Source: a virus. From it: DNA of 47,934 nucleotides. The stretch covers positions 1 to 47,934 of IMG/VR virus record IMGVR_UViG_3300005293_000005; one strand, given 5' to 3'. Numbering within the stretch: the first letter of the stretch is position 1; each line of letters opens with the position of its first letter. Of the stretch, positions 1-47,934 are shown piece after piece. The notes beneath the pieces were generated by a model. The model worked only from the letters and a program-made list of their open reading frames with translations. It was not told where the DNA came from and did no database searches. Position numbers and translations under genes: made by a program.

Positions 1-42
1 CTATAAATTTAAAATGCTATATTAATACTACTCATAATTTAA
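1..42. repeat. Terminal direct repeat, left copy
   Basis: These 42 bases are identical to the last 42 bases of the window (47893-47934). A repeat this short is best explained as the overlap left when a circular or circularly permuted genome is assembled into one contig. A true short terminal repeat is possible. The repeat holds the AT-rich leader of the first gene, whose Shine-Dalgarno AAGGAG begins at its edge. Confidence 0.9.
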
Positions 43-51
43 GGAGCTAAA

Positions 52-369
52 ATGAAACTCTCTATCTATCAGCGTACGGACGACGGCGAAATCAGTTATC
101 ACGGAGCCCAAAGCTTCAATAGTCCCGCCGAATTTTTCAAAAAAGTGTTTGTTAAAACCACCCTGCCTCCGGAAGAGATGACGGTTATCGACCCAAAGTG
201 GCCCGACCGATGCGTAACTTGGAGAGGGCGGTGGGGTTACGCAGGTGGCCCGGCTAAGCTCAAGCTACGTCAAATCAACCTCACCGATGAGCAGGTTGAA
301 CTGGCTAAGTCCATAGGCGACGGGAACATCTCTGAGGGGGTCCGGCTTGCCCTAGCCCTTTTCGAATAG
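52..369 (+). CDS. Hypothetical protein, 105 aa, first (+) gene
   Basis: I do not recognise the family. The product is a soluble protein with no signal peptide or membrane segment. Its C-terminal third (about residues 75-105, starting INLTDEQVELAKSIGDGN) reads like a short helical DNA-binding or dimerisation segment of the kind seen in CopG-like proteins, but this is weak. The start is supported by AAGGAG six bases upstream of the ATG. The gene stands alone: a 472-base repeat region lies upstream across the contig ends and a bidirectional terminator follows directly. Its position beside the repeat array makes a role in regulation or replication initiation conceivable, but this is only inference from location. 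Confidence 0.75.
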   Translation: MKLSIYQRTDDGEISYHGAQSFNSPAEFFKKVFVKTTLPPEEMTVIDPKWPDRCVTWRGRWGYAGGPAKLKLRQINLTDEQVELAKSIGDGNISEGVRLALALFE

Positions 370-377
370 CCAATAAA

Positions 378-397
378 AACCCCGCCTAGGCGGGGTT
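378..397. terminator. Bidirectional intrinsic terminator
   Basis: This is a perfect palindrome with 9-bp arms, AACCCCGCC-TA-GGCGGGGTT, preceded by an A run and followed by a T-rich stretch. It lies between the convergent stops of the 52-369 gene and the prim-pol/helicase (402-3068, - strand), so it can serve both. It shares its CCTAGG centre with the terminator at 37045-37064. Confidence 0.85.
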
Positions 398-401
398 AGT
401 T

Positions 402-3068
402 TTAAAGGGTTACCAGTCTCCAAACGATCCTGCGCATTCGGTCCTGGACACCGACAAACTTCCGACCATTTAGCGCCCTGCCCTTCACGTCCCTGAGGAA
501 CCAGCCAAGGCGTTGAGGGTTAGCCCGACCGTGTTTGTCGGTGTTGATAGCCTCCATAGCCTCAAGCCACAAAGCGCAACGGACCGGGTCGACGGGCTCA
601 TGTAGAATTTGATGCGTTGTCCGACCGTCATCCCCAAAGCGTTCCTCCCATGCACTCATCAGCATCTCAAGCTTCTGCACTTCCGGGTCGGCGCTCTGCT
701 GGGCCTGCATCTCCTCAATCGGATCACCCCAGCCCAGCCACACGACGGCGCCGCGCACGAGGCCATTCCACTCCTCGAACGACGCATAGCCGCCCATCTT
801 CAAACGGGTCGCCTCACGGCCGTACGCCGAATAGGTGATGAGCAGGTCCACCAGGTCACTACGCAGGTCGGCTACCGTCGAACGGATGAGTGCCACCGGG
901 TCAAAGGCATGCTTGCGCAGCTCCGGCGCCTCATCACTGCACAGGTTGATCGGCAGGATGCGGCGCACGGCGTCACCACTGATGCCCACGTTGTTGCCGT
1001 TGAGAACCCACATGGCCCGGTTAGGCAGCTTGAGCATTACCGACTTGCCCAAGATCCGGCTCTTGTAGAAAGGCGACGTCATGGCCATACAGAAGTCACT
1101 GGAATCCTTGAGGTAGCCCTTGACGTTGTCGAACATGATGGCCAGGGGGCCCTCATCGAGGATCGACGTCAGTTGCTTGGCCTGCTCCTGCCCGTCACTG
1201 CTGATAGCCGAGATGCTGATATCGGAACCGGTCAGCGAGAGGATCGAGTTACTGAGCAGGGTTTTACCCGTGCCGTAGGTCTGCGCATTGACGATGAACG
1301 CCGGCGCGGTCGGCAGGGCCGGGCGACACACGGCGGTAAACATCGCCGCCAGGCACACAGCACGGGCCGACTGATCGGCAAACGGGAACTCTGCAAACGG
1401 TGCCCACACTCGGCCCAGCGCATCCGCCATGCCCTGCGTGTCCAGCAACCGCGGCGCGCGCTCGGCGCCCTCTAGCACATAAAGGCCGGTGCGTTCGTCA
1501 AGGCCCTTCGCCGCAGCGACGGAACCGTCAGCCCGCACCACCGGCAGCGGAACGGCCGCCTTGATCTCGCCGACGCCTGGGAACCACTCGCGCTCTACTA
1601 CGCGGCGGGTAAGGCCCTCTGGAATCTTCGCCGGCGCGCCCTTGCCACCCTTCTCCACCCGCATAAAGGTCTCGATCTCAGACGACAGGGTGTTCAGGGT
1701 GTGCTTGAGGATGCGCCCGTTCGGCAGCACGCTTACCAACTGCTGATTGCGCTGGAACAGGTTAGGGAACGACGGCAATGCCTTAATGATCGCGCGCTCG
1801 GCGCTGACCAGCTTTCCGTCGTCAACCTCAATGCGCTCGCACCCGGCGGCGATCTGATCGGCGGTAAGGCGTCCAACAGTCGCCCAGGTTGTGCGGGTTG
1901 CGCAGTTGTGAGCGATCCAGGCGCGCAGCTCAGGCGTATCGACTACTGCCGGATGCATGCACAGGATCTCCAGCACCACCTGGCAGTTGCCCCCCGCTTT
2001 CCAGGCCACGTCGTCGAGTAGGCTGCCCACATCCCCGGTATTCCAACGGTCCGACCACTCTCGGTTGTTGCTGTTATGCAGCTCGGCCAGTAACTCAACC
2101 GGATCGGAGCTGCCCTTGAAAAGCTCAACCGGCGTGGTTGTCCACTCCAAGGCGCGCGGCGGCGCGGAAGTCAGCACCGGCGGGAAGGTATTGAAGGCGG
2201 CAGCGGCGTCAACTGGCACACGCTGGGCGGCGGTCATACCGGCCTCATGCAACAGGCTCCCTAGGCCGCGGGCGCCAGGCTTGAAGCTATCGTGATCGTT
2301 CCACTTGTCGTCAAACACCCCGTCGTCATGCTTGTGCGAGCGCTCCGACCACTGGCGGGCCAGCTCATAGCCAACACCCTCAGCGCCTTCGGTGTGATCT
2401 TCCCAATGCTTGATCGAGGCAATCGCCGGCTCCCAACTCATATAGTCATCGGGATCGCGGTTGGCCAGCGCCTGCACGATACGCTCGACGTCGTTGAGGT
2501 CCCCGGCATAGTCGGTAGCCTGCCGGGCAACCCGCGGAGCGCGCACCTGCACAAGCCATTGCGGTATTGGGCTCGCCTTCTCCTGACCGGGCATGACGCC
2601 ATCGGCCCAGGCATAGAGCCCGCCATTTGGGTGGCGGGACGGCGGCAGGACCGCATAGCCGTTGTATTTGCCATCAATGCCCTTGCCGCCTACGAGTGCC
2701 GCGGGCTGGCTGTTGTAAGTCGCGTCATCGCGCTGCGGAGCGGCGTAATAGAGGTGAAAGCCCCCACCAGGTGAGTCGACGCGCAGATAGCTATCGATCT
2801 CGCCGTGCTTGGCCTGCAGCGCTGCGTAATCCTGCGTGCCGCCGTTGCGCGGGTCAACGTCAAACACATACAGGCCGCCGGCAGATGGCCGGGTGCCGAT
2901 ATTTGCGTCGGGATTAGCCGACCACCACGCATCAATTTGCGCCAGGTCAGTAGTCGCCTCGGTTGAGCCCTTCGAGCCCTTAAAGGGGGATTTGGTACCG
3001 GAGACAAGAGGAAAGACATGCCAGCCCAAGCCAGCGTAATAACGGGCCCACTGGTGCATAGGGCTCAT
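402..3068 (-). CDS. Prim-pol/helicase fusion (bifunctional primase-polymerase with C-terminal AAA+/SF3-like ATPase), 888 aa
   Basis: Predicted replicative primase-helicase. Residues about 5-175 match the bifunctional primase/polymerase N-terminal family (PF09250-type): PDANIG near 53, metal-binding VFDVDP with D70 and D72, and GGGFHLYY near 101-108 with H105. Residues about 185-285 resemble a primase C-terminal PriCT_2 domain. The C-terminal half is a P-loop ATPase with Walker A AQTYGTGKT (about 595-603), Walker B IMFDNV (about 644-649) and a downstream sensor/arginine segment WVLNGNN...RRI. I chose the ATG at 3068, which overlaps the stop of the upstream gene as ATGA and follows GAAGGTGAAG; an in-frame start at 3110 would overlap far more. 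It is the last gene of the leftward early operon. It probably primes and unwinds for the family A polymerase at 18467-20827. Confidence 0.9.
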   Translation of the reverse strand: MSPMHQWARYYAGLGWHVFPLVSGTKSPFKGSKGSTEATTDLAQIDAWWSANPDANIGTRPSAGGLYVFDVDPRNGGTQDYAALQAKHGEIDSYLRVDSPGGGFHLYYAAPQRDDATYNSQPAALVGGKGIDGKYNGYAVLPPSRHPNGGLYAWADGVMPGQEKASPIPQWLVQVRAPRVARQATDYAGDLNDVERIVQALANRDPDDYMSWEPAIASIKHWEDHTEGAEGVGYELARQWSERSHKHDDGVFDDKWNDHDSFKPGARGLGSLLHEAGMTAAQRVPVDAAAAFNTFPPVLTSAPPRALEWTTTPVELFKGSSDPVELLAELHNSNNREWSDRWNTGDVGSLLDDVAWKAGGNCQVVLEILCMHPAVVDTPELRAWIAHNCATRTTWATVGRLTADQIAAGCERIEVDDGKLVSAERAIIKALPSFPNLFQRNQQLVSVLPNGRILKHTLNTLSSEIETFMRVEKGGKGAPAKIPEGLTRRVVEREWFPGVGEIKAAVPLPVVRADGSVAAAKGLDERTGLYVLEGAERAPRLLDTQGMADALGRVWAPFAEFPFADQSARAVCLAAMFTAVCRPALPTAPAFIVNAQTYGTGKTLLSNSILSLTGSDISISAISSDGQEQAKQLTSILDEGPLAIMFDNVKGYLKDSSDFCMAMTSPFYKSRILGKSVMLKLPNRAMWVLNGNNVGISGDAVRRILPINLCSDEAPELRKHAFDPVALIRSTVADLRSDLVDLLITYSAYGREATRLKMGGYASFEEWNGLVRGAVVWLGWGDPIEEMQAQQSADPEVQKLEMLMSAWEERFGDDGRTTHQILHEPVDPVRCALWLEAMEAINTDKHGRANPQRLGWFLRDVKGRALNGRKFVGVQDRMRRIVWRLVTL

Positions 3069-3337
3069 TGCTTCACCTTCACGCCGGCCGCCTCGATAGC
3101 TTGACGGCATTGCTTGACGCCATATTTCCAGAGCTGGTCCCAGCTCTCGCCGTCGTCTGAATCAGCTTTCGGGAGCTCAATCACCAGCGTCCAGCGCGAT
3201 GCCTGCCAGCCAAGCCAGTAGCGCTGGACGTGCTCATTGCGGTAATCGCCGTTGTTGTATTTCTCATGTGGAGGATTCCCAGCCACCACCTTGCGGTGCC
3301 ACAGTTCAAACTCTTCACGCATCTTGTCGTTGCTCAT
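3065..3337 (-). CDS. Hypothetical phage protein, 90 aa
   Basis: Small acidic/basic protein starting MSNDKMREEFELWH, with a central YWLGWQASRWT stretch. This layout (R-x-E-F-E-x-W at the start, then W-x-G-W-Q-A-S-R) is common in small early proteins of Gammaproteobacteria phages and has no assigned function. The ATG at 3337 overlaps the stop of the HTH gene as ATGA, and the stop overlaps the prim-pol start as ATGA, so translation is probably coupled on both sides. Confidence 0.75.
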   Translation of the reverse strand: MSNDKMREEFELWHRKVVAGNPPHEKYNNGDYRNEHVQRYWLGWQASRWTLVIELPKADSDDGESWDQLWKYGVKQCRQAIEAAGVKVKQ

Positions 3338-3705
3338 TTTGCACCCCGCGCCCAAAGCATCATGGCGTAATTCGCAACGTCAACGTACTCGCCCGCAGTC
3401 AACGACATAGAAGCGAGACCGTAGAGCCGGTCCGCACTACACCGCTCCGGATCGTCCCACCCTTCTTTCCCCTTCGCCCGGGCCTGCGCCATTTTGGCGT
3501 GCATCGCCGAGGCAAAACGGTCGACTGCCTCATCGTCCGGGTGCTGGTTGACGGCGGTACGCGCCAGGACGTCGGTCAGGGTATAGCGGATCGAACCGCC
3601 GATAACGTGGTGCGGCAGCTCGCCCGAGCGGGTCAGTCGCCGGATAGTTTCGGCATTAAGGGAGAGGGCTTCGGCCAGCTGTTCAGCTGTGAGAATTTGA
3701 GACAT
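3334..3705 (-). CDS. HTH protein (AlpA/MerR-type) fused to a phage accessory domain, 123 aa
   Basis: Residues 5-50 (starting LTAEQLAEALSLNAETIRRL) read as an excisionase/AlpA-type winged helix-turn-helix, with a wing-like GGSIRYTLTDVL. Residues about 65-122 (KMAQARAKGKEGWDDPERC, then EYVDVANYAMMLWARG) match a domain widespread in phage proteins of unknown function, with the pattern R-x-x-G-x-x-G-W-x-D...V-D-V-A-N-F-A-M-M-L. The fusion suggests a DNA-bound regulator or adaptor. An 86-base gap upstream contains a TATGAT-like -10 but no convincing -35. It is the first gene after the terminator at 3792-3809, so it may be transcribed separately from the small genes further upstream. Confidence 0.8.
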   Translation of the reverse strand: MSQILTAEQLAEALSLNAETIRRLTRSGELPHHVIGGSIRYTLTDVLARTAVNQHPDDEAVDRFASAMHAKMAQARAKGKEGWDDPERCSADRLYGLASMSLTAGEYVDVANYAMMLWARGAK

Positions 3706-3791
3706 TTAATAGTGCTCCGTTCGTCTAGACGCACAGAGTAGTGCAGACGAACATCATAAAGCTAATAGTGAAAAGTAATCGCCCAAAGAAA

Positions 3792-3809
3792 AGCCCCGGT
3801 TAAGGGGCT
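3792..3809 (-). terminator. Intrinsic terminator (leftward)
   Basis: On the - strand this is a 6-bp stem AGCCCC/GGGGCT around TTAACC, followed by TTTCTTT. It overlaps the stop of the 26-residue peptide at 3808-3888 and closes the upstream small-gene run. The same stem and loop occur at 21108-21123, there without a T tract. Confidence 0.6.
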
Positions 3810-3888
3810 ATGGCTCAAGGCTATCAAGGAATAGGCAAACGCCATACCCGATCAGCAAGCCGAGCAGGAAAACGCCGAAGGTCTCCAA
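3808..3888 (-). CDS. Possible small membrane peptide, 26 aa (TTG start)
   Basis: This short frame has a good Shine-Dalgarno (AAGGAG) eight bases before a TTG codon and encodes a single hydrophobic segment (FGVFLLGLLIGYGVCLFL) ending DSLEP. It starts 4 bases after the stop of the 3893-4471 gene. The strong ribosome site and a clean membrane helix support it. Its size and the TTG start are the main doubts. Confidence 0.45.
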   Translation of the reverse strand: METFGVFLLGLLIGYGVCLFLDSLEP

Positions 3889-3892
3889 GGCG

Positions 3893-4471
3893 CTACTCCT
3901 TTGTGTTTAGGCGGTTTACTTCGTCGATGCAGGCGTTCCAGCCAAGTGCGTACGCCTGCTTTGCGCTTACATTCGCCGACACTACAGCGTTGCTGCGCTC
4001 AGGCATCACCACCGCTACCGGCGCGGGCTGCTCGGCGTAGAGCGGCACAACTTGGTAAGGGCCATTTTGTGTTGCTGAAATTTCAGATGCATTAACGCAG
4101 CGCCGTGCCTCATCGACAGTGCGGTATGGAATGTATGACTTTGACCCGACTTTCCAATTTGCCCACGCCACCGGCTCGCCCTGGGGCTGGGCAGCTGGAT
4201 GCAGATAGACCTTTGCACCATTCGGCAGATGCTGGAGTTCAGGGTGTGGAAGATCCCAGATCACATTGGTGATTGGCGCCCCGATAGCCAGCCCCATGGA
4301 GCGACGCTGTTCAATGTGCCCGACCGCAACGCTCGGCGGCGCGGGCGCATCCAGCAGGGCGCGCATTTCGGCGGGCCTGTCTTTGAATCCGGCCGACTCC
4401 AGGCATTCAGCCCAGTATGAAAGCAGTTCACGCGGCACCAGAACGCCGTCAATCGTTTGGTTGGTGGTCAT
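3893..4471 (-). CDS. Hypothetical phage protein, 192 aa
   Basis: The N-terminus (IDGVLVPRELLSYWAECLE, then MRALLDAPA) followed by a low-complexity Ala/Pro region with repeated QPQGEPVAW and VVPLYAEQPAPV blocks is a known pattern in accessory proteins of enteric and Pseudomonas phages (Ea22-like in general style). Function is unknown. The C-terminus (YALGWNACIDEVNRLN) is probably helical. The start overlaps the stop of the upstream membrane protein as ATGA. Confidence 0.75.
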   Translation of the reverse strand: MTTNQTIDGVLVPRELLSYWAECLESAGFKDRPAEMRALLDAPAPPSVAVGHIEQRRSMGLAIGAPITNVIWDLPHPELQHLPNGAKVYLHPAAQPQGEPVAWANWKVGSKSYIPYRTVDEARRCVNASEISATQNGPYQVVPLYAEQPAPVAVVMPERSNAVVSANVSAKQAYALGWNACIDEVNRLNTKE

Positions 4472-4992
4472 TGCTTCACTCCGAGGGCGGTTTTTGGGGT
4501 ACCGTCAATAGCTGGATAGCAATTAAATGAGTTCCGGCCCCGCCAATATTTATCCGGATCAATAGCCGAGAAGTAGCAGCCATTATTTGACATCGGGGCT
4601 AAAGTGACCATCTGCCCTGGGATGCTTTGAGTTACCTTGCACCCGGAGCCGATAACCCAAACACTGTCTGTATATTCCGGGTTGTCGTAAACCTCGTCAT
4701 CAAATACTACCGCCAGCCCTTTTTCCTTTGCCGCCGCCCCGAGCTTTCGACAAAACACATCATAGTTTTCGACAAGCCTGAGGAGTTCTTTCGTTTCCGT
4801 TATCCTCGATTCTTCCTCGGCCTTTTTTGCAAGTTCGATTTTTTCAAGAAAGCGAGTCGTGACAATGGCGCCGCCAAGGAAAAGCATTGCGCATATTGCG
4901 TATGCAACCAATGGCGCGGGTAGATCGGTGAAGAACAATGTTGCGGGCGCTACCAAAGCAAAAATGTGCAGGCCGTTGATGGAAATTTTCAT
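4468..4992 (-). CDS. Membrane-anchored hypothetical protein, 174 aa
   Basis: Two hydrophobic segments lie at about residues 8-24 and 27-45, followed by a charged, probably coiled-coil stretch (LEKIELAKKAEEESRITETK) and a soluble C-terminal domain of about 110 residues. Topology is likely N-in/C-in with the domain in the cytoplasm. I do not recognise the family. Its base composition looks more AT-rich than that of its neighbours, suggesting a recent acquisition. Its ATG at 4992 shares one base with the stop of the next gene upstream. Confidence 0.7.
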   Translation of the reverse strand: MKISINGLHIFALVAPATLFFTDLPAPLVAYAICAMLFLGGAIVTTRFLEKIELAKKAEEESRITETKELLRLVENYDVFCRKLGAAAKEKGLAVVFDDEVYDNPEYTDSVWVIGSGCKVTQSIPGQMVTLAPMSNNGCYFSAIDPDKYWRGRNSFNCYPAIDGTPKTALGVKQ

Positions 4993-5309
4993 TATTGGTC
5001 GCCCTTTAAAGCTGTTGGAAACGTGGCACGCACAATCTCTGGCGCTTGATGCTCAAGAGCATTCAGGAACTGAACCGCGCTTGCTGCAGGCCCCGAAAAC
5101 GCGAACTCACACCCGTCAATCTGGTTATCGGCCAGGATTACCGGGCCAAGGCCCAGGAAAATCAGCTGGCAGTCAACCAAGTGACATCCCTGGATGTTGT
5201 TCCAATCCAGCATCACTTGTTTACCGGTGATCGTAACGCCTCTGCTTTTCTTCCCGACCGGGAAATGCACGAAGTTCCAAAGCGCCATCGTCAAGTGTTT
5301 GATTTTCAT
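4992..5309 (-). CDS. Conserved hypothetical protein, 105 aa
   Basis: Starts MKIKHLTMALWNFVHF. The core has a repetitive turn-rich pattern (GCHLVDCQLIFLGLGPVIL, then DNQIDGCEFAFSGPAASAV) that I recognise from conserved hypothetical proteins of phages and plasmids: short beta strands leading into helix AVQFLNALEHQAPEIV. No catalytic motif is visible. GAGG lies eight bases before the ATG. It sits in the leftward early operon. Confidence 0.7.
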   Translation of the reverse strand: MKIKHLTMALWNFVHFPVGKKSRGVTITGKQVMLDWNNIQGCHLVDCQLIFLGLGPVILADNQIDGCEFAFSGPAASAVQFLNALEHQAPEIVRATFPTALKGDQ

Positions 5310-5316
5310 AAATACC

Positions 5317-5379
5317 TCAGCAAATCAGTTGTGCCAGTGCCAGCAGGCACCAGCAGTAGGCGGGGAGTTGGGCGCGCAT
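5317..5379 (-). CDS. Possible micro-ORF, 20 aa hydrophobic peptide
   Basis: The frame MRAQLPAYCWCLLALAQLIC fits exactly between two genes. Its ATG overlaps the upstream stop (TGATG) and it stops 7 bases before the next start. It would encode a Cys-rich hydrophobic peptide. The coupling geometry favours translation, but the size makes it uncertain; it may only carry ribosomes across the gap. Confidence 0.35.
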   Translation of the reverse strand: MRAQLPAYCWCLLALAQLIC

Positions 5380-5780
5380 CAGTTTTTCCTCAGATAGCCG
5401 GCTTCGCGAAGGGCATCAATTACTCGCGGGTCGGTCTTATTTTCCTCTGCTGGCTTGAGTGCGGCAGCCATCATCGCGTCCCACACCGGAAGCTTGCCCG
5501 CTATCTGGCAAGCATCACGCATGGCCTTTGTTGGCTTGATCGGCACGACTGCATAGCCTTCCGGAACCACTGTGCATCCGGAATGCTTCGCCTCAATCTG
5601 ATCGGTTTCAACTTTTACGGCGGCCACGAACTCTCGGCGCTTGCGTTCGGAATCTGCAAGCTGGCCCTCCAGCACATCCGCCCGCTCATCCGCTGCGGTC
5701 AGGCGCTGTTGCAGGGCGTCATGCTCCAAATAGAGGCGAGCTAGTTCAGCGTCGGTTGATTCTCTCGTTGGTGTAGCCAC
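5379..5780 (-). CDS. Hypothetical phage protein with coiled coil, 133 aa
   Basis: Residues about 8-65 form a heptad-rich coiled coil (ELARLYLEHDALQQRL, then ADVLEGQLADSERKRREF). The second half has the motif VVPEGYAVVPIKPTKAMRDA and VWDAMMAAA, a combination found in many accessory proteins of proteobacterial phages with no known function. No membrane segment. It lies two bases from the 30-residue gene upstream. Confidence 0.75.
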   Translation of the reverse strand: MATPTRESTDAELARLYLEHDALQQRLTAADERADVLEGQLADSERKRREFVAAVKVETDQIEAKHSGCTVVPEGYAVVPIKPTKAMRDACQIAGKLPVWDAMMAAALKPAEENKTDPRVIDALREAGYLRKN

Positions 5781-5782
5781 AG

Positions 5783-5875
5783 TTATTTCCTTGCCGGGCC
5801 ATGCCCGGGCGGTGGAGTGTGGGAGTAATAACCTTCAATCTCGATACCGAAGTCATACCGCTTCACTTCACTCAT
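5783..5875 (-). CDS. Small hypothetical protein, 30 aa
   Basis: The frame MSEVKRYDFGIEIEGYYSHT ends in PPPGHGPARK. The opening M-S-E-V-K-R-Y-D is a recurring start of tiny early phage proteins. Its ATG overlaps the end of the 5868-6083 gene, and its stop is two bases before the next start, so it fills the gap between the two flanking genes completely. Confidence 0.55.
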   Translation of the reverse strand: MSEVKRYDFGIEIEGYYSHTPPPGHGPARK

Positions 5876-6083
5876 GACCCACCTCCCCAGCTTTGTTTTT
5901 GAGCCCGTCGATCACCGCCGCTCGGCAGCGCGGGCAAACCGTCAAATAGCCGCCGTTGCGCCCGTTCATTGCAGCGTGATCGATAGTCATAAATCGCCAT
6001 TCGAATTGATTGGCAGGCTTTCCGCACCAGGTCGCGCCCTCGGCAAGCATGTGCGTATCGGTGATGCACCGGACATGGCTCAT
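5868..6083 (-). CDS. Small putative zinc-binding protein, 71 aa
   Basis: Contains C6, a TWCGKPAN segment with C20, and a C-terminal CPRC pair near residues 50-53, giving a plausible split zinc ribbon. Such short Cys/His proteins are frequent in phage early operons. Specific function unknown. The start overlaps the preceding stop as ATGA (6080-6083). Confidence 0.65.
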   Translation of the reverse strand: MSHVRCITDTHMLAEGATWCGKPANQFEWRFMTIDHAAMNGRNGGYLTVCPRCRAAVIDGLKNKAGEVGHE

Positions 6084-6241
6084 TGGGCAACCTCATAACG
6101 AATATTGAAAATAATTTCACTGCCATCATCAAATTTGAAAGTAATCTTCCGATTTTCACGGTCTAACGTGCGCAGCGCGAAACGTGCGATTCCGAAGCTA
6201 TACGGGTCATCTGATCTTAAAGCCTCTTCTGCAATCGTCAT
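6080..6241 (-). CDS. Hypothetical protein, 53 aa, first gene of leftward early operon
   Basis: Small protein beginning MTIAEEALRSDDPYSFGIA, with a beta-rich C-terminus (KITFKFDDGSEIIFNI). I chose the ATG at 6241 because GAGGAG lies eight bases upstream. A longer frame opening at 6262 would begin almost at the predicted transcription start and lacks a ribosome site. It is the promoter-proximal gene below the promoter at 6275-6303. Family not recognised. Confidence 0.65.
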   Translation of the reverse strand: MTIAEEALRSDDPYSFGIARFALRTLDRENRKITFKFDDGSEIIFNIRYEVAQ

Positions 6242-6271
6242 TACTAGCACTCCTCTGTGCATTGAATAGGA

Positions 6272-6284
6272 CGAATACTATTCG
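6272..6284. promoter_or_regulatory. Perfect palindrome overlapping the -10 (candidate operator)
   Basis: CGAATA-C-TATTCG is a perfect 6-bp inverted repeat centred one base from the middle of the -10 hexamer of the leftward promoter, in the short gap between divergent genes. A protein bound here would block that promoter and could act on rightward transcription too. The binding factor is not known. Confidence 0.4.
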
Positions 6285-6303
6285 CCCTTATTCAGCCTGT
6301 CAA
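6275..6303 (-). promoter_or_regulatory. Sigma70-type promoter, leftward early operon
   Basis: On the - strand: -35 TTGACA (6298-6303), 17-base spacer, -10 TAGTAT (6275-6280). The predicted start is near 6268, just upstream of the gene at 6241. The spacer ends in GAA, as in most of the promoters of this genome. It should drive the run of small genes toward 3808 and possibly the prim-pol/helicase. Confidence 0.75.
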
Positions 6304-6318
6304 CCAATGGAGCAATAA

Positions 6319-6558
6319 ATGCCAAATATTATGAACGCCGGCACCGGCTGGATGGACCTTTACGCCCTAAGCGGGATCTCTCCAGGTAAAGCGGTAAACA
6401 TTCAGAATCAGTCAGGCCAAACCCTTTACGTAAGAGAAAATACCGTTGACCCCTACGGGCGGGTAGTGACCAGCTATCAAAACCAGGACTGCACCGGCTC
6501 GTCAGTTCTTCAAGTTCGCGGAGTTGGCGGTATTAGCCTTTTTGTGCAGGAGCTTTGA
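6319..6558 (+). CDS. Putative virion-associated small protein, 79 aa
   Basis: Beta-rich and Gly/Asn/Gln-rich (MPNIMNAGTGWMDLYALSG, QNQSGQTLYVR). The style resembles small proteins encoded beside tail fibre genes of Pseudomonas phages, often predicted to be fibre caps or decoration proteins. GGAG lies six bases before the ATG. It is followed by two further (+) genes with ATGA-type overlaps, so the three probably form one unit. Structural role is inference from context and composition. Confidence 0.6.
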   Translation: MPNIMNAGTGWMDLYALSGISPGKAVNIQNQSGQTLYVRENTVDPYGRVVTSYQNQDCTGSSVLQVRGVGGISLFVQEL

Positions 6559-6926
6559 CTATGCCAATTATTGACCCCGGCCGAGTAGTTGTTCAGCAAA
6601 TGATCGACGAGGCAAGTCGAGGAGAGCAGTTCAGCGCAGTCCCTGTCGAAGGGGGCACGGTGCACTTACCCAGTACGGGCCGCAATCTAACCATCCGCCT
6701 GCGTTCGACTTCTGACCTCAACCAAGTCGTACTTCGGGTGCCGGATGAAAATTCAAGCCTGATAGGTCAGAGACTTTTTATCCGCAGCGATAGCGCCATC
6801 GGGGAGCTGAGCGTCACCGGAGCTTCCGACGTGACGGTGGATAACTGGATAGTGAATCTCTCACCGGGGGACTGCGCGGTCTTTTATAAATTCGATCAAA
6901 ATATATGGTCAAAGGTGAGCAAATGA
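6555..6926 (+). CDS. Putative fibre-associated protein, 123 aa
   Basis: A beta-rich protein with many Val/Ile/Ser/Asp residues (TVHLPSTGRNLTIRLRST, GELSVTGASDVTVDNW) that reads like a beta-sandwich or short beta-helix fragment. There is no signal peptide. It overlaps its upstream neighbour by 4 bases, and its last codons carry the ribosome site (AAGGTGAG) of the fibre-like gene. Probably a partner or chaperone of the following fibre protein, but this is inferred only from coupling. Confidence 0.55.
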   Translation: MTMPIIDPGRVVVQQMIDEASRGEQFSAVPVEGGTVHLPSTGRNLTIRLRSTSDLNQVVLRVPDENSSLIGQRLFIRSDSAIGELSVTGASDVTVDNWIVNLSPGDCAVFYKFDQNIWSKVSK

Positions 6927-7927
6927 AAAAGTTACTAATAGCACTTGTTGCTGGGTTCCCCCTGTTAACCCTAGCGGCTGGGAATGATCTGTTTCAAGAT
7001 CAACGTAACCCCTCCAACACCGCAACTCAGACCCGAACCGTTACAGTACCCAATGCAGACGCCATCCAGGGTTTTGCTTTTACGCCGGCGGTTCCCGGTA
7101 ACCGGGTACCCGTCATGTTTACCCTCGGTACCGGCCTTACGCTTACAGGCACCGTGCTCAATGCCACGCCTGGGGCCGCCGACTGGCCGGCAATCACCAA
7201 TAAGCCGGTATTCTCTCCGGTAGCTACCAGCGGTGCCTACGCCGACCTCGTTGGCCTACCAACCGGTTTTACTCCGTCACCCCACACCCATGCCGCCGCG
7301 GATATCGTGTCTGGTAGCCTGTCACCCGCACGCATACCGGCGCTTCCCATTAGTCAAACGACTGGCCTCCAAACTGCCCTGGATACAAAATTTGCCGTCC
7401 CCACGGGGACGACGGCGCAATATCTGCGCGGTGATGGATCGTTAGCAGCCTTCCCAACCACCTTTGCGCCGAGCGCGCACACGCATACGGCTGCAGACAT
7501 TACTAGCGGGACATTGCCCGTGGCCCGGCTACCGGTTTTTCCGATTAGTCAAACGACCGGCCTTCAGACTGCTCTCGATACCAAATTCAACGCGCCAACG
7601 GGCACCGCACTGCAATACGTTCGAGGGGATGGCACCCTGGCAACCTTACCGACCGCCAAACGCGTCGAGACATACGCCGGCACAACGAACGCCGCCGGAC
7701 AAGTCACGGTCACTTACAGCAGCGCGTTTTCTACGGTACCCGTTGTGCAGCCTCCTGCCCCTACAGCAGCGAACCAGGTATGGACGACCGTGAGCAGCAC
7801 AACTACCGGCTTCACCATGCAGCTGAACCAGCGCAACACCGTCACACTCTTGTCAGTCGAGGTACTTTTAGGGGCTACGGTGCCTGTAGCGGGCTTTCCC
7901 GCTACGTTCCTCATAGTGGCTCAATAG
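6923..7927 (+). CDS. Tail-fibre-like protein with N-terminal signal peptide, 334 aa
   Basis: Residues 1-19 (MKKLLIALVAGFPLLTLAA) form a textbook Sec signal peptide. The rest is fibre-like: two tandem imperfect repeats of about 62 residues, each with an HTH metal-site motif (SPHTHAAADI, SAHTHTAADI), then ARxPxxPISQTTGLQTALDTKF and QYxRGDGxLA. The C-terminal roughly 80 residues form a beta-rich domain. HxH repeats and RGDG loops are typical of trimeric tail fibres, which normally have no signal sequence. The start at 6923 is chosen for the AAGGTGAG site and ATGA overlap. Expected location is therefore the periplasm or cell surface rather than (or as well as) the virion. The 3' end overlaps the convergent gene 7911-8273 by 17 bases. 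Confidence 0.75.
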   Translation: MKKLLIALVAGFPLLTLAAGNDLFQDQRNPSNTATQTRTVTVPNADAIQGFAFTPAVPGNRVPVMFTLGTGLTLTGTVLNATPGAADWPAITNKPVFSPVATSGAYADLVGLPTGFTPSPHTHAAADIVSGSLSPARIPALPISQTTGLQTALDTKFAVPTGTTAQYLRGDGSLAAFPTTFAPSAHTHTAADITSGTLPVARLPVFPISQTTGLQTALDTKFNAPTGTALQYVRGDGTLATLPTAKRVETYAGTTNAAGQVTVTYSSAFSTVPVVQPPAPTAANQVWTTVSSTTTGFTMQLNQRNTVTLLSVEVLLGATVPVAGFPATFLIVAQ

Positions 7928-8273
7928 GTTCGTCGTCAAGTGCTGGCTCATCACCGATTAGGGCCAGCCACTTATCCAGATTTCCTATAGTGACGGTCAC
8001 TTTTACGAGTGCATCAAAGGCGTGACCGTCACTTTCCAACAGCCGATCAGCGCCCAGGATCAGCTGACTAACTGCCTCGCGCTGATCGCTAAACCCGCCT
8101 GCCTCACAGATCCGGTCGAGGGCCCGTGCAAGCCCGATAGGTAACGGCAGGTCCAACACGGGATCGGCCTTAGCCCGCGCGGCACGCTTGCACAGCTTAT
8201 TGTTGTGGCGCTTGAGTTCGGCCGGCGTGCCGGTGAAGGGGTCGCCGTTGCGGTCACGTAATGGGCCCGTCAT
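7911..8273 (-). CDS. Putative ribbon-helix-helix-like protein, 120 aa
   Basis: The middle (LPLPIGLARALDRICEAGGF, then SDQREAVSQLILGADRLL) has the beta strand-helix-helix layout of ribbon-helix-helix DNA-binding proteins. The N-terminus is basic (KRHNNKLCKRAARAK). The C-terminus is acidic. I chose the ATG at 8273, which overlaps the upstream stop as ATGA. It is the last gene of this leftward block and is convergent with the fibre-like gene. A regulatory role is plausible but unproven. Confidence 0.6.
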   Translation of the reverse strand: MTGPLRDRNGDPFTGTPAELKRHNNKLCKRAARAKADPVLDLPLPIGLARALDRICEAGGFSDQREAVSQLILGADRLLESDGHAFDALVKVTVTIGNLDKWLALIGDEPALDDEPIEPL

Positions 8274-8521
8274 TGAGGCGCACGCCATACGTAAAGCACT
8301 TCGGATTCAGCGTGAGGGTTGTCGTCGACCGGCATTGAGCCCCAGCGCCCGATCATCCACTTATGCGGCTCCTTGAAGAATCGAGCTCGGTAACCAACAG
8401 CCTCAAACTGCCCAGCATAGATCAAAGACCCGACCGGCAGCGCCGCCCAGGCCTCATCCGTGAAGCTGATAGCCTTTTCACCGGCAGCGTTCGTGATCAC
8501 TGTTCCAATTAACTGGTTCAT
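8270..8521 (-). CDS. Hypothetical protein, 83 aa
   Basis: Small protein MNQLIGTVITNAAGEKAISF... with aromatic-rich C-terminal half (GYRARFFKEPHKWMIGRWG, VLYVWRAPQ). No recognised domain. Start taken at 8521 because it forms an ATGA overlap with the upstream gene; an in-frame ATG four codons earlier is possible. Confidence 0.65.
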   Translation of the reverse strand: MNQLIGTVITNAAGEKAISFTDEAWAALPVGSLIYAGQFEAVGYRARFFKEPHKWMIGRWGSMPVDDNPHAESEVLYVWRAPQ

Positions 8522-8790
8522 GCCAAGTGCCATCCGTTGCAGTGGTGACAGGCCTCAACCAGACGCCCGGCCCGTACGCCAGCAGCGCGGGCAGACTCAG
8601 CGGTCGAGAAGCGTTTGCGCGGTGCGCAGAGCGGGGTAATGCGGCTGTTAGGCTTCATGTCGGATTTACTCGGCAATAGAAAAGAGGTCGCACCATCAGG
8701 CGGCGGCGTCGGGCCTTGGCGAATAGCGACAATCTGTTGGGTCAGCAGCTGCATAGCTGTGAGGAAAGCGGCTTTATCGGTCGGGGTCAT
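8518..8790 (-). CDS. Hypothetical phage protein with C-terminal Cys/His motif, 90 aa
   Basis: The second half (CAPRKRFSTAESARAAGVRA, then CHHCNGWHLA) matches a widespread small phage motif: a Cys near a basic patch, a helix, and a terminal C-x-x-C-x-x-W-H. This suggests a small zinc-binding fold. The N-terminal half is probably helical. ATGA overlaps on both sides. Confidence 0.65.
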   Translation of the reverse strand: MTPTDKAAFLTAMQLLTQQIVAIRQGPTPPPDGATSFLLPSKSDMKPNSRITPLCAPRKRFSTAESARAAGVRAGRLVEACHHCNGWHLA

Positions 8791-8990
8791 TGCCGGACCC
8801 TCGCACCGCTGCCGGCAATCGACACGGCCTTTTCTGGCGAAAGCACCCCGGCATCCACAAGGGCTTTAACGAGCTCGGAAAAGGCATCACGGATCGCCTC
8901 CAGGTCGTTCAACGGGGTAAAGGCCCGGAGCGCATCAACTTCGCGTTCTCCGCTTAAGTAATTTTGATCAAAGACAAAAAATTGAGCCAT
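8787..8990 (-). CDS. Hypothetical protein, 67 aa
   Basis: Starts MAQFFVFDQNYLSG and continues with helices (LNDLEAIRDAFSELVKALVD). No known domain. The upstream AGGGGA comes from the 3' arm of the terminator hairpin at 9001-9026 and serves as a weak ribosome site. First gene below the promoter at 9029-9057. Confidence 0.6.
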   Translation of the reverse strand: MAQFFVFDQNYLSGEREVDALRAFTPLNDLEAIRDAFSELVKALVDAGVLSPEKAVSIAGSGARVRQ

Positions 8991-9000
8991 AAATAAAAAT

Positions 9001-9026
9001 CCCCTGTGAGAGTTAACTGACAGGGG
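9001..9026 (-). terminator. Intrinsic terminator or leader hairpin
   Basis: On the - strand: CCCCTGT...ACAGGGG (7-bp stem, 12-base loop) followed by ATTTTTATTT. It lies 24 bases after the stop of the double-HTH gene and is well placed to end its transcript. The next promoter's start point (near 9022) falls inside it, so transcripts from that promoter would lack the full stem and escape termination. Confidence 0.65.
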
Positions 9027-9028
9027 AT

Positions 9029-9057
9029 AGATTATTCGGCCTTGAGCAACTATGCAA
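9029..9057 (-). promoter_or_regulatory. Sigma70-type promoter with conserved spacer
   Basis: -35 TTGCAT (9052-9057), 17-base spacer AGTTGCTCAAGGCCGAA, -10 TAATCT (9029-9034), leftward. The spacer differs by only one base from that of the promoter at 45331-45359. It overlaps the last codons of the double-HTH gene and drives 8990-7911. Confidence 0.7.
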
Positions 9058-9583
9058 GCGTTTTTGACGCCGCTTGTCGGAGGCGATCCGGGACGGTCGG
9101 CGCCTGGGGACGATCGCGCACCAGGCTCTGAGCGATTACCTTGAGGTTCTCGTGCTTGATAGCCTCGGCGACCACCTCATCGCGCAGGCCTTCGAGGTCG
9201 GTGAAGTAGTTGTGGATCGTGCCGGCGCTAAAGCCGCTGGCCCGCACCACTTTGCGGATCGACAGAGCAAACAGCCCCTCTGTCGTGGAGATCCGATAGG
9301 CGTGGTTGAGCAGCTCGGCGCGATCGTAGGGCTTCCAGTAATTAGCATTAGCGCTCGGCTGGCGAACGCCCGGCACCAGGGCCAAGCGGTCTTTGTTGGT
9401 GACCAGGTGGTCGATCACCTCGTGCATCTTGCCGGTGTTCACCAGCCAGTTATGCGCCACCTGGGCATCGCCACCAAACTTAGGCAGCGGCGCAAGCTCA
9501 TCGGCGAGAAGCTTTCGCGTAACGTTGCGGTAACCGACGCGCCGGGCGACCGCGATTGCAGCATCAAGAATTTCGGTCGTCAT
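9050..9583 (-). CDS. Regulator with two TetR-type helix-turn-helix segments, 177 aa
   Basis: Residues about 4-40 (ILDAAIAVARRVGYRNVTRK) look like the first helices of a TetR HTH. Residues about 90-140 (LLNHAYRISTTEGLFALSIR, then VVRASGFSAGTIHNYFTDLE) are a clear TetR N-terminal domain with the usual G-x-x-x-G-T-I-x-x-Y-F signature. The C-terminal roughly 35 residues are too short for a TetR ligand-binding domain. It looks like a duplicated DNA-binding unit with no effector domain. It is expressed from its own promoter (9615-9643), followed by a terminator, and is flanked by promoters with related spacers. It probably regulates phage transcription; the target is not known. Confidence 0.75.
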   Translation of the reverse strand: MTTEILDAAIAVARRVGYRNVTRKLLADELAPLPKFGGDAQVAHNWLVNTGKMHEVIDHLVTNKDRLALVPGVRQPSANANYWKPYDRAELLNHAYRISTTEGLFALSIRKVVRASGFSAGTIHNYFTDLEGLRDEVVAEAIKHENLKVIAQSLVRDRPQAPTVPDRLRQAASKTLA

Positions 9584-9614
9584 GATAGAGACTCGCTATT
9601 AAACATGTGTAGCT

Positions 9615-9643
9615 AGCCTATTCCTTTATGAGCTAAGGTTCAA
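9615..9643 (-). promoter_or_regulatory. Sigma70-type promoter of the double-HTH gene
   Basis: -35 TTGAAC (9638-9643), 17-base spacer, -10 TAGGCT (9615-9620), leftward. The spacer (CTTAGCTCATAAAGGAA) keeps the GCTCA and GAA parts of the shared spacer motif but is the most diverged member. It overlaps the end of the gene at 9633-9827. Confidence 0.6.
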
Positions 9644-9827
9644 GCCTGATTACAAAATCGCTGATAGCGAAGTCGGCGTAGGTAATGCAGCGCGAGTGCC
9701 AGCTAACCCATTCATCGCCGAACATCTCGACGGCGCTCGCCAGGTCGGGCAATCCGCAGTCCTCGCTCGGGCCGGTCGGCAGCTTGGCCGGGTGCTGCGG
9801 GTCGAAGGGGGTGACAAATATGGTCAT
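9633..9827 (-). CDS. Hypothetical protein, 64 aa
   Basis: Small acidic protein, MTIFVTPFDPQHPAKLPTGP..., ending YADFAISDFVIRLEP. No recognised fold. ATGA overlap with the methyltransferase stop indicates translational coupling. Confidence 0.65.
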   Translation of the reverse strand: MTIFVTPFDPQHPAKLPTGPSEDCGLPDLASAVEMFGDEWVSWHSRCITYADFAISDFVIRLEP

Positions 9828-10534
9828 GGCATAGCTCCATAGATGCGCTCGCAGGCGATCACAAAATAGTCAGGGTCACGCTCAATGCCGATGAACTTAC
9901 GGCCAGTGTTCACACACGCTACGCCAGTTGTGCCGCTGCCCATGGTGTTATCAAGAACCGTGTCGCCTTCGTTGGTGTAGGTCCGGATCAGGTATTCCAT
10001 GAGGGCGACGGGTTTTTGGGTGGGGTGCACTGTTGAGCCTTCTGAAGCGATATCCAGCACGTCACGCGGCCAGTTGGTCCATTCTTGAACGTAATCTGCA
10101 GAGCTGCGGCCTCCGTAATTGTCACTGTTGCCTCCTTGCTTAGTGACGGTTCCTTTGGCAATAAGCCCTTGTGCGTTATAAATCGTCGGCGCGGTCGAGA
10201 AAACCAGTACCTGTTCGTGTTTGCGCACGGGCATTTTCTTGGCATTCAGAACGCCAGTGATCTTACTCTTGACCCAAACCCATTCGTATTTGAAGTCCTT
10301 CAGGTTACTGGCTACGAGCACGCTGCTGAATGGCTGCGCTGCGGTCAACACGATGGCAGCACCTTTACGGCATACGCGGCGGTACTCCGCCCAAAGCGCC
10401 TCGAACGGGATAACCGCGTCCCACTTATTCTGTGTAGTGCCATACGGCAAATCGCAAAGCACCATATCGACCGACCCATCAGGGATTGAACGCATCTCCT
10501 CCAGGCAATCGCCGTGCATCAAATTAGGCTCCAT
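9824..10534 (-). CDS. DNA methyltransferase (N4/N6 family, PF01555-type), 236 aa
   Basis: Transfers methyl from SAM to adenine N6 or cytosine N4. Catalytic motif IV is DLPY (residues 28-31), and the SAM-binding motif comes near the end as DNTMGSGTTG (195-204) followed by FIGIERD. This order (catalytic first, SAM-binding last) is that of beta-class enzymes. VHPTQKP near 169-175 is also typical of the family. I chose the ATG at 10534, where similarity begins; it overlaps the upstream gene by 11 bases and the ribosome site is weak. There is no restriction endonuclease beside it, so it is an orphan, probably protecting phage DNA or timing replication. Confidence 0.9.
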   Translation of the reverse strand: MEPNLMHGDCLEEMRSIPDGSVDMVLCDLPYGTTQNKWDAVIPFEALWAEYRRVCRKGAAIVLTAAQPFSSVLVASNLKDFKYEWVWVKSKITGVLNAKKMPVRKHEQVLVFSTAPTIYNAQGLIAKGTVTKQGGNSDNYGGRSSADYVQEWTNWPRDVLDIASEGSTVHPTQKPVALMEYLIRTYTNEGDTVLDNTMGSGTTGVACVNTGRKFIGIERDPDYFVIACERIYGAMP

Positions 10535-10742
10535 GCTTGTCCCGCTCCAGATAGTGGTTAGCGTACGCCTGTGAGGTATGGAATAGCGCGCCGCAGTAGC
10601 AGCGAAAGCCCGTATAGCTCTTGCGGTCCTTGGCGCGGTGCGTGCGGTCACAGAACGGGCACTGATAGCCCTTTACGACGCGCACCTCGATAGGCATGTG
10701 ATTGCCGGCGATCTCGCCCCAAGTTGGGCCCAGGAGGCTCAT
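10524..10742 (-). CDS. Zinc-finger protein, 72 aa
   Basis: Contains CPFC (about residues 28-31), CYC (about 48-50) and a downstream H-x-S-x-A-Y-A-N-H segment, making a C2-type knuckle followed by a His-rich helix. Likely binds one or two zinc ions and nucleic acid or protein. It lies between the HD hydrolase and the methyltransferase, with an ATGA overlap on one side and an 11-base overlap on the other. Confidence 0.7.
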   Translation of the reverse strand: MSLLGPTWGEIAGNHMPIEVRVVKGYQCPFCDRTHRAKDRKSYTGFRCYCGALFHTSQAYANHYLERDKHGA

Positions 10743-11248
10743 TGCGCGGCCTCGACTGCCATCCGATATAGCGTTGGGTCACCTTCGGTCAGAACCTCAA
10801 GTAGGGCGCGCTTTTCGACCAAGTAAACTTTAGCGAATTCAGGGTCGTAGGTCCGGATTGACGCCGTGTTGTGGATCAGGTCGGCAAGCTTAATAGTCTT
10901 TGCAGCAGGGCTAGCCTGGGCCGTGTGCCACTTATCCACCGCCTTGCGCACTGCGCGGTTCCCATCTTCAGGCTTCGACACGTCGGTCAACTGGTCGACA
11001 TAGGAGGCCACCAATAGACCGAACTGTGCGGCGATTAGCTCGAGCGTTACCTGGGTGTCTTCGACTACGTCATGCAGGAGCGCCGCAATCAGCATTTCCT
11101 CGCTGGCCTTAGGCACGTAGGTGCGTACCAAGCCGGCTACAGCGATAGGATGCACGGCGTACGGCTCGCCGGTGTATTTGCGGACTTGGCCAACAGCAGC
11201 GTGCGCGGCCATACAAAAAGCCAGTGCTCGTGAGTATCGTTCGCTCAT
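10739..11248 (-). CDS. SpoT/Mesh1-like HD hydrolase, 169 aa
   Basis: Matches the HD hydrolase domain of RelA/SpoT enzymes: KYTGEPYAVHPIAVAG with H33, ALLHDVVEDT with H59-D60 and E63-D64, then KLADLIHN with D123. In that family these residues bind Mn2+ and remove the 3' pyrophosphate of (p)ppGpp. At 169 residues it corresponds to a stand-alone small alarmone hydrolase with no synthetase, TGS or ACT domain. Degrading host alarmones would keep ribosome and nucleotide synthesis active during infection. Activity on another nucleotide is possible. It is embedded in the leftward replication operon with ATGA overlaps. Confidence 0.85.
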   Translation of the reverse strand: MSERYSRALAFCMAAHAAVGQVRKYTGEPYAVHPIAVAGLVRTYVPKASEEMLIAALLHDVVEDTQVTLELIAAQFGLLVASYVDQLTDVSKPEDGNRAVRKAVDKWHTAQASPAAKTIKLADLIHNTASIRTYDPEFAKVYLVEKRALLEVLTEGDPTLYRMAVEAAQ

Positions 11249-11742
11249 CCCGGAAACTCCCCGCTGGTGAATTTAGCTTCGCCGCCGGCGGATACCACCA
11301 GCTCAGCGAATCGTTGTTGTGCGCGCTCATGCTCGTTGGCCGGGTTGTAGCCGGGCCACTCGGGCTTTTTGCACTCGCGTGTAGCAAACTGGGCGATACG
11401 ATGGCCGACCCATTCCGGCGTGATGATGAATGAGCGCCAGCCGATCAGGTCATGCGACTTGACCACCTTGTTAAGCGCAGCGGTATCGTTTGCCAAGCCA
11501 TAGCGCACCGGCACGCCGCGTTCATCTTTGAGGGCGCCGACGTTGTTGCGAAAGAAGGTGTAACCGTGCTGCGGGGCGGCCAGGCGCACCGAGGACTGCA
11601 CAAAGCTCTCGCCTTTACCCTTGAGGCTCGAAAGCATCTCGCTGGTGAGCTCCGGGCAATGCCCAAAGAGCATGCGCAGCTCGGCTACGGCGTGCGAGCT
11701 GATTTGGTGACGCTCCGCCCAGGTTTGGATAATGTCGGTCAT
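11245..11742 (-). CDS. VRR-NUC domain nuclease, 165 aa
   Basis: A PD-(D/E)xK nuclease of the VRR-NUC family. FFRNNVGALKD (about 63-73) is the usual N-terminal signature. The catalytic acid is D98 in HDLIGW and the E-x-K pair is E123/K125 in TRECKKPEW. Family members cut branched or flapped DNA, such as Holliday junctions, and often sit beside SF2 helicases in phages, as here. The C-terminal segment (AQQRFAELVVSAGGEAKF) is the conserved end of the domain. Role: recombination or resolution of replication intermediates. Confidence 0.85.
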   Translation of the reverse strand: MTDIIQTWAERHQISSHAVAELRMLFGHCPELTSEMLSSLKGKGESFVQSSVRLAAPQHGYTFFRNNVGALKDERGVPVRYGLANDTAALNKVVKSHDLIGWRSFIITPEWVGHRIAQFATRECKKPEWPGYNPANEHERAQQRFAELVVSAGGEAKFTSGEFPG

Positions 11743-11897
11743 CGCTTTTTATCTCCACGTTGTGAATTGATCAGCGGCGCCTTACCCGGCTTGAGGCGCC
11801 ACCGCGTGTATTTGTTGCAATCAGGGCAGTAAACCACCTGACGCGTGCTAAGCCGCGCAACGTCAGGGCTGCCGCATTTCCAGCAGGGCGGTGTCAT
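11739..11897 (-). CDS. Small zinc-ribbon protein, 52 aa
   Basis: MTPPCWKCGSPDVARLSTRQ... contains two CxxC knuckles (CWKC, CPDC) spaced 16 residues apart, followed by a basic tail (TRWRLKPGK, GDKKR). This is a compact zinc ribbon suited to binding nucleic acid. ATGA overlaps with both neighbours, the DEDDh exonuclease and the VRR-NUC gene, place it firmly in the operon. Confidence 0.75.
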   Translation of the reverse strand: MTPPCWKCGSPDVARLSTRQVVYCPDCNKYTRWRLKPGKAPLINSQRGDKKR

Positions 11898-12430
11898 ACC
11901 GCACCCAGCGCCTGAAGCACGCCGAAAATATCGATCGTTTCGATTGCCTGGGCCTTAGCATCGGCCAAAGCGTTATGGGCCGTGCCGCGGGCGGCCTTCT
12001 CGACTAAGTGGCCGAACTCCACCGCCAGCGTACGCTGGTCGCGCAATTGCCAGAATTTCCAGGGCGCCTCGACCTGACAGCGCGCGTAGGCGTTGCCCAA
12101 CCACTCCGCATCCTTATCGCCCCGTTGCCAATAGGTTTCGGCGCCTTCGCAGAAAAGACGAAAATCTTTAAGCGCTTCCGGCAAGGAGTGGCGCGGCAGG
12201 TCCTTGCCGAAAATATCGGCTTGAGCCTGGGCGTTCTGTTGCATCCACCAAACCACGGTCGACGCGTCAATCACACCCGAGGCGCCTACGCCATTAAGCT
12301 CGATGAGTCGATAAAACTCAGGCCCTAGCTCTCCGGTTTTGCGGTCGAAGCGGACAGCGCCGATAGAAAGGATCAAGGCTTGCGGCCCGATGCCCAGCGT
12401 TTCAAGGTCGAACGAGATATCGTTGTTCAT
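11894..12430 (-). CDS. DEDDh 3'-5' exonuclease (Rv2179c/RNase T-like), 178 aa
   Basis: ExoI motif is FDLET (D8, E10), the middle acid is probably D106 in GDKDAEWLG, and ExoIII is HNALADA with H152 and D157. The WWMQQNAQAQ segment and overall length match the phage 3'-5' exoribonuclease-like family (Rv2179c-like) rather than DnaQ itself. It could trim RNA primers or single-stranded DNA or RNA. It lies beside the clamp-like gene and the SF2 helicase, so a DNA-repair role is likely. Confidence 0.85.
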   Translation of the reverse strand: MNNDISFDLETLGIGPQALILSIGAVRFDRKTGELGPEFYRLIELNGVGASGVIDASTVVWWMQQNAQAQADIFGKDLPRHSLPEALKDFRLFCEGAETYWQRGDKDAEWLGNAYARCQVEAPWKFWQLRDQRTLAVEFGHLVEKAARGTAHNALADAKAQAIETIDIFGVLQALGAV

Positions 12431-13023
12431 AATTTGTAAGGGCTCAGGGAAATATAAGCCTGCGAGTAACCGTGGCCTATAGGCGAAAAGGTGGCGATAG
12501 TTGAGGGCCCGCGCAGGTCCAATTGTACGCCGGAGAATTTCTTACCCCGAAGTTTTGCGCAGGCCTTCCCGACATCGGAAAGGGCGTCAGCACTTAACCC
12601 GATAGCGGCCGTCGGCACCTTCTCGCTAATAGGAGCAATTCGGCGCCAGTCGGGGTATTTCCCCTCGATGCCTTTAAGCGGCCAATCGCGACCACTACGG
12701 TCCTTCAAGTGCAAAGTGCCGTCGTTACTGTCGATCTGCAGGCCGGGAAGGTCTTCGCGCTTGACTGCCCCGAGCAGCATTTTAATGTCGGCGGCACTGA
12801 CAATAATATCGGCCTCATTTACCGCAGGCAGGTCGACTACTGACTCGATAACGGCGATACGATGGCCGTCGGTGCCGATCATTGTCAAACTCGTGGCGCG
12901 CAACTCGATCAAAACACCATTGAGGTAATAGCGGATATCTTTGAGCGCGGCTGCCGAGGAGGCAAAGCGCAACATGTCTAGGAAAGTAGCTTGATTCATC
13001 ATGGCCCGGGTCCCAGGTTTCAT
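12427..13023 (-). CDS. Short beta sliding-clamp (DnaN) homologue, 198 aa
   Basis: Residues 28-60 (DIRYYLNGVLIE, then TDGHRIAV) align closely with the middle domain of bacterial DnaN, which has D-V-R-Y-Y-L-N-G and T-D-G-H-R-L-A-V. YPDWRRIAP (123-131) matches the F-P-D-Y-R-R-V-L-P at the end of that domain. The remaining roughly 65 residues resemble the beginning of domain III. DnaN is about 366 residues with three domains; here domain I and the C-terminal P-x-M-P-M-R-L tail are missing. It may form a higher-order ring from two-domain subunits, or act as a decoy for clamp-binding proteins. ATGA overlaps on both sides. Confidence 0.8.
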   Translation of the reverse strand: MKPGTRAMMNQATFLDMLRFASSAAALKDIRYYLNGVLIELRATSLTMIGTDGHRIAVIESVVDLPAVNEADIIVSAADIKMLLGAVKREDLPGLQIDSNDGTLHLKDRSGRDWPLKGIEGKYPDWRRIAPISEKVPTAAIGLSADALSDVGKACAKLRGKKFSGVQLDLRGPSTIATFSPIGHGYSQAYISLSPYKL

Positions 13024-14975
13024 TGATTTGAGTCCGTAGAGTATTCGGGCATGGTTACGCCGTCAAGGATTAATTTAGCGGTGATGCGCTCGCGTAGGGC
13101 GATCGTTTCGGACTGCGGTTGCCCCTGGGCGCTGAGCACGTCCACACCGAACAGGTGGAAAAACCGCCGCTGCATCTGGCTGTCGTTATCCCCCTGCACT
13201 TTGCGCCAGCCGCCCCACACGCCCATTGTCCACTTGAGATGTCCAATCTCCGCCAGGTGTGCCCGGTGCCGATTGCTCTGCGCCGCGTAGCCGATTTGCG
13301 GCACACGCTTCGAAGCCAACCAGGTTTGGTACTCCTCGATCGTCGGCACGTTCTTGCGCACCGTGGCATATAGCTCCTGCAGCATCTCCTCTGTGAGCAG
13401 GGTGAGGTCACCGTCGACGTGTTCCGGGTCGGTGCGGCTGATCGGCTCGGGGAAAAATCCGCAGTGCGGGCAGGCTTTATAGATCCGCTCGTAGGGCTGG
13501 GCGCACGGCAGCACGGTCTCGGTAAGGTGGCCGGCGGCGACCATCTGGTTATTGCTCCAGCCGGCGTTACGGTAGGACTCCCAAGTGTGGCCCTCGGGAT
13601 TTGTCAGGCGCAGGCCCGGGTTAGCACATACGCGATAGGGGATTGTCTCGCCGGTCGTTGCGCGCTTACCCGGGCGGCCCAGTTGCCAAACGCGGTGGGG
13701 GGCTTCCGGCGGCCCGTTGAAACGCACGATGTTCGAACCGTGGTCGATCAACACGCCGCGCGGTTTCGGGCTCTCGGCGATGCGTTGGCGGCGTTCGGCG
13801 GCGGTGATGTCATCATAGCCGGCCCACTGCCACGGGTGCAGGAACAGGCGATAGAGGCGGCCAACCCACTGCATAAACCGCGGGAGGCTGGCGGTACCGG
13901 TGCCGAGAATGACCACCTCGACCGCCGGCAGGTCGTTGCCTTCACCGTAGAGGTTGCAGTTGACCAGCATCATCAGCTTGCCAGACTCCAAGTCTTCTTT
14001 AGCCGCGTCCCTGATGTCGTCCTCAGTGTCGCCGCTCAGTGCCAGCGCCGGTACGCCTGATTCACGGAAGCGCCGGGCAGTCTCCTCGGCCTTTGCAACG
14101 CTCGACACAAAGCAAATGCCTTTTAGACCGGGGGCGTAAAGGTGGTAGTTGTCTACGATATCGCCTACCAGGCCTTCGTCGTTTTCCTCTGCGGCCACCA
14201 GGCGGGCCTGCACGAACTCACCACTGGCGCCGACCGCGATGTCGTCATAGTCGACCCGGCACGGCACGCAAACTTTGTCGTAGGGGCACAGATAGCCGTC
14301 CTCGAACAGCTCAGCCAGGGTCGGGCCCATCACCATTGCATCGAACATGCCGTCACTATCACGGCTGAGGCCGCCGCCATCCGACCTGGCCGGGGTTGCC
14401 GTAACGCCCATGCCTTTTAGGTTCGGGTGCGTAAAGCTCTGCACGCATTTAGCCCATTGGTTGCCCTTGCCGCTGCCGTCGCCTTCGGCCTGCTGGTGGT
14501 GGGCCTCGTCGCACACCCACAAAGTCACCGAGGCAAAATAGGCTTTGTACTGGGCGGCGTTCTTGCCCTTCGGGATGCGCCACAGGGTGCCCACACTGGC
14601 GACCGATATCGGCGCGTTGGTGTCGTAGTAGCACACCCCCTGTTTGCGCAGGATCCCGGCAATAATCGCCTTGCGGTCTTTCGGGTCGCAGATCAGCCGG
14701 AACGGAATGCCGAACTCGTTGAGGGTTGCGGCCAACTGGCCGACCAGTTCTTTACGGTGGGCAAAAATACAGGCCGCGCCGGCGTGCTTTGAGATGACCG
14801 AAGCGATAAGCCGGGTCTTGCCGCCACCCGTGGGGATAACAACCAGGACGTTCTGGTGTCCAACGTCCCATTCCAGGTAAAGGCCCGTTTCTGCTTTGGA
14901 TTGGTAGGGCCTCAGGCTTACCGCTTTACGTACCGCGCTTGCCGCTAGACTCGCTTTGAAGTCAAAAGCACTCAT
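13020..14975 (-). CDS. SF2 DEAH-box helicase, 651 aa
   Basis: Walker A is IPTGGGKT (about 47-54), motif II is DEAH (156-159), motif III is TATPAR (192-197) and motif VI is QWVGRLYR (369-376). This is the type III restriction/UvrB-like helicase architecture used by many phages for replication restart or recombination. A C-terminal Cys cluster (CAQPYERIYKACPHCGFFPE) probably binds zinc. I chose the ATG at 14975, preceded by GGGGA, because the domain starts there; the frame is open to 15122 but that part overlaps the divergent promoter. It is the first gene of the leftward replication block. Confidence 0.9.
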   Translation of the reverse strand: MSAFDFKASLAASAVRKAVSLRPYQSKAETGLYLEWDVGHQNVLVVIPTGGGKTRLIASVISKHAGAACIFAHRKELVGQLAATLNEFGIPFRLICDPKDRKAIIAGILRKQGVCYYDTNAPISVASVGTLWRIPKGKNAAQYKAYFASVTLWVCDEAHHQQAEGDGSGKGNQWAKCVQSFTHPNLKGMGVTATPARSDGGGLSRDSDGMFDAMVMGPTLAELFEDGYLCPYDKVCVPCRVDYDDIAVGASGEFVQARLVAAEENDEGLVGDIVDNYHLYAPGLKGICFVSSVAKAEETARRFRESGVPALALSGDTEDDIRDAAKEDLESGKLMMLVNCNLYGEGNDLPAVEVVILGTGTASLPRFMQWVGRLYRLFLHPWQWAGYDDITAAERRQRIAESPKPRGVLIDHGSNIVRFNGPPEAPHRVWQLGRPGKRATTGETIPYRVCANPGLRLTNPEGHTWESYRNAGWSNNQMVAAGHLTETVLPCAQPYERIYKACPHCGFFPEPISRTDPEHVDGDLTLLTEEMLQELYATVRKNVPTIEEYQTWLASKRVPQIGYAAQSNRHRAHLAEIGHLKWTMGVWGGWRKVQGDNDSQMQRRFFHLFGVDVLSAQGQPQSETIALRERITAKLILDGVTMPEYSTDSNQ

Positions 14976-14988
14976 TGAAAATTCCCCG

Positions 14989-15017
14989 TTGACAATGTGC
15001 GCAAGTGTGAATAATCT
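14989..15017 (+). promoter_or_regulatory. Sigma70-type promoter, rightward replication operon
   Basis: -35 TTGACA (14989-14994), 17-base spacer ATGTGCGCAAGTGTGAA, -10 TAATCT (15012-15017). The start would be near 15024, 32 bases before the first gene. The region is divergent with the SF2 helicase, whose own promoter I could not place with confidence (a TTGACT is present on the - strand without a good -10). Confidence 0.75.
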
Positions 15018-15055
15018 GCGCTCCTCAGTCAAGCAAAACGAACGAGGAAACACTG

Positions 15056-15403
15056 ATGAAACGAATCCTTTTAGGTGCCTTGGGCATGCTTTCCGGCTTA
15101 GCCTTTGCCGGAACACCGACACGCACGGGCCGCTTCGCAGGGGGACAACGTGGCGCTTCGAAAACCTGGCGTAATACTGGGCGCCCGAATGCCGCTCGGC
15201 ATTGGCACAATCCGACCGAGTTCTATCAATCGAAGGCCCTCGAGGCCGCAGTGCTGAAACGTCGGCGTCGGGCCGAGAAACTCAAGCTGCAAACCCTGCG
15301 CGCCTGGAACAACGCAGCGCACGTCGTCACCCATCCCGCCCCAGAAGGCTCGACCTACCGCGCTTTCGTTCCAACCCTCAATCCTTTCTACGTAGCCAAG
15401 TGA
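15056..15403 (+). CDS. Exported basic protein of unknown function, 115 aa
   Basis: Residues 1-18 (MKRILLGALGMLSGLAFA) form a Sec signal peptide with an AFA cleavage site. The mature part is strongly basic (GRFAGGQRGASKTWRN, KRRRRAEKLK) and ends NPFYVAK. The core N-P-T-E-F-Y-x-S-K-A and terminal L-N-P-F-Y resemble a conserved family of small Pseudomonas phage proteins, which usually lacks a signal sequence. First gene after the promoter at 14989-15017. GAGGAAACACTG before the ATG gives an acceptable ribosome site. Function unknown. Confidence 0.7.
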   Translation: MKRILLGALGMLSGLAFAGTPTRTGRFAGGQRGASKTWRNTGRPNAARHWHNPTEFYQSKALEAAVLKRRRRAEKLKLQTLRAWNNAAHVVTHPAPEGSTYRAFVPTLNPFYVAK

Positions 15404-15413
15404 GTCAATAACC

Positions 15414-16190
15414 ATGGAAATTGTCGTAAACCCAACCGAAGAAAACCCGAGCACCTTGCGCGCCTTGGCGCTGATGCTCAACTCGATCGCCTCCGACCGT
15501 GACGGGGGCCCGGCCGTTAAAGACGAAGCGCCGAAGCCGCTCATCACGCAGGAAACGCTCCCAAAGTCGCCGTCGGACAATGGCGCTGCTCCTGGTGCCT
15601 CGGAGGATTTGACCCCGCCCCCACCGCCGCCAAGTGCCAATGTCCAGGGCGACTCGAACACCTCCGGCGTGTTGGACAAAAACGGCCTGCCGTGGGATGA
15701 GCGCATCCACTCCAGCAGCAAGAACATGAACGCCGACGGAACCTGGCGTTACCTGCGCGGTGGCGACGTTGATCTGCGCGCCACTGTCGAGGCCGAACTC
15801 CGCGCAAAGCTGGCGAGCGGTGTTTCATCCGAAGCCCCACCACCTCCACTTGTGACTGCGACGACTTCGAACAATGCACCGGATGGCGCTGGCGATGTTC
15901 CGCCCCCACCGCCGCCACCTGCCCCAGCACCGGCTGCCGATGCCCCGCCACCGCCGCCACCTGTTGCCGAACCGCAAGCTGATCCAGCACCTGCCGGGGT
16001 AACGGCTGCGGCAGTCTTTAAACGCGTGACCGAACTCAAAGCGGCTAACCGCATTGATCAGATCGGGATCGATATGGCGCTGGCCAGTGTCGATGTTGAG
16101 TCCCTGGCGGTCTTTATGAAGCGTGCCAAGGAGGCAGGGTTGCCCGAGCTCGTGCTGAACGCCCTTAACGCCGTCGCGGGGGATGAGTGA
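15414..16190 (+). CDS. Proline-rich phage protein, 258 aa
   Basis: Three poly-proline tracts (near residues 67-73, 161-168 and 178-184) separate folded parts. The conserved part is GVLDKNGLPWDERIHSSSKN followed by GTWRYLRGGD, a motif common to proteins encoded beside DUF2800 nucleases in phages. The C-terminal roughly 60 residues form an alpha-helical domain (VFKRVTELKAANRIDQIGID). No catalytic motif is seen. The linkers suggest a scaffold that tethers replication partners. Its stop overlaps the DUF2800 gene start as ATGA. Confidence 0.7.
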   Translation: MEIVVNPTEENPSTLRALALMLNSIASDRDGGPAVKDEAPKPLITQETLPKSPSDNGAAPGASEDLTPPPPPPSANVQGDSNTSGVLDKNGLPWDERIHSSSKNMNADGTWRYLRGGDVDLRATVEAELRAKLASGVSSEAPPPPLVTATTSNNAPDGAGDVPPPPPPPAPAPAADAPPPPPPVAEPQADPAPAGVTAAAVFKRVTELKAANRIDQIGIDMALASVDVESLAVFMKRAKEAGLPELVLNALNAVAGDE

Positions 16191-17356
16191 GCGGGCATAG
16201 CCGCTTAGCTCCGTCGAGTGCCTTCAGGTGGGTCGAGTGCCCCCTGTCGGTCTCGTTGAGTGAGCAATTCCCGGCCCTGATGCAAGACCCGTCAGGGCCC
16301 GAGGGCACAGCGGCCCATTGGGTCTGGTACTCGATGATTAAAAGCCACACGCCGGTTGTAGGCGAGCTCACGCCTGAGGGTATCCAGGTTACTCAGGAGA
16401 TGCTCGACGGCGCGCTTCAGTTCGTTAATAAGGTCTTTGCAATCGCCAATCCGCACCAGGCAATGCGTAAAGTACGGTTGGAAGAAAAAAGCACCATGAC
16501 CGGTATCCATCGGATCATGTTCGGCACGCCCGACGCAGAGATTGATCTGTTAGAGGAGGTCGGCGAATACCACATTGTCGATTATAAATACGGCCATCGT
16601 TCTGTTAGCCCGTTTGAAAACTGGCAATTGGCCGCCTATGCCTTCGGTGCCTTTGAGCGCCTAGGGCTGACCGAAAAACAGATTGACGACGCTAAGGTCT
16701 TTTTCCACATTGTTCAGCCGCGGTGCTATTACAATCGGCCGGCTAGCCAATCGTGGGACACGACAGGCAAGAGCCTACGCCGCATGTGGAACCGAATGCG
16801 CGAGTCTGCACAGGAAGCCATTACGCTTGAACTAGCGGCCTATCCAAACCTCGGGCCTCATTGCCGAGATTGCCCAGGGCGTCGGGCTTGCCCTACGTTC
16901 CGTACGAACACCGGCGCCAACCTTGATTGGGTTAATCGTAGCTGGCCAAACCAAATGCCCCTTGAAGCCGCGGGCGTTGAACTGTCTTTTATCCGCGGCG
17001 CGCTTGAGCAACTTAAGGCCGCCGAGACCGCACTCAGTGAACAGGTCGAGTACCAGATTCAGCAGGGTGAATTCTCACCACACTGGGCACTCGAATCCAC
17101 TCCAGGCCGCGGGCGGGAATGGGTGGTGCCCGCCGAGCAAGTCATTGAACTGGGCGACATGGTTGATATCTCACTGGCTAAAAAGCCCGAACCGATCACC
17201 CCGAATCAGGCTATGGATTTGTTTAAGAAAAAAGGCTTTGACACATCGTTGATAGCCGAATACTCTGTTCCCAAGAAGGGCGCAGTGTCCTTGAAACCGA
17301 AAACTGACACACTCGCTAGCCGAGTATTTGGAGCAAAAAACAATGGCATGGCATGA
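16187..17356 (+). CDS. DUF2800 nuclease (Cas4/RecB-like PD-(D/E)xK), 389 aa
   Basis: Family features: an N-terminal H-S-x-L-A-P-S-S-A-F-R-W-x-x-C segment, EGTAAHW, catalytic GTPDAEID followed by VDYKYG (about 125-130: D and the D-x-K pair), and Q-L-A-x-Y downstream. A Cys cluster CRDCPGRRACP (about residues 225-235) together with the N-terminal Cys matches the Fe-S binding site of Cas4/AddB-type exonucleases. Predicted role is 5'-3' end resection for recombination, paired with the ssDNA-binding protein immediately downstream. Start at 16187 is fixed by the ATGA overlap. Confidence 0.85.
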   Translation: MSGHSRLAPSSAFRWVECPLSVSLSEQFPALMQDPSGPEGTAAHWVWYSMIKSHTPVVGELTPEGIQVTQEMLDGALQFVNKVFAIANPHQAMRKVRLEEKSTMTGIHRIMFGTPDAEIDLLEEVGEYHIVDYKYGHRSVSPFENWQLAAYAFGAFERLGLTEKQIDDAKVFFHIVQPRCYYNRPASQSWDTTGKSLRRMWNRMRESAQEAITLELAAYPNLGPHCRDCPGRRACPTFRTNTGANLDWVNRSWPNQMPLEAAGVELSFIRGALEQLKAAETALSEQVEYQIQQGEFSPHWALESTPGRGREWVVPAEQVIELGDMVDISLAKKPEPITPNQAMDLFKKKGFDTSLIAEYSVPKKGAVSLKPKTDTLASRVFGAKNNGMA

Positions 17357-18254
17357 CGATTCTCACGTAATTACCTGCGACGGCGTTGTGATTTGGGAAG
17401 CGATCACTAAACCTGACGTTAACGAAGCGTCCGGGAACCAGTCCTGGAACCTGCGCATTGCGGTACTGCCAAACGCACCCGAGGTGGCCGAACTGCAACA
17501 GCTGGTACAAAAGGCTTTGCGTGACAGCAGCAAGAAAGGTGTTTCGGTTGCCAACCCCGGCAACAACCCGATCAGCCCTATCGATGCCGAGAAGTTCCCT
17601 GAATTGCCTGGCCGCGTTTGCTTCAGCGCCGGCACCATCCAGGGGGCGCCGCCGGTAATGGACGCCAATGGCGCCGAGCTCGCGCCAATGAGCTACGGCC
17701 CGAAACTGTACAATGGTACGGTGGTGCGCTTGCTGGTGCATGCCTATGCCTACGACAACAAACAGCGTGGGGTCAACTTCGGTCTCGACGGTGTGCAGAT
17801 TATCGACGCCACTGCGCCGCGTTTGAGCATCGGCGCTGCCGGCATGGCCAAGGAGGCAGTTAAAGCCGCCTTTGGCGGTGTCGCGGCGCCGAGCGCCCCA
17901 CCTGCCCCCGGTGCGCCCGCTGGAAACTTCCCACCCTCTGGCTGGCTGGCCCATCCTACGGCACCGGGTTTCTTCTACCAGGGTAACGAGGTTTTGAGCG
18001 AGGCCGATTTGCGCGCCAAGTTCCCCGCAGCACCGGCCTCGGCACCCAGCGCCCCACCTGCTCCGCCAAGCCCTCCGGCCGCCCCTACTCCGCCACCTGC
18101 GCCCCATACTGGCTACATGGACCCGCCAGCGCCGCCAGCTCCGGCTGCAGCATTCCCGCCTCAAGGCTGGTGGGCGCACCCGGGGGTTCCGGGCAGCTTC
18201 TACAATGCTCAGAACGAAGTGTTGACCGAGGCAGCGTTGCGCGCTCGCGGTTGA
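17343..18254 (+). CDS. DUF2815-like single-stranded DNA-binding protein, 303 aa
   Basis: Residues 1-175 have the DUF2815 style: an early beta-rich segment, then RLLVHAYAYDNKQRGVNFGL and DGVQII, typical of its OB-fold core. Pairing with a DUF2800 nuclease is the usual arrangement. The last roughly 110 residues are unusual: two copies of a 33-residue motif (FPPSGWLAHPTAPGFFYQGN and FPPQGWWAHPGVPGSFYNAQ, each followed by EVL-x-E-A-x-L-R-A) joined by a proline-rich linker. They could be docking modules, taking the place of the acidic tail of cellular SSB. I chose the ATG at 17343 with GGAG eight bases upstream; it overlaps the preceding gene by 14 bases. Confidence 0.75.
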   Translation: MAWHDDSHVITCDGVVIWEAITKPDVNEASGNQSWNLRIAVLPNAPEVAELQQLVQKALRDSSKKGVSVANPGNNPISPIDAEKFPELPGRVCFSAGTIQGAPPVMDANGAELAPMSYGPKLYNGTVVRLLVHAYAYDNKQRGVNFGLDGVQIIDATAPRLSIGAAGMAKEAVKAAFGGVAAPSAPPAPGAPAGNFPPSGWLAHPTAPGFFYQGNEVLSEADLRAKFPAAPASAPSAPPAPPSPPAAPTPPPAPHTGYMDPPAPPAPAAAFPPQGWWAHPGVPGSFYNAQNEVLTEAALRARG

Positions 18255-18273
18255 TCGACTAACGGTTAAAACC

Positions 18274-18297
18274 AGGGCGGCTTCGGCCGCTCTTTTT
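18274..18297 (+). terminator. Intrinsic terminator with TTCG tetraloop
   Basis: An 8-pair stem around GGGCGGC-TTCG-GCCGCTC (one G-U pair), followed by TTTTT. It sits between the ssDNA-binding gene and the 52-residue gene upstream of the polymerase, so it probably reduces rather than abolishes polymerase transcription. No separate promoter for the polymerase was found. Confidence 0.75.
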
Positions 18298-18311
18298 ATA
18301 GGAGCTGCAGA

Positions 18312-18470
18312 ATGAAGCCGTGCACTATAGGCAAGCGTCATAAATGGGTTTTCGTAAGAAACGTGACTCGTAAATATCAAAACGGCCGAACGGTACAATT
18401 GACCCTCAAAGGCGGCTATCGCTGTGAGTGCGGCGCGACTAAATACGGACAACCGGGTATTGAGGTATGA
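18312..18470 (+). CDS. Small Cys-containing basic protein, 52 aa
   Basis: MKPCTIGKRHKWVFVRNVTR... ends YRCECGATKYGQPGIEV. It has C4 and CEC near residue 38-40 with a His at 10, a possible degenerate zinc ribbon. GGAG lies ten bases before the ATG. Its stop overlaps the polymerase ATG (ATGA), so it probably couples polymerase translation. Function unknown. Confidence 0.65.
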   Translation: MKPCTIGKRHKWVFVRNVTRKYQNGRTVQLTLKGGYRCECGATKYGQPGIEV

Positions 18471-20827
18471 GACTCCCCTACGACAAACCGGAGGCCCCGC
18501 CACCCCCTCCGCCGGTACCCTACGGCACACGCATACCTGTCGGTCCGAGCTTTAGCACAGTGCTCGCGGATATGGACTTCGAAGGCTACAGCGCGGCCGG
18601 GTTTGTTTGGCACGGTCCGACGGCTAAAAAGCCCCTCGGCTATTGGACCGGGCCCCCAGGCGCCGCGTCGGGCAAGAAGGGCCTAAACGTTATCGGTTCA
18701 AGGGTTTACTCGGAACACCCAAGCACCGAGGCGTTGACCTTTAGCTACGACCTCAAAGATGGCCGCGGCACGCGGCGTTGGAAACCGGGCCAACCTAACC
18801 CCCAACCGCTGTTCGACCATTTAGACGCAGGTAAACTCGTCGAAGCGCATGGGGCGGGTTTTGAGCTGAATTTCTGGAATGAGGTCTGTGTGCACCGCTA
18901 CGGATGGCCGCCGTTGGATGGCCGTCAATTGCGCTGCAGCATGGCAAAGGCCCGGGCTTTCGGTTTACCGGCTGCGTTGGTGGATGTCGGCGAGGCGCTC
19001 AACCTCGACACGCAAAAAGATAAAGCGGGTAAAGAGCTGATGAAAATATTCAGCTGGCCCAAGGACCCTACTAAAAAGGACCCGCGCTGGCGCATCCTGC
19101 CCGAGCATGAACCTGAAAAGTTCGCGCGCTATGAGGACTATTGCGACACTGATATCCACACCGAATCTGGCGTTAGCGCCCGGTGCCCTGATTTACCCCA
19201 GCAGGAGCTCGACTATTGGCTCGCCGACCAGGCGATCAACCGCCGCGGCATCGGCGTCGATATGGCGGCCGTCCGGGACTGCATTGCGGTCGTTAACGAG
19301 GTGTTGAAAGTCTACGACGACGAGATGCACGCTCTTATCGGCCTGCGCGCCAGTCAGGCTAAAGCGCTGGTTAAGTGGTTCGCTGATAACGGAGTCGTCG
19401 GCCAAGACGGCAAGCCCTGCAAGTCCTTGGCAGAAAAAGACGGCAACCTCGAATTTTTGTATGAAAGCCGCAATAACTACCCGTGGCCTGTTGGCCGGGT
19501 GCTTGAGCTTCGTTGTCTCTGCGCCTCGGCCAGTGTTAAAAAAGTGTTCTCGATGGCCAACCACGCCAGCCGAGATAGCCGCCTTTGCGACCTTTTCATC
19601 TACCACGGCGCCCGTACAGGTCGTGACACACACGCCGACGTCCAGCCGGGCAATCTGCCTAAGGCGGGCCCCGATCTGCGCTGGTGCGATAATCAAGGCA
19701 TCTGCAACCGGCCGTACGCCAAGCATTTTGACCAATGCCCGTGGTGCGGCTGTTCGGCCGCCTTCAGCAGCGAAAGCAGCCCGGTAGACGGCGATAAAGG
19801 ATGGTGCTTTGAGGCGGTCGACTCAGTGCTCGAAGTGCTGCAAATGCGCTCGATGCACGCCCTGGAGATGTTCTTTGGTGACGCGCTGCTGTGCATCTCG
19901 GGCGTAGTGCGGTCGCTGCTGGTCGCCAAGCCCGGGCACCGGCTGATCTGTTCTGACTATGCCAGCATCGAGGCCGTGGTCTCGGCGGTGCTTACGGGGG
20001 AAGAGTGGCGCGTCGAAGCGTTCCGACGCAAAGAGGACATCTACTTGCACGGCGCCGCCGGCGTAACAGGCAAGACCTACGAGTGGTACAAAGAAAATGG
20101 ATTCAAGAAGCACCCCGACCGGCAAAAGATCGGTAAGCCGGCCGAGCTGGGCCTAGGTTTTGGCGGCTTTAGCGGCGCACTCTTCGCTTTCGGCTTTGAG
20201 GGCGATAAGGCTGAGGCGGATAAGGTGTGGATGGCGTGGCGCGCGGCAAGCCCGGCGTTCGAGGAGATGTGGGGCGGCCAGTATCGTGGCGTGCCTTGGC
20301 GCCCGACCAGTATCGAATTTTTCGGCCTCGAAGGCGCAGCAGTCAACGCAGTGCTCAAGCCTGGCGAGCTGTTCTTTTTCCGCGGCATCACCTACCAGGT
20401 TCTTGACGACGTGCTCTATTGCACGCTGCTGAGTGGCCGGCGCATGGCCTACCACCAACCGCGCCTATGGTACGGCGCCAAGCGTGACGGCTGGGTCGAG
20501 TGTTATTCGCTGACCTATATGACCTGGAACACCAACGCCAAAATGGGCCCCAAAGGCTGGGTACGCATGGAAACCTACGGCGGCCGGCTGTTTGAAAACG
20601 TCGTTCAGGCCACGGCACGGGACATAATGGCGCATGCCGTGGTGAACCTGGAACGCGCAGGTTATCCGGTCGTGCTGCGCGTGCACGATGAGGTGGCCGC
20701 CGAGGTGCCGGACGGCTTCGGCTCATTGGAAGAGTTTGAGGCGATCCTGACGGACCTGCCGGCGTGGGCTAAAGGCTGGCCGATTCGCGCCGCCGGATGG
20801 GCGGGTGTGCGATACCATAAAGACTGA
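18467..20827 (+). CDS. Family A DNA polymerase (Pol I-like) with 3'-5' exonuclease domain, 786 aa
   Basis: The N-terminus has a proline-rich lead, then an exonuclease-like region with DMDFEGYS (about 35-42) and LVEAHGAGFELNFW, giving D-x-E and H...F/E in the expected order, though the fit is loose. Polymerase motif A is SDYASIEAVV (about 495), motif B is KIGKPAELGLGFGG (about 553) and motif C is VHDEV (about 738). A Cys-rich insertion before motif A (WCDNQGICNRP, CPWCGC) could bind zinc. No 5' nuclease domain is present. It is the replicative polymerase, partnered with the prim-pol/helicase. Start fixed by the ATGA overlap at 18467. Confidence 0.92.
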   Translation: MRLPYDKPEAPPPPPPVPYGTRIPVGPSFSTVLADMDFEGYSAAGFVWHGPTAKKPLGYWTGPPGAASGKKGLNVIGSRVYSEHPSTEALTFSYDLKDGRGTRRWKPGQPNPQPLFDHLDAGKLVEAHGAGFELNFWNEVCVHRYGWPPLDGRQLRCSMAKARAFGLPAALVDVGEALNLDTQKDKAGKELMKIFSWPKDPTKKDPRWRILPEHEPEKFARYEDYCDTDIHTESGVSARCPDLPQQELDYWLADQAINRRGIGVDMAAVRDCIAVVNEVLKVYDDEMHALIGLRASQAKALVKWFADNGVVGQDGKPCKSLAEKDGNLEFLYESRNNYPWPVGRVLELRCLCASASVKKVFSMANHASRDSRLCDLFIYHGARTGRDTHADVQPGNLPKAGPDLRWCDNQGICNRPYAKHFDQCPWCGCSAAFSSESSPVDGDKGWCFEAVDSVLEVLQMRSMHALEMFFGDALLCISGVVRSLLVAKPGHRLICSDYASIEAVVSAVLTGEEWRVEAFRRKEDIYLHGAAGVTGKTYEWYKENGFKKHPDRQKIGKPAELGLGFGGFSGALFAFGFEGDKAEADKVWMAWRAASPAFEEMWGGQYRGVPWRPTSIEFFGLEGAAVNAVLKPGELFFFRGITYQVLDDVLYCTLLSGRRMAYHQPRLWYGAKRDGWVECYSLTYMTWNTNAKMGPKGWVRMETYGGRLFENVVQATARDIMAHAVVNLERAGYPVVLRVHDEVAAEVPDGFGSLEEFEAILTDLPAWAKGWPIRAAGWAGVRYHKD

Positions 20828-20836
20828 CGAACGGTA

Positions 20837-20865
20837 TTGACAGTGTGTTCAAGCCTGAATACTAT
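20837..20865 (+). promoter_or_regulatory. Strong sigma70-type promoter
   Basis: -35 TTGACA (20837-20842), 17-base spacer GTGTGTTCAAGCCTGAA, -10 TACTAT (20860-20865). From the spacer to the start codon of the next gene (20846-20902) it is a near copy of 35834-35890, with 3 differences in 57 bases. It drives 20900-21931. Confidence 0.85.
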
Positions 20866-20902
20866 AGGCCAATCGAAACGAACAACGGAGCAAGACGAGA
20901 TG
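20846..20902 (+). repeat. Promoter-leader repeat, copy 1
   Basis: A 57-base segment holding half of the promoter spacer, the -10, the 5' untranslated region, the ribosome site (CGGAGCAAGACGA) and the start codon. It is repeated at 35834-35890 with 3 mismatches. The downstream genes are unrelated, so the regulatory leader itself has been duplicated. Confidence 0.9.
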
Positions 20903-21088
20903 ACCACTCAAACCAAATACACCGAACTGATGAAAGCCCGCGCTGCCGCAGGTATGGCACTGGAACATGGCATCGAGGCGATGCTCTCACTTATCGAAGA
21001 AAGCCCGGCAAAGCAGGAAATGCGGAAAATGCTTGAGGAATACCGGACGGCAACCATCGCGGCCCGCGAAGCCTACAACGCCGAGTAA
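20900..21088 (+). CDS. Small helical protein, 62 aa
   Basis: MTTQTKYTELMKARAAAGMA... is almost entirely helical and charged, with no Cys or membrane segment. The start at 20900 is chosen for GGAG nine bases upstream and because it lies just after the predicted leader. A regulatory or inhibitory role is possible for the first gene of a strong-promoter unit, but nothing specific is seen. Confidence 0.65.
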   Translation: MTTQTKYTELMKARAAAGMALEHGIEAMLSLIEESPAKQEMRKMLEEYRTATIAAREAYNAE

Positions 21089-21107
21089 CCAACCCCGCCC
21101 ACCTCAA

Positions 21108-21123
21108 GCCCCTTAACCGGGGC
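21108..21123 (+). other. Stem-loop before the next ribosome site
   Basis: GCCCC-TTAACC-GGGGC, the same stem and loop as the terminator at 3792-3809, here followed directly by AAGGAG instead of a T tract. It may protect the transcript's 5' side after processing or tune access to the ribosome site. Confidence 0.45.
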
Positions 21124-21137
21124 AAGGAGCTATGCAC

Positions 21138-21314
21138 ATGCAGGCCGTTATCTTCGCAATGCTAGTAGCAACAGAACCCGGCAGCCCGCCGGATAACCTG
21201 GCGGCCTTCCTGACCGAAGACGGCCCGCAACTGTGCCAGGCGCTCGCCGACGGCCTCAATCGCACCGGTACCGAAACCCTTTATGTTTGTGAGGTGCTGA
21301 ATGATCCGGCTTAA
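21138..21314 (+). CDS. Small protein with hydrophobic N-terminus, 58 aa
   Basis: MQAVIFAMLVATEPGSPPDN begins with a short hydrophobic segment; the rest is soluble (FLTEDGPQLCQALADGLNRT). I prefer the ATG at 21138 because AAGGAG is 8 bases upstream; the ATG at 21132 would be too close. The hydrophobic segment is short for a signal peptide. Overlaps the next gene by 14 bases. Confidence 0.55.
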   Translation: MQAVIFAMLVATEPGSPPDNLAAFLTEDGPQLCQALADGLNRTGTETLYVCEVLNDPA

Positions 21315-21486
21315 ATTGATCGGCAAGCCGCGGGACGCCGAGTACCTGACGCCAGGCAAGATCTACCAGGCCGAGCCTAGCGGCGTGGACGCGAGCGCCC
21401 TGATCACCGATGACGACGGGGAGTGCATTCAAATCAATCTGCTGTCGTGCCCGCACGCGCGGCCAGCCAAATGGGAAGAGGTGTAA
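21301..21486 (+). CDS. Hypothetical protein, 61 aa
   Basis: MIRLKLIGKPRDAEYLTPGK reads as a small beta barrel-like fold (Y-L-T-P-G-K-I-Y, then LITDDDGECIQINLL). Similar small proteins with L-T-x-G-K-x-Y and D-D-x-G-E occur in many phages, function unknown. GAGGTGC precedes the ATG. Confidence 0.65.
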   Translation: MIRLKLIGKPRDAEYLTPGKIYQAEPSGVDASALITDDDGECIQINLLSCPHARPAKWEEV

Positions 21487-21488
21487 AA

Positions 21489-21755
21489 ATGAGCGCATTA
21501 ACCCTACTGCTTGTCGTCGGTCTGTGTAACGCCGAGACCCCGCGCATTTGCAGCTACATGGATGTGACCCAGCGCATGCAGGTCACGACGGACACCGAGT
21601 GCTACGACCTCGCCATTCAGGCCAATCAGCACAACATCGAAATCGGCGATACGCCGCGCTACGACTGCGTTCTACCGGCTAAATTCCTGACGCTGGTGGG
21701 CGAAAAGCCTACGCAAGAACCGGCAAAAGCAGGCAAGCCCGGGAGGGTGTTGTGA
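21489..21755 (+). CDS. Putative exported protein, 88 aa
   Basis: Starts MSALTLLLVVGLCNAETPRI: a short hydrophobic stretch ending CNAE that could be a signal peptide. The mature part has Cys residues (ICSYMDV, TECYDLA, YDCVL) that could form disulfides in the periplasm. GAGG lies eight bases before the ATG. Its stop overlaps the next start as TGATG. Function unknown. Confidence 0.6.
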   Translation: MSALTLLLVVGLCNAETPRICSYMDVTQRMQVTTDTECYDLAIQANQHNIEIGDTPRYDCVLPAKFLTLVGEKPTQEPAKAGKPGRVL

Positions 21756-21931
21756 TGACCCCGGGCATGTACTTGGCTCACGTGGTGCTTAGTGCGGTTG
21801 CTGTGATGTCCTCCCTGTTTGCAGCGTACCAACTCGGGATTCGCAGGCGGTACCTCTCAGCGCTGTATTACGCAATTTTAAGTGGCGGGTCCTTGGCCTA
21901 TTTAATTCAGCTGAATTTCCCTTCAGCGTAA
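21755..21931 (+). CDS. Small membrane protein with two TM segments, 58 aa
   Basis: MTPGMYLAHVVLSAVAVMSS and later YLSALYYAILSGGSLAYLI form two hydrophobic helices separated by a basic loop (GIRRR), consistent with a small inner-membrane protein. It has a GGAGG ribosome site. It ends this (+) unit and overlaps the convergent Rz gene by 9 bases. A holin-like or antiholin function is conceivable because the lysis genes are adjacent, but they lie on the other strand. Confidence 0.6.
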   Translation: MTPGMYLAHVVLSAVAVMSSLFAAYQLGIRRRYLSALYYAILSGGSLAYLIQLNFPSA

Positions 21932-22432
21932 CGCGTCATAACTTGCTTCACACGCCAAACCGGCTATTCGAGCTCGATCAAACGCTGAGCTGACTTCTCC
22001 GAGTCTGCTTTGACAGCTGCCGTACAATTCGGAGAGCACCATGGCGGCGCGGGTTGCTGACGCGCTGCTGGGGCCAGTTGCGGCACCTTTGCCGGTTCCA
22101 CTGAGGCGGGTTTGCAGGCGGGTAAGTTCTGCGCGCAGCCGGTCAGTAGCAGCGCGCTCGCCAGCAGCATCAGACCGGGCAGTTTCGAGGGCTTGAGTCG
22201 CATCGCGTTGTACCTTTTCGGCGTGGAGTTGGTCGGCCTGCTCTTTAGCACGAGCGGATCGCTCCGCATCGGCACGGGCGGTAGCGTCATCCTTATCGCG
22301 TTGGGCCCACTCTGCCTGCCAGGTGTTGCGCTCTGTCGATTTGCCATGGCTATAGGCGAACCAGTGGGAGGCAGTCAGCGCGACCACGACGGCGATGGCG
22401 GGCCACCAGCGCCGTAAGAGTTCAAAGCCCAT
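21923..22432 (-). CDS. Rz: Rz-like inner-membrane spanin, 169 aa
   Basis: A single N-terminal transmembrane helix (RRWWPAIAVVVALTASHWFA, about residues 7-26) followed by a long coiled-coil periplasmic domain rich in Ala, Glu, Arg and Gln. This is the i-spanin layout. The start MGFELLRRWWP at 22432 is chosen because the membrane anchor follows it directly; it overlaps the endolysin stop by 11 bases. An entire Rz1-type gene is nested inside it in another frame. Together the pair disrupts the outer membrane in the last step of lysis. Confidence 0.85.
   Translation of the reverse strand: MGFELLRRWWPAIAVVVALTASHWFAYSHGKSTERNTWQAEWAQRDKDDATARADAERSARAKEQADQLHAEKVQRDATQALETARSDAAGERAATDRLRAELTRLQTRLSGTGKGAATGPSSASATRAAMVLSELYGSCQSRLGEVSSAFDRARIAGLACEASYDALR
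21964..22203 (-). CDS. Rz1: Rz1-like outer-membrane spanin lipoprotein (nested), 79 aa
   Basis: MRLKPSKLPGLMLLASALLL is followed by the lipobox LTG-C (Cys near residue 23), so the protein should be lipidated and placed in the outer membrane. The mature part is proline-rich (VEPAKVPQLAPAARQQPAPP), a hallmark of Rz1. It lies wholly within the Rz gene in a different frame. It partners Rz to fuse inner and outer membranes. Confidence 0.85.
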   Translation of the reverse strand: MRLKPSKLPGLMLLASALLLTGCAQNLPACKPASVEPAKVPQLAPAARQQPAPPWCSPNCTAAVKADSEKSAQRLIELE

Positions 22433-22910
22433 AAGCGGCCAGGGCATCGGCGTAGTTCTTTTTCCACTTGGCTCGGAGTTCCTCGGGCTGCCGGTGATAG
22501 GCACCAGGGCGCCAGGTGCGCAGATAGAGTGCCCAGGCACCGACCTCGTCGCCTACGTCCGGCAAGGGCTTAGAGTCGGTGTAATAGAGCAGGCGGGCCA
22601 GGGCAGCGGCGAGGATGGGGTCGGTTTTAAGCGCCGAGTAAATCGCCCCGGCCTCAAAGGCAACGCCTCGCGCAGCACAAACGGCCCGGGTTTGGGCTTG
22701 AACTGTCGGGAAAGCCGGGTTCATGACTCCCCGTACGCCACCACCACGCTCAAACTGGTAGTCACCCACGGCGGGACCATTTACCTGTTGCGGGAGGCGC
22801 TGGGGGTTTTCTTGCCGACTTGTGCAATACAGCAGCACGGAAGCCTGCAGGCTATCCATTTTTGCGGGGAGCAGGGCAAGGCCTGCACAAATATCAGTTT
22901 TAAGGGTCAT
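22422..22910 (-). CDS. Endolysin (lysozyme-like glycosidase family), 162 aa
   Basis: The conserved core is RQEN (E near residue 34) followed ten residues later by GPAVGDYQFERGGGVRGVM, then AVCAARGV, LARLLYYTDSKPLP and ALYLRTWRPGAYH. This pattern belongs to a lysozyme-like endolysin family seen in Pseudomonas and Burkholderia phages, where the glutamate is the expected catalytic acid. No signal peptide, so release needs a holin. It sits between the holin candidates and the spanins and overlaps both neighbours. Confidence 0.8.
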   Translation of the reverse strand: MTLKTDICAGLALLPAKMDSLQASVLLYCTSRQENPQRLPQQVNGPAVGDYQFERGGGVRGVMNPAFPTVQAQTRAVCAARGVAFEAGAIYSALKTDPILAAALARLLYYTDSKPLPDVGDEVGAWALYLRTWRPGAYHRQPEELRAKWKKNYADALAAYGL

Positions 22911-23203
22911 GCGTGCGCCCTCTTGGGTACAATTTTAGCGAGATTGCCGCGACACAGTACTACGATGCCGAATACTGCGCCCCATCCGCCGGCGTTAAGC
23001 CACTGGCCGCCGAGCGTCCGCGGTTCGATGGCACCGCTCCAAAGAGCGACCCCTAAACCGGCGTTGGACATTGCAAGAAGGGCGGCTAGTGCCGAAACGC
23101 CGAAACGGTATCGGGCGCCTTTAGGGTGATAGGACAACAGCAGGGCGGCGATACCCAAGTGGAAAAAGATGCGAACGCCTGTGAGTATGCTGTCAAACTC
23201 CAT
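22907..23203 (-). CDS. Putative holin, 98 aa, three TM segments
   Basis: MEFDSILTGVRIFFHLGIAA starts the first hydrophobic helix; others lie at about 38-57 and 69-85, and the C-terminus is basic (KIVPKRAHA). The YHPKGARYRFG motif between helices 1 and 2 is typical of a 3-TM phage holin family. I chose the ATG at 23203 since the frame upstream adds an unlikely extension. ATGA overlap with the endolysin start supports a role in endolysin release. Confidence 0.75.
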   Translation of the reverse strand: MEFDSILTGVRIFFHLGIAALLLSYHPKGARYRFGVSALAALLAMSNAGLGVALWSGAIEPRTLGGQWLNAGGWGAVFGIVVLCRGNLAKIVPKRAHA

Positions 23204-23582
23204 CGCTATCGCCTCGCCGCTTAAAAAGTGGAATGCGATCAAGAATAGATTCGAGCCAAGGTGGCAGTGGGCCATTCTTGTCGATCACATAGTAGAACGC
23301 CGTGAAGATCACAGCGGCCAGTGCCGAAAAGAATATAGACACAAGCATGGCCTTTTCGTTCCAGTCTTCACCGGGGACACGGCCATACCAGAAGACACCG
23401 CAAGCGTATCCGGTACCGAACGAGAAAGGGATAAGTTTAAGGCGCTGCCAGCCGGCGGTAGCCATAGGCGCGAACAGGAGAAAGCAACAGCCTACGGCGG
23501 CGCCAGTAGCGGCCCAAGGGTGGACCGCCATGGCGACCATGCAAAAGAGTGCGGTGGCTTCCCGGGTACACTGGTCGAACAT
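23193..23582 (-). CDS. Membrane protein of the lysis cassette, possible holin/antiholin, 129 aa
   Basis: Four hydrophobic stretches (about residues 12-28, 30-45, 55-70 and 88-107) and a basic C-terminus (RIPLFKRRGDSDG). AGGGG lies eight bases before the ATG at 23582. It is the first gene of the lysis cassette and overlaps the 3-TM holin by 11 bases, an arrangement common for paired holin genes. Which of the two forms the lethal holes cannot be told from sequence. Confidence 0.7.
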   Translation of the reverse strand: MFDQCTREATALFCMVAMAVHPWAATGAAVGCCFLLFAPMATAGWQRLKLIPFSFGTGYACGVFWYGRVPGEDWNEKAMLVSIFFSALAAVIFTAFYYVIDKNGPLPPWLESILDRIPLFKRRGDSDGV

Positions 23583-23633
23583 CGCGGCGCCCCTAGAGGT
23601 CAATCAAAGATGCCGAACAGTGTACCACGGGTT

Positions 23634-25886
23634 TTAGAAATTCCGGCTCTGCTCGAACCAAACCCCTCCGGTCTTCAATAGTTCGATGAACTGTGAAGGC
23701 GTAGTCGCCACCACGTTACCGCCTTTGAGGGACATCACAGAGGCGTTGTGAACTAGCGTAAGGCTTGGCGCCAGTCGTAAGGTTACGCGCTGGCCCTCTT
23801 TGCCTCCTACTAAATCGGTCACTGACGTTGCCGTCGAGTAGGCCGCTAGCGAGATTTTGTCGGAGTAAAAAGCACTTGGGGTCGCAGTGTTTGCAGGCGG
23901 CGCGTAGAACACATCCCCGTTGAAAGTATCATTCCCGTAAAGGTTGGAAAAATGGGCACGCCCACGGGTAGCGAAAGACTTATCCACGCCGCCATAACCG
24001 GACGTATTGCCGCACAGCGACTGTTGCGCCAGCATGCCGCTAGTTTGTTCCACGAAGTAATAGTCATAGAGGAAAGAACTGCCCTCTACAAGGTTGTCAT
24101 GGATGTACTGGAGGACGTTACTGCCGACCGTGCCCAGCTGAGAGACGTAGATTGCTGCAATCGTGTTAGAGCCGTTGAAAAGCACGTTCCCTTTCACAAT
24201 GTTACCCGAGGTAGCCCCGTTCGGCCATGCGATGCGTGGCGATGGCGGCGCTCCGTAGTTCGGGCGGCTGAACAAGAACGGGGCCGACGCACCCGCAACC
24301 CAGTCGGATTCGATAGCAATGCCCGCCTTTTTTGTAACCTGGCAGTCAATCCGGTTATCCATCACGGTATTGGTGGTCGCATCGATCGCCAAGTAAATAC
24401 CGTAGTTCGCCCCTGTGCGGATTCGGTTACCGATGATCGAGTTACCGCGCGAAGCTACGTAAGCCTCGATTGCCGATTCGCCGCCCGGCTGGTTGGAGTA
24501 GCAGTAGTTACCCACGATGTGGTTATCACTAGCGCCATAGCCCATGATGATCGCACTCGAACCAGCCTCACGGCACTGGTTCGCAGTGACCAAGTTGCGG
24601 CTGGAGTGGATCAGATGGATGTTACGATGGGCGTTATTGCTCAGGAAGTTTCCACGGATGATATGCTCGTCCGAACCGGTGAGCGAGATCCCGTGAGTTC
24701 CGTTAAAAACTACGTTGTTTACGATGCGGTTACGCGCGCATACATTCGTCGCCGGTACCAGATTTCCAGTGCCCCAGCCCGAAAAGCTGGCGTCATTTGC
24801 TACAATATGGATACCGTAGCAACTTTGGGTGTTAGCGTCTGTGACTTGCGGCAAGTAGCAGGTGTTACCCTCTATCAAGTTATCCGAACAGTCGTAAGTC
24901 AGTCGCAAAGCACTGTTACTGCTGACCAAGTCGAGATTTTTAATTTTCAGATTACGGAATATACAGTTAGTCACGCTGCTGCCGAAAAAGCCGCGTTTAG
25001 CGCCACCATTGCAGTCAATGGTGAACCCTTCGAAAATAGCTCCGTCCAGACCTTCGAAAGTCGGCCCGTAGAAAGAACCCTGGACGATCAAAACACCCAG
25101 GCCTGTCGAAGTGCTAGTGCTATTAGTTTTCAGAACACCTTTACCGGTCCCGATAATACCGGGCATACCTTTAGGCACAATTGCTTCACGGAACAGGACA
25201 GTGCCGACGTCGTGCGTAATTAAAAACCTTTCGTCCTTGGCCCGCGCGAATGCCGCTTGAAGGTCAGCCGTGGCGTCATAGGTAGTGGTGCCGTCCAGCA
25301 TCGCCGCACGTTGGGCCGCGGGCATCAGGCTAAGCAGCGGGACGCGTTGCAAGCTTGCTAGGGCGGCTTGGAGCTGCGCGCCTACCGTGTTAGCGGGATA
25401 CGACACACCTGCATCGTATCCGATCAGGCCAGCGCCGCTCGAAAGCGCCAAGTCGCTGCGCAAAACCTGATCGGAGTTTACGAGTTTGAACTTGGTACTT
25501 TCGAGCGTCCAATTCCCAGTAGAGGTATAGGGCAGCGTAGTGTCATTTGCCAGCACGTACGCAAGCCCATTACGCACGGTGTACTGTTGACGGGTTGTGA
25601 AGTTCAGGCCCGCACCATAGTCCCCGATCCAAGTTAGGCCGATAGACGCTAGAGCCGCTGCAAACTGAGCGTTGCGCGCCAATTGATCCGCGTCAAACAA
25701 AGCCCCTCGCCCGGTTTGTGCCTCGTTGAACTGCTCATTCATCCCGGTGATCGAAAGCTTCTGTTGCCCCAATCGATTAGGGTAAGCCGGCAACGGGCCG
25801 TTAGCGAAGTAGTCAAAGTTGACTGCATTATCGCTAAGGTCCCTGAAATCGCTAGACCCGATAGGGTTTCCGGTAGAGTAAGGCAT
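23634..25886 (-). CDS. Tailspike / receptor-binding protein with right-handed beta-helix, 750 aa
   Basis: The N-terminal roughly 150 residues resemble particle-binding domains of tailspikes (start MPYSTGNPIGSSDFRDLSDN; YTVRNGLAYVLANDTTLPYT). From about residue 250 to 620 the sequence is a run of beta-helix coils with N-x-I/V-x-x-N steps (such as IVNNVVFNGTHGISLTG, HIIRGNFLSNN, NHIVGNYCYSN, NSIIGNRIRTG), as in pectate-lyase-like depolymerases. The C-terminal part is a separate beta-rich domain. No catalytic residues can be fixed by eye. It lies directly after the tail-tip genes, so it probably binds or degrades a surface polysaccharide. Confidence 0.85.
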   Translation of the reverse strand: MPYSTGNPIGSSDFRDLSDNAVNFDYFANGPLPAYPNRLGQQKLSITGMNEQFNEAQTGRGALFDADQLARNAQFAAALASIGLTWIGDYGAGLNFTTRQQYTVRNGLAYVLANDTTLPYTSTGNWTLESTKFKLVNSDQVLRSDLALSSGAGLIGYDAGVSYPANTVGAQLQAALASLQRVPLLSLMPAAQRAAMLDGTTTYDATADLQAAFARAKDERFLITHDVGTVLFREAIVPKGMPGIIGTGKGVLKTNSTSTSTGLGVLIVQGSFYGPTFEGLDGAIFEGFTIDCNGGAKRGFFGSSVTNCIFRNLKIKNLDLVSSNSALRLTYDCSDNLIEGNTCYLPQVTDANTQSCYGIHIVANDASFSGWGTGNLVPATNVCARNRIVNNVVFNGTHGISLTGSDEHIIRGNFLSNNAHRNIHLIHSSRNLVTANQCREAGSSAIIMGYGASDNHIVGNYCYSNQPGGESAIEAYVASRGNSIIGNRIRTGANYGIYLAIDATTNTVMDNRIDCQVTKKAGIAIESDWVAGASAPFLFSRPNYGAPPSPRIAWPNGATSGNIVKGNVLFNGSNTIAAIYVSQLGTVGSNVLQYIHDNLVEGSSFLYDYYFVEQTSGMLAQQSLCGNTSGYGGVDKSFATRGRAHFSNLYGNDTFNGDVFYAPPANTATPSAFYSDKISLAAYSTATSVTDLVGGKEGQRVTLRLAPSLTLVHNASVMSLKGGNVVATTPSQFIELLKTGGVWFEQSRNF

Positions 25887-25894
25887 TTATGCTC

Positions 25895-26410
25895 CTAGGC
25901 CGATGGCCATTGTTGATTAATTGCTAGGTCCCCGACAGGCATATAGGTCTGCCAGTTATGGTCCGGCCAGTATTCGTTTACCGCACGATCAAAAATATCA
26001 GCATTGAGGATATAGTCTGGAAAGTCCCCGGAACCAACAGGGGGTACCGCACGCTCTCTCAATTCAAGTTCTCCGCTGTAAGACCAAAGGTTAGGACCTA
26101 CTAGGGTGGGGCCCGAGTAAACACCAGTAAATCGGCAGGTATGCTCTCCATACCCAAGAGGGGTTTTTAGGGGGCACTCGAACCAGGACGCTCCGTCATG
26201 CAACTGGTCTCGCCACCAGGCTTCGAAGGTCCGCCCCTCGACGTCGCTGAAAAGCCAGGTGACTTGCGCCCCTTGAGGGACGCTTGTGAAAGACCGCCTT
26301 TGCCGAGCCCGCCCGCTGGTAAGTTCCGACCGAACCAGTGGGGAGACAAGTTGATACGACCGGCCATTTTGTAGCCCCCGAGGCAAACCCTTTGGGTAAT
26401 AGATGGTCAC
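25895..26410 (-). CDS. Tail-tip associated protein, 171 aa
   Basis: MTIYYPKGLPRGLQNGRSYQ, followed by a beta-rich core with RTFEAWWRDQLHDGASWFEC and CRFTGVYSGPTLVGPNLW. Proteins of this size and style lie between the J-like protein and the tailspike in related phages and are presumed to be adaptors at the tail tip. The start overlaps the J-like gene end by 4 bases. Function is inferred from position. Confidence 0.65.
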   Translation of the reverse strand: MTIYYPKGLPRGLQNGRSYQLVSPLVRSELTSGRARQRRSFTSVPQGAQVTWLFSDVEGRTFEAWWRDQLHDGASWFECPLKTPLGYGEHTCRFTGVYSGPTLVGPNLWSYSGELELRERAVPPVGSGDFPDYILNADIFDRAVNEYWPDHNWQTYMPVGDLAINQQWPSA

Positions 26411-29070
26411 GGTGGAGAATTCTCGTCATCAAGGTAGACCCGGCCATCATACTGCCTTGCTTCAATCCGCGCACCCTCAACCCCGTTAGGCGATATGTCG
26501 GTAATCTGCGTAGCGTATCCAATACCAAAAATCAAATGCGGCGGCTCAATGCTCAGGTCTAGTACCGGAACAAAATCCAGGCCGTCGCTACCGAGTAAAC
26601 GTAGCCGGAACTCGTCTATTTTTTGAACAAGGAAAGGGCCGTCTGTGCTGCCGTCCTCGCGCCGCACCGTCAAAAAGTGGTCACCGGGCGCCGACCAGTC
26701 GAAAGCCTCGCTCGACTCAATTACCAGGGTGGCTGGGTCATAATCGATCATGATCGCACTTTGGGCGTAGCCGGGCACGTTATCGACTAGTTGGTCATAG
26801 CTCAAATACCGGCTATTAAGGGCGTCCAGTTCCGTCGAGAAACTGTAGCTCCATCGGCGGTATTTGAGGGCTCGACGCTGGCGCATCCCGATCCGCCAAG
26901 CCTGTGTGCGGTTAGTCACGCCCTCAGCGGTAATTTTTTGAGCACGCTTACCGAGGTCGCCGGGTAGGCGGCATTTGACCGTCTCTACCTGCCAACTGGT
27001 CGAACTAACGTATTCTACGTCGACCCCGTCATAGTCACCCGGGCGTACGGCCTCAAAGTCTCTTTCTAGCTCCTCGGTCATATTCTGCGGAGAATAAGTG
27101 TTTTCAAAGAACGCCATCGGCTCGTCTCGAACCGGCCGCAGTTTGCCGCGTTCAACAGTGTTCTCGGCGAAACCAGCGGCCAGGGTGTCGGTTAGGACTT
27201 GATTTACCGTAGTGGCCTCGTCGTAAACCTGATTAAACTGATCGCCGCGGCTTTTCCATACCGCATCCAGCCTGCTCAGTTCTGCCAAGTCCAGGTCACT
27301 ATCCTGATAACCTACTGCCTTGCACTGGTAGCCGTACCACGGGGCGATATCTTGCGTAGGGACTAGGTTGCTTGACCAAGTGCCGTTTACCAACACTGGC
27401 AACTTGCGCGTAACCTCTGCCGATACCAGGCTTTCCGACTGTGCAGAAAGGCGGTCGCCGTTGCGCACCCTCAAGGTCATAACGGTGCAGCCTTCATAGC
27501 GCGTCGGGCCATTTAGGAGGCTGCGCACGCCGTACCATACCGCATCGTCCCGTGCCTCCGGATTAGATTGGCCCAAGCGTCGGATACGGCCCTCAGGCCT
27601 CATAGGGTAGGGCAACGTGGTTTGATTGGTAAAACCCACGGAGTCGAGCGTGGCGGCCGAGTGGGTGACTGTGATCGGTGTCCAGGCGCCGGCCACATCA
27701 GCATCCCGGTATTCAAAGACGTGGGTTGAGGAGGCGGTATATTGATAGCCATCCTTGTTTCCGATTGCGATCAAGCCGCTTGGGAAAAACACGTCCCACT
27801 CAATCACCGTAGCCAGTTGCCCCCGTGGACACAATACAAAAGGCCCTCGGTAGCCGCCAACTAGACTTGAGGCGTCAAGGGATACTGCGGCTTGAGCGGT
27901 CTGTAGCCGAGTAAAGCCCGGGAAGCTTGCATCCGAAGCACCGGAGGATGTGAGGCGCTCTACAGTAATTTGGGAAGTGCTAAATACGGTGATGCGGTAT
28001 CGCATACCTGCCGGGCCGATCGACGCCGGTAGGGTGCCGGGCGTTAGCCCGGTGACTGGCGAGCCGTTAGCAAAGTTAAGCGTTATTTCAGGCGGGTTGC
28101 TTCCGGCGGCGGGCGTGTAGCTGTTAACCACATACGTCCCTGCGTTAGATCCCGCTATCTCTATTTGTTGGCCAACAACCGGCGCCAACATGCTCAAGGC
28201 CGAACCTCGAATAATGTCACGGGCGCCGGCGGCCCCGTCGATAAAATCGTAGGTGTAGGGTACGAGCATACGCACGATAAGGCCGCTCGACCAGTCAGAC
28301 GGGAAGGTTCCGGCGCCCGACGGAATCGTTACGGTATAGCCGTCGAATATCTGAGAACTTGCGCTGTAGCTCGGGGTCAGGCTTACAGCGGTGGTCAGCT
28401 GCAGGCCCGCCGAACCGTTACTGCTGCTGCCAACTTCGGTTACGTCGTGCCACCATTTAGCCGCAGGATCGGCAGACAGGTCGGCACCCGGCTCGTAGAT
28501 CGTATAGGTCGCCTCCGAGCCTAGAGAAATAACCGGAGTATCGCCTATGAGTACCCGGTTTGATGGGATGTCGAAATAACCCTTACCGATGCAGAGGCAC
28601 AGATCGACCCATTGCGTACGCGGCGCGGTGAAATAGCGGCGGGCAGGCAAAAGATAGTCGGGGTAGACGCGCCGGCGGCCGGCAACTTCCCGGATTACCG
28701 AGTTGATTTTGACCTTGTTACCTTTTACGGAGGAGCTGTTTAACTGGTCTCCGTTGTTGGTTTGAGACGAGGTTTTTGGGATCTTTGGTGCCATCGTCCG
28801 GATGGCTACCAGGAACAGCGCGCCAAAAAACAGCTCTGTGCCTTTAGGCTCCAAGACGACATGGACTTCATCCTCAAGAGAGAATGGGGTGTCGCCCCAG
28901 GCTTTAGATGGGACTAAGCGCCCATTAACCGAAACGCTGATTGGCGGAACTTCCTGAACCTTGAAGTTCTCATTTTCGCGCTCAAGCCACTCTAAAACGG
29001 TCACACCGCCGTGCTCGTAGGTCTCATGGGGCTCGTCGTTCAATTTAGAGCCAAAGACTTTAACGGTCAC
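26407..29070 (-). CDS. TipJ/J-like central tail tip (host specificity) protein, 887 aa
   Basis: The N-terminus (about 1-80) has a ubiquitin-like fold signature (LNDEPHETYEHGGVTVLEWL, then ISVSVNGRLVPSKAW, DEVHVVLEPKG), followed by a hydrophobic stretch near residue 85 and long beta-rich domains, including GYFDIPSNRVLIGDTPVI. This matches the TipJ family of J-like hub proteins that cap the tail and touch the host. It is shorter than lambda J (1132 residues). The start is a GTG (29068-29070) with GAGGT upstream. It lies after the NlpC/P60 gene and before the tailspike. Confidence 0.85.
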   Translation of the reverse strand: MTVKVFGSKLNDEPHETYEHGGVTVLEWLERENENFKVQEVPPISVSVNGRLVPSKAWGDTPFSLEDEVHVVLEPKGTELFFGALFLVAIRTMAPKIPKTSSQTNNGDQLNSSSVKGNKVKINSVIREVAGRRRVYPDYLLPARRYFTAPRTQWVDLCLCIGKGYFDIPSNRVLIGDTPVISLGSEATYTIYEPGADLSADPAAKWWHDVTEVGSSSNGSAGLQLTTAVSLTPSYSASSQIFDGYTVTIPSGAGTFPSDWSSGLIVRMLVPYTYDFIDGAAGARDIIRGSALSMLAPVVGQQIEIAGSNAGTYVVNSYTPAAGSNPPEITLNFANGSPVTGLTPGTLPASIGPAGMRYRITVFSTSQITVERLTSSGASDASFPGFTRLQTAQAAVSLDASSLVGGYRGPFVLCPRGQLATVIEWDVFFPSGLIAIGNKDGYQYTASSTHVFEYRDADVAGAWTPITVTHSAATLDSVGFTNQTTLPYPMRPEGRIRRLGQSNPEARDDAVWYGVRSLLNGPTRYEGCTVMTLRVRNGDRLSAQSESLVSAEVTRKLPVLVNGTWSSNLVPTQDIAPWYGYQCKAVGYQDSDLDLAELSRLDAVWKSRGDQFNQVYDEATTVNQVLTDTLAAGFAENTVERGKLRPVRDEPMAFFENTYSPQNMTEELERDFEAVRPGDYDGVDVEYVSSTSWQVETVKCRLPGDLGKRAQKITAEGVTNRTQAWRIGMRQRRALKYRRWSYSFSTELDALNSRYLSYDQLVDNVPGYAQSAIMIDYDPATLVIESSEAFDWSAPGDHFLTVRREDGSTDGPFLVQKIDEFRLRLLGSDGLDFVPVLDLSIEPPHLIFGIGYATQITDISPNGVEGARIEARQYDGRVYLDDENSPP

Positions 29071-29452
29071 GGTAGTACCTCACTTTTAGATATTGGGCTT
29101 CGAAGTCTGACACACGCATTAGCCGGGCGCCACGTTTGGGGTTTATCTCTAAGACCCGAAGCCCTTCGCCTAGATCGACGACGACAGCAACGTGAATGCA
29201 TATCAGCCCTCGGAAAACCGCCGCCACCGCGCCGGGTTCGGGCAGGCACTCATCCATCCGGCCAGACTCTTCGCGATATGCTTGGGTGAATTCTTTAGGT
29301 TGCGTGTTGCGCAGATGGCCCCACGACGGCAATAGGCGTTTGCCACAATGCACGTGCCGCACTTCTCGAACCAGGCCCCAGCAGTCGAACTTGTGGGGCC
29401 CACGGGCACCGTCTTCATATTCCGCCAAAAGGTATTGGGTGTGCCAGCTCAT
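29060..29452 (-). CDS. NlpC/P60 tail assembly peptidase (lambda K-like), 130 aa
   Basis: Cys/His hydrolase motifs: FDCWGLVREV with nucleophile C24, ICIHVAVVVD with H87, then EINPKRGARL for the third polar residue. In siphoviruses this protein helps tail-tip assembly or cuts peptidoglycan during DNA entry. Overlaps the J-like gene by 11 bases and the DUF1833 gene by 4. Confidence 0.85.
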   Translation of the reverse strand: MSWHTQYLLAEYEDGARGPHKFDCWGLVREVRHVHCGKRLLPSWGHLRNTQPKEFTQAYREESGRMDECLPEPGAVAAVFRGLICIHVAVVVDLGEGLRVLEINPKRGARLMRVSDFEAQYLKVRYYRDR

Positions 29453-29940
29453 AGGTATTGAATCCCTGGCGCAAACTCAACCGTGTAAGTGTCCCGCGGG
29501 TATGCGTAGTCAAGCAGATCGTAGAAACCCGCCTGCACCTGCACCGTCGTACCCTTCACGCTGCCGCTCAGCACGGTCGCATATAGGGGCTTTTCAGAAG
29601 GCCCGCTAAGGTCGACGCTAAGGTAACGCCGAAAGATAATACCGATACGCTCTTGAGCCTCGATTGCGGCATCTAGCAGTCGTTGGGCTTCTCCAGTGAC
29701 ATTATCTATAGCAAAGTCGATTGTCTGAGTCGGCGAATTGTTTTTCTTTGGATAAGCGATCGTCACGGGTGCGCATCTAAAAAGCGCTTGGGTTACGCCG
29801 TCTTCCAGGCCTAACGTCATGTCCTCAAATGCCCGCACGATGCGCTGAGGCGCAGGCCAGGCTGCGCAAGTCAGCTCGATCGTATCAATAATCACCTCGG
29901 TACCACCCGAGGCATAAACCCTATTTATTAAGTCGCTCAA
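29449..29940 (-). CDS. DUF1833 tail protein (lambda L-like position), 163 aa
   Basis: Matches DUF1833: MSDLINRVYASGGTEVIIDT, then IELTC near residue 21-25, FEDMTLGLEDG, and YPRDTYTVEFAPGIQYL at the end. It takes the place of the tail-hub protein between the tape measure and the NlpC/P60 gene. ATGA overlaps with both neighbours. Confidence 0.85.
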   Translation of the reverse strand: MSDLINRVYASGGTEVIIDTIELTCAAWPAPQRIVRAFEDMTLGLEDGVTQALFRCAPVTIAYPKKNNSPTQTIDFAIDNVTGEAQRLLDAAIEAQERIGIIFRRYLSVDLSGPSEKPLYATVLSGSVKGTTVQVQAGFYDLLDYAYPRDTYTVEFAPGIQYL

Positions 29941-32702
29941 GTCCCCGCCCTCTTAGTTCCGGTAACCCGGTTCATTACCTGACCCGACTTGCCGCCGGCC
30001 ATGGCGTCCCCGACGATTACGTCAATGATGTAGCGGTTATCCGCTTCGCTGAAACGCGAGTTACTGGTTGCCCCCTGGCCAGAATAGTTATTGACATTAA
30101 CGATGGGGGCCAGCGGTGCATTAGAGCTACCGGCAGTCGCGTCCTTATTGCTGACAACCTGGCCACGCTGGTTAGGGATCATATACTGTTGCCCGCCAGC
30201 GCTGAAAATTTCAGGGGCGCCGCCTTCGTTGACGCGATAAACGCTCCCCGGATTTACCGCACCACCAGCACGCCGACCGCCGCCGAACGACTTAGCTAAC
30301 AACATAGTCGCCAGCAGCGCCGCGCCGCCGATTACCGCTGCGCCACCAAAAGAGGCGATAGACGACAGGCCCGCTGCCGGTGCCATGGACGCGGCAACTG
30401 CGGTACCGGTACTTGCGGCAGCCGTTGTAGTCGTTGCGGCGATAGTAGTCGTTGCGGCTGTTTGCGCTGCGGTAACAGCGGCCGTGCCGGCGACTTGAGT
30501 TGCCGTAGTGGTCTGCGCTGCCGCAGCCATCATGACTTGCTGTTTGATCCAGTCAACGCCCATCTGTACAAAGGCGCCGATCACGCTATTTAATACGGTA
30601 TTGGCAATGCCGCCGAGTGCTTCCTGCAGGCTTCCGGTACCACTCAAAATGCCGCTAATGGCAGATGTTGCGGATTGGCCAAGGGCATCAATGCTGTTTA
30701 GGAGGATCTCATTGCCGACAGCTTGGGCTTTAAAGTTTTCCTCATTCAGCGTTTTCATTGCCTCGGCATTAGCGACTTCGGCTTGGTGCTTTAGTTCCAG
30801 GTAGCGCTGATCACTCAGCAGCTTTTGATCATTCAGGGATTGGAGCTGTTTGAGCTGCTCGGTGTAGTTTTGCTGCTGGGCGGCAATAGGGTCGACAGCC
30901 GCCACGGCAGCCTTAGCACCCTGCAGGTCGTAAAGGGCTCCGGCCATGTCACGGATGCGCTGAACCTCATCAGGTGTGGCAAATCTGCTTAGCCCTAGCT
31001 GAGCGGCGTCTTGAGCCGCCTCGCGCGCGGTCTGCCCGACCTTGGCGATCGCCTGGCCCAGTTGCGCAAATTGCTTTTGATCGGCATCAGCCGCCGATTG
31101 CCTTTGCTTGGCTTCTTGGCGGCGCAGGGCAGCAGCCGCATTTTCTGCCTTGGTCTGTTCGCTGATGCCCTTTTTCTTTTCAGCTGCCCGCGCCTTTTCA
31201 GCCTCTGTCAGGTTGTAGTTTTCTATTGCCAGGGCAACCGCCGCCGCACGCTCGGACTCCGTGGCGCCGGCGCCCAGGCGTTGAATGGCTGCCAACTTAG
31301 CGCGCTCGACCCCTTGCGCTCGGAGCAGCACGTTCTGTTCTGCCAAGTCCTGCAGGGCTTTTTGGCCGCCAGTGGTTACGGTCGGGGCTGCCTTCGGCTT
31401 GCCGTCGGCGCCCCCTTGTCGCTTTTGTTCCTCTACGCGGGCGTCCTGCATCGCCTTGATTTCTTTGTTCAGCCCTTCAATGCGCTTTTGAGTTGCGGCA
31501 GCCATTACCGTTAGGCCGTTCTCTGCCTGAACGGCATATTGCTCCTCTGCAATCTGGCGCTCGCGTATTAGCTTATTGAATTTCTCCTGACCCTGCAGAT
31601 TGCCGGCCAGGTCGTTAGTCGTCCGCGCGATCGAGTCGAGCACCTTGACGAGGCGACGACTTGCGCCGGTGGCCTCGTCGATCTTGGCCAGGGCCGCGCC
31701 AAACGCCACGCTAACCGCGTTGCCTGCGTCGGATGCCGAGCGAGGGATTTTCTTGAATTCTGCGTCAACTGCCGGCACCTGCTGAAGCAATAGATCGAAC
31801 AGTTGTTGCGAGGTAATCTTTCCGTCCAACATCGCTTGACGGAACTGCCCCATGGACATTTTAGACGCGGCGGCCAGTTGCCGGATCAGTTCCGGGGTTT
31901 GCTCGACAATGCTGTTGTATTCCTCGGCGCGTAGTGTGCCGCCGGCGAGCGACTGGCCCAGTTGACGCAAAGCGTTAGCCGTCTCCTCCGCACTGGAGCC
32001 GCCGATTTTACCGATCTTCTGCAGGGTGCCGGTCAGCACCAGCACCTGATCATTGGTCGCCCCTAGCGATTTGAGGCTGGTTGTCAGGCTCTCCCATAGC
32101 TTGACCGTCGCCGGCATCGTCTGGCCGGTCTGAGAGGCGATGACGAGGAGCATCTTGTAGTTACTGGCTGCGGTGGCCAGGTCGGGACTTAGGCGGCCGA
32201 TACGACTCTGCAGCAGGGTAAACTGCTCAGCCATTTGCCCCCATTGCTTGAGGGTCTGCACGGTAATAACGCCGGCGATTGCAGCGGCCAGGGGCGTCAA
32301 GGAGGTGCCGAACGTGCTGGCTTTCTTTTGAGCCACCTCGGTGGAGCCATTTAACCTGGCGTATTGAGCGTCCAGCTTGGCCAGGTAGGAGTTGTATTGC
32401 GAAACACTGAGTTGACCTTTAGCAAATGCCGCGCTCAACTGGTCTTGCATGTCGTCCAAGCGTCGAGTGGCGGCCACCACGGGGTCAATGCGCCCCAGAA
32501 GGGCCGTAAGGGCCGAGGCTTCCTTATCCGTTGCCCGCGCCGTGCGCTCCATTGTCTTGGCATTGCGGTCCGCTGCCCGGTCTGTTTTATCGAACGAGTT
32601 TTGCAGGTTGTCCAGGGTTTCAGTAGCCCGCCGGCCCGCGTCAATAACCTTGTCGGTCTTGGCGTCAACCTCGTAATAGATAGTCCCGGCGTTTTCGGCC
32701 AT
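29937..32702 (-). CDS. Tape measure protein, 921 aa
   Basis: The N-terminal roughly 100 residues are coiled coil (TDKVIDAGRRATETLDNLQN). Residues about 150-330 match the tape-measure N-terminal domain (LLVIASQTGQTMPATVKLWE, LRQLGQSLAGGTLRAEEYNS). The middle is a long Ala/Glu/Lys-rich helical rod. Near residue 720-850 there are Ala/Thr/Gly-rich hydrophobic stretches (AAVIGGAALLATMLLAKSF). Tape length sets tail length; at about 0.15 nm per residue, 921 residues imply a tail near 140 nm. It begins directly after the TAA of the chaperone gene, in the same frame. Confidence 0.9.
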   Translation of the reverse strand: MAENAGTIYYEVDAKTDKVIDAGRRATETLDNLQNSFDKTDRAADRNAKTMERTARATDKEASALTALLGRIDPVVAATRRLDDMQDQLSAAFAKGQLSVSQYNSYLAKLDAQYARLNGSTEVAQKKASTFGTSLTPLAAAIAGVITVQTLKQWGQMAEQFTLLQSRIGRLSPDLATAASNYKMLLVIASQTGQTMPATVKLWESLTTSLKSLGATNDQVLVLTGTLQKIGKIGGSSAEETANALRQLGQSLAGGTLRAEEYNSIVEQTPELIRQLAAASKMSMGQFRQAMLDGKITSQQLFDLLLQQVPAVDAEFKKIPRSASDAGNAVSVAFGAALAKIDEATGASRRLVKVLDSIARTTNDLAGNLQGQEKFNKLIRERQIAEEQYAVQAENGLTVMAAATQKRIEGLNKEIKAMQDARVEEQKRQGGADGKPKAAPTVTTGGQKALQDLAEQNVLLRAQGVERAKLAAIQRLGAGATESERAAAVALAIENYNLTEAEKARAAEKKKGISEQTKAENAAAALRRQEAKQRQSAADADQKQFAQLGQAIAKVGQTAREAAQDAAQLGLSRFATPDEVQRIRDMAGALYDLQGAKAAVAAVDPIAAQQQNYTEQLKQLQSLNDQKLLSDQRYLELKHQAEVANAEAMKTLNEENFKAQAVGNEILLNSIDALGQSATSAISGILSGTGSLQEALGGIANTVLNSVIGAFVQMGVDWIKQQVMMAAAAQTTTATQVAGTAAVTAAQTAATTTIAATTTTAAASTGTAVAASMAPAAGLSSIASFGGAAVIGGAALLATMLLAKSFGGGRRAGGAVNPGSVYRVNEGGAPEIFSAGGQQYMIPNQRGQVVSNKDATAGSSNAPLAPIVNVNNYSGQGATSNSRFSEADNRYIIDVIVGDAMAGGKSGQVMNRVTGTKRAGT

Positions 32703-33314
32703 TTACTTTTTCCCCGCGCGCAGTGCGTTGATCTTTTCAAGTCGTGACAGTGTAGCGTCTACGTCTTGCGCGGTCATTGGCTTGTTAGGTGGCGGCGGGA
32801 ACTTGGAGTGCATCACTTGCACAAAACTGGTCATTGTCATGCGCCAAGCGTCAGACTCGCTCATGCCCAGGTGCGCGATGGCGGCGGCCACGTAGTCCGC
32901 TGCCTTGAACTCTTTCATTGCCTCGCCTTTACGCCCGGCGTCCGCCTCGACGTCCCCGAGAACTCCGTGGCGGATCAGCCCTTGCGCAACGGCCACGATG
33001 TCGTGCATGGGCATCTTGCCGGGGCTGTAGGCAATGCGCCCGCGTCCGGTAGGCACCATTCCGCCCAGCAGGTCGCCCAGGTCCTGATCCCCTGCACAGG
33101 CATACAGGACGGTCAGGGCCCACTCGAAACGCAGCTTGCGAAACTTGGTTAAGAGGTAGGGGTTTTCCGGCTCCGGACTCATTAGGATGGCAGTGGCTTC
33201 GATAATATCGGTGGCGGAACCGATCTGAGAGATAGAAAAAAGGGACGGCCGCAACAAGTACGAACGCCCCTCTATTTCTATCCCGACTTCGCCAATGGCG
33301 GTCAGGGCAGACAT
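32703..33314 (-). CDS. Tail assembly chaperone-like protein (DUF6246-like), 203 aa
   Basis: MSALTAIGEVGIEIEGRSYL, then the central WALTVLYACAGDQDLGDLLG and VAVAQGLIRHGVLGD. This matches a family placed between tail tube and tape measure in siphoviruses. The helical second half ends SRLEKINALRAGKK. Lambda-like phages make two chaperones here by -1 frameshift; no second frame is visible between this gene and the tape measure, so a single product is likely. Confidence 0.75.
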   Translation of the reverse strand: MSALTAIGEVGIEIEGRSYLLRPSLFSISQIGSATDIIEATAILMSPEPENPYLLTKFRKLRFEWALTVLYACAGDQDLGDLLGGMVPTGRGRIAYSPGKMPMHDIVAVAQGLIRHGVLGDVEADAGRKGEAMKEFKAADYVAAAIAHLGMSESDAWRMTMTSFVQVMHSKFPPPPNKPMTAQDVDATLSRLEKINALRAGKK

Positions 33315-33674
33315 TTACACCTCAACAAGCCAGGCCGTTACATCAGTCGCCAGGGAAACCGCCAGGGTCACGGCGCCAACCAAGTAGGCCCGGTAGTTCG
33401 CCAGGGGGATTGCGACAGTAGCGCCGGCGGCCACTACGATCGACGCACCGGCGGCAGTATTCAGCGTAGAGCCGGTGCCCGGTACCTTGATACTGGCAGG
33501 CGCGTCGGCACCGTCCAGGGTCAAAGTTACGCTAGCACCGGAGGCGTTGCGCACGTACAGCACCTGCTTTGCCGAGCCATTATAGGTCAGGGTATTGGAA
33601 GTGCCGACGGCTACCGGCGCCACGGCCGTGAAACCGACTGCATCGAAAGGGCGGATAGCTGGAATATTGGCCAT
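33315..33674 (-). CDS. Putative structural protein, 119 aa
   Basis: Small, beta-rich, Ala/Val/Thr/Gly-rich protein (VLYVRNASGASVTLTLDGAD, AAGASIVVAAGATVAIPLAN) with hardly any charged residues, reading like a decoration or Ig-like beta-sandwich. It lies between the tail tube gene (1-base overlap) and the chaperone, so it is probably a tail surface component. Not assigned to a family. Confidence 0.65.
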   Translation of the reverse strand: MANIPAIRPFDAVGFTAVAPVAVGTSNTLTYNGSAKQVLYVRNASGASVTLTLDGADAPASIKVPGTGSTLNTAAGASIVVAAGATVAIPLANYRAYLVGAVTLAVSLATDVTAWLVEV

Positions 33675-34165
33675 TATGGAACCACCGGAGTGTCAGTGAT
33701 GATCAGGCCGAACGGCGAGTACGCGATCTGCGCTTCGAACGAACGGGTAACGACGTCGGTGGTGGGCGCCGACAGCGAGATATTCGTGATAATCATGAAT
33801 GCCTCGTAAGTCAGGTCGGGACCGGTCAAACGGATCCAGGCGTACGGCTTACCGCCGGTAGCCAAACCCTTGGCGACGTGCTTAACGAGCGCAACCTGCG
33901 TTACAACGCCGGCTTGGTCGGTCGATCGCGCAACCAGGTCGCCGCTCACCGAAAAGTTGAGATAGCTGGCGGCGTTGTCTTTGAGGTTACCGACTGTCAG
34001 GTCGGAAGTTGCATCGATGGTGTCCCATTCAATGGTAATTTCCTTGCTGGTGAAGCCGCCGATCGGCTCATAGTCACCCGAAGCTGGGCGCGTATCGCCG
34101 CAACCTGGGTACCATTCCAAGGCGTAATCGCCGCCAGTCAGGGACTGGTTTGCACATACTGGCAT
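33674..34165 (-). CDS. Major tail tube protein, 163 aa
   Basis: MPVCANQSLTGGDYALEWYP, then EPIGGFTSKEITIEWDTIDA and VTRSFEAQIAYSPFGLII. The pattern (beta-rich N-terminus, I-E-W-D-T-x-D-x-T, F-E-x-x-I-A) fits the gpV-like tail tube family of siphoviruses. Position between tail terminator and chaperone/tape measure supports it. It should polymerise as hexameric rings around the tape measure. Confidence 0.8.
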   Translation of the reverse strand: MPVCANQSLTGGDYALEWYPGCGDTRPASGDYEPIGGFTSKEITIEWDTIDATSDLTVGNLKDNAASYLNFSVSGDLVARSTDQAGVVTQVALVKHVAKGLATGGKPYAWIRLTGPDLTYEAFMIITNISLSAPTTDVVTRSFEAQIAYSPFGLIITDTPVVP

Positions 34166-34240
34166 GTTGGTGCCCTCTATTTGGATGTTCAGTTATGCCC
34201 AAGAGGGCGCGTATCATGTTAACGCATCGGCGGCAAGACG

Positions 34241-34630
34241 TCAGCTAATCAGCTGTAGATTGATCTCGTACCACACACGCTCTTCAACCGTGTAGCCGGG
34301 GCCGATAGGCCCTCCCTGCATGCGGAACAGCGTCACGTCACAATTGCGGTTATCTGTCTTCAGCCGATCACGGATCGAGTAGACGAATGCGCGAAGGGCG
34401 TTGATGTCGGCGTTGCCCTTTTGAGCGCTGAGGAAAATCACCCGTACCGAGTCATAGTTGACGTCTTGCGTGTTACTCGTTGTACCTCCCATAGAGGTCA
34501 GCACACAAAGGCGCTTGCTTGCGTTTGCGGCGCTATCGCGCCACATGCCTTGAAAGACCTCAAAGCCAAGTTCTGCCCAGCTAGGTCCGGCCTCCAGCCA
34601 TTGTTTAACCGCATCGACGGGGATGGTCAT
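34241..34630 (-). CDS. Tail terminator protein (gpU-like), 129 aa
   Basis: MTIPVDAVKQWLEAGPSWAE begins an alpha/beta fold with VRVIFLSAQKGNADINALRA and VEERVWYEINLQLIS near the end, typical of gpU-like terminators that cap the tube. Located after the HK97 gp10-like gene and before the tube gene, as expected. A 75-base gap separates it from the tube gene. Confidence 0.7.
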   Translation of the reverse strand: MTIPVDAVKQWLEAGPSWAELGFEVFQGMWRDSAANASKRLCVLTSMGGTTSNTQDVNYDSVRVIFLSAQKGNADINALRAFVYSIRDRLKTDNRNCDVTLFRMQGGPIGPGYTVEERVWYEINLQLIS

Positions 34631-35046
34631 AGTTGCATCTCTCGTTGAATGGCTTCTTTAATCTCTGCCAAGCCATCGCGCTCAAACCCCTTAGTCAAGA
34701 AGTGCGGTTCGGCGCTGTTTGCTCCACCTGAGCCGTCCCATACGTTGCCCAGGCTTGCGGGACTTCGCGGCGTATTGGTGCCCTTAAGGGTGCCGGGTTT
34801 TTCGTGAACGGCGGCCGAGTAGGCGGCAGTATAGCCGTAGGTGCCTCTCCAGCCATCACCCTTACGCTCAACCCTGCGCAGCCGGCTATTAACCAGCGTG
34901 CCCAAGGCCATGGGCGTGAGGACGTCTGCGTAGCCGCCGCCAATGATAAGGATAGTCGTTACACACTCCTCGGTCATCGGCCCGGTTATCTTGTCAAACG
35001 TCTCCGTCAGCTTGCTCCTGACGGCGCTCATCCCTTTAGCTGGCAT
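34627..35046 (-). CDS. HK97 gp10-like minor tail / head-tail protein, 139 aa
   Basis: AVRSKLTETFDKITGPMTEE, then ILIIGGGYADVLTPMALGTL, GYTAAYSAAVHEKPGTLKG and AEPHFLTKGFERDG. These are the signatures of a gp10-like family sitting between head closure and tail terminator genes. Its role is head-tail joining or tail completion. Overlaps neighbours by 4 bases and 1 base. Confidence 0.8.
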   Translation of the reverse strand: MPAKGMSAVRSKLTETFDKITGPMTEECVTTILIIGGGYADVLTPMALGTLVNSRLRRVERKGDGWRGTYGYTAAYSAAVHEKPGTLKGTNTPRSPASLGNVWDGSGGANSAEPHFLTKGFERDGLAEIKEAIQREMQL

Positions 35047-35372
35047 TAGGTCACCGTCCGGTAATCAGGCACGTCCTTAAACATCGCCAGGTCCCATTCC
35101 ATGTGGTCGCGGATCTCCTGCCAGCCTGTTTCGGCGACGGTGTTTAGCTTGATCAGGTCTCGGTGCTTGGGCCGCGCGTCTTCAGACCAAATAATGTACC
35201 GGCTGACGAATTCGGCCCCGTTGGCGTCGCGCATCTCCGTGGATTCGGCCGCCCAGGTGCATGCAATCGTGAACTCGTCACCATAGACTATGTTGCCGGC
35301 GTAAGTATCCTCGGACACAAAAGGCCGGACGGTGGCGGTGTTCTTATAGCTCCAGCGGCTGATTTTACTCAC
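35046..35372 (-). CDS. Putative head closure (stopper) protein, 108 aa
   Basis: MSKISRWSYKNTATVRPFVS, TIACTWAAESTEMRDANGAE and IIWSEDARPKHRDLIKL form a small beta barrel-like protein, the usual shape of head stoppers. Located after the adaptor gene and before the gp10-like gene. Family identity is not certain. Confidence 0.65.
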   Translation of the reverse strand: MSKISRWSYKNTATVRPFVSEDTYAGNIVYGDEFTIACTWAAESTEMRDANGAEFVSRYIIWSEDARPKHRDLIKLNTVAETGWQEIRDHMEWDLAMFKDVPDYRTVT

Positions 35373-35760
35373 AGTAGCGGGCTCTCCCGACCATCATCCC
35401 GCAGGTGACCCCGTTCGGGTCTTCTGGAATCAGGCCGTCTAGGCAACCGGTCTTGTCCAGTCCGTGCAGCAGGTTGAGATATTTATTGTAACCCTCGCTC
35501 AGCGTGCCGAATGCATAGGACTGTGAAGCCCCCGAGGGCGCGCGCTGCTGGGTTACCTGGCGATTGGGCTGCATGATGCCGAGCAGCGCCAGAGCGTACA
35601 GGTTGATCAGGGAGATGGTGCCCGCAGGGTAACCTTGAGCGACCAAGCATTCATAGGCTGAATTGATCTGGTCAACCAGCAGCTGCAGGAAAAAGTCGGG
35701 AATGTCCTCGATGCCCAAGGAGGCTAGAAATTGCTTGGCTTGCTCTAGGGTCAGTTCCAC
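35365..35760 (-). CDS. Head-tail adaptor protein (DUF7370-like), 131 aa
   Basis: MELTLEQAKQFLASLGIEDI, FFLQLLVDQINSAYECLVAQ and INLYALALLGIMQPNRQVTQ form a helical bundle as in connector adaptors that bind the portal. It is the first gene of the tail-side operon and stands beside a (+) strand cassette instead of the head genes, from which it is separated by about 1.3 kb. No promoter of its own was found on the - strand. Confidence 0.7.
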   Translation of the reverse strand: MELTLEQAKQFLASLGIEDIPDFFLQLLVDQINSAYECLVAQGYPAGTISLINLYALALLGIMQPNRQVTQQRAPSGASQSYAFGTLSEGYNKYLNLLHGLDKTGCLDGLIPEDPNGVTCGMMVGRARYCE

Positions 35761-35824
35761 GGGTAGCGTCTCCAGGTAGTTTGCACAGGATACCGCGCAG
35801 CCGATGAAAGGGCAAAATAGATGC

Positions 35825-35853
35825 TTGACGAACTGTTCAAGCCTGAATACTAT
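35825..35853 (+). promoter_or_regulatory. Sigma70-type promoter of the inserted (+) cassette
   Basis: -35 TTGACG (35825-35830), 17-base spacer AACTGTTCAAGCCTGAA, -10 TACTAT (35848-35853). Near-duplicate of the promoter at 20837-20865 from the middle of the spacer onward. It reads rightward into 35888-37035. Confidence 0.85.
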
Positions 35854-35890
35854 AGGCCCATCGAAACAAACAACGGAGCAAGACGAAATG
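35834..35890 (+). repeat. Promoter-leader repeat, copy 2
   Basis: Second copy of the 57-base promoter-leader-start codon segment (first copy 20846-20902), 3 mismatches. It brings the same ribosome site (CGGAGCAAGACGA) to an unrelated 22-residue frame. Confidence 0.9.
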
Positions 35891-35956
35891 AACGAAACAA
35901 CGAAGTCCCAAGCTACCGAACCCGTCTATACCGATCCTAAACCGGTGCACCGCTAA
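35888..35956 (+). CDS. Leader peptide, 22 aa
   Basis: A short frame (MNETTKSQATEPVYTDPKPV, ending HR) that uses the duplicated ribosome site. Its TAA overlaps the ATG of the next gene (TAATG), so it could be a translational leader for the membrane protein that follows. Confidence 0.5.
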   Translation: MNETTKSQATEPVYTDPKPVHR

Positions 35957-36132
35957 TGTCCAAGTTCATCACCGCCACGCTCGGCGCCTTAACCCTTCTG
36001 ACCTGTGTGCTGTTAGGGGTTGGCCTGTTCGGTTCTGAGTACGCATCCGACCAGCAGTTCACGCTGCTAGGCCTGTCGTTCCTAACAGGCAGCGCGGCAA
36101 ACATTCTGGGCATTTGGGCCCTCTCACGCTAG
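35956..36132 (+). CDS. Small two-TM membrane protein, 58 aa
   Basis: MSKFITATLGALTLLTCVLL forms helix 1 and a second helix runs through FTLLGLSFLTGSAANILGIW; between them is SEYASDQQ. Size and shape match small phage membrane proteins, including class II holins, but it is not in the lysis cassette. Coupled to the leader by a 1-base overlap. Confidence 0.6.
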   Translation: MSKFITATLGALTLLTCVLLGVGLFGSEYASDQQFTLLGLSFLTGSAANILGIWALSR

Positions 36133-36144
36133 GAGAAACACGGA

Positions 36145-36342
36145 ATGGCAAAGGTATTTTTAGTATGGAATAAGAACCGCACCGAGTGCGTCGGTTTTAC
36201 GGACAAAGATGACGCCCGTCAGGCCGCAGGGGCTAAGCGTATGAGCAACCCGTGTGCGACCCTGGCCGAAGCCTGGCGCGAGACCTATGCGGACGATGAG
36301 CCGAAATTGAAGTTTGAGATTCAAGAGGTCGAGGTCGGTTGA
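36145..36342 (+). CDS. Hypothetical protein, 65 aa
   Basis: MAKVFLVWNKNRTECVGFTD begins a small alpha/beta protein (FTDKDDARQAAGAKRMSNPC, ending FEIQEVEVG). AGGAG is ten bases before the ATG. Similar short proteins are scattered among phages, no function known. Confidence 0.65.
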   Translation: MAKVFLVWNKNRTECVGFTDKDDARQAAGAKRMSNPCATLAEAWRETYADDEPKLKFEIQEVEVG

Positions 36343-36458
36343 AACCTAATCAGCCGCCGGCGCCCGGCTTTGTATGGGTGAAGGTTTTAAGCGGCCCAAA
36401 AAGGGGCCAATGGGCGCAGGTGTTGCGCCGCGAATATGAACCGAAGGGGAAAAACTGA
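36339..36458 (+). CDS. Small basic protein, 39 aa (TTG start)
   Basis: The frame reads (M)KPNQPPAPGFVWVKVLSGPK... and ends REYEPKGKN. TTG at 36339 overlaps the preceding TGA and follows GAGGTCGAGG; its stop overlaps the next ATG as TGATG. The tight fit between two genes supports it despite its length. Confidence 0.5.
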   Translation: MKPNQPPAPGFVWVKVLSGPKRGQWAQVLRREYEPKGKN

Positions 36459-36871
36459 TGAACCGTGAAAGCTTGAAACACCTGCGCAACGGCGGCCGAG
36501 TTCGTTTCGCCGACGGCGTTGAAACCCTCTTGCCTCCAGCCCCTATCGGCCCGTCGATCGAGGAACTGATCCAACAGGGCTACCTCTTGCCCACCGGCCG
36601 GCGCCGGCCTTCTCCAGCTGTTCGCTTTGGCGAGATACTGCACAAGGCGTTCAATCAAACCCGCAGCCCCGGCATGCCGCCCGAGCACGCTGCACCTTAT
36701 GGCCATAGTTGCCACAACCTCAAGGGCATTTATGGCGCCGATATGTACGCCCCTACCGCCGTGCAGGTGCTGCGCACTGAGAACGCAACCCTGCGTCGCC
36801 GCCTTAAAGCCTACATCGCCGTCGCGCTGCTCGGCTGGGCCGCCGTAGTGGTAATGGGGGTGGTGCTGTGA
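36458..36871 (+). CDS. Protein with C-terminal membrane anchor, 137 aa
   Basis: The N-terminal roughly 110 residues are soluble and basic (MNRESLKHLRNGGRVRFADG, PAPIGPSIEELIQQGYLL). The last roughly 20 residues (AYIAVALLGWAAVVVMGVVL) form a transmembrane helix, so this is probably a C-tail-anchored inner-membrane protein. AAGGGG lies upstream. Function unknown; its neighbours are membrane proteins too. Confidence 0.65.
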   Translation: MNRESLKHLRNGGRVRFADGVETLLPPAPIGPSIEELIQQGYLLPTGRRRPSPAVRFGEILHKAFNQTRSPGMPPEHAAPYGHSCHNLKGIYGADMYAPTAVQVLRTENATLRRRLKAYIAVALLGWAAVVVMGVVL

Positions 36872-37035
36872 CGACTAATCAGGTTCTAGGCGGGCTCATA
36901 TTACTAGCGATCTTCGGCGCCCTTTTCTTATATACCTGGCGCACGCTCGGATTTAAAGACGCCGTTTCTTGTTTTGCTTTTTCATTTGGGCTTTGCGCGC
37001 TGGTAGGGCTAGCAGCTTCCTTGCTCAAATCTTAG
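36868..37035 (+). CDS. Small two-TM membrane protein, 55 aa (GTG start)
   Basis: The frame (M)TTNQVLGGLILLAIFGALFL... has helices at about 5-22 and 35-52, split by a loop TWRTLGFKD. GTG overlaps the preceding TGA (GTGA). It is the last gene of the (+) cassette, directly before the bidirectional terminator. Confidence 0.55.
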   Translation: MTTNQVLGGLILLAIFGALFLYTWRTLGFKDAVSCFAFSFGLCALVGLAASLLKS

Positions 37036-37044
37036 GCAATAGAA

Positions 37045-37064
37045 AACGGCGCCTAGGCGCCGTT
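37045..37064. terminator. Bidirectional intrinsic terminator
   Basis: Perfect palindrome with 9-bp arms, AACGGCGCC-TA-GGCGCCGTT, flanked by an A run and a T-containing stretch. It separates the (+) cassette from the convergent (-) capsid operon ending at 37087. Same CCTAGG centre and arm length as the terminator at 378-397. Confidence 0.85.
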
Positions 37065-37086
37065 AGTCTTGGAGCATGCCACCGTG

Positions 37087-37431
37087 TTACTTGCTGGCTT
37101 TCGCTTTATCCAGGATGTCCTGGGCTTCAGCCTCGGCGGTCTGGACCTTCAGGGTCGCTTCGGCTTCGGCGTCCTTGAGGATTTTGTCGGCTTTCGCCTC
37201 CGCCTCTTCGAGGATTTGCTTGGCTTCGGCATTCGCGCCCTTGGCGTCCAGGCCTTCCGACTGATCAACCGAACGGCCCAGGGGACGCGTGCGGCTGCGG
37301 AACAGCTCGGAGGTTGGCAGGTTGTCGTCGCCGACTTCCAGGGTCAAGACGTCGCCGCGCGAGAGGTCTTTGTGCACCGGATGGTCGACGATGGTGCCGA
37401 TCAGTTCGAACTTCGCAGTCTTGGTAGCCAT
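37087..37431 (-). CDS. Putative capsid-associated protein with helical tail, 114 aa
   Basis: Residues 1-45 are beta-rich (MATKTAKFELIGTIVDHPVH, GDVLTLEVGD). Residues about 60-114 are a continuous Ala/Glu/Lys helix (EAKQILEEAEAKADKILKDA...) that should form a coiled coil. It follows the major capsid gene with a 1-base overlap and is last in the head operon. Perhaps a minor capsid or scaffold-like protein; not assigned to a family. Confidence 0.65.
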   Translation of the reverse strand: MATKTAKFELIGTIVDHPVHKDLSRGDVLTLEVGDDNLPTSELFRSRTRPLGRSVDQSEGLDAKGANAEAKQILEEAEAKADKILKDAEAEATLKVQTAEAEAQDILDKAKASK

Positions 37432-38468
37432 TATGCCGATGCTCCGTATGCAACACCCGCGCGGCCGGCTTGGTCTGCCTTGATCAGGAGGCCGGAAGCG
37501 CTCCAGGTCATCCAGTGATAATCGGCAAACGGCACGTTACGCGGGATTGGGGTGGTGTTGATTGCCATGCCGGTCAAAGGCTCAATATAGGCCTTGTTCA
37601 GCACGACGCCGACCATTTGGTTGCCGACCAGCAACTGCGAGGTCTTGATCGCGTCGATACCCGGGGTGTCTTCCAGAATGGCGCGATAGAACGAGCGGCT
37701 GATAGTGGTAGCGTCCACGGTACGCAGCAGGTTGGTCTCGATCTCCGGGGAGATGTAGATCGTAACCGGCGCAGTAACGCGGTTATTCCCGCCGCGAACA
37801 GCTTGCAGGAAACGCACCATTTGGCTTTGCAGCTGGATGTAGGTGGCCGCTGCGCTGGTCATGTCTTGGGTCAAGGTAACCGCGATGGTGTTCGGGTTGT
37901 TCTTGATACCGTAGGACTGGGCGCCTTGGTAGTTGAGCAGCGGGTTGCCGTCGACCAGGTTAACGGTCATCAGGCGCATAACTTCACGCACCGAGGCCGC
38001 TTGCGCGTCGGCAATATCTTCGGCGCCGATAGTGCGAAGGCCTTCCAGCTCGCGCCACTTCTTACCGAAGGTTTTCTCGTGGATCGGGATCAGTACACCG
38101 TCGTAATCGGCGGAAACGTCGCCCATCAACTTGGTACCCTGGCCGCTGATGGTGGTGGAGCCCTGATCCATCGCGCCGATACGGCGATAGGCAGCAACCA
38201 GTTTACCGATGTTGATCGAGCGGCTGAGCGCCATGATGTCGGTAAACATCACGTCGGCTTCCTGGCCGATCAGCTGCACAGTTTGGGTGTCCAGGTCCAG
38301 CCAGGCACGCGGGGCCAAGTCGGGCAGGGCGTTGACCTGCAGGCCGGCCATTTGGGCCAGACCGCGGTTCATGTTGTAGCCGACGGAGCGCAAATCCTCA
38401 CGCGCGTCGTACTGGGCCTGGGCGGCCTGGCTGTTCGCACAAATGCGAGCGTTCAGAATCAGCGACAT
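37431..38468 (-). CDS. Major capsid protein (DUF6260-like, HK97-fold), 345 aa
   Basis: MSLILNARICANSQAAQAQY, then DLRSVGYNMNRGLAQMAGL, TIYISPEIETNLLRTVD, and FADYHWMTWSASGLLIKADQ near the end. This matches a capsid family found with DUF2213 and DUF1073 head modules. It lacks an obvious N-terminal delta domain, in line with a separate scaffold/protease gene. One-base overlap with the decoration gene and the following gene. Confidence 0.85.
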   Translation of the reverse strand: MSLILNARICANSQAAQAQYDAREDLRSVGYNMNRGLAQMAGLQVNALPDLAPRAWLDLDTQTVQLIGQEADVMFTDIMALSRSINIGKLVAAYRRIGAMDQGSTTISGQGTKLMGDVSADYDGVLIPIHEKTFGKKWRELEGLRTIGAEDIADAQAASVREVMRLMTVNLVDGNPLLNYQGAQSYGIKNNPNTIAVTLTQDMTSAAATYIQLQSQMVRFLQAVRGGNNRVTAPVTIYISPEIETNLLRTVDATTISRSFYRAILEDTPGIDAIKTSQLLVGNQMVGVVLNKAYIEPLTGMAINTTPIPRNVPFADYHWMTWSASGLLIKADQAGRAGVAYGASA

Positions 38469-38908
38469 TATTTGATCCTCATGTCGATCAGGGTGTCGAC
38501 CGCGGCGCTTGCCGAGGCGAAGACCGAGTAGCCGATGATTGGGTCGGTACCAACAACGCCCAGGCGTACACGACCAGCAGCGTCGGCAGCGAGAGGGGAA
38601 TCAGCAACCAGGGTTTGGGTAGCCGCCACACGGACCAGATAGACGTCACGGCTGCGCGGGATGTAACCGAAAACGGTCTCCCCCTGGGCGTAGCTGTAGG
38701 TCAGGGTGTTCATGTGCGGCGGGGCGTCGGCGATGTAGAAGTACGCAGAAGCGCCGGTGCCGGCATTGGCCAGGGTGTTCGTATCGCGCACAACGATGTT
38801 GCCGGCTTTGATACCGGCTGCGGCTGCGGGCAGCTCCAGCACTTGCGGGGTGTTTTCTTCAACGCCACCGCGGTAAATTTTACGCTTTGGGCCGTTCTGA
38901 ATAGCCAT
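38468..38908 (-). CDS. Putative capsid decoration (cement) protein, 146 aa
   Basis: MAIQNGPKRKIYRGGVEENT, then a beta-rich body with AGNIVVRDTNTLANAGTGAS and GRVRLGVVGTDPIIGYSVFA. Size, composition and position directly upstream of the major capsid gene match cement proteins that stabilise expanded heads. Starts three bases from the DUF2213 stop. Confidence 0.7.
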   Translation of the reverse strand: MAIQNGPKRKIYRGGVEENTPQVLELPAAAAGIKAGNIVVRDTNTLANAGTGASAYFYIADAPPHMNTLTYSYAQGETVFGYIPRSRDVYLVRVAATQTLVADSPLAADAAGRVRLGVVGTDPIIGYSVFASASAAVDTLIDMRIK

Positions 38909-38911
38909 GTC

Positions 38912-40291
38912 TTAGGCCTCCGGCAATGCGGTTTTTTGGAAGCCTTCGGCGCCGGTGTTGGCTTGGAAGCCGCCGACGATGGCCGCAGAGCCGACCAGTT
39001 TGGCATGGCACTCGTCGAGCGCGTTACCAGTCAGTGCATCGGCTACGCCCTGGCCCAGCTTTTCGGCTACGACCTTGCGTTTGTCAGCTTCAGCCGCACG
39101 GGCGTTGGCAGTGAGGCTTTCGCTCAGGGCATTCTGGTTAGTCTCCAGCTTGCTCAAGCGTTCAGCAATAGGGGCAAAGAGCTTTTCCAGCGCTTCGCCT
39201 TGCGTTTTGGCGTTGGCGGCGAGCGCCTCGTCAAGTTCTTTACGGTCCATATCGGAAGGTACCTCGGCGGTTGGTTTGGTGTCAGGTTTCGAGTTTAACC
39301 GAAAACCTAACGATTGCAAAAATCTATTAACTAGCGGGCTGTCAACCCATTCAGTCTTTTGCTCGACCTCTTTAGAGGTTTCTGCCCACTGCACCGCATC
39401 GTCCTTGATCGAATAGGCAATCGCTTCGGACCTACCTTCGCGGTGTACGATCGCCGTGGTGGCGTCGAAGTCTTCAACCCACACGTATTTATCCCCGCCG
39501 CCCCACTTCTTATTAGCGGCGTCGCTGAGCATGCGTTGCAAGTTGCCATAGCTCTGTTTGCTCAGCACCTCGTTAACCGTCAAGGGCACCGCATCCTCAA
39601 CGCGCAGGTTGTTCACCATGAGGCCCACGCCTTGATCGGGGGTTGCGGCGCCAACCTCATCCAGCAGGATGCAATCATGGTCCATTACCATGGACTTGGC
39701 AGTGCCGCGGTACTGGGTGCCGTTCGTGGTCATGCCGCTAGCGCCCAGGTCGGCGTTAAGGAAAATGCCGGTAGAGGTATGCACGTTGCCTTTAGGCTCG
39801 CCCATTACCCCTTTTTCAATATCGAAGCCTACGCGCTCCAGCAGGCGGCGCCCGCCTTCGGTATTCGCTGCATACTCGATGTCTACCCACTTCTCCAGGT
39901 AGATCCGGTTGCCGCGGCGCTCGACGTTGCGGTTCCATGCGCCGATGTGGTGGGCATTGATCGCCTCGCCCATATTGGCCGACACATACACGCCGTTAAC
40001 GGTTGGGTGCCCGAGCGGCGCCAATTTCCCTTCCAGGCCTTTATAGCTGGCCTCAATCTCCGAATGCGGATAGAGCAGGCCGTTCATTACCACGTCATCG
40101 GGCAGCGTGTAGGACGGCAGCACCAGGTGTTTGCGGTCGTTATGGACTTCGAGGCGGATTGCCGAGTTGCTGACAAGGGCCGTCAGGTTGACCCGCTCGC
40201 GCTCGCCGGTGGATTTATTGACGTAGAGCTGCAGCGGTTGAGCGACAGGCCCGCGCCACCACTTGGCGAAGGCACGAAAGGGTTTAAACAT
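38912..40291 (-). CDS. DUF2213 prohead protease / scaffold protein, 459 aa
   Basis: The N-terminal half matches DUF2213: RHLVLP-type strand (KHLVLPSYTLPDDVVMNGLL), LAPLGHPTVNGVYVSANM with G-H-P, ANMGEAINAHHIGAWNRNV, and later AKSMVMDHDCILLDEVGAAT. In this family the first domain is a predicted maturation protease. The C-terminal roughly 110 residues are helical (ELDEALAANAKTQGEALEKL), as in fused scaffolds. I chose the ATG at 40291 (MFKPFRAFAKWW) with GGAGAG upstream. Transcribed away from the portal. Confidence 0.85.
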   Translation of the reverse strand: MFKPFRAFAKWWRGPVAQPLQLYVNKSTGERERVNLTALVSNSAIRLEVHNDRKHLVLPSYTLPDDVVMNGLLYPHSEIEASYKGLEGKLAPLGHPTVNGVYVSANMGEAINAHHIGAWNRNVERRGNRIYLEKWVDIEYAANTEGGRRLLERVGFDIEKGVMGEPKGNVHTSTGIFLNADLGASGMTTNGTQYRGTAKSMVMDHDCILLDEVGAATPDQGVGLMVNNLRVEDAVPLTVNEVLSKQSYGNLQRMLSDAANKKWGGGDKYVWVEDFDATTAIVHREGRSEAIAYSIKDDAVQWAETSKEVEQKTEWVDSPLVNRFLQSLGFRLNSKPDTKPTAEVPSDMDRKELDEALAANAKTQGEALEKLFAPIAERLSKLETNQNALSESLTANARAAEADKRKVVAEKLGQGVADALTGNALDECHAKLVGSAAIVGGFQANTGAEGFQKTALPEA

Positions 40292-40370
40292 GGTCTTGAC
40301 TCTCCGGGTGTGCGTAGGTGATGCGTCAAGGGTATCATAATGCCAAATCAACGCCACCGGACTCATACCG

Positions 40371-41777
40371 ATGCAACGACCAGACCTGTTTAACCGACTG
40401 TTCTCGATGTTTACGAGCATGGGCTCGGACGATAAGCGTAAGAGCGCCTGGCGCGAGTACGGCTATAAAGACAACCTCGTATTCGAGGATTTCTACAACC
40501 TATACGAACGCGAGGGCGTGGCGCACGGCGTCGTCGATTTGCTTAACGGCAAATGCTTTGAGACCAGCCCCTGGGTAATCGAGGGTGATGAGTTTGACGA
40601 GAAGCGCCCGGAAACCCCGTGGGAAAAAGAATTCCGGCAATTCGCCAAAAAGGCCAAGTTATGGAAAGCCTTTAAGACCGCCGATAAATACCGCATGGTT
40701 GGCCGGTTTTCCGGGATCATCGTGCAGCTCGCCGACGGCGGCAAGTGGGATCAGCCGGTTACCGGCAGCGGCAAGCGCGTCATTAAAGCCCTGATTCCCG
40801 CTTGGGAGGGGCAACTAAAGGCGAGCGAGGTAGACACTAACGCCAATTCCCCTACCTACGGCGAGCCTAAATTTTGGGCATATACCGAGAATGCGGTGCA
40901 GCCTAAAACCGATCCGGGTCAGGCTGCGCCTCCTACCCGCAGCCTGACCATCCACCCCGACCGCATCATTATCTTGGGCGACTGGCGTTCGGGCTCCAGC
41001 TTTCTCAAGGCCCCCTATAACGCGTTCGTCAACCTGGAAAAGATCACCGGCGGTAGCGGCGAGTCCTACCTGAAGAATGCCAGCCGCCAGATCCATATCA
41101 ACTTCGACAAGGAAACCAAGCCGGAGGAGCTGGTGCGGGCAAATGGATTGAAGAATACCGGCGAGCTCCAACAGCTTATCGACGACCAGGCAAAAGACCT
41201 CAACACGGGGATCGACGCCTCTCTAGTCACTTGGGGCGGTACCGCCTCCCCATTGGTGGCCGTCGTGCCAGACCCCACGCCGCACTATAGCGTCAACATC
41301 CAGACCATTGCCGCCGCAACCGGTCTGCCGGCCAAGGTCATCAGCGGCATGCAGACCGGCGAACGTGCAAGCGTTGAAGATTTGAAGCAGTTCAATAAGC
41401 AGGGCCAGGGGCGGCGGATTAACGAGCTGTCGGACGACGGCGAACAGCTGGTGGCCCACCTGATTCGCATCGGTGCAGTCACGCCGCCGGCCGGTGAAAC
41501 CACATTCATGTGGGACGACCTTACCGAAGCCTCGCAAGGCGAGAAGCTGGCTAACGTTGTGCTCATGGCTGACGTGAACCAGAAGTCGGCCGGCAATGGC
41601 GATCTACCGGTCTTCGCTTCGACCGAACTGCGCGAGGCTGCGGGCTACGAGAACGACGCCGAAAGTGAAAAGGCCCGTGAAGAGGACTTGCCGGATGAGG
41701 AGCCTGCGGACCTGCCGACCATTGACCCAACTACCGGTCAGCCCGTAGCACCTGCACTGCCGGCGTTGACCGCCTAA
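40371..41777 (+). CDS. Portal protein (DUF1073 / anti-CBASS Acb1-like domain), 468 aa
   Basis: Matches the DUF1073 portal family: LFNRLFSMFTSMGSDDKRKS, YEREGVAHGVVDLLNGKCFE, KTADKYRMVGRFSGIIVQLA, IHPDRIIILGDWRSGSSFLK, and LPAKVISGMQTGERASVEDL. The database name of this domain includes Acb1 because a CBASS inhibitor is related, but this length and location beside MuF point to portal function. The C-terminal roughly 50 residues are acidic and proline-rich. Start at 40371 has a weak ribosome site. It runs opposite to the DUF2213-capsid genes. Confidence 0.9.
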   Translation: MQRPDLFNRLFSMFTSMGSDDKRKSAWREYGYKDNLVFEDFYNLYEREGVAHGVVDLLNGKCFETSPWVIEGDEFDEKRPETPWEKEFRQFAKKAKLWKAFKTADKYRMVGRFSGIIVQLADGGKWDQPVTGSGKRVIKALIPAWEGQLKASEVDTNANSPTYGEPKFWAYTENAVQPKTDPGQAAPPTRSLTIHPDRIIILGDWRSGSSFLKAPYNAFVNLEKITGGSGESYLKNASRQIHINFDKETKPEELVRANGLKNTGELQQLIDDQAKDLNTGIDASLVTWGGTASPLVAVVPDPTPHYSVNIQTIAAATGLPAKVISGMQTGERASVEDLKQFNKQGQGRRINELSDDGEQLVAHLIRIGAVTPPAGETTFMWDDLTEASQGEKLANVVLMADVNQKSAGNGDLPVFASTELREAAGYENDAESEKAREEDLPDEEPADLPTIDPTTGQPVAPALPALTA

Positions 41778-42685
41778 TGGCCCGCGCCCCGATCTTGCCG
41801 GCTAACCTGGGCGACCCGACCGGCACCGACCCTAAAGTGCGCCAGGCGACAGCGGAATTCAAACGCCGCATTCGCCTGTGCCGCAGGGCCTATCTTGATC
41901 TGCTCGATAAAATCGAATTCGACACGGTCACCACGAATGCCGTGCGCTACGAGTTCCGCACACTGCCTAACATCCTGGCGCAGCTGCTCGAAGAGACCGG
42001 CCGCCTTGTTGACCAACTCCTCGGCGCCGACAGCCTGCGCAACTGGTTTACGGTAGGCTACGTCATCCCGGCCTATGAGAAAGGCAGTGCGGCGGCCTGG
42101 CGCAACCTGGGCGTGCAGTCGACCGAGTATCAGGCGTTGCGGCCTACGCTGCTGAGCCTGCTGCAGTCGCCGCCCTATCAGAACCGTATCGGCCTGATCC
42201 GCGCGCGGGAGTTTGAGCTGATGAAAGGGTTAGCCGCGGAGGTCAAGCAAGGCCTGTCGCAGCAGCTGACCGCCGGGCTCGCTCAAGGTATTGGGCCTAA
42301 GCAGATCGCCCGCAACATCACTGCTCAGACCGGTATTGAGGAGCGCCGCGCCGAACGCATCGCACGCACCGAGGTTAACCAGGCCCTGCGCACCGCACGC
42401 ATGGACGAGACGCAAGACGCCTCTAGCCGCTTGGGCATCATGGTCAAAGTCATGCACCTATCGGCCCTGTCACCCACCACTCGCGCAACGCACGCCTCTC
42501 GATCGGGTCAGCTGTTCACGGTGCAGGAGGAACGCGACTGGTTTGCCGAGGGCGCCAACGCGATCAACTGCAAGTGCACTACAAGCGAGGTGCTCGTCGA
42601 CGAGAAGGGCCAGCCGCGCAGCAAGGGCCTTGTAGACCGAGTGCGCGCGGCTAGTGAGAAGTGGCAGGCGGATAACGCCGAGTGA
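41777..42685 (+). CDS. Head morphogenesis protein (SPP1 gp7 / Mu gpF-like), 302 aa
   Basis: The conserved MuF core is IARTEVNQALRTARMDETQD (about residues 194-213), followed by HASRSGQLFTVQEERDWFAE and AINCKCTTSEVLVDEKG (about 265-280). The N-terminal half is helical. This minor head protein enters the prohead with the portal. Its ATG shares one base with the portal stop (TAATG), so the two are coupled. Confidence 0.88.
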   Translation: MARAPILPANLGDPTGTDPKVRQATAEFKRRIRLCRRAYLDLLDKIEFDTVTTNAVRYEFRTLPNILAQLLEETGRLVDQLLGADSLRNWFTVGYVIPAYEKGSAAAWRNLGVQSTEYQALRPTLLSLLQSPPYQNRIGLIRAREFELMKGLAAEVKQGLSQQLTAGLAQGIGPKQIARNITAQTGIEERRAERIARTEVNQALRTARMDETQDASSRLGIMVKVMHLSALSPTTRATHASRSGQLFTVQEERDWFAEGANAINCKCTTSEVLVDEKGQPRSKGLVDRVRAASEKWQADNAE

Positions 42686-42722
42686 CTGTCACTTGACTGT
42701 GCGGTTTTTAGTCGTGACTGTC

Positions 42723-43169
42723 CTACGCGGGTAGCAACAGGTCAGGCACTTCACTGAAACGCCAGGCCACTACGTCCGGAAAAAGCATCCCCGCAACATA
42801 GCCGACCCCGGTTTTAAACCGCCCGTTACTCATCAGAAAATCAAGCCGCGTACCGATCGCCCAAGGCGCTCTAGCCTCCCGGATACCTGTCCAGCCTTCA
42901 GGCAATTGCGGGGCGCTAGGCGCCGGCGCTTCAAACGCTTTCGGGGCATCGTCCTCCGCCAGCATCTGCAGACGGCGGTTAAGCGTATCGACCGCCTCGC
43001 GCACATCCTGTTCGAAGGTCTTGCCGGCACCCCGCTGGCCCGCGCACAACAGCTTCTTGATCGCATGCCCGAGTGCCTGATCGGTCACGCCGAACAGCTC
43101 AAGCGTGCGGTAGACGTCAATCGTCTTGAGGTTCGAAACGTCCTTGTGGTAGTGCGAGTGCTTGGTCAT
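42723..43169 (-). CDS. Conserved phage protein, 148 aa
   Basis: The first roughly 60 residues (MTKHSHYHKDVSNLKTIDVY, LFGVTDQALGHAIKKLLCAG, RGAGKTFEQDVREAVDTL) are a strongly conserved motif among proteobacterial phages. Conserved His (HSHYHK) may bind metal. Linked to a C-terminal segment ending DVVAWRFSEVPDLLLPA by a Pro/Ala linker. Function unknown. Last gene of the unit starting at 43593. Confidence 0.75.
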   Translation of the reverse strand: MTKHSHYHKDVSNLKTIDVYRTLELFGVTDQALGHAIKKLLCAGQRGAGKTFEQDVREAVDTLNRRLQMLAEDDAPKAFEAPAPSAPQLPEGWTGIREARAPWAIGTRLDFLMSNGRFKTGVGYVAGMLFPDVVAWRFSEVPDLLLPA

Positions 43170-43441
43170 TCGTCGACTCCGATGAATACCGCCTGGGTGT
43201 AGTAGGTTGTGACGCTACGGTTAGTCTTGAGGTTGGAAATTTGCCCAGCCCTGAAGGCTTTAGCCGCATCTGGCCGAACAAAGCCGAAAATCTTAACGCC
43301 CGGCGGTGCGGCGGCAATAGCCCGATCCAATCGGTTGATCAGCGATTGCAGCTCAGGCGTGCGGATAACGATGGTTCTGTCGCCCTGTTGCTGGGCCCTT
43401 GCCAGCTCAGCGCGTAGATACTGGATGTCTTCAACGTTCAT
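43166..43441 (-). CDS. Hypothetical protein, 91 aa
   Basis: MNVEDIQYLRAELARAQQQG starts a helical N-terminal part, followed by LQSLINRLDRAIAAAPPGV and a beta-rich end (SVTTYYTQAVFIGVDE). No recognised family. ATGA overlaps at both ends. Confidence 0.65.
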   Translation of the reverse strand: MNVEDIQYLRAELARAQQQGDRTIVIRTPELQSLINRLDRAIAAAPPGVKIFGFVRPDAAKAFRAGQISNLKTNRSVTTYYTQAVFIGVDE

Positions 43442-43593
43442 AGCTCATGCACCTCTAGGTATTGCTTGGGGAACCACAGGCGGTTAGGCAAGCCGGTTTT
43501 TAGATAGCTGACGTAGGCGCCGGGGTGACTGGTGGACTTGGCCACGTCGTGCCACTTTTCGGCTTTGTCCTGTAGGCGATGGGTTGTGCTCAT
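43438..43593 (-). CDS. Small hypothetical protein, 51 aa
   Basis: MSTTHRLQDKAEKWHDVAKS, ending WFPKQYLEVHEL. Its stop overlaps the next ATG as ATGA, and it is the first gene after the promoter at 43627-43655. A-T-T-C-A-G-A-G before the ATG gives only a weak ribosome site. No known function. Confidence 0.6.
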   Translation of the reverse strand: MSTTHRLQDKAEKWHDVAKSTSHPGAYVSYLKTGLPNRLWFPKQYLEVHEL

Positions 43594-43626
43594 CTCTGAA
43601 TACCTCATTCGGTTGAAAGTTCAGGT

Positions 43627-43655
43627 AGGTTATGCGGGCTTGAATACTTTGTCAA
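43627..43655 (-). promoter_or_regulatory. Sigma70-type promoter with conserved spacer
   Basis: -35 TTGACA (43650-43655), 17-base spacer AAGTATTCAAGCCCGCA, -10 TAACCT (43627-43632), leftward. It lies just after the terminator at 43661-43694, the same terminator-then-promoter order as at 45331-45400. Drives 43593-42723. Confidence 0.75.
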
Positions 43656-43660
43656 CAGGC

Positions 43661-43694
43661 ATTAAAAAGCCCCAGGCTGTTAGGCGCTGGGGCT
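43661..43694 (-). terminator. Intrinsic terminator (leftward)
   Basis: On the - strand: AGCCCCAG...CTGGGGCT (8-bp stem, 11-base loop) then TTTTTAAT. It closes the unit of small genes 45292-43830. Very similar in sequence to the terminator after the terminase genes. Confidence 0.8.
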
Positions 43695-43724
43695 AGGTGT
43701 CCGTGTTGTCGCCGCCGGTACGGG

Positions 43725-43820
43725 CTAACCGGCAAAGCCTGCATGGCTGGCTAGGCGCATTCCGAGCATTGTCCGGTTTTCAGCCGGAGGGGCGTTACCT
43801 GCTCGGCATATCTGAGCCAT
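43725..43820 (-). CDS. Doubtful small ORF, 31 aa
   Basis: In the 135-base gap between the 43830 gene and the terminator, one frame on the - strand reads MAQICRAGNAPPAENRTMLG... It starts 10 bases after the upstream stop but has no ribosome site. It may be non-coding; I record it because nothing else fills the gap. Confidence 0.2.
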   Translation of the reverse strand: MAQICRAGNAPPAENRTMLGMRLASHAGFAG

Positions 43821-43829
43821 CCGTGCAGC

Positions 43830-43991
43830 CTATTCGGCTATCTTGAGGGCGTCAAGCTGTTTTATGAGCTCTTGTGCCTGTTCGATCGCCTCATTGGCTA
43901 AGGCTTTCTGAGAACCGCAGGTAAGGGCCAGGAGGCCGACAAGGATCTGCGTGGCGATGCGTTCCAGGCGTTCGAGCTCTTTAGCAGTCAT
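43830..43991 (-). CDS. Small helical protein, 53 aa
   Basis: MTAKELERLERIATQILVGL... is helical with a moderately hydrophobic centre (ATQILVGLLALTCGSQ) and an amphipathic end (EAIEQAQELIKQLDALKIAE). Start at 43991 chosen for the ATGA overlap with the preceding gene; the longer frame upstream lies inside that gene. Function unknown. Confidence 0.6.
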   Translation of the reverse strand: MTAKELERLERIATQILVGLLALTCGSQKALANEAIEQAQELIKQLDALKIAE

Positions 43992-44203
43992 TCGATCTTG
44001 CTCCCGTCGAGGTTTGTGTATTGTGCCTTGAAGGCTGCGAGGCTTTTCCAGTGACTGCGCCCTCCCCACCAGTGCGGCACTAGGTAAACGTAACCCTCCT
44101 GGCGATAGGGCTTCAAATCCGACCAATACACCTGGCCGTCTTTCTTGCGCACGTACTTGGTCTTTGGCGGCCGTTCGCCGAAAAGGTCATTCAGCTGTCG
44201 CAT
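43988..44203 (-). CDS. Hypothetical protein, 71 aa
   Basis: MRQLNDLFGERPPKTKYVRK, then DGQVYWSDLKPYRQEGYVYL and a Trp-rich GGRSHWKSLAAFKAQY. AAGGAG nine bases before the ATG at 44203 fixes the start. The pattern is basic and aromatic, suggesting nucleic-acid or protein binding. Family not recognised. Confidence 0.65.
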   Translation of the reverse strand: MRQLNDLFGERPPKTKYVRKKDGQVYWSDLKPYRQEGYVYLVPHWWGGRSHWKSLAAFKAQYTNLDGSKIE

Positions 44204-44408
44204 TTGCGTTCTCCTTGCGCAATACCACGCCCTGCACCACAAAGTCGGGCTCGATCACCTGCACGGTCGATAGCGCCGGATCACGCCACACCATGGGGCC
44301 TTCGCCCTGGGCATTCTGAGCGGCCACTGAGCGCGAGCAGCTGAGGCATTTAGCGCGGATCACCTGCTCGATCTTGCCGTCGATAGTCTTGAGGAGGAAA
44401 AGGGGCAT
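44187..44408 (-). CDS. Hypothetical protein with a CxxC pair, 73 aa
   Basis: MPLFLLKTIDGKIEQVIRAK then CLSC near residues 21-24, with the rest beta-rich (VIEPDFVVQGVVLRKENA). One CxxC pair alone is too little for a zinc ribbon. ATG at 44408 follows GAGGG and overlaps the previous stop (TGATG). Overlaps the next gene by 17 bases. Confidence 0.6.
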   Translation of the reverse strand: MPLFLLKTIDGKIEQVIRAKCLSCSRSVAAQNAQGEGPMVWRDPALSTVQVIEPDFVVQGVVLRKENANATAE

Positions 44409-44554
44409 CAGACAGCCCTCAGCGTGTTGGCCTGGCGCCACAAGCGCACCCACTTCGAGCCCTGGGCGTGCGCCGAGTACCATTCAGGCGAAAAGGCTAA
44501 AAGCATGTAGCATTTGCGGCGGTAATGCTCGATTTGTTCCTCGATAGCGGTCAT
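44408..44554 (-). CDS. Small hypothetical protein, 48 aa
   Basis: MTAIEEQIEHYRRKCYMLLA, ending WVRLWRQANTLRAV. Helical and basic. Fits exactly between two genes with ATGA upstream and TGATG downstream, which supports it in spite of size. Function unknown. Confidence 0.6.
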   Translation of the reverse strand: MTAIEEQIEHYRRKCYMLLAFSPEWYSAHAQGSKWVRLWRQANTLRAV

Positions 44555-44724
44555 GGCTTTGGTAACTCCTGATTATCGCGGCGCATAACGGCGCCACGTC
44601 GGGTAACTTCAACACCGGCATCGGTAACCCGAAAGCCGAGTTTCATGATGGCTTTGCCGATCTCGATGACGAGTAGGGCTACGTGGTATCGAACGTTGCG
44701 CTGTGCGTCTGCAAAAGTTTTCAT
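44551..44724 (-). CDS. Small basic protein, 57 aa
   Basis: MKTFADAQRNVRYHVALLVI, then EIGKAIMKLGFRVTDAGVEV and a basic end (TRRGAVMRRDNQELPKP). No known domain. The start and stop are both in ATGA overlaps. Confidence 0.6.
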   Translation of the reverse strand: MKTFADAQRNVRYHVALLVIEIGKAIMKLGFRVTDAGVEVTRRGAVMRRDNQELPKP

Positions 44725-44999
44725 TCACCCGGCCTCTTGAATGCTTGCCCCGGCACATGGCCTTTCGGCAGGTCTTGATAATTCGGCTCACCGGTGCGCG
44801 TGCGCCCTGTAGGGCTCAAGCCTCGGGCGGCCATTAGCTCCGTGAACCGATCGAGATGAGCCTTGAACGCATTCTCGCGAGCCTGGCGCTGTTCCGGCGT
44901 CTCGGTCAACTTCTCGTAGACGTCCGCGCTCACCATTATGGTATTCGGCGGCAGGATATCTGCCTTGTAGACCTTGAAGCCTTTAAAATCAATGCTCAT
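44721..44999 (-). CDS. Hypothetical protein, 92 aa
   Basis: MSIDFKGFKVYKADILPPNT, then a helical RQARENAFKAHLDRFTELMA and a basic, flexible end (SPTGRTRTGEPNYQDL). I chose the ATG at 44999 for its ATGA overlap with the preceding gene; the frame is open further upstream but that part overlaps another gene and the promoter. Family not recognised. Confidence 0.65.
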   Translation of the reverse strand: MSIDFKGFKVYKADILPPNTIMVSADVYEKLTETPEQRQARENAFKAHLDRFTELMAARGLSPTGRTRTGEPNYQDLPKGHVPGQAFKRPGE

Positions 45000-45292
45000 G
45001 GCTGCTCGCCTTTCGCTTGGGCAATAACGATTGCCGCGTTCTCGATAGCCTTGCCGGCCAGTTTGGCGCTTACTTCGCCACCGGTCAGGCATTTGACAAG
45101 GCAGTCGTTGACCTGTTCGAGGGCAGCCAACAACTCCGGCGCCGCAAGGATCAATGCATGGTCGGCATCGTTGGGCGCGTAGTCGGGATGAAAGGCGAAA
45201 ATTTGGTCGCCATAGGGGTGCGTATCGCAAGGGCGGTGCACTGAATCGCTCTTGCTGCGGCCCAGCCACGGTCCCGGTGTGTGCTTGCTCAT
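44996..45292 (-). CDS. Conserved phage protein (HTPGPW family), 98 aa
   Basis: MSKHTPGPWLGRSKSDSVHR, followed by NDADHALILAAPELLAALEQ and AGKAIENAAIVIAQAKGE. The H-T-P-G-P-W start and the A-D-A-x-L-I-A-A-A-P-E-L-L-x-A-L block are a hallmark of a very common phage family with no known function. First gene below the promoter at 45331-45359. Confidence 0.8.
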   Translation of the reverse strand: MSKHTPGPWLGRSKSDSVHRPCDTHPYGDQIFAFHPDYAPNDADHALILAAPELLAALEQVNDCLVKCLTGGEVSAKLAGKAIENAAIVIAQAKGEQP

Positions 45293-45330
45293 CGCCTATA
45301 ACCTCATCGGTGTTCATTGAAAGTCCGGCT

Positions 45331-45359
45331 AGGCTATTCGGCCTTGAGCTACTTGTCAA
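45331..45359 (-). promoter_or_regulatory. Sigma70-type promoter with conserved spacer
   Basis: -35 TTGACA (45354-45359), 17-base spacer AGTAGCTCAAGGCCGAA, -10 TAGCCT (45331-45336), leftward. Follows the terminase terminator directly and drives 45292-43830. Confidence 0.8.
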
Positions 45360-45365
45360 GCGGGC

Positions 45366-45400
45366 AATAAAAAGCCCCTCGGCTGTTAGGCGTTGGGGCT
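45366..45400 (-). terminator. Intrinsic terminator after terminase genes
   Basis: On the - strand: AGCCCC...GGGGCT (6-bp stem plus nearby pairs) followed by TTTTTATT, 25 bases after the TerL stop. The loop CGCCTAACAGC-like sequence is shared with the terminator at 43661-43694. Confidence 0.75.
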
Positions 45401-45424
45401 GCTGAAAGCGCTGACCTCATTAGC

Positions 45425-46705
45425 CTAGCGCCTTTTGAGCAGAATGCCCAGCATCGAGCCTTTAGCCTTCATGACTTTCTCGACCGCATAGCGCAACGCA
45501 TCGATGTAGTGGTTGAATTTATCGACGATGATCGGCAGCACTTCACCGGTTAGGCGGTCAACCTTGTAGCTGTACTTGAGCAGCTCCTCTTGGGTTTTAG
45601 GGCAGGCAGGATGCACGATGATCCGATAGGTTTTTAGGTGATCAAGGCCATCCTCTACGCTGCCTGGGCCCTTGATTGCCCCCTCGATGCGCGGCAAGTA
45701 GTCGTCCTTGTTGAGGTTGTTAGGCCCCTTGGCGCGCGCCAGGTGGGCGATAGACTCGGGCCGCGCGCTATCTGCGATGATCGAGTGCTTATCGATGCCC
45801 GGTATCCGGTCCTTGAGGAATTTAGCCGTGTCGTCGAGCTCCAGGCCGATACGGCCAGCCTCCGCGTCAATGTACAGCTCCTGCTCGTCAGGGCTGATCC
45901 AACAGCGCACCGCGGCGGTCGGGTCGAGCGCAAAGCCGAAGTCGAGGCCATGGTAAGGCCCCAGCCACGTATCGTCTGGAAACCGCACGCCCTCCTCCCA
46001 ATTGCGGCCGAGGATCGATGCCTTGGATTTGCGCAGGTAGGCGCCGAGCCAGATCCACGCATAGGTTTCAGGATCGAGGCTGGCCTTTTGAGCCTGGCGC
46101 AACACCTCAAGGCCTGCAGGAAACCAGGGGTTGTCCAGGTAGTTCATCTCGGCGACAAGGGCGGTCGGGTACATCGGCGCCTTCTCGGCCGATCCCCTGA
46201 AGCGCATGTCGACCGGCGACCCTTCAAGCTTAGGGTTCCAAACGACCCACATCTCGGAATCCGGCTCGCGCAGTACCGTCGCCTCAAGGGCTAGCCATGC
46301 GTCCTCACTAACGTCCTCCGCCTCCTCGACGATCGTTAGCCCGACCTTTGCCGTCGACTTGACACCGTTCAGGTTGGCGTAAAGGCCCTTGAAAAGGAAT
46401 TCGGTCGGGTTGATCTTGCTGCGCAGATAGTCTTTGCCGACGTCATAGGCGTTCTTGAGCCACTCCTCGGACTCAATAGCCGCCTTGAGCTCAGCGTGGA
46501 ATGACTCTTTGATCGACGCCTGTATCTCCCGCACGCAAAGGATGCGCAATGGGTAGACGACGCCCCACACCGCCGCCATCTTGGCAAATGACATGGACTT
46601 GCCCGAGCCCCGACCGCCATGAGCCGCTCGATACTGCACCGACCCCCTGGCAGGCGCAAAGATCGGTAGCAGCTTTGGCGGCAGTGCGACCGTAGCGTTA
46701 CTCAT
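45425..46705 (-). CDS. terL: Terminase large subunit (Terminase_3 family), 426 aa
   Basis: DNA packaging motor with ATPase and nuclease. Walker A is GGRGSGKS (30-37) and Walker B is TIVEEAED (about 124-131). The C-terminal RNase H-like nuclease has GLDFGFALDPTA (first acid), IIADSARPES (second) and KFNHYIDALRYAVE (third acid near the C-terminus). This is the Terminase_3-type layout, usually linked to headful or cos packaging; which applies cannot be decided here. The start overlaps the small subunit gene by 8 bases. Confidence 0.92.
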   Translation of the reverse strand: MSNATVALPPKLLPIFAPARGSVQYRAAHGGRGSGKSMSFAKMAAVWGVVYPLRILCVREIQASIKESFHAELKAAIESEEWLKNAYDVGKDYLRSKINPTEFLFKGLYANLNGVKSTAKVGLTIVEEAEDVSEDAWLALEATVLREPDSEMWVVWNPKLEGSPVDMRFRGSAEKAPMYPTALVAEMNYLDNPWFPAGLEVLRQAQKASLDPETYAWIWLGAYLRKSKASILGRNWEEGVRFPDDTWLGPYHGLDFGFALDPTAAVRCWISPDEQELYIDAEAGRIGLELDDTAKFLKDRIPGIDKHSIIADSARPESIAHLARAKGPNNLNKDDYLPRIEGAIKGPGSVEDGLDHLKTYRIIVHPACPKTQEELLKYSYKVDRLTGEVLPIIVDKFNHYIDALRYAVEKVMKAKGSMLGILLKRR

Positions 46706-47462
46706 CGGCTTTAACCGGCAGCTCCTGGGCCACCAGGGTGATGCTAGTCGGCAATGCGGCCAATGGGCTGCCGTTGGCGCCGGTTAGCTCCTTGCGGTCG
46801 ATCTGGTAGCCGCACAGCTGGGCATAGAACGTACGCGCCTGCTGCTGGTCGTGCATGAGCACCTCGATATTGCCGTTGCGGTCAACTTTGGTTCCCTTGT
46901 AGAGCGCACGGCCGGCCTCCGACAGGTCCCGGGTATCGGTCACAATGGTGACCTTGCGCCCCTCACCCATGCACCGGGGGCAATCGGGGTGTGGATCGCG
47001 CGTCTGGTCGAAACCCATGCCGCCGGCCCAGTCCGGCAGCTGCACCTCGACGCGCTTGCCCTTGTCGTTGATACGGTAGCCGTTCTCGCCTTCCTCGATA
47101 GCTTTCTCGAACTCATGCTCTTTCCACTGGTAGCCGAAGCCCTCGCCGTGGCAATAGCGGCAGCACCGGGCCTCGATGCGCGCCAGCTCGTTAGGGTCAG
47201 CCGTGGCGATCAGCCAGGTGCGGTGCTTGAGCTCCTCAGCGCTGACATAGAACGACTTCAAGCGCTCGGCCTTGCGGGCCTGCGCAGTCTCGTAGAAGGC
47301 AGGCTTTAGGTGTGGCTGCTTGAACCAGCTATAGGCCACCGTGCGGGCGGTCTGTCGGCTATAGCCCGCCGCTAGGGCGCTGTTGTAGGGGTCCAGGGTC
47401 TCCTCGTAACGCTTGATCAGCTCTTGCTCTTTAGCCGTCAATTCTTCAAATCTGTCGGCCAT
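46698..47462 (-). CDS. terS: Terminase small subunit with zinc-binding motifs, 254 aa
   Basis: Residues about 5-75 form a small-terminase DNA-binding domain (LTAKEQELIKRYEETLDPYN, ALAAGYSRQTARTVAYSWF). The middle contains two DnaJ-type C-x-x-C-x-G-x-G knuckles, CRYCHGEG (about 101-108) and CPRCMGEG (about 162-169), likely forming one zinc site. The C-terminal region probably contacts TerL. The ATG at 47462 follows AGGAG. It faces the large repeat region, where its recognition site could lie. Confidence 0.85.
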   Translation of the reverse strand: MADRFEELTAKEQELIKRYEETLDPYNSALAAGYSRQTARTVAYSWFKQPHLKPAFYETAQARKAERLKSFYVSAEELKHRTWLIATADPNELARIEARCCRYCHGEGFGYQWKEHEFEKAIEEGENGYRINDKGKRVEVQLPDWAGGMGFDQTRDPHPDCPRCMGEGRKVTIVTDTRDLSEAGRALYKGTKVDRNGNIEVLMHDQQQARTFYAQLCGYQIDRKELTGANGSPLAALPTSITLVAQELPVKADE

Positions 47463-47522
47463 GGCCGGGGCTCCTATTCGCCTGTAATTACCGTGAATAT
47501 ACCATTCTTATCAACGCTGAGC

Positions 47523-47554
47523 CTGCTGAGTATCGTTTTTAGCATACTCAGCAG
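47523..47554. repeat. Perfect hairpin, left outer repeat
   Basis: 11-bp perfect stem CTGCTGAGTAT / ATACTCAGCAG around a 10-base loop (CGTTTTTAGC). Bases 47525-47556 are also an exact 32-base inverted copy of 47774-47805. Confidence 0.9.
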
Positions 47555-47560
47555 CTACAG

Positions 47561-47583
47561 GCCACGGAATACGCGGGCTCCAG
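47561..47583. repeat. Direct repeat D, left copy
   Basis: GCCACG, 8 variable bases, GGGCTCCAG. The same 23-base layout recurs at 47753-47775 in the same orientation, although the repeats flanking it are inverted. Confidence 0.8.
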
Positions 47584-47593
47584 GTTTTTTAAG

Positions 47594-47621
47594 GCCGTTT
47601 TGCTGAGTATTGCTGAGTATG
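47594..47621. repeat. Inner inverted repeat, left arm
   Basis: Contains two tandem TGCTGAGTAT units preceded by CCGTTT. It is the reverse complement of 47721-47747 except for one extra T. Confidence 0.9.
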
Positions 47622-47720
47622 TTTTGCTCAGCTGCCGGGCGGCGCGCCAAAACGGCCTATATTACTGACAACCTATATAATATATCCCTTATTATTATAT
47701 TCTCTACTACTATTAGAAAA

Positions 47721-47747
47721 CATACTCAGCATACTCAGCAAAACGGC
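47721..47747. repeat. Inner inverted repeat, right arm
   Basis: Two tandem ATACTCAGC units followed by AAAACGGC. Pairs with 47594-47621 across the AT-rich core. Confidence 0.9.
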
Positions 47748-47752
47748 TGCAA

Positions 47753-47775
47753 GCCACGTATCATAAGGGCTCCAG
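47753..47775. repeat. Direct repeat D, right copy
   Basis: GCCACG, 8 variable bases, GGGCTCCAG; same orientation and length as 47561-47583. Confidence 0.8.
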
Positions 47776-47805
47776 CTGCTGAGTATGCTAAAAACGATAC
47801 TCAGC
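47774..47805. repeat. Hairpin, right outer repeat
   Basis: Exact inverted copy of 47525-47556. Contains a 9-bp stem GCTGAGTAT / ATACTCAGC around the loop GCTAAAAACG, which is the reverse complement of the left loop. Confidence 0.9.
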
Positions 47806-47892
47806 GTTTCGGGCTTAGATACTCAGCATACTCCCGCACTTGATAATTTCAGCAAATAAACGCTGCGCTCATAATACAAAAATACTATCGAC

Positions 47893-47934
47893 CTATAAAT
47901 TTAAAATGCTATATTAATACTACTCATAATTTAA
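47893..47934. repeat. Terminal direct repeat, right copy
   Basis: Identical to bases 1-42; see that entry. Joining the two copies gives a circle of about 47,892 bp. Confidence 0.9.

Follow-up and report, generated by a model that had tools for sequence, protein, structure and literature searches.

The alpha protein of the satellite phage P4 is a primase-helicase fusion that is associated with iterons in ori and crr. In phage satellites with the pri-rep-ori organisation, the origin, whose function has been tested, contains two iteron sets flanking an AT-rich region and is located 3′ of pri-rep (PMC6092414). According to the same work, this organisation is shared by no other known replicon. In Pseudomonas aeruginosa, a second autonomously replicating chromosomal element is mentioned in PMC4403523, where Yee and Smith 1990 and Jiang 2006 are cited for it.

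The repeat element described here is carried by the contig of a 47.9-kb phage that possesses its own terS and terL; the window is the whole stretch of DNA analysed (47,934 bases). The first 42 bases of the window are identical to its last 42; the assembled genome is therefore a circle, in which the element runs on across the junction to position 1. In this circle it has terS on one side and the 3′ end of a prim-pol/helicase gene on the other. The features of the region are the following:

46698 to 47462, minus strand: terminase small subunit gene (terS, PF03592), adjoining the element
47524 to 47553: left outer iteron pair, with TGCTGAGTAT on the plus strand at 47524-47533 and an inverted copy on the minus strand at 47544-47553, starts 20 bp apart; an equivalent pair is present in related phages
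47555 to 47583, minus strand: left dyad block, CTGGAGCCC-GCGTATTCCGT-GGCCTGTAG
47601 to 47620, plus strand: left inner iterons, two tandem copies of TGCTGAGTAT, 10 bp apart
47621 to 47721: core, GC-rich at about 47630-47655 and then AT-rich at about 47656-47720 (23% GC), a candidate unwinding element
47722 to 47740, minus strand: right inner iterons, two tandem copies
47747 to 47775, minus strand: right dyad block, CTGGAGCCC-TTATGATACGT-GGCTTGCAG
47777 to 47806: right outer iteron pair, plus strand at 47777-47786 and minus strand at 47797-47806
47819 to 47827, minus strand: ninth, extra iteron; the relatives L011 and L014 likewise have an extra copy
52 to 369, plus strand: open reading frame of 105 aa between the element and the end of the prim-pol gene
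402 to 3110, minus strand: prim-pol/helicase fusion (Prim-Pol PF09250, PriCT_2, Walker GTGKT in the alignment), its 3′ end facing the element; proposed initiator
402 to 668, minus strand: C-terminal domain of the prim-pol (88 aa, predicted to form four helices and a beta hairpin, pLDDT 93.6), the proposed iteron-binding domain

The sequence GCTGAGTAT occurs nine times in the 47,934 bases, always within 47525-47827, while 0.28 copies are expected and none of 100 shuffles contained more than two. The heptamer TGAGTAT is found 11 times in the whole window, nine of them inside the element. An earlier note, made from the letters of this DNA, had described nested inverted repeats built from nine heptamers, an AT-rich core and an extra copy on the right, and all of these were found in place; the outer arms that it delimited (47525-47556 and 47774-47805) are exact reverse complements over 32 bases. 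The inner arms (47594-47621 and 47721-47747) are inverted repeats as well, differing by one inserted base. Few 65-bp stretches of the genome are as AT-rich as the core, and no DnaA box similar to TTATCCACA was seen on reading positions 47500-47934.

Ten contigs related to this phage were retrieved with TerS, eight of which (L006, L007 and L009-L014) were compared; L005 and L008 end shortly before terS and thus lack the region wholly or for the most part. The eight relatives show the same layout at the same place before terS, each lineage having its own repeat of 8-11 bp. The repeat unit is TGCTGAGTAT in the window, TGCCGAGTAT in L011, TGCAGGGGAT in L014, TGCATAGGAT in both L010 and L013, TGCAGGAGAT in L007, TGACAGGGAT in L006, TGCGACAT in L012, and of the GCCCGGCAAA type in L009. 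The order kept is an outer inverted pair, a block, a right-facing tandem inner pair, the core, a left-facing tandem inner pair, a block, and outer copies. L010-L014 show this order most clearly, and it is kept in part in L006, L007 and L009; no dyad was found in L007. The spacing of the inner arrays is conserved at about 98-110 bp in the window and its relatives. The best 7-mer is present in 8-11 copies in five of the eight relatives, where shuffles reach a maximum of 4-5, and the signal is weaker in L006, L007 and L009 (4-5 copies). As read from these contigs, the architecture is held while the sequence of the repeat turns over, all copies together. The lack of conservation in related phages that the earlier note had considered as evidence against its proposal was not observed: the repeat sequence changes, but the layout persists.

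In seven of the eight relatives the end of the prim-pol gene adjoins the element and runs straight into it, with no intervening open reading frame. The product of the 52-369 frame had been suggested as a protein that might bind the repeats; searches with it gave no relative and the gene is missing at this place in the other phages. The nearest named relative by prim-pol is phage TPWB-08 (about 49%), which is outside the related-phage group and has neither dyad nor iteron array beside its prim-pol. The DNA at 23001-23628 of the window is 77% identical to the TPWB-08 holin region, and a DNA methyltransferase gene (N6_N4_Mtase) is located at 9824-10651 on the minus strand.

The exchanges observed among the relatives indicate which protein the repeats accompany. 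The C-terminal 90 residues of the prim-pol diverge faster than the remainder of the protein in most pairs. For instance, L006 and L007 share TerS proteins that are 98% identical and prim-pol bodies that are 89% identical, but their C-terminal domains are only 56% identical and their iterons are different. Conversely, the TerS proteins of L010 and L013 are 59% identical whereas their C-terminal domains are 100% identical and their iteron is the same. Therefore, the repeat follows the C-terminal domain of the prim-pol and not TerS, and this domain is likely to be the iteron binder, judging from such co-segregation. The recognition code is not obvious, since the C-terminal domains of L011 and L014 are 84% alike and yet their repeat units differ at three of 10 positions. 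The predicted fold suggests a winged helix, a reading kept as putative because the search of the domain fold against PDB structures gave no significant match. The prim-pol profile matched no solved structure among the PDB sequences, and a prim-pol search of genome contigs gave no relatives.

The 23-base block located between outer and inner arms had been read by the earlier note as GCCACG-N8-GGGCTCCAG, repeated on both sides in direct, not inverted, orientation. The block is indeed present on both sides in direct orientation; however, the contrast with the inverted arms carries little information because the block is itself an imperfect palindrome. It is a separate element, CTGnARGCC-N11-GGCYTnCAG, with half-sites 20 bp apart, and is called the dyad below. 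Its presence in Pseudomonas plasmid origins and chromosomes had been overlooked by the note. Two models were used: R1, a mixed model, and R2, a sequence-only model for which 30 Pseudomonas sequences of the livF-ydfG locus were used, phages and plasmids being excluded. The two window blocks are the two best loci of R2 in the window, the right one being the best match (E=1.3e-6; 40.1 bits with R1) and the left one the other (E=0.0042; 33.2 bits with R1). R2 also recovers most of the plasmid and phage dyad sites. At E<=0.001, R1 has a match in 64 of 99 Pseudomonas genomes (97 of 99 at E<=0.05) and in one of 184 other genomes drawn from the same class, a contrast that is approximate because the two scans did not score equal numbers of candidates. 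Rfam contains no family matching the dyad, and no description of it was found among the papers that could be searched.

DNA pattern and similarity searches located the dyad in intergenic positions of Pseudomonas phages (Uliginvirus and others), prophages, one chromosome, and plasmids. In IncP-7-type plasmids (pCAR1, P. amygdali p2, pCC1524 and NZ_CP135972) the dyad occupies the par-repA intergenic region, at oriV; in the three of these whose sequence was read, the order is AT-rich DNA, dyad, RepA iterons, and then a DnaA box. In pQBR55 the dyad adjoins iterons in the opposite orientation. The combination also recurs in unrelated phages with different replication proteins. L048 carries the dyad beside a Prim-Pol/DUF5906 gene, whose helicase part is unlike that of the window, together with TGTGTAAGG repeats; L182 combines two dyads and CCGGAACA repeats with a TOPRIM primase; and Idiomarinaceae phage 1N2-2 (L180) has a dyad, a TOPRIM/AAA_25 protein and TGTACC repeats. 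The pattern matches in L049, L051 and L053-L056 look coding or due to chance and were rejected.

Other sites were recorded in the course of these searches. At L186:4960-5230, nested GGTAATATT-type repeats lie between two dyads, with a third palindrome in the core, an arrangement much like that of the window; no replication gene was found among the neighbouring genes examined. Klebsiella phage NPat (Webervirus) shows intergenic TCTTACC repeats around an AT-rich stretch, with a weak dyad match (L178:1150-1620), a region that may be where this T1-like phage starts its replication. In L142, L153 and L070 a dyad is flanked by perfect TGCGCAAGAAGTTGCGCA palindromes, the one in L142 being upstream of a chromosomal gene that reads like 2-oxoadipate dioxygenase.

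On Pseudomonas chromosomes, where gene names were assigned by reading translations, the dyad recurs at several loci. The distance to dnaA is about 0.63-0.67 Mb for the livF-ydfG locus (five genomes) and about 0.4-0.5 Mb for the etfB-gbcA locus (two genomes), and DnaA boxes are present at both. A further site is in the gap-mfd interval. The livF-ydfG intergenic region (L075 and L082-L111) is conserved; besides the dyad it contains a TTTTTTGATCAG motif and DnaA boxes, and it might serve as a second origin or as a locus of DnaA titration or reactivation. At etfB-gbcA (L149, L151, L154 and L218-L247), L151 has two scored dyads separated by about 180 bp, and two aligned dyad positions can be read across L218-L247. 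A conserved dyad is also present upstream of a cspA-type cold shock gene in many Pseudomonas genomes (L188-L217). The dnaA-proximal oriC has no dyad and, for this reason, the name oriC element was dropped.

The element is very probably the replication origin of the phage, an activity that we infer from its arrangement. The earlier note had proposed an origin, and this is the reading best supported by the position 3′ of the prim-pol, by the architecture and by the tracking of the C-terminal domain. Composition skew does not mark it clearly: GC skew, which had been put forward as an origin marker, lends no support, since it has its minimum near 18.2 kb and does not turn at the element, and the turn of AT skew at about 47.7 kb is confounded with gene direction. 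Other points against the proposal are the lack of a significant fold match for the C-terminal domain, the lack of a dyad and of an iteron array beside the TPWB-08 prim-pol, the lack of a dyad in L007, and the different units of L011 and L014. With considerable confidence, the complete proposal is that of an origin of a tailed phage of about 47.9 kb in which the C-terminus of the prim-pol binds the iterons, the dyad being a further element related to the host. In this scheme, the 10-bp iterons would be bound by the C-terminal domain of the prim-pol/helicase; two helicase rings would be assembled by the outer inverted pairs together with the inner tandem arrays, which face each other at a distance of about 110 bp; the AT-rich core would melt, and helicase and primase would then copy outward. 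The dyad between the outer and inner arrays may dock a host-related factor.

TerS proteins often bind repeats close to their own gene, and the element adjoins terS, so that the element might instead be a pac or cos site, at which TerS would bind to start packaging. Such a site would be expected to accompany TerS, but in the two exchanges described above (L006/L007 and L010/L013) it does not co-vary with this protein and it is the prim-pol end of the region that the repeats track, which argues against packaging; moreover, dyads recur in plasmids, which do no packaging. A packaging site, which the earlier note had listed as an alternative, is thus weakened and appears quite improbable. It is no easier to regard the element as an operator cluster on which a phage regulator would control terS and neighbouring genes. 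The element is intergenic, its inverted pairs are one or two helical turns apart, and initiators often repress nearby promoters too; however, operators seldom consist of nested symmetrical arrays that flank an AT-rich core at a conserved spacing, the region has no conserved regulator gene (52-369 is absent from relatives) and the repeat tracks the C-terminus of a replicative protein. This makes a purely regulatory array hardly probable. Finally, the 42-base terminal overlap of the contig is close to the element, which could suggest an artefact of assembly at that end, or mere chance, but eight independent contigs share the layout and no shuffle reaches nine copies. The relatives refute this explanation, whose probability is negligible.

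A different question, compatible with the origin reading, is whether the dyad acts as a single-strand hairpin, such as a primosome loading site, or as a protein site on duplex DNA. The livF-ydfG arms show mild covariation (the paired fraction was reached in 43 of 5000 shuffles), their mismatches are G.T in 26 cases and A.C in four, and in 50 mixed sequences there are 26 double changes versus 10.2 in shuffles. Nevertheless, at etfB-gbcA (two copies) and cspA, which were recovered by flanking homology, the dyad is kept while its arms lack covariation and G.T is not favoured; position 4 of the dyad is usually mismatched, and single instances fold weakly. Because the arms at these two further loci do not covary, the hairpin was demoted to an unlikely option and a duplex protein site is the more careful description. 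A dimeric Pseudomonas protein probably binds the dyad and assists in building or positioning the origin complex. A broader proposal, plausible though tentative, is that an undescribed sequence-specific Pseudomonas protein binds the dyad at chromosomal DnaA-box loci, and that unrelated plasmids and phages, with RepA, prim-pol or TOPRIM initiators, each incorporated its site into their origins independently, as a common element for docking to the host, while their own iterons turned over freely.

If so, Pseudomonas replicons would combine a fast-changing private key (the iteron and the initiator C-terminus) with a slow-changing element shared with the host chromosome, an account of what allows replicons to function in Pseudomonas that can be tested. 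Through the shared dyad it could be possible to identify a new replication or nucleoid factor and to recognise origins in phages and plasmids that lack annotation, and the dyad could account for some of the host range of Pseudomonas plasmids. In the phage series, sites and binding domains come naturally in pairs, which suits the study of how origin specificity evolves.

With respect to known systems, the element resembles, by analogy, the pri-rep-ori of phage satellites in having two sets of iterons on either side of an AT-rich region. As in SaPI/PICI, the origin would be directly 3′ of the primase-initiator gene (adjacent in relatives, with the 105-aa open reading frame intervening in the window) and several alternative iteron sequences exist (PMC6092414). 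Unlike those satellites, the carrier is a full-size phage with its own terminase, and the window element has, in addition, outer inverted pairs and dyad blocks. The prim-pol is, like P4 alpha, a primase-helicase fusion with proposed iteron binding through its C-terminal domain, but its N-terminus is an archaeo-eukaryotic Prim-Pol, and one bipartite symmetrical element takes the place of the separate ori and crr. The oriV of Rep-type iteron plasmids adjoins a plasmid Rep gene, whereas none lies beside the window element. The IncP-7 oriV of pCAR1 also has a dyad block adjoining iterons and AT-rich DNA; however, it has a RepA initiator, longer RepA iterons of the CGACTACAGATTCCGGCT type, a DnaA box and a single dyad, while the window has two dyads and no obvious DnaA box. 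The second P. aeruginosa element cited in PMC4403523 is, like the livF-ydfG and etfB-gbcA dyad loci, a chromosomal DnaA-box region outside dnaA. The new part of the window element is the recurrent dyad.
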